Source of the DNA: a virus
Length of the DNA: 43,287 nucleotides
Reading direction: 5' to 3' (one strand)
Virus record (IMG/VR): IMGVR_UViG_3300049479_000135
Coordinates: 1-43,287 of that record
The notes below the pieces were generated by a model. That model had not been told where the DNA came from, did not search any database, and saw nothing but the letters and a program-made list of their open reading frames with translations. A program made the translations under genes and the position numbers. Positions 1 to 43,287 of this stretch are shown here, piece after piece (position 1 is the first letter of the stretch; each line of letters starts with the position of its first letter).

Positions 1-79
1 GCTTGGCGACCGTGACGCATTGCGAGCCGTCAATCGACTGAAAGCGCCAGATTGTCCAGTGTCGGGTTGTTGCGTGCAT
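1..79 (-). CDS. N-terminal fragment of the gene complete at 43038-43235
   Basis: The ATG is read on the minus strand at 79-77, with AAGGAT about 7 nt upstream. The reading frame runs off the left edge of the window. The sequence duplicates the first 26 codons of the hypothetical gene at 43038-43235 because both lie in the terminal repeat. It is not a separate gene. Confidence 0.8.
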   Translation of the reverse strand, partial: MHATTRHWTIWRFQSIDGSQCVTVAK

Positions 80-106
80 GGTATATCCTTGTGTTCGGGG
101 TTATGG

Positions 107-126
107 GCCGGGACCGTACTCCCGGC
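107..126 (-). terminator. Hairpin between early genes
   Basis: GCCGGGA (107-113) and TCCCGGC (120-126) form a 7-bp stem with a 6-nt loop between two minus-strand genes. No U-tract follows, so a terminator role is weak. It could equally be an mRNA-stabilising hairpin or an operator. Confidence 0.3.
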
Positions 127-135
127 GGGTTTGCT

Positions 136-477
136 TTAGGCGAGGAAGGTGCAGTCGGACTCGGACAAGCGATCATCCGACACCAGCGGGACTGCGTAGT
201 GGCACAAACCCCACGGGTTGTCCAGCTTCATGGCGTAGGGCAGCAGGATTTCGTTAGCACGCTTGCGGAGACTGTCTAAACGCTTGGATTGGCGCGCGGT
301 CAATTCTGCGTTGCATCCGGCCTCTACGAGCCGGCGAACCTGTCCAGCGATTGCAACGATTCGCGTGGCGTCCATGGCGAGCTTCCCGTTATGACGGTGG
401 ACGGCATCCACGGCATGCGTGTGGGCATAATCTGCCAGCTTCAGGGCGAGGATGGTAACAGGGGCGGGGTTCTTCAT
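136..477 (-). CDS. Hypothetical early protein (113 aa)
   Basis: The minus-strand ORF starts at ATG 477 with AGAAAGG about 6 nt upstream. It is a mainly helical, charged, soluble-looking protein with an Arg/Lys-rich centre and no membrane segment. I do not recognise its family. It lies in the leftward run of small early genes near the circle junction, where phages often carry fast-evolving host-takeover genes, but nothing in the sequence shows its function. Confidence 0.7.
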   Translation of the reverse strand: MKNPAPVTILALKLADYAHTHAVDAVHRHNGKLAMDATRIVAIAGQVRRLVEAGCNAELTARQSKRLDSLRKRANEILLPYAMKLDNPWGLCHYAVPLVSDDRLSESDCTFLA

Positions 478-531
478 GAGAGCCTTTCTAGGGCGTTGCT
501 GGATCAGTCACCGGCGGGACATGTGCGAAGT

Positions 532-572
532 GTGGATGGTTTGCCGCTAGGGTCTAGCGGTGGATGGTTTGC
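532..572. repeat. Hairpin flanked by 13-bp direct repeats
   Basis: GTGGATGGTTTGC occurs at 532-544 and 560-572. Between and partly within the copies lies a perfect inverted repeat, CCGCTAG (544-550) and CTAGCGG (554-560), with a 3-nt loop. The hairpin includes the stop codon of the minus-strand gene at 554-781. It may be a weak terminator or a slippage duplication. There is no U-tract. Confidence 0.5.
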
Positions 573-781
573 GGGTTGGTGGCGTGTGATACAGGCGCGA
601 AGTCCAGCGGTTCACCCGTGCGGGCGATCCAATAGGCATCGGAGCCATCGAGGAATCCAGCGGCGAGGGCTTCCGTGTGCGTCATGGGCTTGACCAGGCG
701 ATCAACGGTTGCCGTGGTGATAGCGCCAAGGGCAAGGCCAAGGGTTAGGAAGCCGGCGATGGCTATGGGGTGGAGGATCAT
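554..781 (-). CDS. Small membrane protein (75 aa)
   Basis: ATG at 781 follows AAAGG with about 6 nt spacing. Residues 4-26 are hydrophobic (Ile/Ala/Leu/Gly-rich) and form one predicted N-terminal transmembrane helix or uncleaved signal anchor. A polar tail of about 45 residues follows. The family is unknown. It sits in the early small-gene cluster. A role at the host envelope is possible but is only inferred. Confidence 0.65.
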   Translation of the reverse strand: MILHPIAIAGFLTLGLALGAITTATVDRLVKPMTHTEALAAGFLDGSDAYWIARTGEPLDFAPVSHATNPQTIHR

Positions 782-783
782 GT

Positions 784-996
784 CTAGCCTTTCATGGGCT
801 TAGGGTTCAATGACGCGACCCCTGCGGTTGCCCCAGGGGTGCGGCCGGATATGGCTCCGGCGGGCGTGGGGGGGGCGGGAAGGCTAGCTATGATCGAAGT
901 TTGTCCGCACGCGGAGCATGGTTGCCGCCCCTCGCAACGTGTGCATTCTGTCCGCGTGTCCAATGGCCTGTCCGTCGAACATAAGCACGGCGTCAA
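784..996 (-). CDS. Possible Cys-rich small protein overlapping its neighbour
   Basis: This 70-aa ORF has a Cys-rich N-terminus (CLC near the start, then CTRC and CSAC), which resembles a zinc ribbon, followed by a Pro/Ala/Gly-rich tail. Its first 113 nt overlap the end of the gene at 884-1300 in another frame, and its ATG at 996 lacks a clear ribosome site. Without it, about 100 nt would be empty between 884 and 781. It may be a shadow frame, so I report it with low confidence. Confidence 0.3.
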   Translation of the reverse strand: MTPCLCSTDRPLDTRTECTRCEGRQPCSACGQTSIIASLPAPPTPAGAISGRTPGATAGVASLNPKPMKG

Positions 997-1300
997 TGGC
1001 TTTGATTGCCTCTAAGGCTGCCGCTACAAGCTGGTCTGGCCCTGGGCGGCATGCATCGTATAAGATTGCGTGAGCATCGGACAGAGCGGCAGCATCGGCA
1101 GGATTATTGCCAACCATGGCCGGACGGAAGTCTAATCCTTCATCCGTGGCGATGCCAAGGGACGCAACATGTGCAGCGGCGCGCAATAGGACAGACTCGA
1201 CGTCTGACCATTGGCACCAGTCTCCGTCAGCCGATTCGTGCATATCCACGCCTTCCCCGTAATAGGACCCGCTACGGTCCTCCATAGCATAGCGCCTCAT
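884..1300 (-). CDS. Hypothetical early protein (138 aa)
   Basis: I chose ATG 1300 because it forms a 4-nt ATGA overlap with the stop of the upstream gene (1297-1500). Longer in-frame starts would run through that gene. The C-terminal two thirds are Ala-rich and helical, with an acidic, aromatic N-terminal stretch. I recognise no family. Translational coupling to its neighbour suggests coordinated early expression. Confidence 0.6.
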   Translation of the reverse strand: MRRYAMEDRSGSYYGEGVDMHESADGDWCQWSDVESVLLRAAAHVASLGIATDEGLDFRPAMVGNNPADAAALSDAHAILYDACRPGPDQLVAAALEAIKAIDAVLMFDGQAIGHADRMHTLRGAATMLRVRTNFDHS

Positions 1301-1500
1301 GGGAGGCCCCAGTGCTTGCGCGCCATCTTCAGCATGCGATTGCGGGCCGTGTTTTTCCAAGCGGTTCCCGTGACAGTCATATCGTATTGTTCTGTACCGT
1401 AGCTGGCGGTTCCGGTCCAAGATGGCGCATGTCCCAGACGGGACCATGACGCCCAAACGGACAGGCGTAACTTGTGGGCGGATGGCAAGGGGTAAGACAT
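1297..1500 (-). CDS. Small basic hypothetical protein (67 aa)
   Basis: ATG 1500 follows AAGGG with about 9 nt spacing. A GTG at 1536 would add 12 residues but has no better ribosome site. The protein is basic and rich in Arg, Ser and Trp. The stop overlaps the next start (ATGA at 1300). Function is unknown. Confidence 0.55.
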   Translation of the reverse strand: MSYPLPSAHKLRLSVWASWSRLGHAPSWTGTASYGTEQYDMTVTGTAWKNTARNRMLKMARKHWGLP

Positions 1501-1510
1501 GGGATGGCCC

Positions 1511-1636
1511 TTAGATGGCAAAGGTGAAGGGGACACCGCAAGCCCGGAGGCTGGCGATCAGGGATGGAGGGGCGGTTATGGGGATGATGAGCATGGAATG
1601 GATGAGGGCGGACAGGTGGGAGATGGGGGCGGACAT
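1511..1636 (-). CDS. Small hydrophobic ORF (41 aa)
   Basis: The start ATG at 1636 lies 2 nt after the TAA of the upstream gene (1639-1641), suggesting reinitiation. The stop at 1511-1513 is 10 nt before the next start. The predicted peptide is hydrophobic (Ile, Leu, Pro, Ala). It fills what would otherwise be a 138-nt gap in a tightly packed run. No homology is known to me. Confidence 0.4.
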   Translation of the reverse strand: MSAPISHLSALIHSMLIIPITAPPSLIASLRACGVPFTFAI

Positions 1637-1638
1637 GA

Positions 1639-1830
1639 TTAGGCCAATACGGGCTTATAGGCTTCCATGTGCTCAACATTGAACCAGAAGGTGCGACCAT
1701 CCGTGGAACGCGCCAAGGCACGCTCGCCATGGACCGGATGGGTGCTGTAACTGATGATCGTTCCTACCGTGCCAGTTGACCAGCCCGGCTTGAGCGGGCA
1801 GAAGGCAAGGGTTCCGATGGGGAGGCGCAT
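1639..1830 (-). CDS. First leftward early gene, hypothetical (63 aa)
   Basis: ATG 1830 has AAGGA about 8 nt upstream. The protein is compact and rich in Gly, Thr and aromatics, with a short beta-rich pattern that could suit a small SH3-like fold, though I cannot confirm this. It is the gene closest to the divergent control region, so it is probably the first expressed from a leftward early promoter. Confidence 0.65.
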   Translation of the reverse strand: MRLPIGTLAFCPLKPGWSTGTVGTIISYSTHPVHGERALARSTDGRTFWFNVEHMEAYKPVLA

Positions 1831-1875
1831 GGTCGGGATCCTTAGGCTGTGGGCTTGTGCCCGTGTGATGGGTGA

Positions 1876-1901
1876 AGCATAGCACCGTTTCCAGTCTGCA
1901 A
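1876..1901 (-). promoter_or_regulatory. Possible leftward early promoter
   Basis: On the minus strand TTGCAG (1901-1896) precedes TATGCT (1881-1876), which carries an upstream TG as in an extended -10. The 14-nt spacing is short, so the extended -10 would have to compensate. It lies about 45 nt upstream of the first early gene. Confidence 0.35.
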
Positions 1902-2055
1902 GCGGCCAATCGGTACAGGCCGGGAACAGTGTGTCACACGCGTATTTTAGTGAATTAAGCTGGAAATATCAGACGGAATGCACGTCAATAAGAGTTTGCT
2001 GGAATCGGGCAATACTGTATGACACGCAAGAGTAATGGACAATTGGCACGGCTGC

Positions 2056-2133
2056 ATAGGGGGAGGGAATCAATAATATGGGGAGCGAAGGAAGCAACAA
2101 TAGGGGGAGGGAAGATATAATAGGGGGGAGGAA
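2056..2133. repeat. Four G-rich 14-bp iterons
   Basis: ATAGGGGGAGGGAA occurs exactly at 2056-2069 and 2100-2113. Close variants lie at 2076-2089 (12 of 14 matches) and 2120-2133. Start-to-start spacing is 20, 24 and 20 bp, roughly two helical turns, as expected for a protein bound on one face of the DNA. The clustered G-runs could also form a G-quadruplex on the + strand. Confidence 0.75.
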
Positions 2134-2178
2134 AGATTAGGTTCCGCCCCTTCCATATTTCCACGAACTCCGCCCTCT

Positions 2179-2242
2179 TATTGATAGCCTATTGATAACG
2201 CCATCCTCTTCTATCAATAGCGGAGCATTACCACTATCAATA
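2179..2242. promoter_or_regulatory. Four TATTGATA boxes (operator cluster)
   Basis: TATTGATA occurs at 2179-2186 and 2190-2197, and its reverse complement TATCAATA at 2212-2219 and 2235-2242. Start-to-start spacings are 11, 23 and 23 bp, so they lie close to the same helical face. The paired direct and inverted layout suggests cooperative binding by a phage regulator or initiator. Confidence 0.7.
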
Positions 2243-2521
2243 AGCCCCCTATCCATGTAAGTCATTGCAAATACTAGAACAGATTACGACACACGATATA
2301 TTATCGGACATTACTACCGACAACGACATTTGATTGGGCCAGGTTAATCACTGGAAAGGACTGGGAAGGGTTATTGATGTCCCCGGTCCGCCCCAGGCGG
2401 AGGTAAGTTTATATCTAGCTCACACTTACAAATTTTTTCCCCTCTCACATCTGAAACGTGTTGTATTTCTCAACATCCATGGTAGTCTCGCGTGCGCGCG
2501 CGGGTGAGGGGGATTGGTCAT

Positions 2522-2593
2522 TCCCGGGTAGCTCAGTGGTAGAGCGGACGCCTGTTAAGCGTTAGGCCGGTGGTTCGATCCCATCCCTGGGAG
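2522..2593 (+). tRNA. tRNA-Asn (anticodon GTT)
   Basis: A full cloverleaf can be drawn. The acceptor stem TCCCGGG (2522-2528) pairs with CCTGGGA (2586-2592), leaving G2593 as discriminator. The D stem is GCTC/GAGC. The anticodon stem is 2547-2551 with 2559-2563, and the 7-nt loop carries GTT at 2554-2556. The variable loop has 5 nt and the T-loop is TTCGATC. CCA is not encoded and must be added by the host. It lies just before the late block and may supply Asn-AAC decoding for late proteins. Confidence 0.93.
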
Positions 2594-2600
2594 ATTCCGA

Positions 2601-2628
2601 TTACCAATGGAATTCCATTACCAATAGG
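2601..2628. promoter_or_regulatory. Palindromic operator with flanking direct repeat
   Basis: AATGGAATTCCATT (2606-2619) is a perfect 14-bp palindrome, and TTACCAAT is repeated at 2601-2608 and 2618-2625. The core CAATGGAATTCCATT differs at one base from a site at 38512-38526 in the other regulatory region. A shared DNA-binding regulator is inferred. Confidence 0.6.
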
Positions 2629-2756
2629 AAACTCACCGGCTGATACCATGCAAGTTTGCAGTATAACTATAAGCAAGGAAACATCGCTTGTAACGGGCCG
2701 TCGCTCTCGTTGACTGACGCCAGTAACGCTCGCTGAGCTTAGAAACGGGAACGAGA

Positions 2757-2806
2757 TTACTAGAGGGAAAATGGATCATATACGATCCATGCACAACCCA
2801 TTGTGC
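2757..2806 (+). promoter_or_regulatory. Putative late promoter with overlapping operator
   Basis: TTACTA (2757-2762) and TATACG (2779-2784) with 16-nt spacing resemble a sigma70-type promoter. The -10 lies inside a perfect inverted repeat, ATGGATCATATACGATCCAT (2771-2790). A second inverted repeat, GCACAA/TTGTGC (2791-2796 and 2801-2806), abuts it and would form a hairpin at the mRNA 5' end. The site precedes terS, so it could also be part of a packaging site. Confidence 0.45.
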
Positions 2807-2852
2807 GACTACCGTATCTTGCCTTCTCCGTGCCCGCCCGTACAAAGGTCTT

Positions 2853-3308
2853 ATGAGTACCGATATAACCACCACCGATGACGGTTCCTTGGCAGCTACG
2901 CCCAAGCGTGGAACGCTGACCGTAGAACGCGCACAGGCGCTCTTGGACCGTGTTCTCCAGCGCCGGATCCGCCTGGTGGACCGTTACAACGGCCTCAGCA
3001 TCCCCGGTGTGCGGGAACCCAATCCGCATCCCAAAGCCTGGGATGGCAAGGTCTGCCCCGGTGATCCGCCGGGTATCCAGATGATCTTCCACCTGGGCAA
3101 GATGCTCAAGGAAGCGGCTGACATCGAGGATCCCTACAACCGCATCAACGCGCAGGCGGGCATCACCAAGCAGTTGGCTGCGCTGTGCGACCGCTTTGAG
3201 GACCAGAACAGCAAGATCGTCAGCGAGGTCCAGAAGTTCATTGAGATGGAGCGGAACAAGGGCGAGTTGACCGATGACCAGTTGGCTGAGTTGGCCAAGC
3301 AGGCATGA
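2853..3308 (+). CDS. terS: Terminase small subunit (putative)
   Basis: This 151-aa protein overlaps the start of the large terminase by 4 nt, the usual terS position. AAAGG precedes ATG 2853 by about 5 nt. The sequence is mostly helical and charged, with a Gly/Pro-rich central part (about residues 48-75) and a C-terminal acidic helix. In the family, the small subunit forms a ring that recognises the packaging site and regulates the large subunit. I assign it on context, size and helical content, because no diagnostic motif is visible by eye. Confidence 0.7.
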   Translation: MSTDITTTDDGSLAATPKRGTLTVERAQALLDRVLQRRIRLVDRYNGLSIPGVREPNPHPKAWDGKVCPGDPPGIQMIFHLGKMLKEAADIEDPYNRINAQAGITKQLAALCDRFEDQNSKIVSEVQKFIEMERNKGELTDDQLAELAKQA

Positions 3309-4999
3309 GCAAGCAGATCACCCCGGCAGAGGCGAAGAAGATCCTTGAGGCTCGCAAGGCTGCCGACCCATGCCGGTACTTCCTTGAGCATGGAACGCCG
3401 ACCCAAAAACTCATCCTTGAGGACGCAACCACCTATCGTTTGGTGTCATCGGCCAACCAAGGCGGGAAAACAACGACGGCCATAGTAGAGTGTGCCAGTA
3501 TTCTGCGCGGTATCAACCCGTTTAAGCCTTGGTACGGCCCTGTCTCAGTGTGCATCTTCGTCCCCAGCCGTGCCCAAGCCGCTGGTATCTGGGGCGAACG
3601 CCTCCTATCCAAGTCAAATATCCGTGCCAGTGTCGAAATAGGTGGCAAATCTGTCTCGCTGGCTGATAAACCGCTGATCCCGGCGTCGGAAATCGAGCAT
3701 ATCGTCTGGGCGTACTCCCCGCAGGGCAAGTACCCCGGCATGATTGAGCTAAAAAACGGGTCTATCTGCCGTATCGCCCTGTCTGGCGACAAGAAGTCCT
3801 GGGAACGTGTGCAGGGCTTCACCTATGACGCCATCTACCGCGATGAAGCGGTCGGCAACGAGAACCTGGGTAGTGAATTGTTCCCCCGTTTGGCTGCTGC
3901 CCAGACGGCGGTGATGGAAGGATCGCGGAAGTGGGGCGGATTCATCCTCTGGGTGGCTACGGAAACGCTCGTCAACGATGAGTTCCGCAACTTCATGGCG
4001 CATTGCGAAGATGGATCGCCGGGATACAAGCTATTCCGCATCCCTCCTGAGGAGAACCCTGCTGTTTCCATGGAAGTGCGCCAGCGCATGCACGATGCGA
4101 TGTCCGAGACATCGGGCGACAGCATGGCTACGCTCCGCATGTTCGGCACCGGCTCTGCCGTGGACACGCTCAAGATATTCCCGCAGTTCTCCAGCAAGCG
4201 GCACATCACCGCCGACTATGAGCCTACAGAAGAGGACAATCTCTGGGTCGGCTGGGATCCCGGCATCAAAGACAACTTCGGCCTCATGTTCTGCTGCGTC
4301 CAACCCATGTACCCGACCACAGTACGGGTAATCGACTTCGCCCACCGGCCCAATACCACGCTGGACTACCAAGCGCAGGTCATCCACGACTGGCTGGAAG
4401 GGCGCACACTGGAGGCGCTTATCGTGGACCCATCGGCCAATAAGAAGGAGTACAGCCGTGGCAAGCCGGTCATCGAACTCTTCAAGGAAATCCTGTTTGG
4501 CCAGTTGAAAGTCAAGACCGAGCGTGGGGTCCTCATCGGACGCAACCGGCTGGAGGATACCGTACCCATTGTGCAGCGGTATCTGGACCCTGACCCGCAG
4601 GACAAGCAGGCTCGCCCGCTGCTCCTGTTCAATGAGCGTGCGCGGTATGCAGCCGACATGATCGCCGCCGCCCGCGTGAAGGCTGGCAGCAATAAGCTGG
4701 CGTTCAACACCATTGACGGGAAGCATCTGGAGGCGTTTGACCTCATCCGGTACATCCTGTCCCGTACCCCACATTACTGCCGCCGTCAGCCCAACGTCCG
4801 CACCTTCCAGACCTTGAAGGCCACGGCCATCCCCAAAGCGCCAACAGCGTCGTCCGACCCGTTTGCCATCACGCCGGACATGACGGAGGAAATGAAAGTG
4901 CATCGCATGCGCCTGCGTGAGTCCTGCCGGGTCATGGAATCCTTCGGGGCAGTAGGCAACGGGGGCAGATCCATGGCCACGCAGATGATGGATTGGTGA
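3305..4999 (+). CDS. terL: Terminase large subunit
   Basis: This 564-aa packaging ATPase-nuclease drives DNA into the prohead and cuts genome ends. The P-loop (SANQGGKTT, residues about 49-57) is followed by a Walker B-like strand (DAIYRDEA, about 173-180), where Asp-Glu would activate water. The C-terminal RNase H-like nuclease is marked by GWDPG (about 315-319) and by IVDPS (about 371-375). Length and domain order fit tailed-phage terminases. The ATG overlaps terS by 4 nt. The next gene is a fibre rather than the portal, which is unusual. Confidence 0.92.
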   Translation: MSKQITPAEAKKILEARKAADPCRYFLEHGTPTQKLILEDATTYRLVSSANQGGKTTTAIVECASILRGINPFKPWYGPVSVCIFVPSRAQAAGIWGERLLSKSNIRASVEIGGKSVSLADKPLIPASEIEHIVWAYSPQGKYPGMIELKNGSICRIALSGDKKSWERVQGFTYDAIYRDEAVGNENLGSELFPRLAAAQTAVMEGSRKWGGFILWVATETLVNDEFRNFMAHCEDGSPGYKLFRIPPEENPAVSMEVRQRMHDAMSETSGDSMATLRMFGTGSAVDTLKIFPQFSSKRHITADYEPTEEDNLWVGWDPGIKDNFGLMFCCVQPMYPTTVRVIDFAHRPNTTLDYQAQVIHDWLEGRTLEALIVDPSANKKEYSRGKPVIELFKEILFGQLKVKTERGVLIGRNRLEDTVPIVQRYLDPDPQDKQARPLLLFNERARYAADMIAAARVKAGSNKLAFNTIDGKHLEAFDLIRYILSRTPHYCRRQPNVRTFQTLKATAIPKAPTASSDPFAITPDMTEEMKVHRMRLRESCRVMESFGAVGNGGRSMATQMMDW

Positions 5000-5000
5000 C

Positions 5001-5027
5001 TTGCATTCATTTCTCGGTACTTATTAT
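5001..5027 (+). promoter_or_regulatory. Possible promoter before fibre block
   Basis: TTGCAT (5001-5006) and TATTAT (5022-5027) are 15 nt apart in the 36-nt gap after terL. Initiation would fall near 5036, the fibre ATG, which has no visible Shine-Dalgarno site. A leaderless transcript is possible. Evidence is weak. Confidence 0.25.
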
Positions 5028-5035
5028 TCCCATGC

Positions 5036-6454
5036 ATGGACCGTGTATTCACTCTTGACCCGCTGACCACATCCACGGTCAAGGCGAAGTCGTCTGCCGG
5101 CCTTCTCATCGAGAACAGCACGGGGGCCGACGTTCTCCTGCTGGGTGCCGGTCCATCGCAGGGCATCACGGCATACGGCCAGATCAACGGCACGTCGATC
5201 AGCCTGTCGGGCGGCATCACCTGCACGACGGTGACGGCGAGTTCGTCGATCACCGCATCTGTTAACGTTGACAGCTTCCCCGTCTTATTCTCTGCATCCA
5301 ACCTCAGCAGCGGCGCTGCCGCCGGTGCAGGCTTCTCCTTCTCGACCGGCGATTCGTCGGGCTACGTCGGATGTTTCTCGGCGGCCTACGCCACCGCCGT
5401 CCTCGCCGACCGTGTGGCACTCGGCGCGAACAGCGCCGCCGCTGCCGGCGCCGGCATCTACATCCCGGCCGCCGGGCAGACCTTCGATGTCATCGGCAGC
5501 GGCGGTGTCACTGCGCGATTCTTCACAGGCGGTTCAGCGGCCATCGGCGCTACCGCCCTCATCGCCTCCGAGCGCTTGCGCGTTGCTGGCCAACTGCGGG
5601 TTGGCACATCTGGCGTCAATTCGATCTTCGATTCCGCCGCCGCCTCTGATGCGCGCATGGAGTTCCAGCGCAACGGCGTCCGTCAGGGCCTGTTCTCGTG
5701 GGACACCGCCACGCTCACCTTTGAAGGCGACGTCACCGCCGGCAGCAGCATCATCTTCCGCGCTGGTGGATCTCAGCGCTACAGCCTCGCCAACACCGGG
5801 CTGCACACGTTCAGCGGCGGACCTGCCCCCGGCACGCCGGGCGCAACGGACGTGCTGATTGCTGCCGGCGGCATTCGGTGTGGTGCTGCAACCGTGCCTT
5901 CCAGCGCAACGACGGGCACGCTTGTCCTGTCCGGCGGCATGTCTCTGATGAATGGTCTTACCGGCATTGGTGTTTACCTGGGTGGATCTGCCGCTGGAAG
6001 CGCAATCATCGCGTCCGCTTATGGCGATCTACTCAAACACCGCCAGTACGGGTTTGGCGGATACTGGGCGACCTGCATTGGCGATGGCTCGCGCGGTATT
6101 GGTTTGGGTGTAGACCCTGGAACGGTCGCCGGTGGATCGTTCACCGGAAATAACACTGACTTCTTCTTCGCTCGCGGCGTCTGCTTTGGAACACCCAACA
6201 GCGGATCGACCGATTGGCTGTGGGCTATACAGATCAACGGCGGAGCCATAGCAAAGAGCCTATCCCGCATTCGCATTGACGACACGGGGATGGGATTTTT
6301 CGGCGCATCGCCTGTCGCCCGACCATCGCTTGCTGCTGCGACCGGCACCGCCACGCGCACCACGTTCGACACCGCCACTGTCACCACCGCTCAGCTTGCC
6401 GAACGCGTCAAGGCGTTGATCGACGACATGCGTTCCTACGGACTTGAAGGATAA
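5036..6454 (+). CDS. Fibre protein (472 aa)
   Basis: The protein is rich in Gly, Ala, Ser and Thr in a repetitive beta pattern typical of trimeric phage fibres. It ends in a short amphipathic helix (about the last 25 residues, containing AERVKALIDDMRSYG), a common C-terminal trimerisation or chaperone-like end of tail fibres. It probably takes part in receptor contact or capsid decoration. No enzymatic motif is visible. It opens a fibre and membrane-protein block placed between terL and portal. ATG 5036 lacks a strong ribosome site. Confidence 0.75.
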   Translation: MDRVFTLDPLTTSTVKAKSSAGLLIENSTGADVLLLGAGPSQGITAYGQINGTSISLSGGITCTTVTASSSITASVNVDSFPVLFSASNLSSGAAAGAGFSFSTGDSSGYVGCFSAAYATAVLADRVALGANSAAAAGAGIYIPAAGQTFDVIGSGGVTARFFTGGSAAIGATALIASERLRVAGQLRVGTSGVNSIFDSAAASDARMEFQRNGVRQGLFSWDTATLTFEGDVTAGSSIIFRAGGSQRYSLANTGLHTFSGGPAPGTPGATDVLIAAGGIRCGAATVPSSATTGTLVLSGGMSLMNGLTGIGVYLGGSAAGSAIIASAYGDLLKHRQYGFGGYWATCIGDGSRGIGLGVDPGTVAGGSFTGNNTDFFFARGVCFGTPNSGSTDWLWAIQINGGAIAKSLSRIRIDDTGMGFFGASPVARPSLAAATGTATRTTFDTATVTTAQLAERVKALIDDMRSYGLEG

Positions 6455-6457
6455 CCT

Positions 6458-6796
6458 ATGACCGGCCCCCGCGCCTCCATCCCCGACGTGATTCTCCCCG
6501 CGCCCGACGGCAGCCAGTGGCTTGCCCGCAGCGTGCAACTGATCGTCGGCGCATCACGCGGCCAGCCGGTCCGCATAACCCTCGACGCCGAGCTTCTGCC
6601 TGTGCGAGCCGTGGTCGATGGGGTCGCACAGGTCCTCCCCGCTGGCGGTGTCCGCGAGGGCGTCAGCTACGACCTGGCCGACGTGCCGCCTGCGCTCGCC
6701 CTGGCGCTGGCGCAGTGGATGGCCGGCGAGGCACAGCCGAATGGCGAGATGCTGCTGGCGCGGTTGTATCCGCAGCCCCTTGCGCCTACGGAGTAA
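6458..6796 (+). CDS. Hypothetical protein following fibre (112 aa)
   Basis: The gene starts 4 nt after the fibre stop, with AAGGA about 6 nt before the ATG. It is a compact alpha/beta protein rich in Val, Ala and Pro, with no membrane segment. Its position suggests a fibre accessory or assembly factor, but I do not recognise the family. Confidence 0.65.
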   Translation: MTGPRASIPDVILPAPDGSQWLARSVQLIVGASRGQPVRITLDAELLPVRAVVDGVAQVLPAGGVREGVSYDLADVPPALALALAQWMAGEAQPNGEMLLARLYPQPLAPTE

Positions 6797-6816
6797 TCTG
6801 GTACGACGGAATCACC

Positions 6817-6978
6817 ATGAATGACCAGACCAAGCAAGCCCTGACCTACATTGCTGCCGCCCTTGGCGAGTACGCGAACACCCTTGCGCCCGCCGTGCGT
6901 GGCCCCTTCCAGCGTGAGGCGCAGGCTGCCCTCAAGATCGTGGAGGATGCGCTGCCCAAGGAAGCGGAGGCGAAGTGA
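6817..6978 (+). CDS. Small helical hypothetical protein (53 aa)
   Basis: ATG 6817 begins a short, Ala-rich, wholly helical acidic-basic protein. The stop overlaps the GTG start of the next gene (GTGA). No transmembrane segment is visible. Its function is unknown. It lies between a fibre accessory gene and genes for likely envelope proteins. Confidence 0.6.
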   Translation: MNDQTKQALTYIAAALGEYANTLAPAVRGPFQREAQAALKIVEDALPKEAEAK

Positions 6979-7367
6979 ACGCAGACCACCGCGCACCGAA
7001 CCGGGCAAGTCCCACCTGGCGACAGGTTCTGAATCCCATCTGGCTGGCGTCAGATGTGGAGCGGAACCATAACTGGCCGTGGTTGCGGTGGTTTCTCCGT
7101 AACCCGTTCTGCAACTTCCATGCCGTTGTCATCGGCGTTGCCGACTGCCATCGCACCGTCTATTGGAAGCGCAGCCCATGGACCTTTGCCGAATCCGGCT
7201 GGAACTATGGTTATACGATCATCGACGGCGGATGGGTGCCGCTGCCGTTCGTCTCCTGGCGTGGCCGCTGGATTGAATGCGGTATCGGCTGGAAGACGAG
7301 CGGATTCTGGGGGTACTCATTCCGACGTGCCAACTCAACGAACGCCAGCGAGACGCCCAATGGATGA
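6975..7367 (+). CDS. Trp-rich hypothetical phage protein (130 aa)
   Basis: The GTG at 6975 overlaps the preceding stop (GTGA). The protein is strikingly rich in Trp, Arg and Gly and contains NPIWLAS early, LRNPFCNF around residues 40-47 and GVADC shortly after. I recall similar NPF(H/C)NF patterns in uncharacterised phage proteins near lysis or tail genes, but I cannot name a confirmed family. No catalytic motif is visible. A membrane-peripheral role is conceivable. Confidence 0.65.
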   Translation: MNADHRAPNRASPTWRQVLNPIWLASDVERNHNWPWLRWFLRNPFCNFHAVVIGVADCHRTVYWKRSPWTFAESGWNYGYTIIDGGWVPLPFVSWRGRWIECGIGWKTSGFWGYSFRRANSTNASETPNG

Positions 7368-7545
7368 CCGCCAGCGCATCGCACAGCTAGAGCTAGACCT
7401 TGCCCTGGCGCGGCAGCACGCCGTCAACTACGAGCATGAGGTTCATGCGTTGCGGAAAGAGATTCAGCGACTCCGTATGGAATGCGACACGGAACGCATT
7501 ACCAGAGACTTCGACCCGCACGACATCAAGGCATCCAATGACTAA
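7360..7545 (+). CDS. Small coiled-coil protein (61 aa)
   Basis: The ATG at 7360 overlaps the previous gene by 8 nt. Most of the protein is one charged heptad-like helix (about residues 3-48, Leu, Glu and Arg rich). It immediately precedes a one-helix membrane protein. The pair resembles small membrane-linked lysis or adaptor proteins, but this is an inference from order and shape. Confidence 0.6.
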   Translation: MDDRQRIAQLELDLALARQHAVNYEHEVHALRKEIQRLRMECDTERITRDFDPHDIKASND

Positions 7546-7732
7546 GCAGCAGCTATCCGAGAATACCCCGTGGGTCATCAAGACCGGCGTTATCGCCGGC
7601 CTTCTGCTGTCTGGTGCCGTGTGGTTCCACAGTCGCCTTGCTGCCGTGGAGATCGCCCAGGAAGCCAGCAAGACCAAGCTGGACATGATTTACGAGATGG
7701 TCAAGGACATCAAGGCGGAGGTTAAGAAATAA
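7538..7732 (+). CDS. Single-pass membrane protein, holin-like (64 aa)
   Basis: The ATG at 7538 overlaps the previous gene by 8 nt. Residues about 12-30 (WVIKTGVIAGLLLSGAVWF) form one transmembrane helix, followed by a charged amphipathic helix of about 30 residues ending in Lys-Lys. Small size, a single helix and a charged tail suit a pinholin or holin partner or an inner-membrane spanin-like protein. No endolysin was found next to it, so a lysis role is tentative. Confidence 0.55.
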   Translation: MTKQQLSENTPWVIKTGVIAGLLLSGAVWFHSRLAAVEIAQEASKTKLDMIYEMVKDIKAEVKK

Positions 7733-7733
7733 C

Positions 7734-8174
7734 ATGGAGCCGAAACATCCCAGCCATATGGATATGTTGCAGCTTGCCCTGGCATGGCTGTTCCTGTTCG
7801 CCATCTTTGCGTGCATCCTGAGCGGGTGCGGGGAGGCGCGAAGTCCCGATCCAGCCCCAACACCGGGACCGCTTGGCGACCTCGCCGCCCTCGGATCCAC
7901 CCTGGTTTGGACGGGCGGAATCTGCGCAGCAGGCGGCATCGCGCTCCGCGTCATCGCGCTATTCTACCCACCCTTGGCTGGCCTGGCCGGACTCGCCAGC
8001 TTCGCAGCCCTCGGAGGCGGAGCCGTCACCGTCACCGGCGCAGCCTGCTCCTGGCTCGCAGACAACCCCTTGGTCGTCCTCCTGGTGGCCGCTGCCTGTG
8101 TGGGTGCTGTGGTCTGGTGGTATTGGCCTCGCATTCGCCGCGCTCTTGATCGGCGCTTGGACGGCAAGGCGTAA
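7734..8174 (+). CDS. Putative lipoprotein with several membrane helices (146 aa)
   Basis: The N-terminal hydrophobic segment ends in a lipobox-like LSGC with Cys at residue 32, followed by a Pro-rich linker. Two or three further hydrophobic segments (about 48-70, 74-100 and 108-130) precede a basic C-terminus with several Arg. It could be a holin, a spanin-type lipoprotein or a superinfection-exclusion protein. The combination of a lipobox with later membrane helices is unusual, and the lipobox may be fortuitous. Confidence 0.55.
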   Translation: MEPKHPSHMDMLQLALAWLFLFAIFACILSGCGEARSPDPAPTPGPLGDLAALGSTLVWTGGICAAGGIALRVIALFYPPLAGLAGLASFAALGGGAVTVTGAACSWLADNPLVVLLVAAACVGAVVWWYWPRIRRALDRRLDGKA

Positions 8175-8219
8175 ATAGGCATTTACTTTCTCAGTAACTA
8201 GGAAATACTAGGAATCACC

Positions 8220-8603
8220 ATGGCAAACATTCCCCCCGTTGAACTGCCGTCGCCGGACTGGATGGTCCTGCGTGGCACGCATGTCTACCAGTGGGCCAAC
8301 ATCACCACCGCTGATACCCCGCTGCCGCTGGACCTTGGCAGCCATAGCGACCGCAGCTTCCAGGTGAGCGGCACCCTGAGTGGCGCTACCGTTAAGGCCG
8401 CTGGAACCAATGACGCCGCTGTCCCGTATGCGCCAGTGCAGGACGGCGCAGACAATGACATCGCGGTTTCGAGCTATCCGAGCGGGTTCTCAAGCCGCAT
8501 CGAGATCATCGCGCCTGCCACCCGTTATCTTAAGCCGGTCATCGTTGGCGGTGACGGTTCTACGTCTGTCACCGTTACGCTGTATGTTCGGAGGAACGCA
8601 TGA
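8220..8603 (+). CDS. Small beta-sandwich structural protein (127 aa)
   Basis: AGGA lies 6 nt before ATG 8220, in a sequence where ACTAGGAA is repeated. The protein is beta-rich and has the pattern of small phage surface or decoration proteins (ANIT, then DRSFQVSGT, then GTNDAAVPYAP). It contains no enzymatic motif. It overlaps the next gene by 4 nt (ATGA). It is probably a virion accessory protein, judged from pattern and position. Confidence 0.65.
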   Translation: MANIPPVELPSPDWMVLRGTHVYQWANITTADTPLPLDLGSHSDRSFQVSGTLSGATVKAAGTNDAAVPYAPVQDGADNDIAVSSYPSGFSSRIEIIAPATRYLKPVIVGGDGSTSVTVTLYVRRNA

Positions 8604-9073
8604 GCCTTGACCTTCCCAAGTTCATCCGCGCCGAGGCGGAACGTGCCGAGATGTTCGCTAAGCTGGTGGAGCGGGCCGACGAGTTGGGCCGTTGGGAGCA
8701 GACGCTGGCCGATGCCGCCAAGCGTGTGGATGCGCTGAAGAAGCAGGCTGAAGCCGCCGAGAAGGCGATTGCTGCCGCCGATGAGAAGGCGACGGCGATT
8801 CTGGTCGCTGCCAAGTCCGAGGCTGCTGGCATTGCCACTGGTGCCAAGTCGCTGGTGAGCGATGCGCAGGCCGAGGCTGCCAAGATCCGCGAATCCGCCG
8901 TTGAGGCTGCTAGGGTTGCCAAGGCCAAGGAGAACGCCGCCGAGGCGGCCGAGAAGAAGGCGCTTGACGGCATCAAGAGTGCCGAGGGCAAGCTCGCCGC
9001 CGTGACCAAGACGCTGGCTGATGCCGAAGCTGTTATCGCAAAGGCCGCTGCTATCCGCGCTGCAATGGGCTGA
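8600..9073 (+). CDS. Ala-rich coiled-coil protein (157 aa)
   Basis: Nearly the whole protein is a long helix of Ala, Glu and Lys heptads with no Pro after residue 6, so an extended coiled coil is expected. The ATGA overlap couples it to the preceding structural gene, and a large tail protein follows 7 nt later. It may be a fibre shaft, chaperone or assembly scaffold. Low sequence complexity prevents family assignment. Confidence 0.65.
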   Translation: MSLDLPKFIRAEAERAEMFAKLVERADELGRWEQTLADAAKRVDALKKQAEAAEKAIAAADEKATAILVAAKSEAAGIATGAKSLVSDAQAEAAKIRESAVEAARVAKAKENAAEAAEKKALDGIKSAEGKLAAVTKTLADAEAVIAKAAAIRAAMG

Positions 9074-9079
9074 TCCCCT

Positions 9080-11704
9080 ATGGGCTGGTCTGCCATCGCA
9101 TCGTCGCGCACTACACAATCGGGCAGCTACCAGTCGCAGGTGGCTACCGCCGTCAACACGGCAGTTGATGTTGACACCGGGTATATCGACGCCGCCCTGA
9201 ATTGGTCAACCGTATTCGACGGGCAGGCGTTCGCTATTATCCGCGCCAGTGCTGTCATCGCAGTGCGCTGCATCAAGTCGGTCAGCACCACGCGCCTGAC
9301 CTATTACCGGCTCTACCGCGACGACGACACCGAGCTTGCCACCGACGTGCAGGTGGGCGACACGATCACGCTTTACGAAGCGCCCGAAATCGTCGGCGCA
9401 GGATCGGCGCTGTCGGCCGTGTCGGGGATCACGCTGACCGCTACCGGAGCAGGCGAACAACTGTTCCGCCGGTACGCGATCGGTGACAACGCCTGTGCAA
9501 TCACGGGCTTTTTTCAGATCCCCAGCAAGCATCTGCTGGAATTCGGCGCGGCGGCACCAGGGCAGACCATGCGCATTGACGCTGGCGGCCGTCTCGCTGT
9601 GGGCTGGTATCGTACACGCAGCGGCGTATCGGTGTTCTGTGCCGACCTCTTGGTGCGCGGCACCAAACAGGAAGTTCAGGCGTACCTTATTGGCAACAGC
9701 ATGTTCAATCCGAACACGGCAACCTCGCGCCTGGATTGGTTCGGCGGCATCGAGGAATCCGGATCGCTCTGTTACTGCGACGTTGCCGGTGCCACGGCCC
9801 GCATTTACTCCAAAGCTGCCCGGACGCGCGGGCTCGGGCTTTCCACGGACGCGCTTACCGAGCAGTTCCAGATTCGCTTTTCGTCTTCCGACGCCATCTC
9901 CTACGGTTTCACCAGCGAGAACAGGACCATCGTCCTCGTCGGAAATCCGTCGATTGGCGGATATGCGCCGCGCCAACAGGGGCTCGCTTTCTCCTTCAGC
10001 AGCTCCACCCCACCGAACACTTGGATTACCATTCCAAACCCAGCTTTGCGTGCAGGTAACATTGTAGACGTAGCATTCTGGTCCTCTAAGTGGGGCCGGA
10101 TCATCAACAACGAAACAGGCTCCAATGTTACGGTCGGCGGAAATCAGATCACATCGGCCACCGGCAATCGTGGACTGCATGAATATCGCGCAGAGGTTAC
10201 GGCCAACATCCGCAATACTGCCGGCACCGGACTCGCAGGGCGCATATTCTGCCGAGATCGCAATAACGGCAGTCGGTTGTCCGCAAACCAAATCGGCAGC
10301 AATCCAGACTATGCTGCTGACAGGACATACGAATCCGCGTTGTCCGCTGGCGCGGCCAGCTTTACCACGGACGGCGGCGTGCTGCTGGCATGCGCATACC
10401 AAAACGTGGCCGCATTAGGCGTCGATAGGTTTAGCGCCATCACCTGGGACTATCGTGGGTTAGATAACTCCAGTACGGACCGTTTCACGTTCGGGCTTGC
10501 TTCCTACGGCTATGATCCGGCTGCAACAACCGCTGTCCTCAAGGGCATCGGTGGCGTAGCCGTGGCGTACACCATGCTGGCAGACTCCGGCGTTACGGCC
10601 TCAAGCACGACGGCCGCCACGTATACCGACCGTTTCAGCATTAGCGGCGCCGGCCACATCACCGTCACGGCAAACGCGACCCTCGACCAACTGTACGACT
10701 ACGCGCAAATCTGGCTGCAATCCAGCGGTGCGAACATGGAGGTTGCCGGGCTTGGCGCAAAGCTGATAGCCTATTCAGGCAGCGCACTCAGTCTGACGAA
10801 GAATGTCACTGTCAACGTCGGCGCAACGCTATCTAGCGGGGCGAAATACAGCACGATCAGCACGACTGGCACAATCACGGTCAACGGCGCTATGGCGGTC
10901 ACCGCATACACGGATGTTAGCGGGACTCAGGCTGGCATCGTGATCACCGGCCTCGAAGCTGGATCGCGCATCCAAGTGTACAACGTGACGGACTCCGTCG
11001 AGTTGATCAACTCTGTGGTCCCTGGTTCCATGTTCACCGGGTACGTCGCGTATTCCTCGGATAAATCCATCCGCCTCCGCGCCACCTACTGTTCAGGAGT
11101 GACCGCAAAAGACGAATACCAAGCCACGGGCACGCTGACTTCCTCCGGTGCTGCGTTTACTGTGTCGCAGGTTGATGACGTTATCTACAACACCGCGGCG
11201 ATTGACGGCAGCACCGTCACCGAGTTTGCTAGCGACTATCCGAACGTGCAGGTTGATGTTACCGACCCGGATGGCGTCACGACCGTCCAGCGTTTGCATG
11301 CCTGGTGGATGTACAACCTCACGACGGCTAGCGGAATTGCCAACTTCTTCGGCGGCCTGATCGCTGACGACGCAGTCAACTTCAGGATTGTGACATCCAT
11401 CATCAACCTGAAGCTGGATAACCAGAACGCAGCCCCGGTTGTCTTTGCTGGTGGTCGCCTGTACCACGACGAGGGAACGACGGTCATCGCCGCTACATCG
11501 GGTTCTATCCAGATGGATCCTGACCGCGTGTATCAGTCGGTTGCGGCGGAAGCCGACCTTGCCGCTATCCGCGACCTTGTGGAAGCGGACGAGATCCACA
11601 CAGGCACGACCATCCAGAAGCGACTCCGTGGGACCGCAACCCCATTGCTGACTAAGAACTGGACTGGCAGACCGCTACTCGACTTCCAGGCGATTCAGCC
11701 GTGA
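9080..11704 (+). CDS. Large tail/receptor-binding protein (874 aa)
   Basis: This is a long beta-rich protein of Gly, Thr, Ser and Ala repeats. A central part (about 500-640) has a regular strand-turn pattern like a beta-helix. A C-terminal part contains QMDPDRVYQS and ends near residue 874. Size and composition suit a tail fibre or spike. I see no clear hydrolase triad, so enzymatic depolymerase activity is not supported. The stop codon overlaps a 34-codon micro-ORF through GTGA. Confidence 0.75.
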   Translation: MGWSAIASSRTTQSGSYQSQVATAVNTAVDVDTGYIDAALNWSTVFDGQAFAIIRASAVIAVRCIKSVSTTRLTYYRLYRDDDTELATDVQVGDTITLYEAPEIVGAGSALSAVSGITLTATGAGEQLFRRYAIGDNACAITGFFQIPSKHLLEFGAAAPGQTMRIDAGGRLAVGWYRTRSGVSVFCADLLVRGTKQEVQAYLIGNSMFNPNTATSRLDWFGGIEESGSLCYCDVAGATARIYSKAARTRGLGLSTDALTEQFQIRFSSSDAISYGFTSENRTIVLVGNPSIGGYAPRQQGLAFSFSSSTPPNTWITIPNPALRAGNIVDVAFWSSKWGRIINNETGSNVTVGGNQITSATGNRGLHEYRAEVTANIRNTAGTGLAGRIFCRDRNNGSRLSANQIGSNPDYAADRTYESALSAGAASFTTDGGVLLACAYQNVAALGVDRFSAITWDYRGLDNSSTDRFTFGLASYGYDPAATTAVLKGIGGVAVAYTMLADSGVTASSTTAATYTDRFSISGAGHITVTANATLDQLYDYAQIWLQSSGANMEVAGLGAKLIAYSGSALSLTKNVTVNVGATLSSGAKYSTISTTGTITVNGAMAVTAYTDVSGTQAGIVITGLEAGSRIQVYNVTDSVELINSVVPGSMFTGYVAYSSDKSIRLRATYCSGVTAKDEYQATGTLTSSGAAFTVSQVDDVIYNTAAIDGSTVTEFASDYPNVQVDVTDPDGVTTVQRLHAWWMYNLTTASGIANFFGGLIADDAVNFRIVTSIINLKLDNQNAAPVVFAGGRLYHDEGTTVIAATSGSIQMDPDRVYQSVAAEADLAAIRDLVEADEIHTGTTIQKRLRGTATPLLTKNWTGRPLLDFQAIQP

Positions 11705-11805
11705 TCTGGGCCATAGGCACGCCGGGGGTCTGGTATATGAGTGAGATATACGGCGGATCAGCCGGTGGCCTTGTGACTTTCTATATACGTCGGCGTCGGC
11801 GCTAG
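11701..11805 (+). CDS. Micro-ORF, membrane-like with Arg tail (34 aa)
   Basis: GTG at 11701 overlaps the TGA of the large tail gene (GTGA), and the frame ends with TAG at 11803-11805. The peptide is hydrophobic with Trp, Gly and Ile, and ends in five Arg after FYI, a membrane-anchor pattern with a positive cytoplasmic end. It occupies most of the 144-nt gap before portal. It could be a small holin or fibre-linked membrane peptide. Expression is unproven. Confidence 0.45.
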   Translation: MIWAIGTPGVWYMSEIYGGSAGGLVTFYIRRRRR

Positions 11806-11848
11806 AATACCCTTGCGAGTCCTTCAAAAACCATAGGATGTCACCGAT

Positions 11849-13717
11849 ATGACCCGCAATGATGCTTGGGCTGCCACTGGCCGCGTTCTGGCCACTATGT
11901 TGAAGTCGGCACGCAGCGCCCGCAAGCGGTTCTGGGATTCTGGGCTGGAGATTGCTAGGTATGGCTACTCGCCAGATTTCGGGTTTGAGTACCAGACGTT
12001 GCCAAAAAATGCATTCTTCCGCGCTAAGGTGGCGATGACCAGTGAGACGATCCGCGTCTTTGGCCCGATGGTCTACCCGGCCAACCCGCATCGTACGGCC
12101 ACCGCCAAGCCGTGGGCTACCCCCGAGATGCAGCGGGTGACAGATATCGTCGGTGACTACCTCAACTGGACGCCTGGTGAGTTCGACCTCTTCTCCCACA
12201 ACCGTCGGATGATTGACGAGGCGTTTGCGTGGGGGCGTGGCGTGAGCCTGACGCAGCGTGACCCGCGCACGGGTCATATCCAGACGGTGTACAAGACGGT
12301 GCGCCACCTGCTGCTGGACCCCGATGCCGTTTCTTGGTCGTCCTGCCGCTATGGCGGCATCAAGGAGCGCATGACCCGCAGTGAGGCGAAGGCGCTGTGG
12401 CCGGAAGGCAAGTGGGATATTCTGCCCAAGGATCGCGGCGGCATGGATAAGGACTCCCTGCCGTGGGAGTCGTCGGTCAAGTCTGGGGCTGATATCGTGT
12501 GCTTCTGGCGCATCTGGGTCAAGACCAACCTGTACGATCAAGAGGGCGGCAAGGAACTGCTCAAGATTGACCAGATGGAAGATCAGATGATCACGGCGGA
12601 ATCGCGCCGTCCTATCTGCTATCTGGTGGACGAAGAAGGCAAACTGATCCTTCAGCAGCCGTGGGAAGTGCCGTTCTACCTGGACGACGAGTTCCCATTC
12701 ACCGTGACGGATTTCTACCCGAACGCGGACTGCATCTGGCCCGTGTCGCCGCTGGAGCCTGGCATTGGGTATCAGCGTGCCATGAACTGGCTGGTGACGC
12801 TGATGATGGGCAAGTACCGGTTCACCAGCCGAACCGTTGGCGCAACGATCAAGCAGAATGGCGAGGGGCTTTCTGATGCCAACCTCGACAAGATGCTGAT
12901 TGGCGGCGACATCGAGATGATGCAGATTGAGACGAAGGGCGAGGCGCGCACACTCAAGGATCTGGTCGGTGAGTTCAACTGGTCGCACGACTACCTTGTC
13001 CACGGCAGCAACCTACTGACCCTGCTGGAAGACCGGTTCCAGAAGGCTGTCGGCCTGCACAACGTCCTGTATGCTGGCGAGTCCAACACGCAGTCGCGTA
13101 GCGCAACCGACGCCGCTGCCCGTGACCGCAACAGCATGTCGCGCATCAACGATATGCGACTGACCTGCGAGCGGGCGCAGAACGCCATTGCGCGCAAGGA
13201 AGCCATGGCAGCTCGCTACCTGCTGGACCGCCAGCAGATCGGCAAGGTGCTTGGCCCTGACGCCGAGCGTGATTGGGGATTCCTGGTGAAGCCTGGTGCT
13301 GACACCGTGAATGACATGATGATCCAAGCCCTCAACGCGGGTCTGCCAGAGCAGGAAGCCATGGCGTTCGCGCAGGATAAGGCGCGTCAGGCCGTTGACC
13401 TGGACCGCTGGCGGCTTGAAACAGACTACGGCATTGAAGCTGACAGCATGAAGCGTCAGGACATCAACCAGCGTATCGAGAGCCAGAAGGAACTGATTAG
13501 CCAGGTTGTTCCGGCCCAGATCCAGTCCGTTGACCTGATGGAGAAGGCCATGGCGTACAAGACACTGGCCACCTACCACCAGACGATTGGCAACGATGCT
13601 GGTCTGGTCAAGAGCATGTTTGCCTATGCTGCCCAGCTTGAGCAGATGGCGCTGAATCCGCCGCCTATGCCCATGGCTCCGCTGCCTGAATCCGAACCGC
13701 CGCCGCCCACCAAATAA
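11849..13717 (+). CDS. Portal protein
   Basis: This 622-aa protein precedes scaffold and capsid genes, the canonical portal position. The pattern is typical: mixed alpha/beta N-terminal clip and stem, a central region with MNWLVTLMMGKYRF (about 312-325), then a long helical C-terminal part and a Pro-rich tail. The portal ring occupies one capsid vertex and is the DNA entry channel and tail attachment site. AGGA about 11 nt upstream supports ATG 11849. The distance from terL (6.8 kb) is unusual. Confidence 0.85.
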   Translation: MTRNDAWAATGRVLATMLKSARSARKRFWDSGLEIARYGYSPDFGFEYQTLPKNAFFRAKVAMTSETIRVFGPMVYPANPHRTATAKPWATPEMQRVTDIVGDYLNWTPGEFDLFSHNRRMIDEAFAWGRGVSLTQRDPRTGHIQTVYKTVRHLLLDPDAVSWSSCRYGGIKERMTRSEAKALWPEGKWDILPKDRGGMDKDSLPWESSVKSGADIVCFWRIWVKTNLYDQEGGKELLKIDQMEDQMITAESRRPICYLVDEEGKLILQQPWEVPFYLDDEFPFTVTDFYPNADCIWPVSPLEPGIGYQRAMNWLVTLMMGKYRFTSRTVGATIKQNGEGLSDANLDKMLIGGDIEMMQIETKGEARTLKDLVGEFNWSHDYLVHGSNLLTLLEDRFQKAVGLHNVLYAGESNTQSRSATDAAARDRNSMSRINDMRLTCERAQNAIARKEAMAARYLLDRQQIGKVLGPDAERDWGFLVKPGADTVNDMMIQALNAGLPEQEAMAFAQDKARQAVDLDRWRLETDYGIEADSMKRQDINQRIESQKELISQVVPAQIQSVDLMEKAMAYKTLATYHQTIGNDAGLVKSMFAYAAQLEQMALNPPPMPMAPLPESEPPPPTK

Positions 13718-13733
13718 CCCCAAGGAGGTTTAT

Positions 13734-14009
13734 ATGCCGTGCTTTCCCTGGCGCTGCCAGGACTGTGGCTGTACGTTTGAGGTCTATGCTTCCATTGCAG
13801 AACGAGATGATGGAGAGGATTGCCCAGATTGTGGCAGTGGCAAGGTGCGCCGACAGGTATGCGCGCCCGCTGTCAAAGCTGATTTAGACGACTTCAGCAG
13901 CGAAAACAACGGCAAGGGTCGGTTTAACCCCCAGGTCGGCAAGCATTTTCGCCATGTCAACGATGTCAAAGAATACGCCCGCAAAACGGGCTACGACTAC
14001 TCCACCTAA
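13734..14009 (+). CDS. FmdB-like zinc-ribbon protein (91 aa)
   Basis: AAGGAGG precedes ATG 13734 by a few bases. Two knuckles, CQDC (residues 8-11) and CPDC (about 31-34), form a zinc ribbon of the FmdB/putative regulatory type, followed by a basic, polar tail. Such small zinc ribbons are frequently found between portal and scaffold genes. The role is unknown. DNA or protein binding during assembly or late regulation is an inference. Confidence 0.75.
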   Translation: MPCFPWRCQDCGCTFEVYASIAERDDGEDCPDCGSGKVRRQVCAPAVKADLDDFSSENNGKGRFNPQVGKHFRHVNDVKEYARKTGYDYST

Positions 14010-14057
14010 CGATCACCGAATATCCGGTGATTGACAAATACCCCAAAGGACTATAAC

Positions 14058-15116
14058 ATGCCCGACGACGCCATCGCTGGAACGGTTGACACCGGCACCC
14101 AGCAGACCGCTGATGCACAGCCTGCCGACACTGGAACGGTTGACACCGGCACCCAGACCGAGACGCAGACTGATTCACAACCCCATACTGACACCATCAC
14201 GACCGACCAACAGGTTGAAGGGAAGGTACAGGCAGACCAGCCTCAGGGCGGTCAGAAGCCGACTAACCCTTGGGACTCGCCGGAGAACCCCTATTACAAG
14301 AGGTTCAACGATACGCAGTCTCATGCTGCCCGACTCTACCAAGAGCGCGAACAGCTAGCCAAGCAGGCCCAGGAGATGCAGGAACGACTGTCGCGCTTTG
14401 AGGCGCAACAGAAGGAAGCTGAGGCGAAGGCCAAGATGCTCCCGTTCCAGAAGTCACATCCTGAGTATGCCAATACCCGTGAACGACTTGGCAAGGTCCA
14501 AGCGTTCAAGACGGCGATTAGCGCCATTGACGGGGCTGACGAGGCGACTGCCAAGAAGCTCGCCCAGGCTTACGGCCTGACTGCCGATGACTTCCGCCTT
14601 GAGCGGGAGGAATCCATGTATCGCCAGCGGATTGAAGATGAGTTCCGTGCGGACCCCGATGGGTTCGTACAGTCTCGGGTCGAGTCAAAGATACAGGAGG
14701 CGTTGCAGAAGTACGATGAGTACCTTGCCGCCCGTGTGTCTACGGAGCGCCTGATCAGCGATCCTGGTAACGCCAAGCTCATTGAAGCCTACGCGCCCCA
14801 GATGTCGAAGATCATGGACCCCCAGGTGTCGGCCAGAGAGAAGGCGTTTGAGTACGCCCAAATCCTGGCAGAGCGCGATGCTCTCAAGCGTCGTCTCGGG
14901 TCGCAGGTCGAACAGGTGTCGCAGCAGCAGGCACACGAAACCATGGCCAAGCCGCAGCATATGCGGGGAGGCAAGCGAGTGCCAGCCGGCCAGCAGTATC
15001 CTGAGGAAGCCCGGTCAGATGCCGTGGCTTGGCTCAAGAAGCAGAATCCTTCCATCTCCACTGACGCTCTCATCACCAAGGCAATGGCTATCAACGCCTA
15101 CTTTGCCAACAACTAA
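14058..15116 (+). CDS. Scaffolding protein (putative, 352 aa)
   Basis: AAAGGA with 7-nt spacing supports ATG 14058 rather than an in-frame start 27 nt upstream. The N-terminal 60 residues are low-complexity Thr, Gln and Asp with a duplicated GTVDTGTQ motif (26 nt identical, 54 nt apart). The remainder is acidic and helical with coiled coils. It lies directly before the capsid gene, as scaffolds do. Scaffold proteins shape the prohead and leave before or during packaging. Confidence 0.8.
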   Translation: MPDDAIAGTVDTGTQQTADAQPADTGTVDTGTQTETQTDSQPHTDTITTDQQVEGKVQADQPQGGQKPTNPWDSPENPYYKRFNDTQSHAARLYQEREQLAKQAQEMQERLSRFEAQQKEAEAKAKMLPFQKSHPEYANTRERLGKVQAFKTAISAIDGADEATAKKLAQAYGLTADDFRLEREESMYRQRIEDEFRADPDGFVQSRVESKIQEALQKYDEYLAARVSTERLISDPGNAKLIEAYAPQMSKIMDPQVSAREKAFEYAQILAERDALKRRLGSQVEQVSQQQAHETMAKPQHMRGGKRVPAGQQYPEEARSDAVAWLKKQNPSISTDALITKAMAINAYFANN

Positions 15117-15126
15117 GGAATAACCC

Positions 15127-16314
15127 ATGCCCGCTACCGCCCCGACCAACAACCACTACTCTTCGCTGGTGGATGTCGTCACGACCCAGCAGTTCATGAA
15201 GGGTGAGTTTGACAACACCGTCAAGCGCAACATCATCCTCAACAAGCTTTCGGAGAAGGGGAACATCAAGTTTGATGCTTCCGGCAAGTTCTTCGAGCGC
15301 AACGCCCGTGTTGGCGTCCATGATGCGGCCTACCGCTCGGCTGACCTGGCCAACCGCAGCTTCGCCCGCAAGCAGCAGCGCGTCACCTACGCTGTCCCGT
15401 ACAGCGTCCGTGAGGTGACTGGCGTTCTGGGTGAACTGGATGTGATGTTCAACAGCGGCAAGGAGTCGCTGGTGAGCCTCAACAAGACCATGCTCAAGAA
15501 CATGGCTGAGGACTTCCGCAAGGACATCGCCACCCTCCTGCTGCGTAGCAACGCCAGCGGCTCGACCTCGATGGGTCAGTCGGCTGTCGCTGGTTCGCCG
15601 GTTCCGTTCTTCGGCCTCCCGACCATGTTTGGTCCGAGCGGCACGGTCAACGCCTACAACCCTGACACCCAGGTTGTTGGCGGCGGCATCGCGGCTACCG
15701 ACAAGGAAGCCTGCCCGAACGTGACCTATTGCGGCATCAGCACCCACCCGACCAACGCTATTGCTGGCGTGGACAACAAGGCGAACGAGGCGACCTCGCC
15801 CGTCCTGGCCAACTGGTCCTCGACCGCTTGGACCGGCACGGCGACCTGGGCCAGCACCGGCTTCAAGGTGATCGACCATGTGCTGACCCGCCTCCAGCGG
15901 TCGGCTGATGCGAGCGAGGCGGCGGATGTCATCCTGCTGACCCGCACCATGTGGAACGACCTGCGCGCTGCGCTCCAGTCGAACTTCCGCATCGAACTGA
16001 GCGGCCAGGCCAAGTCGGTTGCCCCTACCCTGTACCGTGACAACGTGATCCCGTGGGGTGGCGCTGAGGTCTGCTGGGACGTGTCGCAGCCGGCGAACGT
16101 TGCCTACTTCCTCAACACCAACCACCTGGAACTGACCCTGTTCCCCCAGAAGAACATCCTGCGCGATGGCACTCTTGAGGACGCTTCGGATCAGATGTTC
16201 AGCGTCAAGACTGACTACAGCATCGAGCAGGGCGGCCACCTGGCTGTGGCGACCATCGCCGGCCAGATGTGGGGCAACCCGTTCTACCACGGCGCTGCCC
16301 AGAACTTCGCCTAA
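15127..16314 (+). CDS. Major capsid protein
   Basis: This 395-aa protein follows the scaffold and precedes a decoration-like gene. It has an N-terminal helix with TTQQFMKGEFD (residues 19-29) and a mixed beta domain. A C-terminal region contains WGNPFYHG. Size, order and composition fit an HK97-fold capsid subunit. It is probably among the most expressed late genes, consistent with hairpins after it (16328-16350) and after the next gene (16902-16936). Confidence 0.82.
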   Translation: MPATAPTNNHYSSLVDVVTTQQFMKGEFDNTVKRNIILNKLSEKGNIKFDASGKFFERNARVGVHDAAYRSADLANRSFARKQQRVTYAVPYSVREVTGVLGELDVMFNSGKESLVSLNKTMLKNMAEDFRKDIATLLLRSNASGSTSMGQSAVAGSPVPFFGLPTMFGPSGTVNAYNPDTQVVGGGIAATDKEACPNVTYCGISTHPTNAIAGVDNKANEATSPVLANWSSTAWTGTATWASTGFKVIDHVLTRLQRSADASEAADVILLTRTMWNDLRAALQSNFRIELSGQAKSVAPTLYRDNVIPWGGAEVCWDVSQPANVAYFLNTNHLELTLFPQKNILRDGTLEDASDQMFSVKTDYSIEQGGHLAVATIAGQMWGNPFYHGAAQNFA

Positions 16315-16327
16315 ACAGCGGAGTCAG

Positions 16328-16350
16328 CCGGGGAGGACGCCACTCCCCGG
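16328..16350 (+). terminator. Hairpin after the capsid gene
   Basis: CCGGGGAG (16328-16335) pairs perfectly with CTCCCCGG (16343-16350) across a 7-nt loop. No U-tract follows, so it is more likely an attenuating or stabilising hairpin between the capsid and decoration genes than a full terminator. Confidence 0.5.
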
Positions 16351-16386
16351 TCATCCCTCACACACACAAACACAAGGAAACATCTC

Positions 16387-16887
16387 ATGTCTTACGATAT
16401 CGCCCTCCCCCTCGACATTGGCGCGAAGTCCACCAGCACGGCCCTTGACGGCCTGGTTGGCGCGGAGTTCGTCGTCCGCTCCGCTCTTCTCCCTGGCGTC
16501 TCTGCCCCTCCCGGTGCGCTGACCCGCATCCGTCTGGTGCAGGCGACCGCCGCCGCCGCCAACGCCACCCTGGTCCTGTGGGCTGCGTCCACTGGCCCTG
16601 GTGCTGGCACGGTTGCTGGCCTGGCTGGCGCTAACGCCCTGCCTGGCACGGTCGCTGGTTCGTGCATCCTGAGTTCCGCCGCCGCCAGCGGCGACAAGTT
16701 CTGGGTTGCCGTGTCTGGCCCGGCGTTCTGCACGACCTCGGCGGCTGTCGCCCTGGGCGCGCAGCTTCAGGTCACTGCGTCCGGCACCCTGGATGACGGT
16801 GCCTCGGCTGCTGACACCACCGTTGGCTGGGCGATGAACGCCATCGGCAGCGGCACGACTGGCACCGTCCGTCTCGACCTGCCCTAA
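16387..16887 (+). CDS. Capsid decoration/accessory protein (166 aa)
   Basis: AAGGA about 8 nt upstream supports ATG 16387. The protein is Ala, Gly, Val and Thr-rich and beta-structured, with no charged catalytic motif. It directly follows the capsid gene. This suits a head decoration or stabilising protein displayed on the capsid, though a fibre-like role is possible. Confidence 0.65.
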   Translation: MSYDIALPLDIGAKSTSTALDGLVGAEFVVRSALLPGVSAPPGALTRIRLVQATAAAANATLVLWAASTGPGAGTVAGLAGANALPGTVAGSCILSSAAASGDKFWVAVSGPAFCTTSAAVALGAQLQVTASGTLDDGASAADTTVGWAMNAIGSGTTGTVRLDLP

Positions 16888-16901
16888 TCCGGCAGTTGGC
16901 T

Positions 16902-16936
16902 AGGCGGGGGCGTTCCTTCTGGGGGCGCTCCCGCCT
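16902..16936 (+). terminator. Strong GC hairpin, probable terminator
   Basis: AGGCGGGGGCG (16902-16912) pairs with CGCTCCCGCCT (16926-16936), 11 bp with one G-T pair and a 13-nt loop. Only a modest T-rich stretch (GTTTCT) follows. It lies after the capsid and decoration genes and could give partial termination. Confidence 0.5.
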
Positions 16937-16991
16937 CGTCGTTTCTAGACACCTGCTTGCCCTTTTCGGTTACTCGTATAGGATCCCAACC

Positions 16992-18452
16992 ATGAGCGAA
17001 GGCACGATGTGGAAGGTAGGCACGACCGCCTACGACTATTTTGACTACAACGTTGCCAGCCTCGCTACGGGGGATTTCACCATCCAGGTTGACAAGGATG
17101 GCGTTGCTGCCGCCAATACCGGCATCACGATTACCTATATCGCTGGCCAGCGGTATGTGGTCACTATCAACGGTGGAACCTCATTCCTTGCCGCCTCTGG
17201 CCAGTACAACGTCACCATTTTCCGTACCAGTCTGCCGGATGACCGCTGGCAGTCGCAGTGGACCGTCACCACGACCGGTCTTCCAACTGGCACCATCGGG
17301 TCTGCGAGCTTCACCGCTGTCGCCAGTAACGGCCGCGTAACGGATGGCGTTACGCCCATCGAATCGGCCACGGTCTACATCTACCGTCCTACCGGCACGC
17401 TCTACACGTCGGTCCAGACGACCGCTGCCGGCCTGTGGGGGCCTGTCTACTTTGACGCCAACGGCACCTGGGCGATCACCGTCCAGCGATCTGGCTATAC
17501 GGTTGGTGGCGCGTCTATCGTCGTCTCTGGCGCATCGGCCACTGGCCCCGGCACCGACATCGCCATCACGGCTGCGTCTGCAAGTTCCGGCATCACACTG
17601 TCTGCGTTGCTGGCGTATGCACGGCGTATGTACCGTGACCGCACCAGCGGTAAGACGGACGCAGAACTGACGCAGGCCATCAATGAAGCCGTGCTGTGGT
17701 GCAGCACTCAGCATCTCTGGCCGTGGTACAGCACGACTGGCAGGTTGAACATTAACCCTGCATATGAGACTGGATCGGTGGCATGCACCAGCGGCAGCGC
17801 CGTCGTGACCCTGACTGGTGGTGTGTTCCCAAGCTGGGCGGCTGATGCTGATGTGTACATAAATGGCATGTACCATGAAGTCCTGACCCGCGACAGCGAT
17901 ACCCAGGTCACGCTGGTTTATCCTTGGCAGGAGGACAACTACAGCGGTTCTTATACGTTGGCGCAGACCTCCTACGCCCTGCCGTCTGACTGCATGCGTC
18001 TGGACAAGATCACCAGCACGACCGGCTGGATCTGGGGCGCGGAGCCGGTGAGCCGCTTCACGCTGGAAGAGGCGCGCAGTCAGTGGCGCTTGACTGCCCA
18101 GACTCCTGCGCGTTTGTGGGCGATCTTTAAGAACCAGATCGTCCTCTGGCCGATGCCCAGCGAACGCCGGATGGTCAACGTTCTGTACTTCCGTCGCCCG
18201 GCTACGCTGGTGTCCAGCCTCGATGAAGCCGATTGGGATTCCAACCTCATCAGCCTCCTGCACCGTGCCATTGACTATCAGGTCGCTCTGCGCGGTGACT
18301 GCGTGGCTGGCAGCAAGGAAGAGTGCTTCGCCGCGCTCCGTGAGGATCTGGCCCGCAGCATCGCCCAGGATCGCACAGCTACGACCCGTCGCCCTGGATT
18401 CCAGAGCAACTACGAAACCGACCGCATCTTTGGGACGAACATCATCGCATGA
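16992..18452 (+). CDS. Head-tail adaptor with N-terminal Ig-like domains (486 aa)
   Basis: I chose ATG 16992 (AGGAT 8 nt upstream) over a TTG at 16896 that would read through the hairpin. The first 230 residues are beta-rich (Ig-like or fibre-like). The C-terminal 250 residues begin with ALLAYARRMYRDR and contain DAELTQAINEAVLWC and LPSDCMRL, resembling T7 gp11-type or P22 gp4-type connectors. It likely joins portal to tail. The N-terminal extension may decorate the tail. It overlaps the next gene (ATGA). Confidence 0.7.
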   Translation: MSEGTMWKVGTTAYDYFDYNVASLATGDFTIQVDKDGVAAANTGITITYIAGQRYVVTINGGTSFLAASGQYNVTIFRTSLPDDRWQSQWTVTTTGLPTGTIGSASFTAVASNGRVTDGVTPIESATVYIYRPTGTLYTSVQTTAAGLWGPVYFDANGTWAITVQRSGYTVGGASIVVSGASATGPGTDIAITAASASSGITLSALLAYARRMYRDRTSGKTDAELTQAINEAVLWCSTQHLWPWYSTTGRLNINPAYETGSVACTSGSAVVTLTGGVFPSWAADADVYINGMYHEVLTRDSDTQVTLVYPWQEDNYSGSYTLAQTSYALPSDCMRLDKITSTTGWIWGAEPVSRFTLEEARSQWRLTAQTPARLWAIFKNQIVLWPMPSERRMVNVLYFRRPATLVSSLDEADWDSNLISLLHRAIDYQVALRGDCVAGSKEECFAALREDLARSIAQDRTATTRRPGFQSNYETDRIFGTNIIA

Positions 18453-20668
18453 GCCTCCGTGAGAAACCATGGCCGGGCATGCGGCAGGATGTCACCGACC
18501 TTGGTGACGGTCCCATTGATGTCGTCAACGTCAAGTACCGCAAGCAGGGCGAGCTTCAGCGCCGTCCTGGGCTTGGCCAGCGATACGGACTGAGTGCTAC
18601 CCAGCTTGGGTTCCTGTCGTCTACGGGCGGGAACCATCTCATCGCCAAGGATGGCACTACCATTACCAGCATCAATATGGACACGCTGGCGACGACCACG
18701 CTGGCGACAGGACTTAATACTGCCCGTGGATCGTTTGCGCTGGCCAATGGCGCGCTGTATTACGCCAATGGCGTTAACCCAGTGAAGGTGATTTACAACG
18801 GGTCAGTCTCCGCTGTGAACGCTGGGCTTACCACGCCAACGACGATCATGACTGGTATCAGCGGCAATGGGCGCATGTCCCCAGGCACACATCTCATTCG
18901 CTTCAGATTCAAGGATAGTGTTACCAGGTATATCAGTAACCCATCTACGGCTATATCGTTTACGGTTGACACATATAGTGTAGGCCAGGCTACCATGACC
19001 AACGGCAGCACTGCTGTAACACTGGTTGGCGGAGGGCAAACGCAGGGCTATCCTGCGTCAAACATCATAGTGAATGGTCAAGAGTTCACTATGTCTGCCA
19101 TTACGCTAACGACGTTTCAAATCAACCCCGCATGGACTGGTGAAACTGGAGACTATGACTATACTATCGTCAGGACTGGAAACTTCCAAGTAGACATTGG
19201 ATCTCCAGTTGAGGCGCGTGTTGATAGACTTATCGTTGAAATGACTGAAGCTGATGGTTCTACGTTTTACGTTGTTGAAGAACGGTCCCTAACTACGGCA
19301 TACACACCCAACATTTTGGACCAAATATTGAATCAGCAACAGCTTTCTGATGTTTACGCCGCACCGGACGGATTCGGTCATGAGCCGCCGCCGTCGTCCA
19401 TCGTATCGCTGATGTCCAGCCGCAACCGTCTGTTTGGGCTTGACGGCAGCGGCACTCTGTACTGGTCCCGTGCTTCGTATCCAGAAGGCTGGAACGCCCT
19501 GGAGTGGGCACAGAAGGTGTTCAGCAACGGTGGCGACAAAGCCATTGCGCTGGGCAACTTCATGTCCGACATCTACGTCTTTGGACAGCGCAGCATGGCT
19601 CGCCTGGTGTACAATGGCGACCCAGCTTCCGGCATGTTTGCCCAGATGCCAACCAGTTTTGGTGTCTGGAATCAGAACTGTACGGTTGAGGTTGAAGGCT
19701 CTCTATGGGGCTGGGGTCGTCAGGGCGTTTTCCGCATCACGGAGATTCAGCCCAAGTACATGAGTGCGCCTGTTGCCGAGACGCTGCGCACGGACATGGA
19801 CGTGTCTCAGGCTGCAAACTTCTTCGCTTTCTACGACCCGCAGGAACGCCTGTTGTGGTTCTGCTATCAGGCCATTGGCGACACTGGTGTGCGCCGTGCT
19901 GTCTGCTACGACCTCCAGACCCGTGAGTGGCACCGCCGCACGTTCCGCCACAAGTTGAATCATGCCATTGTCGCCGGTGATGCATCGCGTGACGACTATA
20001 TCTATGCGGCGGATGATGACGGCGGATACGTATGGCGTCTGACGGACGGCGTCTTTGATGGCGTGCCGACCACCATGGCTAGTGGCGTCATCACGGCCAA
20101 CACGGGGTCCACGACGACCACTATCCTGACGGACGGCCCGGTATCCGATGTTGTCGGAGCCATCCTATACAACCCCCGCACGGGCGAGGAGCGACGGATT
20201 ACCGGCTATACGGCTGGGTCCGTCACGCTAGCATCAGCCCTCGCTTCAACGCCGGTCATTGGCGATGAGTTCTGGATCGGGTCTATCCCCGTATCCTATC
20301 GGTCGCAGTGGATTCCGGTGTCCTACGTCTACGAGGGTCGCCGTCCGTCCTATCTGGAACTACTGCACCTGTCAACCACCAGCGGCGTTGTCATGGATGT
20401 TGCGTATTACACCGACTACAGCGCCAGCCCGATGACCTGGAGCCGTGTCGCTGACGATGCCATGATGAACGGACTGACCATCGTGAACGGAGCTACCTAC
20501 GCTACGCAGGACGTATCCGCTGGCCGCAACACGGTTCCGGTGCCTGCCGACTTCTCGCTGACCTTCCAGTTCAAACTGGACCAGTTGAAGCCGCTTGGAA
20601 CCTTCCGCCTGTTGAACGCCAGCCTGCTGTGGAATGACCAGCGTGGAGCGAAGGAGATTGGCAACTAA
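18449..20668 (+). CDS. Tail protein, beta-propeller-like (739 aa)
   Basis: This 739-aa protein follows the adaptor with a 4-nt overlap. It begins with a conserved-looking N-terminus (EKPWPGMRQDVTDLGDGP) and contains repeated Trp- and Tyr-rich blade-like segments (VYGAPDGF-like, WSRASYPEGW, YDLQTREWH). This pattern matches the T7 gp12 or P22-like nozzle proteins that close the short tail. It supports a podovirus-type particle. Confidence 0.7.
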   Translation: MSLREKPWPGMRQDVTDLGDGPIDVVNVKYRKQGELQRRPGLGQRYGLSATQLGFLSSTGGNHLIAKDGTTITSINMDTLATTTLATGLNTARGSFALANGALYYANGVNPVKVIYNGSVSAVNAGLTTPTTIMTGISGNGRMSPGTHLIRFRFKDSVTRYISNPSTAISFTVDTYSVGQATMTNGSTAVTLVGGGQTQGYPASNIIVNGQEFTMSAITLTTFQINPAWTGETGDYDYTIVRTGNFQVDIGSPVEARVDRLIVEMTEADGSTFYVVEERSLTTAYTPNILDQILNQQQLSDVYAAPDGFGHEPPPSSIVSLMSSRNRLFGLDGSGTLYWSRASYPEGWNALEWAQKVFSNGGDKAIALGNFMSDIYVFGQRSMARLVYNGDPASGMFAQMPTSFGVWNQNCTVEVEGSLWGWGRQGVFRITEIQPKYMSAPVAETLRTDMDVSQAANFFAFYDPQERLLWFCYQAIGDTGVRRAVCYDLQTREWHRRTFRHKLNHAIVAGDASRDDYIYAADDDGGYVWRLTDGVFDGVPTTMASGVITANTGSTTTTILTDGPVSDVVGAILYNPRTGEERRITGYTAGSVTLASALASTPVIGDEFWIGSIPVSYRSQWIPVSYVYEGRRPSYLELLHLSTTSGVVMDVAYYTDYSASPMTWSRVADDAMMNGLTIVNGATYATQDVSAGRNTVPVPADFSLTFQFKLDQLKPLGTFRLLNASLLWNDQRGAKEIGN

Positions 20669-21699
20669 TGCTGTCCTCATCCGCAACCATTGAAGATGGC
20701 GACTGGGATAGCGTACGTCAGGCGACGGCTGCGCTCACCCGCGACCTGGAGCGCATCATGCTGTCCATGGGTCAGGGCGGTGGCGACTTTGGCGGAGCCA
20801 CGCCTAAGAGCGCACGGGACCAGCAGGTTTCCCAAGATGGGAACTACGGATATCAGGCTGTCACCATGGACATGCTTCGCGACCTAGAGAATAGGCTGCG
20901 TGCAATCATTGCGGCTATCCCGCCTACCACTACGTCTCTGTCAGTTGGCGGTGATCTGAGCGGATCGACCTCTAGCGCAAGCGTCATTAAGCTTCGTGGC
21001 GTTACCATTAGTGGCACTTTGCCGTCCGTGGACGAACAGGTTCTTATGTACAACCTTCCATCCACAAGGTGGGAACCGATAACGCTTGTGGCGAGCAACG
21101 GCGGCCTACTAACGAAGGACGGGACCGGCCTTATTGAAATAGCTGGAGGCACAGCACTGTCGGTAGTTGGCAACGCAACAAACACAACCGGCAGTATTAA
21201 CGCTATATCTGCCGCATCTGCCGACACTATTCTTGGTCGCCGTGGCACCGCGCTGACGTGGGCCAAGGTAAGCACAAATGAAGTCAATGATGCTGCTATT
21301 ACCAAGGCAAAGATGGAGAACGGAACTGCATGCAGTGTCATTGGGCGAGCGGCTAACACGCCTGGTGTTACGGCGGACATAGCTGCGTCTGCAAACGGGC
21401 AGATACTCACCCGCGCATCTAATGCCATGAGCTTTTCAGCAACTCCTACGCTTGGCGTATCTGGCACCACCAATGGATCGCTGACACTGGCCGGCGCAAC
21501 CGCTGCAACGTCCATGACCCTTGCGTGTTCAGGGGCTAACGCAACTATTGCTATTGGCAACGCAACATCTGCGTCTGCCATAGTGATAAGCCCGACGCTT
21601 GTAACTGCGTTAGGACGTGTAATGTCGGTCCGCGAAATTGACGTGTGCGATGCAGGGACGGCTAAGAAAATGCTTGTTCTCGCAAGCGCCCCGTACTAA
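20668..21699 (+). CDS. Tail fibre with NATN-type repeats (343 aa)
   Basis: The start overlaps the preceding stop (TAATG). The N-terminal 90 residues are helical and probably anchor to the tail. The rest is repetitive. Two related blocks around residues 165-190 and 225-250 (SVVGNATNT and SVIGRAANT, each followed by ILGR- or ILTR-like motifs) match a repeat type common in phage fibres. It is a likely adhesin or fibre shaft. No hydrolase motif is visible. Confidence 0.75.
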   Translation: MLSSSATIEDGDWDSVRQATAALTRDLERIMLSMGQGGGDFGGATPKSARDQQVSQDGNYGYQAVTMDMLRDLENRLRAIIAAIPPTTTSLSVGGDLSGSTSSASVIKLRGVTISGTLPSVDEQVLMYNLPSTRWEPITLVASNGGLLTKDGTGLIEIAGGTALSVVGNATNTTGSINAISAASADTILGRRGTALTWAKVSTNEVNDAAITKAKMENGTACSVIGRAANTPGVTADIAASANGQILTRASNAMSFSATPTLGVSGTTNGSLTLAGATAATSMTLACSGANATIAIGNATSASAIVISPTLVTALGRVMSVREIDVCDAGTAKKMLVLASAPY

Positions 21700-21701
21700 T
21701 C

Positions 21702-22217
21702 ATGGCGATTGTTATACCCAACGTATTGAGTGCTGGCGCTCATGGCATAGGTCCAGCAAACTACGCGACGTGGTTCGACACGGTAAACGTATGCCCAGGC
21801 GGTCCTCTGTTTTATTCAGACGACATCGTTGGGCAGGTACGGAGAGCTAAAATAACCGATGGCACTAGAACATACGAGGCAAACGGGTGTGTCGTTAACG
21901 GTTTTTCTGGCTATATGTGGCGCGACAGATTTGGACAGCAGGGCATAGACATATGGAAGATGCGGCGCGCTGGACTTTGGACAACCAGCATACAGTTTAC
22001 TCATTCCATTGTGCTAAAAAACAACGTTTATGTTGACGGCGGTGGGCGTAATAGCTTTTTCTGCGCCATTTATCGCCTTGACAACAGCGCACAAATCGGC
22101 GCTACTATTTACGACGAGTTTGTGGCCGGCATAGGATCCAACCCGACATGCGTAACAGCCTTCACAAACAGCTATAGTGTTACATTTTATGCCGATGGCA
22201 GCTACACTTTGCCCTGA
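21702..22217 (+). CDS. Fibre accessory/tip protein (171 aa)
   Basis: This small beta-rich protein directly follows the fibre gene. It is rich in Gly, aromatic residues and Asn, and has four Cys. It may be the fibre tip or a chaperone. The base composition is more AT-rich than that of neighbouring genes, consistent with swapped receptor-binding material. I do not recognise the family. Confidence 0.6.
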   Translation: MAIVIPNVLSAGAHGIGPANYATWFDTVNVCPGGPLFYSDDIVGQVRRAKITDGTRTYEANGCVVNGFSGYMWRDRFGQQGIDIWKMRRAGLWTTSIQFTHSIVLKNNVYVDGGGRNSFFCAIYRLDNSAQIGATIYDEFVAGIGSNPTCVTAFTNSYSVTFYADGSYTLP

Positions 22218-22608
22218 TAATATATCGAAAACCGATGTGTTTTGCGGCGATTTCATTATCCGCCGATACCGACCGCTTGGCCTTTCCGCCCTACTGCGCG
22301 ACCTCGGCGCAGATCCAGCAACCACAGAGCTAGAGATTGTCGGCGGTATCGGCAGGCTCATTATGCGGTCCGATGGAAGCGAAACATGGGAACCAACAAT
22401 CATCGATCGGGCAGCGCCAGCGCAGCCGCTACCAGCAGACCAATCCATGGCGGATGCCCGGCGTGCTATCTGCCAGTCCTGCCCCTCCATGGCCGACCGC
22501 TGCACAGCGTCAGGCTGTGGATGCGCTGGCGAGGGCAAGCCGGATGTCTGGTCTAGCCGCTGCCCACTTGGCAAATGGCCACTCCCCACTATTGGTTGCA
22601 ACCCATAA
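22195..22608 (+). CDS. Cys-rich zinc-binding-like protein (137 aa)
   Basis: ATG 22195 overlaps the previous gene. An ATG at 22189 is also possible. The C-terminal half carries a dense Cys cluster: CQSC, C, CGC and C followed by PLGKW. This layout recurs in small proteins near phage fibre genes and probably binds zinc. The N-terminal half is alpha/beta. Its role is unknown. Fibre maturation is an inference from location. Confidence 0.6.
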   Translation: MAATLCPDNISKTDVFCGDFIIRRYRPLGLSALLRDLGADPATTELEIVGGIGRLIMRSDGSETWEPTIIDRAAPAQPLPADQSMADARRAICQSCPSMADRCTASGCGCAGEGKPDVWSSRCPLGKWPLPTIGCNP

Positions 22609-22628
22609 TCACCGCATAGGATACCACC

Positions 22629-23387
22629 ATGGCACTTTCCCTTAACGACCAGTTCGGGCGCGCACGGCAGCAGGCTGAGGCTGCCGCCGCTGGCATGCGC
22701 CCTGTCCCGATGCAGCGGCAGATGGTGTCCCCGTTTGCGTTTGCTGGCACCCAGCGGCGAGCCGACGAAAACGCTGCTGCCAACCAGCGTACGAGGCAGT
22801 CGGTGCAGGACTATAACGCCCAGCTTGCCATTGCCCTTACCGATCCTGGCCGCAACCCTTTTGCTGCCTTCCAGCGGAACATCGGCACCAGCGAGGACTT
22901 CTATAACCAGCAGTCCGGTGAGTCGCCCATGGACCGCATGCTGCGTGAGCAGCTTATGGCCCGTGCTGGTGGCCAGTCCCAGCCCTACGATGCCCGTACG
23001 ATCAACGCCCTGAAGGTCGGCGCTAACGAGCAGGCTGCTGCCGCTGAGATGGCGAACAACCAGCGGGCGCAGGCGAACCTGGAGCAGCGGGGCTTCAAGC
23101 CTGGCGATCCTGGGTACGAGGCTGCCATGTCCCGCAACCAGCTTGCTCGCCAGCAGGCGAACCAGCAGGCGTCGCTGGGCATCAACCAGCAGGCGAATGT
23201 GGCAAACTACAACGCTCAGGGTCAGGCTCTTGGCCAGATGGGCGCGTACCAGAGTGATGCCTATAAACGCCAGGCTGGTGCACTGGATCGCATGCAGCGC
23301 CAGTACGATAAGGTGTCTATGCGCGACATGGCCAGCCAGAACTGGAAGGTTCCGTCTTACGCCGATATGATGAAGGGGAACAAGTAA
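22629..23387 (+). CDS. Internal virion (ejection) protein, Gln/Ala-rich (252 aa)
   Basis: A ribosome site (AGGA, 8 nt) precedes ATG 22629. The protein is helical, rich in Gln, Ala, Arg and Asn, with repeated NQQA motifs around residues 165-195. It heads a run of four genes joined by 1-nt TAATG overlaps or short gaps. Size order and composition resemble the internal core or ejection proteins of short-tailed phages, which enter the host envelope with the DNA. Confidence 0.6.
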   Translation: MALSLNDQFGRARQQAEAAAAGMRPVPMQRQMVSPFAFAGTQRRADENAAANQRTRQSVQDYNAQLAIALTDPGRNPFAAFQRNIGTSEDFYNQQSGESPMDRMLREQLMARAGGQSQPYDARTINALKVGANEQAAAAEMANNQRAQANLEQRGFKPGDPGYEAAMSRNQLARQQANQQASLGINQQANVANYNAQGQALGQMGAYQSDAYKRQAGALDRMQRQYDKVSMRDMASQNWKVPSYADMMKGNK

Positions 23388-24688
23388 TGCCTACGTCAGC
23401 AGAAGCCGCACGTCTCGCTCAAGAGGACGCGATGATGCGCCAGATCGCCATGCAGGCTGCTGCCCAGCGGCAGCGCCAGCAGGAGATGAGTCAGATGCAG
23501 GCTGGCCGTGCGCAGGCCGAATCGACCGCAGAGCGTATTGCCCGTATGCAGATTGAGGCGGAGGATCGTCGGCAGGGCAGTCTTGCCGCTCGTGAGGAAG
23601 CCGCCAATAAAGCCCTCATGGACCGCCAGCTTGCCCTGGTTGCCGCTGGTAAGCAGATGAGCGAGGCCGAGAAGGCACAGCATGACATGGCGCGCGAAGA
23701 CCGTGCGGGCGACTACAAGGCTGCCATTGGTCAGGAAATCGCCAAGGCTATCCGTGGCAACCAGCCGGCGTCCGGGTTTGTCGGGTCATCCTACGCGACC
23801 AAGACCAAGGATGCCGCCATGGCCGAGCCTGCGCCACAGCGCAGCCCGGCATACGACATGACTGGGTTCAACGCCGATGTTGCTGGCATCGCAGATAACG
23901 CACGTGTTGCACGCAATGAGTCTGACGGGCTGTTGTCCTATGACGATCTGCCGACCTATACCCCCGGTAAGCAGGGTGCGTTTGTGCGTGATCCGACCGG
24001 CACGCTGCGCCAAGTCCACTTCCCTGAGGCGTCGTCGTCCAAGACGGCCAATAAGGCTGCGGTTGAAGCCTTGAAGGCCCAGTTGATGCCCGAGTCGCCA
24101 ATTCCCGGTGTTACCGGTGCTGGTGCCGCCGCAACCATGCCTCCCGCTGTCCCTGCTGCCACGGCTTCCGATCCAGTTGACCGAGCGCTAAAGCTGGCTC
24201 GCTCGTTTGGCATGGCCCCTGAAGATTCGGAGCTTGTCCGTAAGCGTAGCCGCGAAGACGCTTCGTACACGGCGCAGATTGCTGCTATTCAGAATGACGT
24301 TGCGCTGACGCCAGCAGAAAAGGCATCCGCTATTGCTGCTGTAGCAGCCGGCAAAGAGATCCCGCGCACTGGCGTTTTTGATCCAGCTAAAGTCCGCAAT
24401 CGCGCGCAGATTCAGGCGTTGGCCGCTCCGCATATTGATAAAGCGCGTTCGTTCCTTAAAGACAACACGTGGTCTATCTCTGACGCCGACAAGACGCAAG
24501 TGCAGCGCTACCTCCAAGCTATGGTTGATGATATTTATCAATCTGGAGGCGACTACGAGACGCAAAAGGCGGCCATCAATATGGCCGTCCAGCAACTCAT
24601 CGACCAGATCGAAAGCGGTCGTGGCACGTTTGGCACCGCTGGCGCGGATGACCTTGTTCAGTCGCTTGAATCACGGAGGCTCCGCTAA
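23387..24688 (+). CDS. Internal virion protein (433 aa)
   Basis: The start overlaps the preceding stop (TAATG). The N-terminal 120 residues form Gln/Arg/Ala coiled coils. A Pro/Ala-rich linker (about 230-270) separates them from a helical C-terminal domain. It contains no visible glycosidase or transglycosylase motif. I infer an ejection or core protein from composition and neighbours. Confidence 0.6.
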   Translation: MPTSAEAARLAQEDAMMRQIAMQAAAQRQRQQEMSQMQAGRAQAESTAERIARMQIEAEDRRQGSLAAREEAANKALMDRQLALVAAGKQMSEAEKAQHDMAREDRAGDYKAAIGQEIAKAIRGNQPASGFVGSSYATKTKDAAMAEPAPQRSPAYDMTGFNADVAGIADNARVARNESDGLLSYDDLPTYTPGKQGAFVRDPTGTLRQVHFPEASSSKTANKAAVEALKAQLMPESPIPGVTGAGAAATMPPAVPAATASDPVDRALKLARSFGMAPEDSELVRKRSREDASYTAQIAAIQNDVALTPAEKASAIAAVAAGKEIPRTGVFDPAKVRNRAQIQALAAPHIDKARSFLKDNTWSISDADKTQVQRYLQAMVDDIYQSGGDYETQKAAINMAVQQLIDQIESGRGTFGTAGADDLVQSLESRRLR

Positions 24689-25656
24689 TGATTCCTGCCC
24701 TCATGGCCGCAGCAGCGGCAAACCCAGGCGTCACAACCGCTATTACAACCACGCTGGGCAGCCTGCTTCCGTTTATCATTGACGCCTTCAGGTCAGGACG
24801 CTCTCCAGACGAGGCTGCCGCGCACGTGGCCAAGCAGCGCGCAGAGATTATTGCTAGACTCACAGCGTCAGGCATGCCGGAGCAACAGGCGGCGGCCATG
24901 GCTGATACGCAGCTTGCTGGCGCGTTTGAGCGTGCGCAGATCCCAGAGGACATGGGGCCGTTCGCGGCAACCGTCCTAAGCCTCGCTGGTGCCGCTGGTG
25001 GTTTCGGTGCTGGGCGTATGATCGGCAAGAGGCTGGCCGTCCCCAAGCCTGGAACACCGGCTGCAACAGATATGGCCGCTGAGTCCGCTGCGCGGGCCGG
25101 CGTTACGGCAAAGACTGGCACGGTCCCAGACTTCATGCCCGGCGAGATGGAGAGTGTCCCGCGTGCAAAGTCTAAGGACTTCGCCCCGTGGGAGTCCATG
25201 CCGGAAGTGCAGGATGCCATGTCTCGTAAGCAGGCGTCAGCCGCAATGCAGCCCAAGTCTGGTGCTCCGGCTTTGGGATACGAGCAAGCCCCCAGGCTTG
25301 GTTACAATCAGACCGCTATTGAGATGCCGTACAGCGCGCCTAGCAAGCCCATTCATATGGGGTATCAGGGAACTGATCTGTCTGCTGACGACATGGTTCG
25401 CGCCAAGCTGGCCGAGATTGCCTCGGCACAGCCATCTGTGATTGGTGAAATTCAGGGTACCATGCCTGGCGTTGGCGGATTCCCGGCATCGCTGAACAGG
25501 GCCGCTGCCCGTCAACCCGGCATTAAGGCCGCTCAGATGGACGAGGCTTTTGCTGGCCGTCGTAACGTCGCTGACCAGACACGGCAGATGCAAATTGACG
25601 CCGAGTTTGAGAAAGCCAAGTTGCTTGAGCTTATCGACGGGTTAGTCTATCGCTAG
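24688..25656 (+). CDS. Internal virion protein with hydrophobic segments (322 aa)
   Basis: The start overlaps the preceding stop (TAATG). Residues about 12-33 and 93-112 are hydrophobic and Gly/Ala-rich, so membrane insertion during DNA entry is plausible. The C-terminal half is polar and Pro-rich. It belongs to the same ejection-protein run. I see no catalytic motif. Confidence 0.6.
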   Translation: MIPALMAAAAANPGVTTAITTTLGSLLPFIIDAFRSGRSPDEAAAHVAKQRAEIIARLTASGMPEQQAAAMADTQLAGAFERAQIPEDMGPFAATVLSLAGAAGGFGAGRMIGKRLAVPKPGTPAATDMAAESAARAGVTAKTGTVPDFMPGEMESVPRAKSKDFAPWESMPEVQDAMSRKQASAAMQPKSGAPALGYEQAPRLGYNQTAIEMPYSAPSKPIHMGYQGTDLSADDMVRAKLAEIASAQPSVIGEIQGTMPGVGGFPASLNRAAARQPGIKAAQMDEAFAGRRNVADQTRQMQIDAEFEKAKLLELIDGLVYR

Positions 25657-25659
25657 CCC

Positions 25660-28251
25660 ATGGCTGATGACCCTCTGGATCTGCAACAGGATTCCGCCTT
25701 TAGCGCCGTCCTGCGGTGGTTGGGGAGGCCCGGGTATGCCGTGCGCAATGCAGTCACGGGCAACTTTGAAGGTGCCGCCCGTCAGGCTGCTGACTTCGTT
25801 ATTGATCCATGGGACGCTTTCCTGCCTGGTGATCTGATCCCCCAGATCAGCCGTAAGGGCGAGGACTTCACAGAGGCATCCGATCTTATTGGCGGCATGG
25901 AACCCGGCCTTGGCAAGATCGCTGTGGATGTCGCAGGCGGCATCCTGACTGACCCACTGACCTACACGGGTCTTGGGCTGGTCAAGAACGTTGCGCTCGC
26001 CCCCGCTGGCGCTGCCGTCAAGGTAGCGCAGAAGGTTGCGCCCAAGATCCCCGGTGGCGTTGATGCGCTGGCTAAGGCTGGAAAGGCTGTCTCTGGTGCC
26101 GGCCATGAACTACGCAAGGCTGTTGGCGATCTGCGTGTCTCTGCCCCGGTTAGCAGCGCCATTGAACAGGGCAAGGGCATTGGATCTGCCGCTGCGCTGG
26201 CCGGCAAGGAGTTTGCTGCCAAGACGTTCGCCAACGTTGACCCAGAGGTGAGCCGACGCGCCTTTGAGATGGTCCGTGGCGTTACCAGCGAAATGAACCC
26301 CGGCGTCTATGACGATCTGGATGCCATGGTCGGGCTGTCGAAGGTTGACTTTGTTGACGAGTCCACACAAATGTCGCGCATTGACGCGCGTCTGTCATCC
26401 ATGCCATGGTCGCCGGCTGAGAAAGCCGCCGTGCGCAAAGTGGCTGAGGACGCTATTAAGTTCACGCGCACTAAGTGGGAGGAAGGGCTTGGGCGCGGCG
26501 TCTATGCGCAGCGTGCCGCCGCTGGCATGGCCCCGGCAGACTACCTCCCTGGCGTAATGGAAATGGATGGCGTTGTAAGCAACCCGTCAATCATGGCGTC
26601 TAAGAGCCTGCGGAGCAGCGCCGATCTGGCCGCACACCTCAATAAGTCCGGCGCAAAGCTGGACTCGGATATCGGCATTGTCCTCACGGATTACGCCGAC
26701 AAGTTCTCTGCTGCCGTCAAGCGAGCGGAGATTGGGCGTAAGCTGCTGCCTGGATTTAAGACCCTTGCGGAGCATAAGGAACTGCTAACAAAAGCTGTCA
26801 AAGATCTGGAAGCCGCCGGGAATATGGATGATGCCGTGGCACTAAAGGTGGCCATTGAGGGGCTTCCTGCACGCACGGGATTCTTTAAGTGGCTTGCCGC
26901 CACTAACAACATCTTTAAGCCCGCTGCAACTGGCGGCTATGGCATCCCGCGCCCGGCGTTCACCACCGGCAACGTCCTGTCATCGCTGCCTATGGTCGCC
27001 GCTAACCCGGCCACCCGGGATCTGATCGGGTCCACGGCCATGCGCTCGCCGTCAACACTGATTGGAGCGTGGGGTGATGGTCTGCGTGCTGCTGGCATCC
27101 CGTTCGCCAAGCCTGCCCATATTGACGAACTGGAGAAGGCCATTGCTGCATCTGGTGGCAATACGGATGTGATGCTGGCCAACATCCAGGATCCAGTTCT
27201 GAAGTCGGCTATCGAGCATGGCGTCATTGGCAATGGCTTTGCCACCAGTGAGCAGATGGTGCAGGCCATCACGAAGTCCAAGAGCAAGCTGGGCAAGGCG
27301 CATGATTGGGCTAAGTGGCCCAGCGAGATTGTCCGTGGGTCAGAAGACCGCATGCGTCTGGGCCTGTTTGATGATCTGGTGAACAAGAAAAAGATGTCCC
27401 CGGCTGACGCGGCCAAGACCGTCAAGGATACGCTGTACGACTATGCCTATAGCAGTGTCGTCAACCGTGCTATCCGCGATGTCATCCCGTTCTTCCAGTT
27501 CACGGCTAAGGCAGTGCCACAGCAAGCCCGCTTCCTGGCTGGCAAGGGCGCTGTCCCAGCCGTTGCCCGCAACATAGCGGAGAAGACCTACGCTGGCAAT
27601 GAGGACGCCATCCTGCCGCCGTATATGCAGGGTGACCCAGCCATCCCGATTGGTCAGGATGAGGAAGGGAACGCGCAGTATATCGCCAACCTACGCATGC
27701 CGTGGGAGTCGATGGGCATGATCCCTAATCTCAGTGATAACCCGCTCCTGGCGGCACGTCAGACCCGTGAGAACATCATTGGCAGCACGAACCCGGTACT
27801 GAAGACGCTGTACTCTGCCGTCTCTGGGAATGACCCGTACTTCGGGTCTACATTTGCCAGCTACGACAAGGCCCCTGAGTTGATGCAGGCGCTTGGCGCT
27901 GATGAGCGCAGTGGATTTGCCCGTGCCTACAACGTTGCTGCTGGATCAGGTCTTATCCAGCCTTTAGCGTCTCCTATTGCCACTATCAGTGGTGCCATGG
28001 ACCCTCGCCGCGATGCGCTGGAATCCGTGGTGAACACGGCCACTGGTTTCCGTATCAAGTCCGTCGATGAAACCAAGGCTCTCCAGCAGCTTGTGGAAGA
28101 GAAGCTGAAGATGGATCCCAGCATTGCCCGGCACGAAAATCTGTACGCCTACAGCCCGGACCCCGAGCAGCAGGAGTTGCTGGACGAACTCCGTCGTGTT
28201 AAGTCAGAGATTCGGGCGAAGAAGAAGGCGGCTGAGGCTGCTGTAGAGTAA
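25660..28251 (+). CDS. Large internal virion protein (863 aa)
   Basis: This is the last rightward gene and the second largest protein. It has an amphipathic N-terminus, a Gly/Ala-rich segment (about 95-160), long helices and a conserved-looking central part containing VIPFFQFTAKA (about 608-618). The C-terminus is charged and coiled-coil-like. Length and position suit the large ejection protein of podoviruses. A murein-hydrolase domain, often fused in this class, could not be identified. The start has no strong ribosome site. Confidence 0.65.
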   Translation: MADDPLDLQQDSAFSAVLRWLGRPGYAVRNAVTGNFEGAARQAADFVIDPWDAFLPGDLIPQISRKGEDFTEASDLIGGMEPGLGKIAVDVAGGILTDPLTYTGLGLVKNVALAPAGAAVKVAQKVAPKIPGGVDALAKAGKAVSGAGHELRKAVGDLRVSAPVSSAIEQGKGIGSAAALAGKEFAAKTFANVDPEVSRRAFEMVRGVTSEMNPGVYDDLDAMVGLSKVDFVDESTQMSRIDARLSSMPWSPAEKAAVRKVAEDAIKFTRTKWEEGLGRGVYAQRAAAGMAPADYLPGVMEMDGVVSNPSIMASKSLRSSADLAAHLNKSGAKLDSDIGIVLTDYADKFSAAVKRAEIGRKLLPGFKTLAEHKELLTKAVKDLEAAGNMDDAVALKVAIEGLPARTGFFKWLAATNNIFKPAATGGYGIPRPAFTTGNVLSSLPMVAANPATRDLIGSTAMRSPSTLIGAWGDGLRAAGIPFAKPAHIDELEKAIAASGGNTDVMLANIQDPVLKSAIEHGVIGNGFATSEQMVQAITKSKSKLGKAHDWAKWPSEIVRGSEDRMRLGLFDDLVNKKKMSPADAAKTVKDTLYDYAYSSVVNRAIRDVIPFFQFTAKAVPQQARFLAGKGAVPAVARNIAEKTYAGNEDAILPPYMQGDPAIPIGQDEEGNAQYIANLRMPWESMGMIPNLSDNPLLAARQTRENIIGSTNPVLKTLYSAVSGNDPYFGSTFASYDKAPELMQALGADERSGFARAYNVAAGSGLIQPLASPIATISGAMDPRRDALESVVNTATGFRIKSVDETKALQQLVEEKLKMDPSIARHENLYAYSPDPEQQELLDELRRVKSEIRAKKKAAEAAVE

Positions 28252-28252
28252 A

Positions 28253-28297
28253 CGCCGTGTGGGCTTTCGGCCCAGACCCCGCAGGGTACGCACGGCG
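28253..28297. terminator. Bidirectional terminator-like structure at convergence
   Basis: CGCCGTG (28253-28259) pairs with CACGGCG (28291-28297), enclosing a second hairpin TGGGC/GCCCA (28260-28264 and 28270-28274). It fills the 61-nt gap between the end of the rightward block and the last leftward gene, where transcripts must stop in both directions. No clear U-tracts are present. Confidence 0.55.
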
Positions 28298-28312
28298 CTG
28301 ATGATGGTACGG

Positions 28313-28597
28313 TTAGTTCCTCGGCTGCAAGTACCTGTCGGCGTCCACAACCTCACCGCCCAGCGCACGCAGGGCATTGACGTTGCCGGCCTCATCGGCG
28401 GTCGGGTACTTGGTGCCAGCCCCGCTAAAGGTCACCCAGCCGCCAATCTCGCGGTGGTTGACCGTCACGGACTCGCCGTACTCGTTGACTGTCAGGTACG
28501 GGTTGCACTTGGCAAGCCACGGGGTCTGCCAGAAGTGGACCCGCTTCGGTCCGTCAGGGGTGGGGGAATGGAAAGACTTGATCAGGAATCCAGGCAT
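28313..28597 (-). CDS. Hypothetical protein, distal early gene (94 aa)
   Basis: GGAGG with 5-nt spacing precedes ATG 28597. The protein is soluble, with several Trp and Tyr and mixed alpha/beta pattern. It is the last gene of the leftward block. I recognise no family and see no catalytic motif. Confidence 0.65.
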   Translation of the reverse strand: MPGFLIKSFHSPTPDGPKRVHFWQTPWLAKCNPYLTVNEYGESVTVNHREIGGWVTFSGAGTKYPTADEAGNVNALRALGGEVVDADRYLQPRN

Positions 28598-28620
28598 GGT
28601 GCCTCCGTATGGGTTAAGGG

Positions 28621-28827
28621 CTAGGCCCCGGTTTTCTTGTCGTCCTCGTCATCATCATCGTCATCCTCAGTCCAGTCCAGTTCCAGTGCAATGTCGTTTC
28701 CGCCAGCGTCACTGTATGAGACATTGATCGTCACACTGTCGTAGTGTTCCCGCAGCAACGCCATGCACCGCCTGGCGCAATCAGCGCCGGCCAGGTACTT
28801 CTGCTTCTCGTATTCGTTGGCACCCAT
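28621..28827 (-). CDS. Small protein with acidic tail (68 aa)
   Basis: ATG 28827 overlaps the previous stop (TAATG) with GGAGG 5 nt upstream. The core of about 50 residues is followed by a run of Asp/Glu and a Lys-rich end. Such a tail can mimic DNA or bind basic host proteins, as in some phage inhibitors, but no target can be inferred. Confidence 0.65.
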   Translation of the reverse strand: MGANEYEKQKYLAGADCARRCMALLREHYDSVTINVSYSDAGGNDIALELDWTEDDDDDDEDDKKTGA

Positions 28828-29024
28828 TAGATCCTCCGTGGGTTTGTCATGGCGATGACCTGTGGCGCAACGGCATCCAGCGTATCGGCGTCTAGCTGTG
28901 GGCAAGGGACGTACAGCATGATCTTGTCCATGCATGGCAGACCGACTCCCAGTGGAGCGAACACCGACCACTGATGGCCGGGGTACTTTGCAACTAGGTA
29001 GGCGTGGGCTTCGGTCTCGGTCAC
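28827..29024 (-). CDS. Hypothetical protein (65 aa)
   Basis: The GTG at 29024 overlaps the stop of the metallophosphoesterase gene (GTGA), indicating translational coupling. The protein is small and soluble, with two Cys and a hydrophobic centre. Function is unknown. Confidence 0.6.
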   Translation of the reverse strand: MTETEAHAYLVAKYPGHQWSVFAPLGVGLPCMDKIMLYVPCPQLDADTLDAVAPQVIAMTNPRRI

Positions 29025-29683
29025 TTGAACAACCTATGCACCTGAGGTTCGCCATCAATAATGGTCGCGCATGATATAACCGGCTGGTTGCCGTTGTCCC
29101 TGCCATACTCAAATGCGGGGGACTTAGCGTTAATGCCGCATCCAACGTATAGGGAGAACGACGAATGATTAGGAAACTGCGACCAGCGGAAACCTGACTC
29201 CGTGTGCGTATGTCCGCAGATGGTCGAATAGCCGCCGGTGCCACCCTTTGCCATGACCGATTTAGCCCAAGAATGCCGGAACCACAGGTGGTGATGGAAC
29301 GCCGGGACAATGAACTCCCGTGCCCACTCCCACTGCGGAGTCTCATAGTAGCTGGCGTACCCCGTGAACGTCTTGGCCACCAGACCGGCGGTTTGGATCT
29401 TGCGCGCAGGCAGAGAATCGTGATTGCCGATACATACCTTCATTACTGGGAACGCCTGCTGCCAGAGTTTCAGCTTCCTAATAGCTAAAGCCAACTCCGC
29501 CTTTGGACCGTCAAGATCCATGTTCTTTTCGTGGTAACTGATAGCATGATTGTCAACAAAGTCTCCGACGCTGAAAAACATATTACACCTGTGCTCGTCA
29601 GCCTTGCGCTTGCAGAAGGCCAGGTATCTTGAATGCGTGTACGGCTCATGGACGTCGCCTATGACGAGAATGCGGTGCTTCAC
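29021..29683 (-). CDS. Calcineurin-like metallophosphoesterase
   Basis: This 220-aa protein has the full metal-binding set in order: GDVHEP (residues 9-14), GDFVDNH (40-46), GNHD (86-89) and GHTH (about 157-160). The family hydrolyses phosphomonoesters or phosphodiesters, including nucleic acids and nucleotides, using two metals. In phages it occurs in early operons, possibly in nucleotide or DNA metabolism or in escape from host signals. GTG 29683 overlaps the preceding gene by GTGA. Confidence 0.88.
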   Translation of the reverse strand: MKHRILVIGDVHEPYTHSRYLAFCKRKADEHRCNMFFSVGDFVDNHAISYHEKNMDLDGPKAELALAIRKLKLWQQAFPVMKVCIGNHDSLPARKIQTAGLVAKTFTGYASYYETPQWEWAREFIVPAFHHHLWFRHSWAKSVMAKGGTGGYSTICGHTHTESGFRWSQFPNHSSFSLYVGCGINAKSPAFEYGRDNGNQPVISCATIIDGEPQVHRLFK

Positions 29684-30000
29684 TTCTGCGCCGCCTTCCT
29701 CTGCTCAAACGAAATGAGCATATCAATGCAGTGTTTCGCCTTCTCTAAGTCCTGAATGCCACCCTTAGCACGGAAGCGCGAAACGTACTTGATAATGGTA
29801 TGCTGGCACGGGTCCAGCTTGTTGACCATACTATACTCCATCGGCTGGATGGCCATGTCCTTGTAGTGCTGTCCTCCGACCTGGAAGGCCATAGGATGCG
29901 GCGGTGTGGGGTTTTCGCTGGTGGCATGCATCTGCATGAGTTCTCCGTGTGTGGTCCCGCGCGAGGCAGGCCAGATGGTTGTGTGGTTTACGAGTTCCAT
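29680..30000 (-). CDS. DUF3310 family protein (106 aa)
   Basis: The C-terminal 65 residues show the DUF3310 pattern: GGQHYKDMAIQPMEY, then KYVSRFRAKGG and a following helix. This family is widespread in phage early regions, with unknown biochemical role. ATG 30000 has GAGG 6 nt upstream and overlaps the previous gene by 13 nt. A start at 29937 would remove an unconserved-looking N-terminus. Confidence 0.85.
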   Translation of the reverse strand: MELVNHTTIWPASRGTTHGELMQMHATSENPTPPHPMAFQVGGQHYKDMAIQPMEYSMVNKLDPCQHTIIKYVSRFRAKGGIQDLEKAKHCIDMLISFEQRKAAQK

Positions 30001-30254
30001 AGGTCGTCCTCGATCTGCTTCCGCACGATTCGCCCGTCTCCCGGCTCGTCCGGTTCAATGTCCCACGGGTCGGGCTTCTCGATCTCCTGCTGCTCGGTGT
30101 GCCAGTAGAGTTCACACCCATTGCGTAGGTCAATCTCCCGGTCGATCGTCAGATAGGACTGCCGCGCGCCCGGCTTGGTCCCGCTGTCGGGATGGCGGCG
30201 GCAGGTGTCTGCCAGGCGGCAGAGGCGGGACTGGCACATGGTGAAATCTACCAT
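29988..30254 (-). CDS. Small Cys-containing phage protein (88 aa)
   Basis: The N-terminal half has a CQSRLCRLADTC motif followed by RHPDSGTKP, a pattern I recall from uncharacterised phage early proteins and a likely zinc-binding knuckle. The C-terminal half is acidic. ATG 30254 lies 4 nt after the stop of the Gly-Tyr repeat gene. ATG 30239 is an alternative. Function is unknown. Confidence 0.65.
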   Translation of the reverse strand: MVDFTMCQSRLCRLADTCRRHPDSGTKPGARQSYLTIDREIDLRNGCELYWHTEQQEIEKPDPWDIEPDEPGDGRIVRKQIEDDLWNS

Positions 30255-30257
30255 GGG

Positions 30258-30596
30258 CTAGCCGCTGCCGCCGTTGCCGTTGCCGTTGCCGTAGCCGTCG
30301 CCGTAGCCGTAGCCGTTGCCGTAGCCGTCGCCGTTGCCGTAGCCGTCGCCGTAGCCGTAGCCGTCGCCGTAGCCGTAGCCGTAGCCGTAGCCGTAGCCGT
30401 AGCCGTTGCCGTAGCCGTCGCCGTAGCCGTAGCCGTAGCCGTCGCCGTAGCCGTAGCCGTAGCCGTCGCCGTAGCCGTCGCCGTCGCCGTCGCCGTAGCC
30501 GTAGCCGTAGCCGTAGCCGTAGCCGTAGCCGTCGCCGTAGCCGTAGCCGTAGCCGTAGCCGTCGCCGTCGCCGTCGCCGTCGCCGATTAGCAGCAT
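30258..30596 (-). CDS. Gly-Tyr/Asp/Asn dipeptide-repeat protein (112 aa)
   Basis: ATG 30596 lies 4 nt after the stop of the upstream gene, and TAG at 30258 lies 4 nt before the next ATG. The frame therefore fits the operon exactly. After MLLI the protein is about 52 Gly-X pairs in which X is Tyr (31), Asp (15) or Asn (6) and never His. It resembles low-complexity, silk- or condensate-like sequences. It may be a structural or phase-separating protein, or an expanded repeat in a tolerant gene. The opposite strand is open as Ala-Val repeats, probably a by-product. Confidence 0.6.
   Translation of the reverse strand: MLLIGDGDGDGDGYGYGYGYGDGYGYGYGYGYGYGDGDGDGYGDGYGYGYGDGYGYGYGDGYGNGYGYGYGYGYGYGDGYGYGDGYGNGDGYGNGYGYGDGYGNGNGNGGSG
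30271..30582. repeat. 52-copy hexanucleotide tandem repeat
   Basis: The unit CCGTNG is repeated 52 times without interruption, and only the fifth base varies: A in 31 units, C in 15, T in 6, G in none. The 6-bp period keeps the coding frame, so copy-number changes by slippage would not shift translation. In each minus-strand codon pair the Gly codon is always GGC. Confidence 0.97.
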
Positions 30597-30600
30597 GGCC

Positions 30601-30906
30601 TTACCACCCGCTTGCGGCGATGCTGACAATCGGCGTCACGCGGACGGTGCCGTAGTCATCACTGATGGTCTTGCCCGCGATAGGTCCATTAGCCAGTTCG
30701 CCAAGTCCCTTGGTGGTACCCCATCGGCGGATGTTCTTGGCGTTGTGAATCGTCACGCTACCGTCCTCGTGATCCTCACACATGCCAGCGAACACCCATC
30801 CACGGTCGGCAACCACAATGCGGCACTGCCCCATGGGCTTGGATTGCGGGATGCTGTCCTCGCGGACATACTTGACGCTATCAATGGTGATGGTTTGCGG
30901 GTTCAT
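30601..30906 (-). CDS. Hypothetical phage protein (101 aa)
   Basis: I chose the ATG at 30906 rather than 30912 because AAGGAG is only one base before the outer ATG but 7 nt before the inner one. The protein is beta-rich, with RIVVADRGWVFAG (about 30-42) and an acidic turn, then SVTIHNAKNIRRWGTT. It is a typical uncharacterised phage early protein. Function is unknown. Confidence 0.7.
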   Translation of the reverse strand: MNPQTITIDSVKYVREDSIPQSKPMGQCRIVVADRGWVFAGMCEDHEDGSVTIHNAKNIRRWGTTKGLGELANGPIAGKTISDDYGTVRVTPIVSIAASGW

Positions 30907-30908
30907 GT

Positions 30909-31100
30909 TCATACTCCTTGCCGGTTATCGGCGGTTGTTGGGTTGGTTGTATTCTGATCGTCGCCAAGTCCACCATGCGGCACCTCTCCAGCCGCAGCCT
31001 GTGTGAGCCACCGCGCAGCGAGGATGTACGCCACGAGGTAGTAGTCGTGGTCAGGCTGGGACGACTCACGGGGCCAGAGGCGTGGGTCTATATCGTTCAT
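30909..31100 (-). CDS. Hypothetical protein (63 aa)
   Basis: ATG 31100 overlaps the VRR-NUC stop (ATGA). The protein begins acidic and aromatic, with a central helix (LVAYILAARWL), and ends in a polar low-complexity tail. No family is recognised. Confidence 0.6.
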   Translation of the reverse strand: MNDIDPRLWPRESSQPDHDYYLVAYILAARWLTQAAAGEVPHGGLGDDQNTTNPTTADNRQGV

Positions 31101-31360
31101 GGCTTCACGATCCTAACGGCCTCTTGCGAAGTGCGCACGATATGGACCTTCCCGTTCCACTGTGCATGAAACACGCGCTGATCTGGGGTCAGTTTGCCGT
31201 CCTCGTACTTGACTTCCAGCAGGTAGTTGACCTCATTATACCCAACCAGCAGGTCGGGACATCCCTTCCCAACCGTGGATAGGATCTGCACGGAAGCGCC
31301 AGCGTCACGCAGCGCCTTGACGATTTCTGGCTGGTTGCGGTCTATTTTAGCTGCTCTCAC
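31097..31360 (-). CDS. VRR-NUC domain nuclease
   Basis: This 87-aa minimal PD-(D/E)XK nuclease has PDLLVG (residues 35-40), EVK (49-51) and a following Gln (61), the VRR-NUC catalytic pattern. Standalone VRR-NUC proteins cleave branched DNA such as Holliday junctions, so resolution of replication or recombination intermediates before packaging is likely. The start is GTG 31360, in a GTGA overlap with the deaminase-like gene. Confidence 0.85.
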   Translation of the reverse strand: MRAAKIDRNQPEIVKALRDAGASVQILSTVGKGCPDLLVGYNEVNYLLEVKYEDGKLTPDQRVFHAQWNGKVHIVRTSQEAVRIVKP

Positions 31361-31650
31361 ACGACCTCCCAGCTAATCTGCCACGCTTCCATGATCTCCT
31401 GACACTGCTGGCACGGCTCGTGATTGATGGCCATATGCCCACCAGTCGGGTCAACGCCGACCTTCAAGGCGTAGTAGATACTGCATTCTTCCGCGTGCCA
31501 CGGTTGCTTGCAGATGGAATGACACTTCTCGTAACCCTCGCCCGGCAAACGTGGACAGACCTTCTGTGGCTTACGGCATCCGTTCCAGCCGGGGAATATC
31601 CGCTTGCCGACCCGCAGGCTGGCGTATACGAACAGCTTGGCGCAGGTCAC
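31357..31650 (-). CDS. Cytidine/dCMP deaminase-like protein (97 aa)
   Basis: GTG 31650 overlaps the preceding stop (GTGA) with GAAGG 7 nt upstream, preferable to longer starts inside the neighbour. Zinc-site motifs HAEE (52-55) and PCQQC (79-83) match the cytidine deaminase fold. Additional Cys (25, 32, 43, 47) may bind a second zinc. It probably acts on a pyrimidine nucleotide, supplying dUMP for synthesis, or has a base-modifying role. The enzyme is short for a full dCMP deaminase. Confidence 0.75.
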   Translation of the reverse strand: MTCAKLFVYASLRVGKRIFPGWNGCRKPQKVCPRLPGEGYEKCHSICKQPWHAEECSIYYALKVGVDPTGGHMAINHEPCQQCQEIMEAWQISWEVV

Positions 31651-31970
31651 TTGGCTGCCTTCGGGCAACGTGGGTATGCATCCATCAACTTGTTCAGTGT
31701 CGGCTGCCATGCCTCCAACCATACGGCCATGTCTTTCCGCAGCGTATCGTCGCCGGTATCACCAGACAGGCACCAGTCGATATTGTGAACCAGATCGGCC
31801 ATAGACTCAGCCATCGACTTCGCCAGCTTCATGGCCGCAATCGTTGATTCTTCCGGCTGGAACGTATCGCCCCATTCGTTGGTCACGCCAACCCGACGCA
31901 GATCATCGTTGATCTGATCGGCCAGCCTGGTGAAATGTGACTGGATGTAATCATAATGTCCGCCACTCAT
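31647..31970 (-). CDS. SGGHYDY-type hypothetical phage protein (107 aa)
   Basis: ATG 31970 follows AAAGGA by 7 nt. The N-terminus SGGHYDYIQSHF is a pattern I recall from uncharacterised phage early proteins. The rest is helical and acidic. The role is unknown. It overlaps the deaminase start. Confidence 0.75.
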   Translation of the reverse strand: MSGGHYDYIQSHFTRLADQINDDLRRVGVTNEWGDTFQPEESTIAAMKLAKSMAESMADLVHNIDWCLSGDTGDDTLRKDMAVWLEAWQPTLNKLMDAYPRCPKAAK

Positions 31971-32281
31971 GCATGTTCCTTTATATGGGATAAAGTCGTT
32001 TATATGAATCTTAACTTCAAGCCCCACGCTGGCCGTCGCCAGGTGGGGTCAGGAGTGGGTCTTTTCGCCGCCCCGGCTATCGACCTGGGATCACGGTCGC
32101 CCTGTCAGTGGGTCGGCCACTGCCCGTTGCCGCTGGCCCTAGGAACCGTGCGGCAGAGAAAAGCGCCAGAGGGATCTGCCCTCACACCCAGCCGTGTCGC
32201 CGGGATGCTGACCGCAAGTGTTTATGCGGCTCGGAAACTGCCAGGTTTCAAGCTGGCTTACATCATGGCGCAAAGGTTAGG
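31971..32281. other. 311-bp gap with AT-rich promoter-like segment
   Basis: No minus-strand gene is credible here. Bases 31979-32007 are AT-rich, with TTTATATG repeated. On the minus strand TTCATA, 17 nt and TATAAA resemble a promoter just before the gene at 31970. The rest is GC-rich and could hold a small + strand ORF (32004-32285), a leader RNA or nothing. Confidence 0.45.
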
Positions 32282-32285
32282 CTAA
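32004..32285 (+). CDS. Possible divergent small protein (93 aa)
   Basis: This is the only + strand ORF of note inside the leftward block that does not lie over a better gene. It overlaps the end of SSB by 4 nt. The C-terminal third (SRVAGMLTAS followed by a basic helix) vaguely recalls a helix-turn-helix, so a regulator is conceivable. The ribosome site is weak (GGGATAAAG). It may be a chance ORF. Confidence 0.25.
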   Translation: MNLNFKPHAGRRQVGSGVGLFAAPAIDLGSRSPCQWVGHCPLPLALGTVRQRKAPEGSALTPSRVAGMLTASVYAARKLPGFKLAYIMAQRLG

Positions 32286-32680
32286 AACGGCGCTTCTCCC
32301 AGATCATCGGCGGCAGGCGCAGCCGGCTTCTTCGGCGCGGGCGCAGCGGCTGGTGCGGCCTGGGATTCCTGCTTGCCGCCAAGCAGCTTGACCTCCCGCG
32401 CATCCAGTTCCAGCGACTGCTTCTTCGTGCCGTCCTTGGCATCGTAGTCGCGGAGGTACGGCTCGCCGCTGACCAGCACGGGCGTCCCCTTTGTGAGATA
32501 CTGCGCCACATTGGCGCTCTTGGTCCAGTAGGCGACCCGCCACCACGTGGTGGCCTCGACCTCCTTGACCTTGCGGCTAACTGCCACGGTGAAGTTAATC
32601 ACCGTCCGATCACCGACGGACTTGGTTTCGGCATCGCGGCCCAGATGGCCGACGATAGTGGCGTTGGAATAGTTGGGCAT
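32282..32680 (-). CDS. ssb: Single-stranded DNA-binding protein
   Basis: This 132-aa protein has an OB fold opening with NYSNATIVGHLGRDAE, aromatic DNA-contact residues (WWRVAYW) and an Ala/Pro-rich flexible tail. It ends in an acidic tip, DDLGEAPF, like the protein-docking tip of bacterial SSB. It coats ssDNA in replication and recombination and probably recruits partners from this operon. AGGAG with about 8 nt spacing supports ATG 32680. Confidence 0.92.
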   Translation of the reverse strand: MPNYSNATIVGHLGRDAETKSVGDRTVINFTVAVSRKVKEVEATTWWRVAYWTKSANVAQYLTKGTPVLVSGEPYLRDYDAKDGTKKQSLELDAREVKLLGGKQESQAAPAAAPAPKKPAAPAADDLGEAPF

Positions 32681-32682
32681 GG

Positions 32683-32931
32683 TTATTCTCCTGAGTTGAT
32701 CTTGAGGTTAAGATCGTTTGTGGACTTGGCGACGGTTGGTGCAGGCGCAAATGCAGCCTGCCAGAATGTGAGATGAACGCCGTGCATCTGCTGGTAGAGA
32801 GCCTGACGCGAGGATGCGCCGGCAGCCTGGATGATCAGCGCGGATGACGAGCAAGTGACAATAACCATCAATGTAATGAGCGCCATCGGCAACAGAACCT
32901 CACGCTCAAACTCGTCCTCAAAAGGTCGCAT
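32683..32931 (-). CDS. Small membrane protein (82 aa)
   Basis: AAGGAG 6 nt upstream supports ATG 32931. Residues about 12-36 form one hydrophobic helix (VLLPMALITLMVIVTC). A polar tail follows. It lies between the nuclease and SSB genes. Function is unknown. Confidence 0.65.
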   Translation of the reverse strand: MRPFEDEFEREVLLPMALITLMVIVTCSSSALIIQAAGASSRQALYQQMHGVHLTFWQAAFAPAPTVAKSTNDLNLKINSGE

Positions 32932-33046
32932 CGCAGTCTCCTTCGTTGCGGAGCATGGTAAGCTCCAGGTTGGCGTTCTCGGTGAGGTCGGCATCGTACT
33001 GGCAGCGGAGCCAGTAGTCATCCAACCATTCGGCGGGGTCGTTCAC
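32918..33046 (-). CDS. Small acidic protein (42 aa)
   Basis: GTG at 33046 overlaps the stop of the exonuclease gene (GTGA), and the frame ends at 32918, overlapping the next start by 14 nt. The peptide is acidic, with aromatic and Leu residues (WLDDYWL). Exact operon fit supports a real gene although it is short. Confidence 0.6.
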   Translation of the reverse strand: MNDPAEWLDDYWLRCQYDADLTENANLELTMLRNEGDCDATF

Positions 33047-34071
33047 TTGTCTTTCTCCTTGGCCAGATAGTCGTAGGTATTCTGGTTGATCACAACGCTC
33101 AACTGCTGCTCCATCTCCTTGGTGATTGACACACCGGATTCCTTGAGCGCAGCCTTGACCTGGGTAGGCGACAGCAGCCCGGTGACCTTGGCCGTAGCGA
33201 AGCTGTCATCCAGAATCCGCTGGACAACCTTGCATGCGTCAGCCTCGTTGGTCCACTCCAACTTGTTTCCGCGCTTGCTCTTGACCGCGTACCCCGGCAG
33301 TTCCCCGGCACGGGCAGCCTCCATGAGCCGCGCCTTGGCAGCGGACTCCAGAGCTTCGGCCCGCTTCATGACGGCCTTGAGCTTGTCGTAGAACGCCAGC
33401 AGATCGGTGATCGGCATGACGCTGGTATCGGGCAGCGTGGTCAGTTCATTGGTGGTGGTGGACAAGGCGACCTCGCAGGATGAACGGTGGACGCAGTAGG
33501 AGCAACCAGCACAGGCAGAGCGGCGATTGCCCATCTGCCCACCATGGCGGCGGATCAGCGCGGAGATGTCGGACTTGAGAGCATCCTTGTTGTAGAACTC
33601 AGCGGAGTTGTATTCACCGGTCATGTAGTTGTAGTAGTGGACGCGGACAAACTCGATCTTCTTGCCAGCGTCCTCAAACTTCTGCCACAGGTTCAGCGCA
33701 TAGGCCCGTCCCTGCATGCTGGTCGGCAGCGGCAGGCTACCCTTCCAGTCAATGAGGATCAGCGCATCGTTGACCATATCGTGCGCCCAGGCGTCGATGC
33801 TGCCTCCCGTTTCGGGGACAACGCCGGGATAGAACTGCTCATGGTTCCAGCGCAGATCACCAAGCGACTGCATCCACTGGACTGCTCGGTTTGCCATCCA
33901 GATGTCGCCCATGTCGGCGTCAATGGCGTTGCCCTGCGCGATGTCAGCGATGAGCTTGTGCACCATCGTGCCGTAGCTGGCAGCGTCACTGTCGCCAGCC
34001 GATTCCCAGTCGAGACAGTTCTCCAACTGGGCTAGGCGGCTTGGGCTGAACTTGTCGTGACCTTCGCTCAC
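33043..34071 (-). CDS. PD-(D/E)XK exonuclease (DUF2800/Cas4-like, 342 aa)
   Basis: GTG 34071 forms a GTGA overlap with the ATPase stop, so I prefer it to an ATG 12 nt upstream. Motifs include YGTMVHKLIAD (about 33-43), GGSIDAWAHD (about 88-97) and LILIDWKGS (about 103-111), the latter carrying catalytic Asp and Lys. A Cys cluster (about 183-196, CAGCSYCVHRSSC) resembles the Fe-S or zinc ligands of Cas4/RecB-like nucleases. It probably acts with the adjacent ATPase in recombination. Confidence 0.75.
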   Translation of the reverse strand: MSEGHDKFSPSRLAQLENCLDWESAGDSDAASYGTMVHKLIADIAQGNAIDADMGDIWMANRAVQWMQSLGDLRWNHEQFYPGVVPETGGSIDAWAHDMVNDALILIDWKGSLPLPTSMQGRAYALNLWQKFEDAGKKIEFVRVHYYNYMTGEYNSAEFYNKDALKSDISALIRRHGGQMGNRRSACAGCSYCVHRSSCEVALSTTTNELTTLPDTSVMPITDLLAFYDKLKAVMKRAEALESAAKARLMEAARAGELPGYAVKSKRGNKLEWTNEADACKVVQRILDDSFATAKVTGLLSPTQVKAALKESGVSITKEMEQQLSVVINQNTYDYLAKEKDK

Positions 34072-34973
34072 ATCGCACCCCACGCAGCGACAACCTTGCA
34101 GGCGTCCTCAGCCTTGATGTCGGCAGCACCGTTGACCGGGTATCCGCACGCCTCACCAGCCTTCGCCAGCAGGGTCGGCTTGTCGTGTCCCTTGGCGGTG
34201 GCAGCCTTGAACGCTTCGCCCAAGGTCATTGGCTTGGGTTCCGGCGCAGGGGCAGGAGCGCCATCGGTCAACCACGCCTTGAGCGGAGCGGCCAGTTCAG
34301 CACCAGGCTTGTGGAATACCTTGCCGTCAATGGCGCGGCAGCGGGTCTTGCCAACGATGAAGTCGTGATCCATCGTCAGCATGCCCTCCACGTCCATCTC
34401 ATACTGGAAGTTGTCGCGTATCTCGGGGGCCATGCCGACCTTCTGCACCTTCACCTTGCCATCGTCGCCCTTGACCTTCTCGTACTCCTGCTTGGCGCGC
34501 AAGCAGACGATCACATGCAGCGGGCTGGACAGGATGGACTGCACCAGCCGGTTGTAGATCGGCGTCAGATTCTTCCATGCGGCGAAGCTGTCGGCCTTCC
34601 ACCCCTTGGCCGACATGCGCTTGACTTCCTCATCGACCAGTTCCAGAAAGCCACCAGGGCCGTTCCATGCGTGAGTCAGACTGTCGATGATGACTGCCTC
34701 AAAGCCAGCCTGCGCGGCAGCATCCAGCCCGTCGATGAAGTGCTGCGGGTGGTAGTTGTGGGCAATGGCGCAGGTCTGGAATCCCGCGAAGTCGTCGGCG
34801 TATTTGCTGGCGCTGCCGTGTTCCGTGTCGATGACTGCCACCTTCTCCATGCTGGTGGTCAGGTGCTTGCAGATGGACAGCGCCGAGTAGGTCTTGCCTG
34901 CGCCGGAAGGGCCTTGTAGCGCCATGCGGAGCTTGGCCTGCGTCTTGGTGGCGGTGGTGAATGTGAATGCCAT
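34068..34973 (-). CDS. RecA-fold ATPase (AAA_24/Sak4-like, 301 aa)
   Basis: The P-loop GPSGAGKT (residues 21-28) and Walker B AVIIDS (93-98) mark a RecA-like ATPase. Phage members (Sak4 type) pair with SSB to anneal or exchange DNA strands. The SSB and exonuclease genes nearby complete a recombination set. The C-terminal 70 residues are a Pro/Ala linker and a small helical domain. AAAGGA 7 nt upstream supports ATG 34973. Confidence 0.85.
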   Translation of the reverse strand: MAFTFTTATKTQAKLRMALQGPSGAGKTYSALSICKHLTTSMEKVAVIDTEHGSASKYADDFAGFQTCAIAHNYHPQHFIDGLDAAAQAGFEAVIIDSLTHAWNGPGGFLELVDEEVKRMSAKGWKADSFAAWKNLTPIYNRLVQSILSSPLHVIVCLRAKQEYEKVKGDDGKVKVQKVGMAPEIRDNFQYEMDVEGMLTMDHDFIVGKTRCRAIDGKVFHKPGAELAAPLKAWLTDGAPAPAPEPKPMTLGEAFKAATAKGHDKPTLLAKAGEACGYPVNGAADIKAEDACKVVAAWGAM

Positions 34974-34984
34974 GGGTGAGTCCT

Positions 34985-35185
34985 TTAGGCTCGGTCGTCG
35001 TTCAGGAACGTCTTGCCCAGCTTCAGCCAGGCTTCAAGGGAAAGTGTCTGTTCGGCGTTGCCGTGGATCACACGCTTCAGCACGTCATCAAGCGTAGCGT
35101 GTTCATCGAGGCCCAGCTTCGCCTTGGCGTCACGGAAGCGGGCGGCATAGCAGGACGTGGAGATGCGGGGCAGGTCAGCGTCCAT
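34985..35185 (-). CDS. Small helical protein (66 aa)
   Basis: ATG 35185 overlaps the upstream gene by 11 nt. The protein is helical with alternating charges and ends just before the ATPase gene. It may be an accessory to replication or recombination, but nothing specific is visible. Confidence 0.6.
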   Translation of the reverse strand: MDADLPRISTSCYAARFRDAKAKLGLDEHATLDDVLKRVIHGNAEQTLSLEAWLKLGKTFLNDDRA

Positions 35186-35363
35186 GACTGTCCAGCACAT
35201 AGGCGGTGGCGTACGGATTCCGACGCATTTCCTCCGCGATGATACGCGGTGCCTCGCTGGGAAGGCATGGGCGGTCGGTGATGCTGGGATCTGGACGGCC
35301 AAAGCGGTCCAGGTGGGTCACGATCTGAACGACCGTGAGTGTGTTACGGGGGGAGGAATGCAT
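35175..35363 (-). CDS. Hypothetical protein (62 aa)
   Basis: ATG 35363 follows AAAGGA by 5 nt. The protein is basic and Pro-rich at first, with a C-terminal helix. It is the first gene after the primase-helicase and is preceded by a possible -35 element. Function is unknown. Confidence 0.55.
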   Translation of the reverse strand: MHSSPRNTLTVVQIVTHLDRFGRPDPSITDRPCLPSEAPRIIAEEMRRNPYATAYVLDSHGR

Positions 35364-35399
35364 GGGATCCTTTGCCGGTGTCCGGCGTTGCGTCTGATA

Positions 35400-35426
35400 A
35401 CGTCTACAGGTTTTCGGAAATGTCAA
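35400..35426 (-). promoter_or_regulatory. Possible internal promoter (-35 only clear)
   Basis: A perfect minus-strand TTGACA (35426-35421) lies in the 68-nt gap after the primase-helicase, but no good -10 is at standard spacing. It could supply extra transcription for the recombination genes. Evidence is weak. Confidence 0.22.
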
Positions 35427-35431
35427 CGTTT

Positions 35432-37315
35432 CTAACCATGAAAAAGATCCTCGGTGTCACTCGGCTGAGAGCGCAGCTTGGCGGCGCGGTTGGAGGGTGG
35501 CGGCGGCATGTGCTGATCGTCCTGCTGTTCGTCCTTCTGCTTCTTAGGCATGATGACACCGGCCTCTTTCATCGTGCAGTTGCCCTCAAACGTCATAGCA
35601 ATCGACATCTTGTTGCCCTTCCCATACCTGCACTTCAGAATATGGACAACCCTGTCGGCCATGACCGTGGTGCCGTCGATCAAGGTGTGTTGCTTAGGAT
35701 TCATCTGCGAGAGCCACAGCGCCGTGTGGCAGAAGCGAGTCCATGCGTTTCCGCCAGCCATCCCGGTTAGCGATGGCTCCTTGGCTGTTCCGCGCGGGTG
35801 GGTGGTTACGATCACGCTCATCTTGTACTTCTTGGCAATCGACTTCAGGCGCATGGACAACTCAAAGTCCTGTAGCCACGGCTCCCGGCCCTGCTTGACG
35901 GCAGTGATGGGGTCGATCATCACCACGCGGCAACCAGCCTTAGCCTTACGCTCCACCCAGGCGATGATGTCCTTATGGGACGGAAGATCATCGTCATCCT
36001 CGGCAGTGATGAGAGCGCCAAGTTTGTCAATCTCATCTCGATGGTTACGCATGTCCTCATCAACAACCATCTGGTTCGCCATTACCCACTTGTCGCATCC
36101 GTGGTTGTTGCCGGTTAGCTGCGTCAGCAGGCGGGCAAGGTGCATCCGGATGTCGTCTTCCATCATGCGGACGGCAGCCTTATGCCCAGCCTTGTTCCAG
36201 AACTGCATGCACTGGAGCATGAACCACGACTTGCCCGCGCCGGGATCAGCGCACAAGATGGTCACAGCCCCCGGCATCATCGCTCTGGTGAGAGCGCCCA
36301 GGTTCGCGTGGGGCATATCCAAGGTTTGCCACTTGCCGGCGATGACTTCAGCTTGCCATGCCGCTAGGGTGTCCGCATAGCTGCCGAACTGCGCATCGCC
36401 AATGAATGTCTTGACGGCATCAATCTCATCGGCACTTGGGTTCTTACCCCACTTCTCCCACAGGTCGGCAATGTCGCCGCCTTCGGGCATGCACATCAGC
36501 GACGGGTCAAGCCTACCGACCCTAGCCCCAAGCTCGGCTAGTATCTTGGTCACGGTATCGGCATACTCGGTTCCGACCGTATCGTTGTCGGGCCAGATGA
36601 CGACCCGCTTGTCGGCCAGCGATGACCAATCGGACGACTCGGCGTTCTTCCCGCCCATGGCGGAAGTCACAGCCGGTATGCCCATAGCCCATGCCGCATC
36701 GCACGCCTTCTCACCCTCCACGACCAGCACGGTGTCCACACCGGCCACCTCATGGGATCGGTACAGGGGGATGGACCCCCTCGGGATCAGGTTCTTAGCC
36801 GTATAGGTGCCGTCGGGGTGGCAGGTGAACTGCCGGAACTGCTTCTTGGCCCCGCCATGGGGCATCAACCTGACGATCAGCAGGACCGGGGCATCGGGAG
36901 GGCCGTACTTGTACCACGCCTGGGGAACCCCTGCCCGCTTCACCATGTCCACCACCGCCTGCTTGCCCTTCAAGTCACCCGTCGAAGGCACGCCAGGATC
37001 GACGCTAGGGCCTGTTTCCGCCTCAACGGCAGACTTTTCCTTCTTCGAGGGGAAATTAGACCTTGCCATGACTTTGGCTTCCTTGAACTCGTTTCGTCCG
37101 GTGATGCTACTACGGATATCGTAGACATCCCCGGTGCGGTCACACCTGTGGCAGTGGAGACGCCAGTGTCCATCCTGACCCTGTAGGATGCTGGCCGACG
37201 GGGTTGAGTCGTCGTGCCATGGGCATGTGCTGGACTTCCCCTTCACGGTGCAGCCGGCGTCCGTGAGCGCACGGAAGAACGCCACCTCGTCATGGGCCTC
37301 GGAGTTGTCGATCAC
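35432..37315 (-). CDS. Bifunctional primase-helicase
   Basis: This 627-aa protein combines three parts. A zinc finger has C31, H34, C55 and C58. A Toprim-type primase domain contains VVEGEKACDAAW and VIWPDND (about 195-265). A RecA/DnaB-type helicase has a P-loop DPGAGKS (about 353-359), RMMEDD and MIDP (Walker B). It resembles T7 gp4-like enzymes that unwind DNA and lay down primers. GTG 37315 gives a GTGA overlap with the loader gene. The C-terminus has an acidic Gln/Pro linker. Confidence 0.9.
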   Translation of the reverse strand: MIDNSEAHDEVAFFRALTDAGCTVKGKSSTCPWHDDSTPSASILQGQDGHWRLHCHRCDRTGDVYDIRSSITGRNEFKEAKVMARSNFPSKKEKSAVEAETGPSVDPGVPSTGDLKGKQAVVDMVKRAGVPQAWYKYGPPDAPVLLIVRLMPHGGAKKQFRQFTCHPDGTYTAKNLIPRGSIPLYRSHEVAGVDTVLVVEGEKACDAAWAMGIPAVTSAMGGKNAESSDWSSLADKRVVIWPDNDTVGTEYADTVTKILAELGARVGRLDPSLMCMPEGGDIADLWEKWGKNPSADEIDAVKTFIGDAQFGSYADTLAAWQAEVIAGKWQTLDMPHANLGALTRAMMPGAVTILCADPGAGKSWFMLQCMQFWNKAGHKAAVRMMEDDIRMHLARLLTQLTGNNHGCDKWVMANQMVVDEDMRNHRDEIDKLGALITAEDDDDLPSHKDIIAWVERKAKAGCRVVMIDPITAVKQGREPWLQDFELSMRLKSIAKKYKMSVIVTTHPRGTAKEPSLTGMAGGNAWTRFCHTALWLSQMNPKQHTLIDGTTVMADRVVHILKCRYGKGNKMSIAMTFEGNCTMKEAGVIMPKKQKDEQQDDQHMPPPPSNRAAKLRSQPSDTEDLFHG

Positions 37316-38010
37316 GGTGACACTTTCAGACGCTCTTCCCGCTCGGCCATAGCTTCCTTCCAAATGTCGTACGCCTGCTCAGGGCTAGGACCACCGTCGT
37401 CCCATGCTGGCTCGGCAGTCCCTACCGGCTTGGTCGGCCTAGCTTGGGACTGCGTGTAGCTGCGTTTGACCCATGTGCGCACGGCAGCTTGCCAGGACTT
37501 CATGGGCGAGTTGCCAACCTTCCACCCCTTGGATTCATAGAAGTCCACAAACGCATCTGGGTCGATAGCATGCCCATGCTCGTCGCAGTAGTCCCGAACC
37601 TCATTCACACTCGGGGCAGTGAAGCGGGGAGCGACAGCGACCTGTCTTTCTTTTTTGGTTTCTGGATTCTGGTTAGTAGTTGTTGGTTGTTGGTTGTTGG
37701 TTGGCTGGGTCTCATGCTGAGCATCCGCTGAGCATGACGTCAGCATATGCTGAGCATGTGCTTGCTTGACCTGCGCCTGTCTAGCCTTGCCTCCAGCCGC
37801 CTTGGTGGCTCGGAATGCCTCGGCCTCACCATGACACGCCAGGCCAAACTCAGCGCCCATCAAACGAGGTCCGTCCCACCCATCAGGGATTTTCCCACGG
37901 CTCCCGGCTCGGAATCCCGCCAGCCACTCAGCGTGCTGGTCTGGACGCAGGGTATCTAGCTCGGCACAGAGGTCATCAAGGTTAATCTTAACCCAATAGC
38001 TGCGACTCAC
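37312..38010 (-). CDS. Replication initiator / helicase-loader-like protein (232 aa)
   Basis: The gene lies directly upstream of the primase-helicase (GTGA overlap). Its C-terminal domain (about 128-190) has VNEVRDYCDEHG and NSPMKSWQAAVRTWVKR, a pattern typical of phage DnaD/DnaT-like replisome organisers and helicase loaders. A low-complexity linker (about 85-120) is encoded by repeats of 7 and 11 bp that are out of phase with codons, so this segment may double as the origin. The start is GTG 38010. Confidence 0.75.
   Translation of the reverse strand: MSRSYWVKINLDDLCAELDTLRPDQHAEWLAGFRAGSRGKIPDGWDGPRLMGAEFGLACHGEAEAFRATKAAGGKARQAQVKQAHAQHMLTSCSADAQHETQPTNNQQPTTTNQNPETKKERQVAVAPRFTAPSVNEVRDYCDEHGHAIDPDAFVDFYESKGWKVGNSPMKSWQAAVRTWVKRSYTQSQARPTKPVGTAEPAWDDGGPSPEQAYDIWKEAMAEREERLKVSP
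37679..37757. other. Putative replication origin with 11-bp iterons
   Basis: Four contiguous 11-bp units occupy 37714-37757: ATGCTGAGCAT, CCGCTGAGCAT, GACGTCAGCAT and ATGCTGAGCAT. Next to them GTTGTTG is repeated three times in tandem (37679-37699), beside a T-rich segment (37647-37680). Neither period is a multiple of three, so the repeats are not protein repeats. An initiator gene containing its own iterons and an easily melted tract parallels the lambda O/ori arrangement. Confidence 0.65.
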
Positions 38011-38255
38011 GGCTTGCCTCCAATGGTGGCACGGTAGTCCATCCCCTCATCCCCGATAACCCGCACGGAGTCGCCGTAGGAGAACCTGCCGATATCGGCG
38101 ACCATGGATCCACCACCAGGCTTAGGCCCGACTGCGACCGTGGTATAGGGAACGTGGAACTCAAATCCACCCGCCCAGATACGGACATCCTGCCGGCTGG
38201 AATCCGGTAGGCGTGGCGTGACAGCGAGATGGTTGAGCGATTCGGAGATAGGCAT
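38007..38255 (-). CDS. Hypothetical protein heading the replication module (82 aa)
   Basis: ATG 38255 follows AAGGA by about 8 nt. The protein is beta-rich and Gly/Pro-containing, and its end overlaps the loader gene (GTGA). It is the first gene after the regulatory gap at 38256-38537, so expression of the replication genes begins here. Its role is unknown. Confidence 0.65.
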   Translation of the reverse strand: MPISESLNHLAVTPRLPDSSRQDVRIWAGGFEFHVPYTTVAVGPKPGGGSMVADIGRFSYGDSVRVIGDEGMDYRATIGGKP

Positions 38256-38259
38256 CCTC

Positions 38260-38296
38260 GGTTCCTTCCTAAAAACGAACCAGCCGCCAGGGAACC
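38260..38296 (-). promoter_or_regulatory. Leader inverted repeat near ribosome site
   Basis: GGTTCC (38260-38265) is complementary to GGAACC (38291-38296). In the minus-strand mRNA this could pair the AAGGAA ribosome site of the following gene with upstream leader sequence. The stem is only 6 bp, so regulation is speculative. Confidence 0.25.
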
Positions 38297-38431
38297 CCTC
38301 ACACCATGTCGCTCGGGCTGCTGCAATGCCCCATGGTAGAGAGGTTCCCAAGAAGCTGGTTCTTGGTGGACTCGTCAGATGTTGTCGCAGCACCACCGCA
38401 GGGGGCGAACCCTGTTTGTCGGCGTGGTCCT

Positions 38432-38459
38432 ATCCTACGCCTCATTCCCAATCCGTCAA
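38432..38459 (-). promoter_or_regulatory. Putative promoter of replication module
   Basis: On the minus strand TTGACG (38459-38454), a 16-nt spacer and TAGGAT (38437-38432) form a good sigma70-like promoter. It directs transcription into the gene at 38255 and the replication genes, with a leader of about 170 nt. The palindromic operator at 38508-38531 lies about 50 bp upstream. Confidence 0.55.
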
Positions 38460-38481
38460 GCTACTCCTCATGATAAACAGT

Positions 38482-38531
38482 AATCAATAGAATGGAGATA
38501 TTCTTATCTGGCAATGGTATTCCATTGCCAG
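38482..38531. promoter_or_regulatory. Operator: palindrome plus ATCAATAG box
   Basis: CTGGCAATGG (38508-38517) and CCATTGCCAG (38522-38531) form a perfect 10-bp inverted repeat with a 4-nt spacer. The core CAATGGTATTCCATT matches the site at 2605-2619 in 14 of 15 bases. ATCAATAG at 38483-38490 matches the TATCAATA boxes at 2212-2242. Both elements therefore recur together in two distant control regions. Confidence 0.65.
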
Positions 38532-38537
38532 GCATAA

Positions 38538-38951
38538 TCAGGCCGGCGTGGTGTTATCCTGACCCTGCCCGCCCGTATCGCCCTGTTCTGATGCTGCTAC
38601 GGGCGGTAATCCGGCGTTGGATGCTCGCTCCTGTGCGCGATCCAGGCGCTCGATCTCGGCAACGATCAAGGCGGCGGCGCGGATCAGGTCGCGGCGGCGA
38701 TCCTTGGGCTTGTACCCATCGACGGCCCAGGGCCATCGCTTGGGAATCCAGGTGCCTGTGACGGTGGTTTTTCGCCCGTCATCTTTTGCGACCCGAATTA
38801 TTTCCGGCGCAGGATCGGCATAACAGGCTGCGGCCTGGGCCAATTCGCCGCCACAATGATCGTCGTCGTGATCCACGGTCCATCCCTCGGCTGTCTTCTG
38901 TCGCCAACGCTCTAGGCTGACTTCGGAAAGGATTGCTGATGGATCACTCAT
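38538..38951 (-). CDS. Conserved phage protein in cassette 1 (137 aa)
   Basis: The body has LSEVSLERWRQKTAEGW, HDDDHCGGELAQAA and a C-terminal DRRRDLIRAAALIVAEIE, patterns I recall from an uncharacterised protein common in proteobacterial phages. ATG 38951 overlaps the preceding stop (ATGA). The last 34 residues, from SNAG onward, lie beyond the cassette crossover at 38616/38617 and are encoded by flanking DNA. Function is unknown. Confidence 0.75.
   Translation of the reverse strand: MSDPSAILSEVSLERWRQKTAEGWTVDHDDDHCGGELAQAAACYADPAPEIIRVAKDDGRKTTVTGTWIPKRWPWAVDGYKPKDRRRDLIRAAALIVAEIERLDRAQERASNAGLPPVAASEQGDTGGQGQDNTTPA
38601..38622 (+). repeat. attC-like right half-site A
   Basis: GTTGGAT (38616-38622) fits GTTRRRY and is preceded by TCCGGC and a right-arm-like segment, as in sites B-E. 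No matching RYYYAAC left half is visible upstream. It marks the start of cassette 1: the left core box of site B, ATCCAAC, is its exact complement. Confidence 0.65.
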
Positions 38952-39358
38952 GGCTTCGCTTCCTTTGAAATAGTCGCATCCAACAAGTCGTTAGACTCGG
39001 AGCCGGCGACGATGGGTTTCTGTGCTTGGCCGGCGTCACTTGCGCCGGCCCGGTCAACTCTGGCGTTGGGCCAAGACAGATGGCCCGTCTCGGGATCTTG
39101 GATGGCGCTGTCGATGTCTCGCTCTTCCCATGTAACAAGGCCAAACGATCCACCGAAGTGGCGCATCTCATGGTCATTGGTGTCCTGCGCCATCTCGTAG
39201 TGGTGCTGTAAGCACCTGTCACATATTGCCGCCCATGCGCCGTGGTTGAAATTGGTAAACATAATCCCTTTAATTGCAGCCTCTCCGCAATTACAAACCG
39301 GCCCAACAAGGTGATGAACGGGAGCCGGGCCATGGTTGGTTTCGTTGTTCGGGGTCAT
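38948..39358 (-). CDS. Cassette 2 zinc-knuckle protein fused to attC-encoded ends (136 aa)
   Basis: ATG 39358 lies inside site C and overlaps the stop of the cassette 3 gene (ATGA). The first 20 residues (with APVHHLVG) are encoded by the left arm of site C. The core has CNC and CDRC, a probable zinc site, and HFGGSFGLVTW. The tail from PNAR (about residue 97) is encoded by site B and beyond. An alternative start is the internal ATG of MFTNFNHG. Function is unknown. Confidence 0.7.
   Translation of the reverse strand: MTPNNETNHGPAPVHHLVGPVCNCGEAAIKGIMFTNFNHGAWAAICDRCLQHHYEMAQDTNDHEMRHFGGSFGLVTWEERDIDSAIQDPETGHLSWPNARVDRAGASDAGQAQKPIVAGSESNDLLDATISKEAKP
38978..39071 (+). repeat. attC site B
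   Basis: The core boxes are ATCCAAC (38978-38984) and GTTGGGC (39065-39071). The left arm is GTT, extrahelical A (38993), GAC, T, CGG, extrahelical A (39001), GCCGGCG. It pairs with CGCCGGC, CCG, GTC and AAC (39043-39058). CAACAAGTCGTT and AACTCTGGCGTT closely match the ends of classical 59-base elements. Confidence 0.88.
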
Positions 39359-39388
39359 TTGCCGGCCCCGTTATCTTCGGCGTTGGGC
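39301..39388 (+). repeat. attC site C
   Basis: The core boxes are GCCCAAC (39301-39307) and GTTGGGC (39382-39388). The left arm is GAT, extrahelical G (39316), AACGGG, extrahelical A (39323), GCCGG. It pairs with CCGGC, CCCGTT and ATC (39362-39375). The left core box is complementary to the right box of site B. The loop holds the ATGA junction at 39358. Confidence 0.88.
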
Positions 39389-39603
39389 AGACAGCCGTCC
39401 GTGGTGCCACCGTTGAACCGCACAGGATCAGCCCCGCGCTTAGACGCCCATCCTGCCCAGCGGCCAGGATCGACGCATGCAGGGCATGCACGGTCTATGT
39501 ACTCAGGATCATAGATGCCAGGCATCCGCCTCTCATACCCGCACGTCGGGCAGCGCAGCACGGTGACCTTGATGACTTCCATTTTAATTTCGAGATCAGA
39601 CAT
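39355..39603 (-). CDS. Cassette 3 zinc-ribbon protein (82 aa)
   Basis: ATG 39603 overlaps the end of a 26-aa leader ORF (ATGTCTGA). Two knuckles, CPTC (about 18-21) and CPAC (about 40-43), form a zinc ribbon. PNAED and the last residues come from the right arm of site C, and the stop overlaps the next start (ATGA). Small zinc ribbons often bind nucleic acid or protein partners. The specific role is unknown. Confidence 0.75.
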   Translation of the reverse strand: MSDLEIKMEVIKVTVLRCPTCGYERRMPGIYDPEYIDRACPACVDPGRWAGWASKRGADPVRFNGGTTDGCLPNAEDNGAGK

Positions 39604-39676
39604 GACAGTTCTCTGTTCCAGTCTGCCCAACAAGTTGATGCACCGGAGCCGATGCCGTGACGTTTTTAGTGTTCAT
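39596..39676 (-). CDS. attC-encoded leader ORF in site D (26 aa)
   Basis: ATG 39676 lies in the loop of site D, overlapping the end of the cassette 4 gene. The frame reads through the left arm (APVHQLVG) and stops at TGA 39598-39596, overlapping the ATG of the cassette 3 gene. It has the same length as the leader in site E. Translation through it would open the attC hairpin and couple the two cassette genes. Confidence 0.55.
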   Translation of the reverse strand: MNTKNVTASAPVHQLVGQTGTENCHV

Positions 39677-39720
39677 GGAGTTCTTTCTGGGCATCGGCCC
39701 GGTGATCGTTGGCGTTAGAT
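39625..39720 (+). repeat. attC site D
   Basis: The core boxes are GCCCAAC (39625-39631) and GTTAGAT (39714-39720). The left arm is GAT, extrahelical G (39640), CACCGG, extrahelical A (39647), GCCGATGCC. It pairs exactly with GGCATCGGC, CCGGTG and ATC (39690-39707). This is the clearest structure of the array. Confidence 0.92.
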
Positions 39721-39890
39721 TCCTTGGCGTAGTACTGCGCCAGGAACACATCGACATGACTATTCGTGGTGGTTGGCGCGAATTTAGCCTTACCTTCCCG
39801 CAAGTATGAAACAGCCTCGGCAAGTTGCTCCTTCAATTCGTCGCGTTCGCGGATAAGATCCAGGCAATCTTGGCAGATATTGGGGTTCAT
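39666..39890 (-). CDS. Cassette 4 coiled-coil protein (74 aa)
   Basis: ATG 39890 overlaps the stop of the leader in site E (ATGA), and GGAG lies about 9 nt upstream. A CQDC motif (6-9) precedes a charged coiled coil (about 10-35). The tail from SNAN is encoded by the right arm of site D. Function is unknown. Confidence 0.7.
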   Translation of the reverse strand: MNPNICQDCLDLIRERDELKEQLAEAVSYLREGKAKFAPTTTNSHVDVFLAQYYAKESNANDHRADAQKELHEH

Positions 39891-39967
39891 GGTTTATTTC
39901 TCCGGTTGATCGTTCGGAATCGAACAAGTCGCTGGACTTGACCGGGCGACGACTGGTTATCGTTCAT
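39887..39967 (-). CDS. attC-encoded leader ORF in site E (26 aa)
   Basis: ATG 39967 overlaps the stop of the cassette 5 gene (ATGA). TGA 39889-39887 overlaps the start of the cassette 4 gene (ATGA). The peptide is basic with an RLVRF core from the left arm of site E. Length and arrangement match the leader in site D, although the peptide sequences differ, suggesting that the translation itself, not the product, is selected. Confidence 0.55.
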   Translation of the reverse strand: MNDNQSSPGQVQRLVRFRTINRRNKP

Positions 39968-40009
39968 TCTGTGTCCTTTCCGCCCGGCAAGTCAGCTTGG
40001 GCGTTAGCC
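39919..40009 (+). repeat. attC site E
   Basis: The core boxes are ATCGAAC (39919-39925) and GTTAGCC (40003-40009), each with one departure from consensus. The left arm is GCT, extrahelical G (39934), GACTTG, extrahelical A (39941), CCGGGCG. It pairs exactly with CGCCCGG, CAAGTC and AGC (39981-39996). Confidence 0.88.
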
Positions 40010-40275
40010 TGATCGTCTCTCGTAATGCGGAACGTCATCAAAGGCATATCCCCGCACATGGGGGTGATGTCGCCTTTCCCGTCTGGTGTAAACTCAATGA
40101 ACGGGCACATGTCGGACGGGCGGGCTAATTCCGGCGCATTCTCGACACAGGATGCAGCCGCCCGCAGCAGATGCAGGCTAACCATGCACCCGCGAATATC
40201 CCGCATGCACTCATCCCAATGCTCGGGCGGAATGTCCAGTAAGTCGGTGATGTGTGAAATACGATAGGTTTTCAT
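39964..40275 (-). CDS. Cassette 5 hypothetical protein (103 aa)
   Basis: ATG 40275 begins the core. The frame is open upstream to GTG 40317, which overlaps the previous stop (GTGA) and would add 14 residues encoded by half-site F. The protein is alpha/beta with four Cys (23, 30, 43, 57), C73 and an acidic middle. The tail from ANAQ is encoded by the right arm of site E. No family is recognised. Confidence 0.7.
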   Translation of the reverse strand: MKTYRISHITDLLDIPPEHWDECMRDIRGCMVSLHLLRAAASCVENAPELARPSDMCPFIEFTPDGKGDITPMCGDMPLMTFRITRDDQANAQADLPGGKDTE

Positions 40276-40289
40276 GGTGTGCTTTTCGT

Positions 40290-40312
40290 GGCTAACAACC
40301 CGCTGCCCCCCG
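40290..40312 (+). repeat. attC-like left half-site F
   Basis: GGCTAAC (40290-40296) is the exact complement of the right core box of site E, as expected for the cassette 5 attC. GCT, G and a run of C follow in the same positions as the arms of other sites. No paired right half with GTTRRRY is visible, so this end of the array seems truncated. Confidence 0.6.
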
Positions 40313-40313
40313 C

Positions 40314-40913
40314 TCACGACTCGACCTCGATCCCGGCGGCGCGGATGGCACTGTGGACTTCGTATAGAGTCGTACAAAAATCTGCGTAAGTCATTCCGGT
40401 TTTGAGTTGCGCTGCTTTTCTTAGCGCGTCCTCTAACGTGACGACTCGCGCCTTAAGCGCGGCAACCTGTGATCTGTAATCGACCCGCTCTGCGTCAAGC
40501 GTCAGCGCCAGCACCGCGACTTCTCCGCCCAGGCTATTGCGCTCAGATTCCGTGACCGCCAGCTTCGCCTCCAATTTCTTGACCTGGGCGCGCAAGGCGG
40601 CGATAATGTTCGCCAGACGAGCGGCGTCTCCGTATCGGCCGCTGTTATTGTATAGCCTGTTGATGATGTCCTGCGCCTCGTCCTCATCCTGATCCTTATC
40701 CTGCGGCTGGGCGGGCCGCTCGGCATCTCGCCCGTCGCTGCCGCCAACGACGGCGTGCTGCATGAGCCAGGCGTGCTGCGTCTCTAGCGCGCCCACCCGC
40801 GCCGGCAGGTCACCAAGGATCTGCCGCGCAAGCTCGGGCGTAAGCTCTACATGCGCGATGTACGATTTGCCGTCGTGGTGGACGGTGATGGGGTATTTGA
40901 TGGGGTCACTCAC
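40314..40913 (-). CDS. Coiled-coil early protein (199 aa)
   Basis: GTG 40913 follows GGAG by 8 nt and overlaps the preceding stop. The N-terminal 45 residues are beta-rich (VHHDGKSYIAHVEL). An acidic linker (about 70-85) leads to a long coiled coil (about 100-170). It is the first gene upstream of the cassette array. Function is unknown. Confidence 0.7.
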   Translation of the reverse strand: MSDPIKYPITVHHDGKSYIAHVELTPELARQILGDLPARVGALETQHAWLMQHAVVGGSDGRDAERPAQPQDKDQDEDEAQDIINRLYNNSGRYGDAARLANIIAALRAQVKKLEAKLAVTESERNSLGGEVAVLALTLDAERVDYRSQVAALKARVVTLEDALRKAAQLKTGMTYADFCTTLYEVHSAIRAAGIEVES

Positions 40914-41343
40914 GGTTGCGGCTCCGCGTGTCATCTGCGTCTTCGAAGATATGCGGCGCATCACGCTTAGCTTCGCGCACGATCCAGTCAATGTCTTCCT
41001 CATCGAACCCATAGCGCTCCAGCGCACGGGCAACGCCACGAGATGTAGTCTCCCCCAAAGCGATGACCGCCTCGCAGAGATGGACCGCATCAACCGTGGA
41101 TTCCATGGCCTCTAAGCGCTTGGCGCTGCCCTCCAGAAAAACTTCATCAGTGCGCAGGCAGGACAGGCGTATGCGCGTGCGGTCTAAAGCCGTACGAAGC
41201 CATTCCGGGGCCATCTCATCGTGCATGTGGACGATGGTGCGGGATACGGCTTGCTCCAGCCCCTCCCAGATATCCTGCCGTTGGCGGTTGATGTGATACC
41301 GCTCCACAACAGCATCGTGGAGGTTGTCGATCGGGTCAGGCAT
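40906..41343 (-). CDS. Hypothetical helical protein (145 aa)
   Basis: I chose ATG 41343. An in-frame ATG at 41409 has no ribosome site. The protein is helical, with many Asp, Glu and Arg, a DDTRSRN end and no membrane segment. It may be an antirepressor-like or host-interaction protein, but no family is recognised. Confidence 0.65.
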   Translation of the reverse strand: MPDPIDNLHDAVVERYHINRQRQDIWEGLEQAVSRTIVHMHDEMAPEWLRTALDRTRIRLSCLRTDEVFLEGSAKRLEAMESTVDAVHLCEAVIALGETTSRGVARALERYGFDEEDIDWIVREAKRDAPHIFEDADDTRSRNRE

Positions 41344-41449
41344 GACGGTGCTTTCGTGTGGTGCGTACCAGCGCCGTGTGGCGGTTACGCGGGTGATCGG
41401 TAGGCGCATATTCTGCGCCGCGCCAGCGGTTTCTAGTGGGCTTTCGCAT
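41336..41449 (-). CDS. Small very basic ORF (37 aa)
   Basis: ATG 41449 follows AAGG by about 7 nt and overlaps the preceding gene. The stop overlaps the next start by 8 nt. The peptide is rich in Arg, His and Thr and might bind nucleic acid. It fills an 89-nt gap. It could be spurious. Confidence 0.4.
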   Translation of the reverse strand: MRKPTRNRWRGAEYAPTDHPRNRHTALVRTTRKHRHA

Positions 41450-41609
41450 CCTGCGCCTTGCGTGTGTGGTATACAGACTGCTGATAACACGACATCGAAC
41501 AGAAGGCGGCAGGCTCCCCGCTCGGACGCTTAACACGGTGCGAGCGGCCACACCCCTGGCATATCGAGGGCGGCATCTTGGCACGCACACGACGGCAAAT
41601 GTCGTTCAT
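41433..41609 (-). CDS. Zinc-finger protein (58 aa)
   Basis: ATG 41609 forms an ATGA overlap with the methyltransferase-like gene. The motif CQGCGRSH, followed about 15 residues later by CSMSC, gives a four-Cys zinc site with a basic C-terminal helix. This is a typical small phage DNA- or RNA-binding protein by appearance. Confidence 0.65.
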   Translation of the reverse strand: MNDICRRVRAKMPPSICQGCGRSHRVKRPSGEPAAFCSMSCYQQSVYHTRKAQDAKAH

Positions 41610-42244
41610 AGCCGGCCCCACTGCGAAGCCATGGCGTCCGCAATGCCTTGGTAGGTCTTAGACCGCAGTTTCCAACGATCCTTGGACGGCGGCATATGGT
41701 GGATGCGATGGCGCTTGGCAACGGGGAGTGCCAGCATATCGGCCTTGACATCATGGGTCGGCACAAGCGGCTTCAGCCAGCCCAACCAGAGGCATGTAGC
41801 CTTTGTCTCAGGGTGGCCGAACATCCACGGTTGGATGATCTGGTCGGGCTTACGGTACAGGCGCGACATGATGCCGATAGGGTTTTCAATGGCCCACTTC
41901 TTTGCGTGTTTCTGGCAGCACTCCAGAATAGCCAAGAACAAGTCGATACCTTCTTGTTGTCTCCCATCGGCTCGCTTCGCCGCGAAGTGTCGCGCCCCGC
42001 TGGACGCAAGATGCGTGCAAGGGGGGTGGGCGATGACGAGATCCCACTCAGCCTGGTTTATAGGGATCATATCGCGCCCATCGTTGGCAATCATGTTGGC
42101 GATGACGTATCGTGCATCCCCGACCACATGATATGGGCTATTATCGTCGGCGGGCAACAGGTCGCATGACCATGCATTGTGTCCCAGCTTGCGGAATGCC
42201 TCTCGCACGGTTCCGCTGGATTCACAGGCAACGAGAACGTTCAT
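41606..42244 (-). CDS. DNA cytosine methyltransferase-like protein (212 aa)
   Basis: The N-terminus has a Rossmann-like VACESSGTVREAF. PPCTHLA (74-80) holds the catalytic Cys motif of C5-methyltransferases, and ENP (120-122) matches motif VI. At 212 residues it is short and lacks a clear target-recognition domain. Such proteins are widespread in phages and may methylate phage DNA against restriction or have diverged in function. ATG 42244 overlaps the preceding stop. Confidence 0.75.
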   Translation of the reverse strand: MNVLVACESSGTVREAFRKLGHNAWSCDLLPADDNSPYHVVGDARYVIANMIANDGRDMIPINQAEWDLVIAHPPCTHLASSGARHFAAKRADGRQQEGIDLFLAILECCQKHAKKWAIENPIGIMSRLYRKPDQIIQPWMFGHPETKATCLWLGWLKPLVPTHDVKADMLALPVAKRHRIHHMPPSKDRWKLRSKTYQGIADAMASQWGRL

Positions 42245-42432
42245 AGCTCCACCGCCTCCAGCGTCGGCCCGATGATTGGCGGATGCGTCATGTCATTGAC
42301 GTATATGTCGGGCTTGCGGAAGTATTCGCGGGCGGTTTCCCATGGGATAAGGCGATCACTGGCCTTGTACTTCTTCCAGAGATAGAGGTGTTCGCGGAAA
42401 TCAAACTCGGCTGGTAGGACAGAAACTTTCAT
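42241..42432 (-). CDS. Hypothetical protein (63 aa)
   Basis: ATG 42432 lies 4 nt after the end of the zinc-ribbon gene. The protein is aromatic- and charge-rich (REHLYLWKKYKASD) and soluble. The stop overlaps the methyltransferase start (ATGA). Function is unknown. Confidence 0.6.
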   Translation of the reverse strand: MKVSVLPAEFDFREHLYLWKKYKASDRLIPWETAREYFRKPDIYVNDMTHPPIIGPTLEAVEL

Positions 42433-42436
42433 TGGC

Positions 42437-42577
42437 CTAGGCTCCCTTGCTGAAATAGGTTTCGATGTCACGTATGCGCTTCGCCCGCTTGCAGGCGTTG
42501 CATCGGGTCCGCTTCCTGGCCTTGCGGACATAGTAGAAGGTCACGCCGCATTCGCGGCATATGGCTTTTTCGGCCAC
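42437..42577 (-). CDS. Small zinc-ribbon protein (46 aa)
   Basis: The gene begins with GTG 42577, 4 nt after the preceding stop. CREC (7-10) and CNAC (26-29) form a zinc ribbon with basic residues between and after. It is translated in the operon frame and looks like a real phage zinc-ribbon protein. Its role is unknown. Confidence 0.65.
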   Translation of the reverse strand: MAEKAICRECGVTFYYVRKARKRTRCNACKRAKRIRDIETYFSKGA

Positions 42578-42581
42578 GGGC

Positions 42582-42677
42582 TTAGTCTCCGTACAGGGTC
42601 TCGGTCCATTCGGACCGGTGGCCGGCGATGCGGATTGCTCGCCGGAGGGTTAGGAGGAGGAGGCGGGGGAGGCGCAT
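42582..42677 (-). CDS. Small basic hydrophobic ORF (31 aa)
   Basis: ATG 42677 lies 2 nt after the preceding stop. The peptide begins with Leu and Arg-rich sequence and ends acidic. It fills the gap between two better genes. Evidence is positional only. Confidence 0.35.
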   Translation of the reverse strand: MRLPRLLLLTLRRAIRIAGHRSEWTETLYGD

Positions 42678-42679
42678 AG

Positions 42680-42871
42680 TCATGCGCGGCGCGTGGGGAT
42701 GGCGATGCGGATACCGTGCGCTTTGGCCAGTTCAACAAAGGCATTTACCTCGTCGATACTAGGCGACCAACCTGCGCCAGCCAGTAAATGGTCTACCATA
42801 CGTGAGTCGTGGCGGTCATATTCCAACCAATAATTCCCGGCTGGCGTTTCGCTGTAGATGATGCGAATCAT
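42680..42871 (-). CDS. Hypothetical protein (63 aa)
   Basis: ATG 42871 forms an ATGA overlap with the preceding gene. A longer ORF start at 42889 would enter that gene. The protein is alpha/beta, with an aromatic N-terminal hairpin (YWLEYDRHD). No family is recognised. Confidence 0.6.
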   Translation of the reverse strand: MIRIIYSETPAGNYWLEYDRHDSRMVDHLLAGAGWSPSIDEVNAFVELAKAHGIRIAIPTRRA

Positions 42872-43053
42872 GTGGATTGTTCCCGCCACTGGTATGGGGT
42901 AATGCCGTCATTGTCGCAATCTGCCCGATGCTCACGCGGGCAATCGCAGCGAAGGCCACGGTATAAATCGCACCCATGGCAATCCCATTTCCGGGATGGC
43001 TTCTCGTCTAACTTGTACGACGTGCCATCGACATCAATTACTTTGCCGAGCAT
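42868..43053 (-). CDS. Small Cys-rich protein (61 aa)
   Basis: ATG 43053 follows AAGGA by 7-8 nt, better than the ATG at 43068. CHGC, CDC and a later Cys with adjacent His suggest zinc binding. It overlaps the upstream gene by 16 nt. Function is unknown. Confidence 0.6.
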   Translation of the reverse strand: MLGKVIDVDGTSYKLDEKPSRKWDCHGCDLYRGLRCDCPREHRADCDNDGITPYQWREQST

Positions 43054-43235
43054 TGCGAGTCCTTCCATTTCGCAATAGCATCACTGGCCGTGTATGCGCT
43101 TTCGACATAACCAAGGATGCAATTGTATTCGTTTGGCCTACCACCATCAATGGTCGGCTTGGCGACCGTGACGCATTGCGAGCCGTCAATCGACTGAAAG
43201 CGCCAGATTGTCCAGTGTCGGGTTGTTGCGTGCAT
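43038..43235 (-). CDS. Hypothetical protein crossing the terminal repeat (65 aa)
   Basis: ATG 43235 follows AAGGAT by about 7 nt. The protein is small, with Trp, Tyr and mixed alpha/beta composition. Its first 26 codons recur at 1-79 because of the terminal repeat. Function is unknown. Confidence 0.6.
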   Translation of the reverse strand: MHATTRHWTIWRFQSIDGSQCVTVAKPTIDGGRPNEYNCILGYVESAYTASDAIAKWKDSQCSAK

Positions 43236-43282
43236 GGTATATCCTTGTGTTCGGGGTTATGGGCCGGGACCGTACTCCCGGC
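43157..43282. repeat. Right copy of 126-bp terminal direct repeat
   Basis: The sequence is identical to 1-126. After it, the last five bases (CCATA) do not continue as at 127-131. Instead they complete a perfect palindrome with 43258-43269, which looks like an assembly fold-back at the hairpin. Confidence 0.95.
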
Positions 43283-43287
43283 CCATA

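Follow-up and report, generated by a model that had tools for sequence, protein, structure and literature searches.

Genes inverted and frame-locked relative to integron attC sites in a phage operon: a probable cluster of cassettes without its own integrase

The window analysed here, i.e. the whole 43,287-nucleotide stretch of the virus record IMGVR_UViG_3300049479_000135, very likely contains a cluster of genuine inverted integron cassettes that is placed within a phage operon and has no integrase of its own. Both the inversion of the genes relative to attC and their locking into one reading frame are read directly from the window (Table 1), and its membership in a wider class of inverted-cassette phage integrons is well supported. 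It is important to note that the new part is the reversal of the genes relative to attC and not the presence of attC itself.

Table 1. Features of the array and its surroundings (window positions), with the bacterial integron that has the same attC type in the last line; L numbers are our own handles
Feature	Position	Strand	Remarks
Primase/helicase	35432..37363	-	PHROG 239, E 1.6e-44; downstream of array, same strand
ORF1	38538..38951	-	137 aa; PHROG 6628/9763, E 1e-30; C-terminus crosses decayed site
Probable decayed attC (right half-site)	38540..38625	+	GGCGTTGGAT end, inner hairpin, no recognisable left end; direct reading
ORF2	38948..39262	-	ATG 39262, SD-like AAAGGGA; reads through whole attC A (WPNARVDRAG...)
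attC site A	38978..39071	+ (top strand)	crossover G|TT 39065|39066; class-1 model 39.4 bits, E 1.6e-8; broader model 52.8 bits
attC site B	39301..39388	+	crossover 39382|39383; class-1 model 29.6 bits, E 8.6e-6; broader model 59.7 bits
ORF3	39355..39603	-	82 aa, Cys-rich; ends within attC B (CLPNAEDNGAGK, then stop)
attC site C	39625..39720	+	crossover 39714|39715; class-1 model 31.4 bits, E 2.8e-6; broader model 57.3 bits
ORF4	39666..39890	-	74 aa; ends within attC C (ESNANDHRADAQKELHEH, then stop)
attC site D	39919..40009	+	crossover 40003|40004; class-1 model 37.7 bits, E 4.8e-8; broader model 53.5 bits
ORF5	39964..40275	-	103 aa, ATG 40275; ends within attC D (QANAQADLPGGKDTE, then stop)
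Weak left-end remnant GGCTAACAACCC	40286..40297	+	array edge, upstream in sense; direct reading only
DNA methyltransferase	41606..42244	-	PHROG 757, E 2.9e-68; upstream of array, same strand
Planctomycetota sedentary chromosomal integron	BJHQ01000008; L152, L187, L202		own integrase

Sites A–D are, with near certainty, integron attC sites. The four complete sites that an earlier note on this DNA had proposed are present with the fold it described. The ends RYYYAACAA (left) and GGCGTTRRRY (right) are exact in A–C; the boxes of site D are ATCGAAC and GTTAGCC, one letter off in each. Each of the four folds in the same order: an arm of 3 bp, a single extrahelical base, an arm of 6 bp, an extrahelical A, and then the inner stem. 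As read on the + strand, each is an imperfect palindrome whose 5' arm holds the extrahelical bases, 6 bp apart. The extrahelical A is at position 24 in site A due to an extra T in its 6-bp arm, and at position 23 in the other three sites; the earlier note had assigned position 24 to site B. Because of the same extra T, site A was missed by a strict structural scan, in which B, C and D scored 34, 42.5 and 32 as compared to a maximum of 23.5 in 20 dinucleotide-shuffled windows (866 kb). This strict motif and a covariance model replaced a first loose hairpin scan, which was unspecific. The covariance model (class-1 model) was made from ten attC sites of class 1 integron resistance cassettes on annotated plasmids, aligned after their variable loops had been removed. 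When both strands of the 43-kb window were searched at E≤10, it matched sites A–D alone, all on the + strand. Thus, the proposed attC identity holds with a model of our own that was trained on class 1 integrons, with four significant matches at E values from 2e-8 to 9e-6. With the filters switched off the matches were shortened (long loops), and the default-filter result was used instead. An Rfam scan of the window gave no attC family, only a tRNA and a chance match below the gathering score, and a plasmid search returned nothing similar to the array.

All array genes are read from the - strand, against the + polarity of attC, a point absent from the earlier note. That note had pictured ordinary cassettes; instead, the genes are inverted relative to the top strand of attC and have their stops in or beyond the next site, which is not the canonical cassette layout. 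The inverted layout is found at four of four sites. ORF1–ORF5 keep one frame across the crossover, YYY|AAC|GCC, read as Pro/Ser/Ala-Asn-Ala in all five. On the strand of the array genes the crossover separates the second A of RYYYAAC from its C, which corresponds to the established G|TTRRRY cleavage point (PMC9892861). The crossover splits RYYYAA|C and therefore the tail of each protein comes from the attC of the neighbouring unit. Moreover, the stop codon of ORF2 overlaps the start codon of ORF1 (ATGA). ORF1 belongs to a phage family without known function, and ORF2–ORF5 likewise have no known function.

Two half-sites had also been reported at the edges of the array. The right one is plausible as a decayed attC, since ORF1 continues through it in the frame used at the other sites and passes its end at about 38613–38622 as SNA. 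The left one is weak, and neither of them scores with the class-1 model in the window at E≤10. Just downstream of the array in the sense direction there is a short direct repeat, CGGCGTGGTCCTATCCT / CGGCGTGGTGTTATCCT, at 38420–38436 and 38544–38560, 124 bp apart.

The location of the array in the replication/early operon of the phage, as described in the earlier note, is borne out by the primase/helicase and DNA methyltransferase genes that flank it on the array strand. The absence of an integrase stands as well: a search of the record with PF00589 and TIGR02249 found no tyrosine or integron integrase. Having four attC sites within 1.03 kb but lacking an integron integrase, the array is a CALIN; it is not a complete integron, as there is no intI in the record, which may be incomplete. 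With the primase as a query for relatives, the one record recovered was a fragment of the same virus (L002), which is the only near-identical record and stops short of the array. Recombination may occur in the window phage itself, although there is no integrase and the search brought up no close relative whose array differs. A methyltransferase 78% identical to that of the window is encoded in L006 (5528–6172), which is without attC. The structural-gene half of the window carries a tRNA-Asn (GTT) gene at 2522–2593.

The same layout recurs in other virus contigs. IMG/VR was scanned with patterns of this attC type itself, and the first virus survey is for this reason not a random sample. A broader covariance model, based on 22 sites of phage, planctomycete and class-1 origin, marked 48 sites in 18 virus records; 47 of the 48 are opposite to the local genes (17 of 18 records), the gene strands in most of the contigs being calls of our own simple gene caller. 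Where a long open stretch crosses the site, the frame is YYY|AAC|GCC (frame 0) in 31 of 41 virus sites, with a binomial p of 4e-8 that treats sites of one record as independent, which they are not. Frame 2 accounts for most of the remaining sites, and at several of these the R-box TAA is the stop codon. When bacterial arrays are read on their antisense strand, the three frames occur 12, 7 and 13 times (frame 0 in 12 of 32). ATGA overlaps are common at the gene junctions that carry sites. The phage arrays lie near differing replication and packaging genes (terminase, DnaB helicase, DNA polymerase, helicase, exonuclease) and therefore do not come from one phage lineage. A single weak site within a long gene (L098/L117, G010) is likely a false match.

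As the record lacks an integrase, the array could be a relic that an integrase assembled in the past, with the repeats now inert and kept for the protein tails and translational coupling that they provide. The decayed sites at the edges and the extra base in the arm of site A would agree with this. However, the four complete sites retain intact boxes, extrahelical bases and paired arms, and cassette genes turn up again next to different partners in other virus contigs. We therefore regard a mere relic as unlikely, though it is an explanation to be taken seriously, and the array of the window could be inactive now.

The attC type of the window is also used by bacteria. A scan of bacterial genome contigs found a very large Planctomycetota array with it, in which genes are co-directional with attC in 12 of 12 cases in L202 and 11 of 11 in L152. 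A phage site (L114, 47–139) and a site of this integron (L202, 1186–1277) have identical conserved arms save one R-box base; their loops differ. Nine of the ten Planctomycetota integrases that score above the cut-off and have callable neighbours show the usual divergent arrangement. One Planctomycetota integrase (L296) has upstream genes on its own strand and possibly belongs to a prophage integron. The earlier note's picture was that of an ordinary integrase-less attC cluster which derives from a bacterial integron and holds standard cassettes. The sites are indeed true attCs, phage clusters have been published (PMC9892861), and TJE1, which is among them, has its genes on the attC strand. In the window, however, every gene is opposite to attC and one frame runs through the crossovers, whereas the bacterial arrays of the same attC type are co-directional, so that standard cassettes are quite improbable here.

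Inverted cassettes, the reading that we prefer, are found in virus contigs next to an integron integrase. In L094 (IMGVR_UViG_3300048837_001106) an integrase matching TIGR02249 with 408.7 bits (cut-off 265) adjoins at least four inverted sites at 8834–11843, and the gene stops are the R-box TAA. When virus contigs were scanned with an integrase alignment, at least 523 relatives came up, and 80 of these were retrieved. Upstream genes are on the strand of the integrase in 54 of the 55 virus intI loci where such genes could be called, as compared to 1 of 10 in Planctomycetota (Fisher p 3e-9), and attC is opposite to the genes at 67 of 74 sites in integrase-bearing virus contigs. Genes adjoining the virus integrases include terminase, portal, a ParB-like protein and a serine integrase. 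The inverted layout is not universal, as is seen from L247 (7126–8827), a virus contig with an integron integrase where attC and genes share a strand. The class-1 integrase itself is present in L252 and L253, and L285 clusters with Vibrio; these three are probably bacterial cargo or contamination, and some of the integrase-bearing virus contigs may be misassigned. In a quick integrase tree the virus sequences do not form one clade and fall into several clusters mixed with bacterial sequences, the latter mostly from Planctomycetota. The lack of an integron integrase in the window would also be expected if its attC-like sites were served by some other recombinase. This is very improbable, because virus contigs of the same layout have TIGR02249 integrases beside the array, scoring up to 408.7 bits, and the geometry of intI and attC in them is as in bacteria.

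In close pairs of integrase-bearing virus contigs, blocks have been exchanged at the predicted crossovers. L236 and L238 come from different metagenomes and have an identical intI and about 4 kb of common flank; their arrays, upstream of intI, differ. The array blocks are 90–100% identical, 8 of 9 internal block ends lie at most 4 nt from predicted crossovers, and one gene end is joined to different attCs. Assembly error is unlikely for these joins because the attCs beyond the join differ. Similar breaks occur in L286/L289 and L265/L268, and a gene end of L238 is found again in L286 beside another attC. Covariation was measured over 22 sites from phages and bacteria: 91.4% of the pair cells are paired, vs at most 43.4% when slid. 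There are 71 double changes and almost no G-U pairs, as expected if selection acts on a DNA hairpin and not on RNA. That the sites are mRNA hairpins for translation coupling or transcript processing and merely resemble attC is scarcely credible: they do lie at gene junctions with common ATGA overlaps and ribosomes would read through them, but the model of resistance-cassette attCs matches them, G-U is almost missing from the covarying cells, relatives break at the crossover and the same sites serve a bacterial integron in the opposite orientation.

Regarding traffic between phages and bacteria, the attI end of the planctomycete integron (L187, with a TIGR02249 integrase of 350.6 bits) has two phage-style inverted cassettes adjoining attI at 2963–3700. 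They have Shine-Dalgarno sequences, and their coupled small frames cross attC as well as the junction at attI. The simplest reading, which is not proven, is that phage-type cassettes were captured by a bacterial integron.

The cargo of inverted arrays was studied in a set of 108 proteins encoded near intI or inverted attCs, which is wider than proven cassettes and includes two proteins from L187. Matches in this set include N6/N4 and Dam methyltransferases, Mom, Lar, and the Tad2-like and Acb2/Tad1-hairpin families; examples of Lar, Mom, Dam and N6/N4 were confirmed individually, and the Tad2-like and Acb2/Tad1 matches stand at the level of the set. In L115 (8274–8753), a protein with Lar and DUF551 lies between two inverted attCs and is fused through one of them, which makes it a candidate restriction-alleviation gene. 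The cargo likely consists of accessory early genes, and in relatives of the window several cargo genes belong to counter-defence families.

From the layout the following mechanism can be proposed. Along the direction of transcription, a unit consists of attC, ribosome-binding site and gene. The last bases of the gene, RYYYAA, abut the crossover and the attC of the next unit starts with C, thereby supplying the C-terminal tail and usually the stop codon too. An integron integrase acting in trans, from a host integron or a co-infecting phage, may cut the folded bottom strand of attC, which is the sense strand here, and the cut unit may then be joined to another attC or to attI. With the common frame and ATGA coupling, any unit could be inserted into the operon and be translated, and the inversion would put the cassettes, in relatives also intI, on one transcript. 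For the window's own array we infer such mobilisation. Taken together, we think it probable that phages have an integron system of their own, with inverted cassettes that are frame-fixed or flush, an integrase on the same strand, counter-defence cargo, and exchange among phages and occasionally with bacteria, and that the window is an integrase-less member of it which can be mobilised in trans.

If this is true, integron recombination is not solely a bacterial device that phages sometimes acquire, and a reversed, operon-compatible integron is common in virus contigs, many of which have the integrase. Phages would gain a site-specific way of swapping small early genes, including those for counter-defence. 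It would also account for where some inverted cassettes of bacterial integrons come from, and cassettes would have a directly testable path between phage and host. Annotation that assumes a common strand for gene and attC can misread phage arrays.

The earlier note knew of no described standard arrangement in which a lytic-type phage carries such cassettes and no integrase, but 17 integrase-less attC clusters in phages, including those of virulent phages, were published in 2023, and IntI1 recombined five of the six phage attC sites tested (Qi et al. 2023, PMC9892861). The phage CALINs (TJE1, P12002L, Pseudoalteromonas PH101/H101, MW202573) are like the window in being attC clusters without an integrase. 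The part of that paper cited here does not describe gene inversion relative to attC or frame-locked read-through. According to the depositors' annotation, MW202573 (attC -, genes +) and Pseudoalteromonas H101 (attC +, genes -, with weak attC matches) are inverted, and TJE1 is canonical with genes and attC on one strand. A search of the literature on phage and viral integrons and on inverted cassettes, with most subscription journals and preprints outside its scope, found neither a description of this layout nor a name for it. Class 1 integron cassettes (aadA, cmlA, VIM and others) have the attC geometry in common with the window, namely a 5-nt spacer, 3 bp, an extrahelical base, 6 bp, an extrahelical A and a 6-nt right spacer; unlike in the window, gene and attC share a strand with the gene first, there is no read-through and there is no phage operon. 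The Planctomycetota integron has the attC type of the window, but its genes are co-directional with attC, except for the two attI-proximal cassettes, which are inverted, and it has its own integrase. L094, L225, L236, L245, L258 and others differ from the window in carrying intI beside the array; like the window, they have attC inverted relative to the genes and small cassettes, with read-through or the R-box TAA as stop codon.
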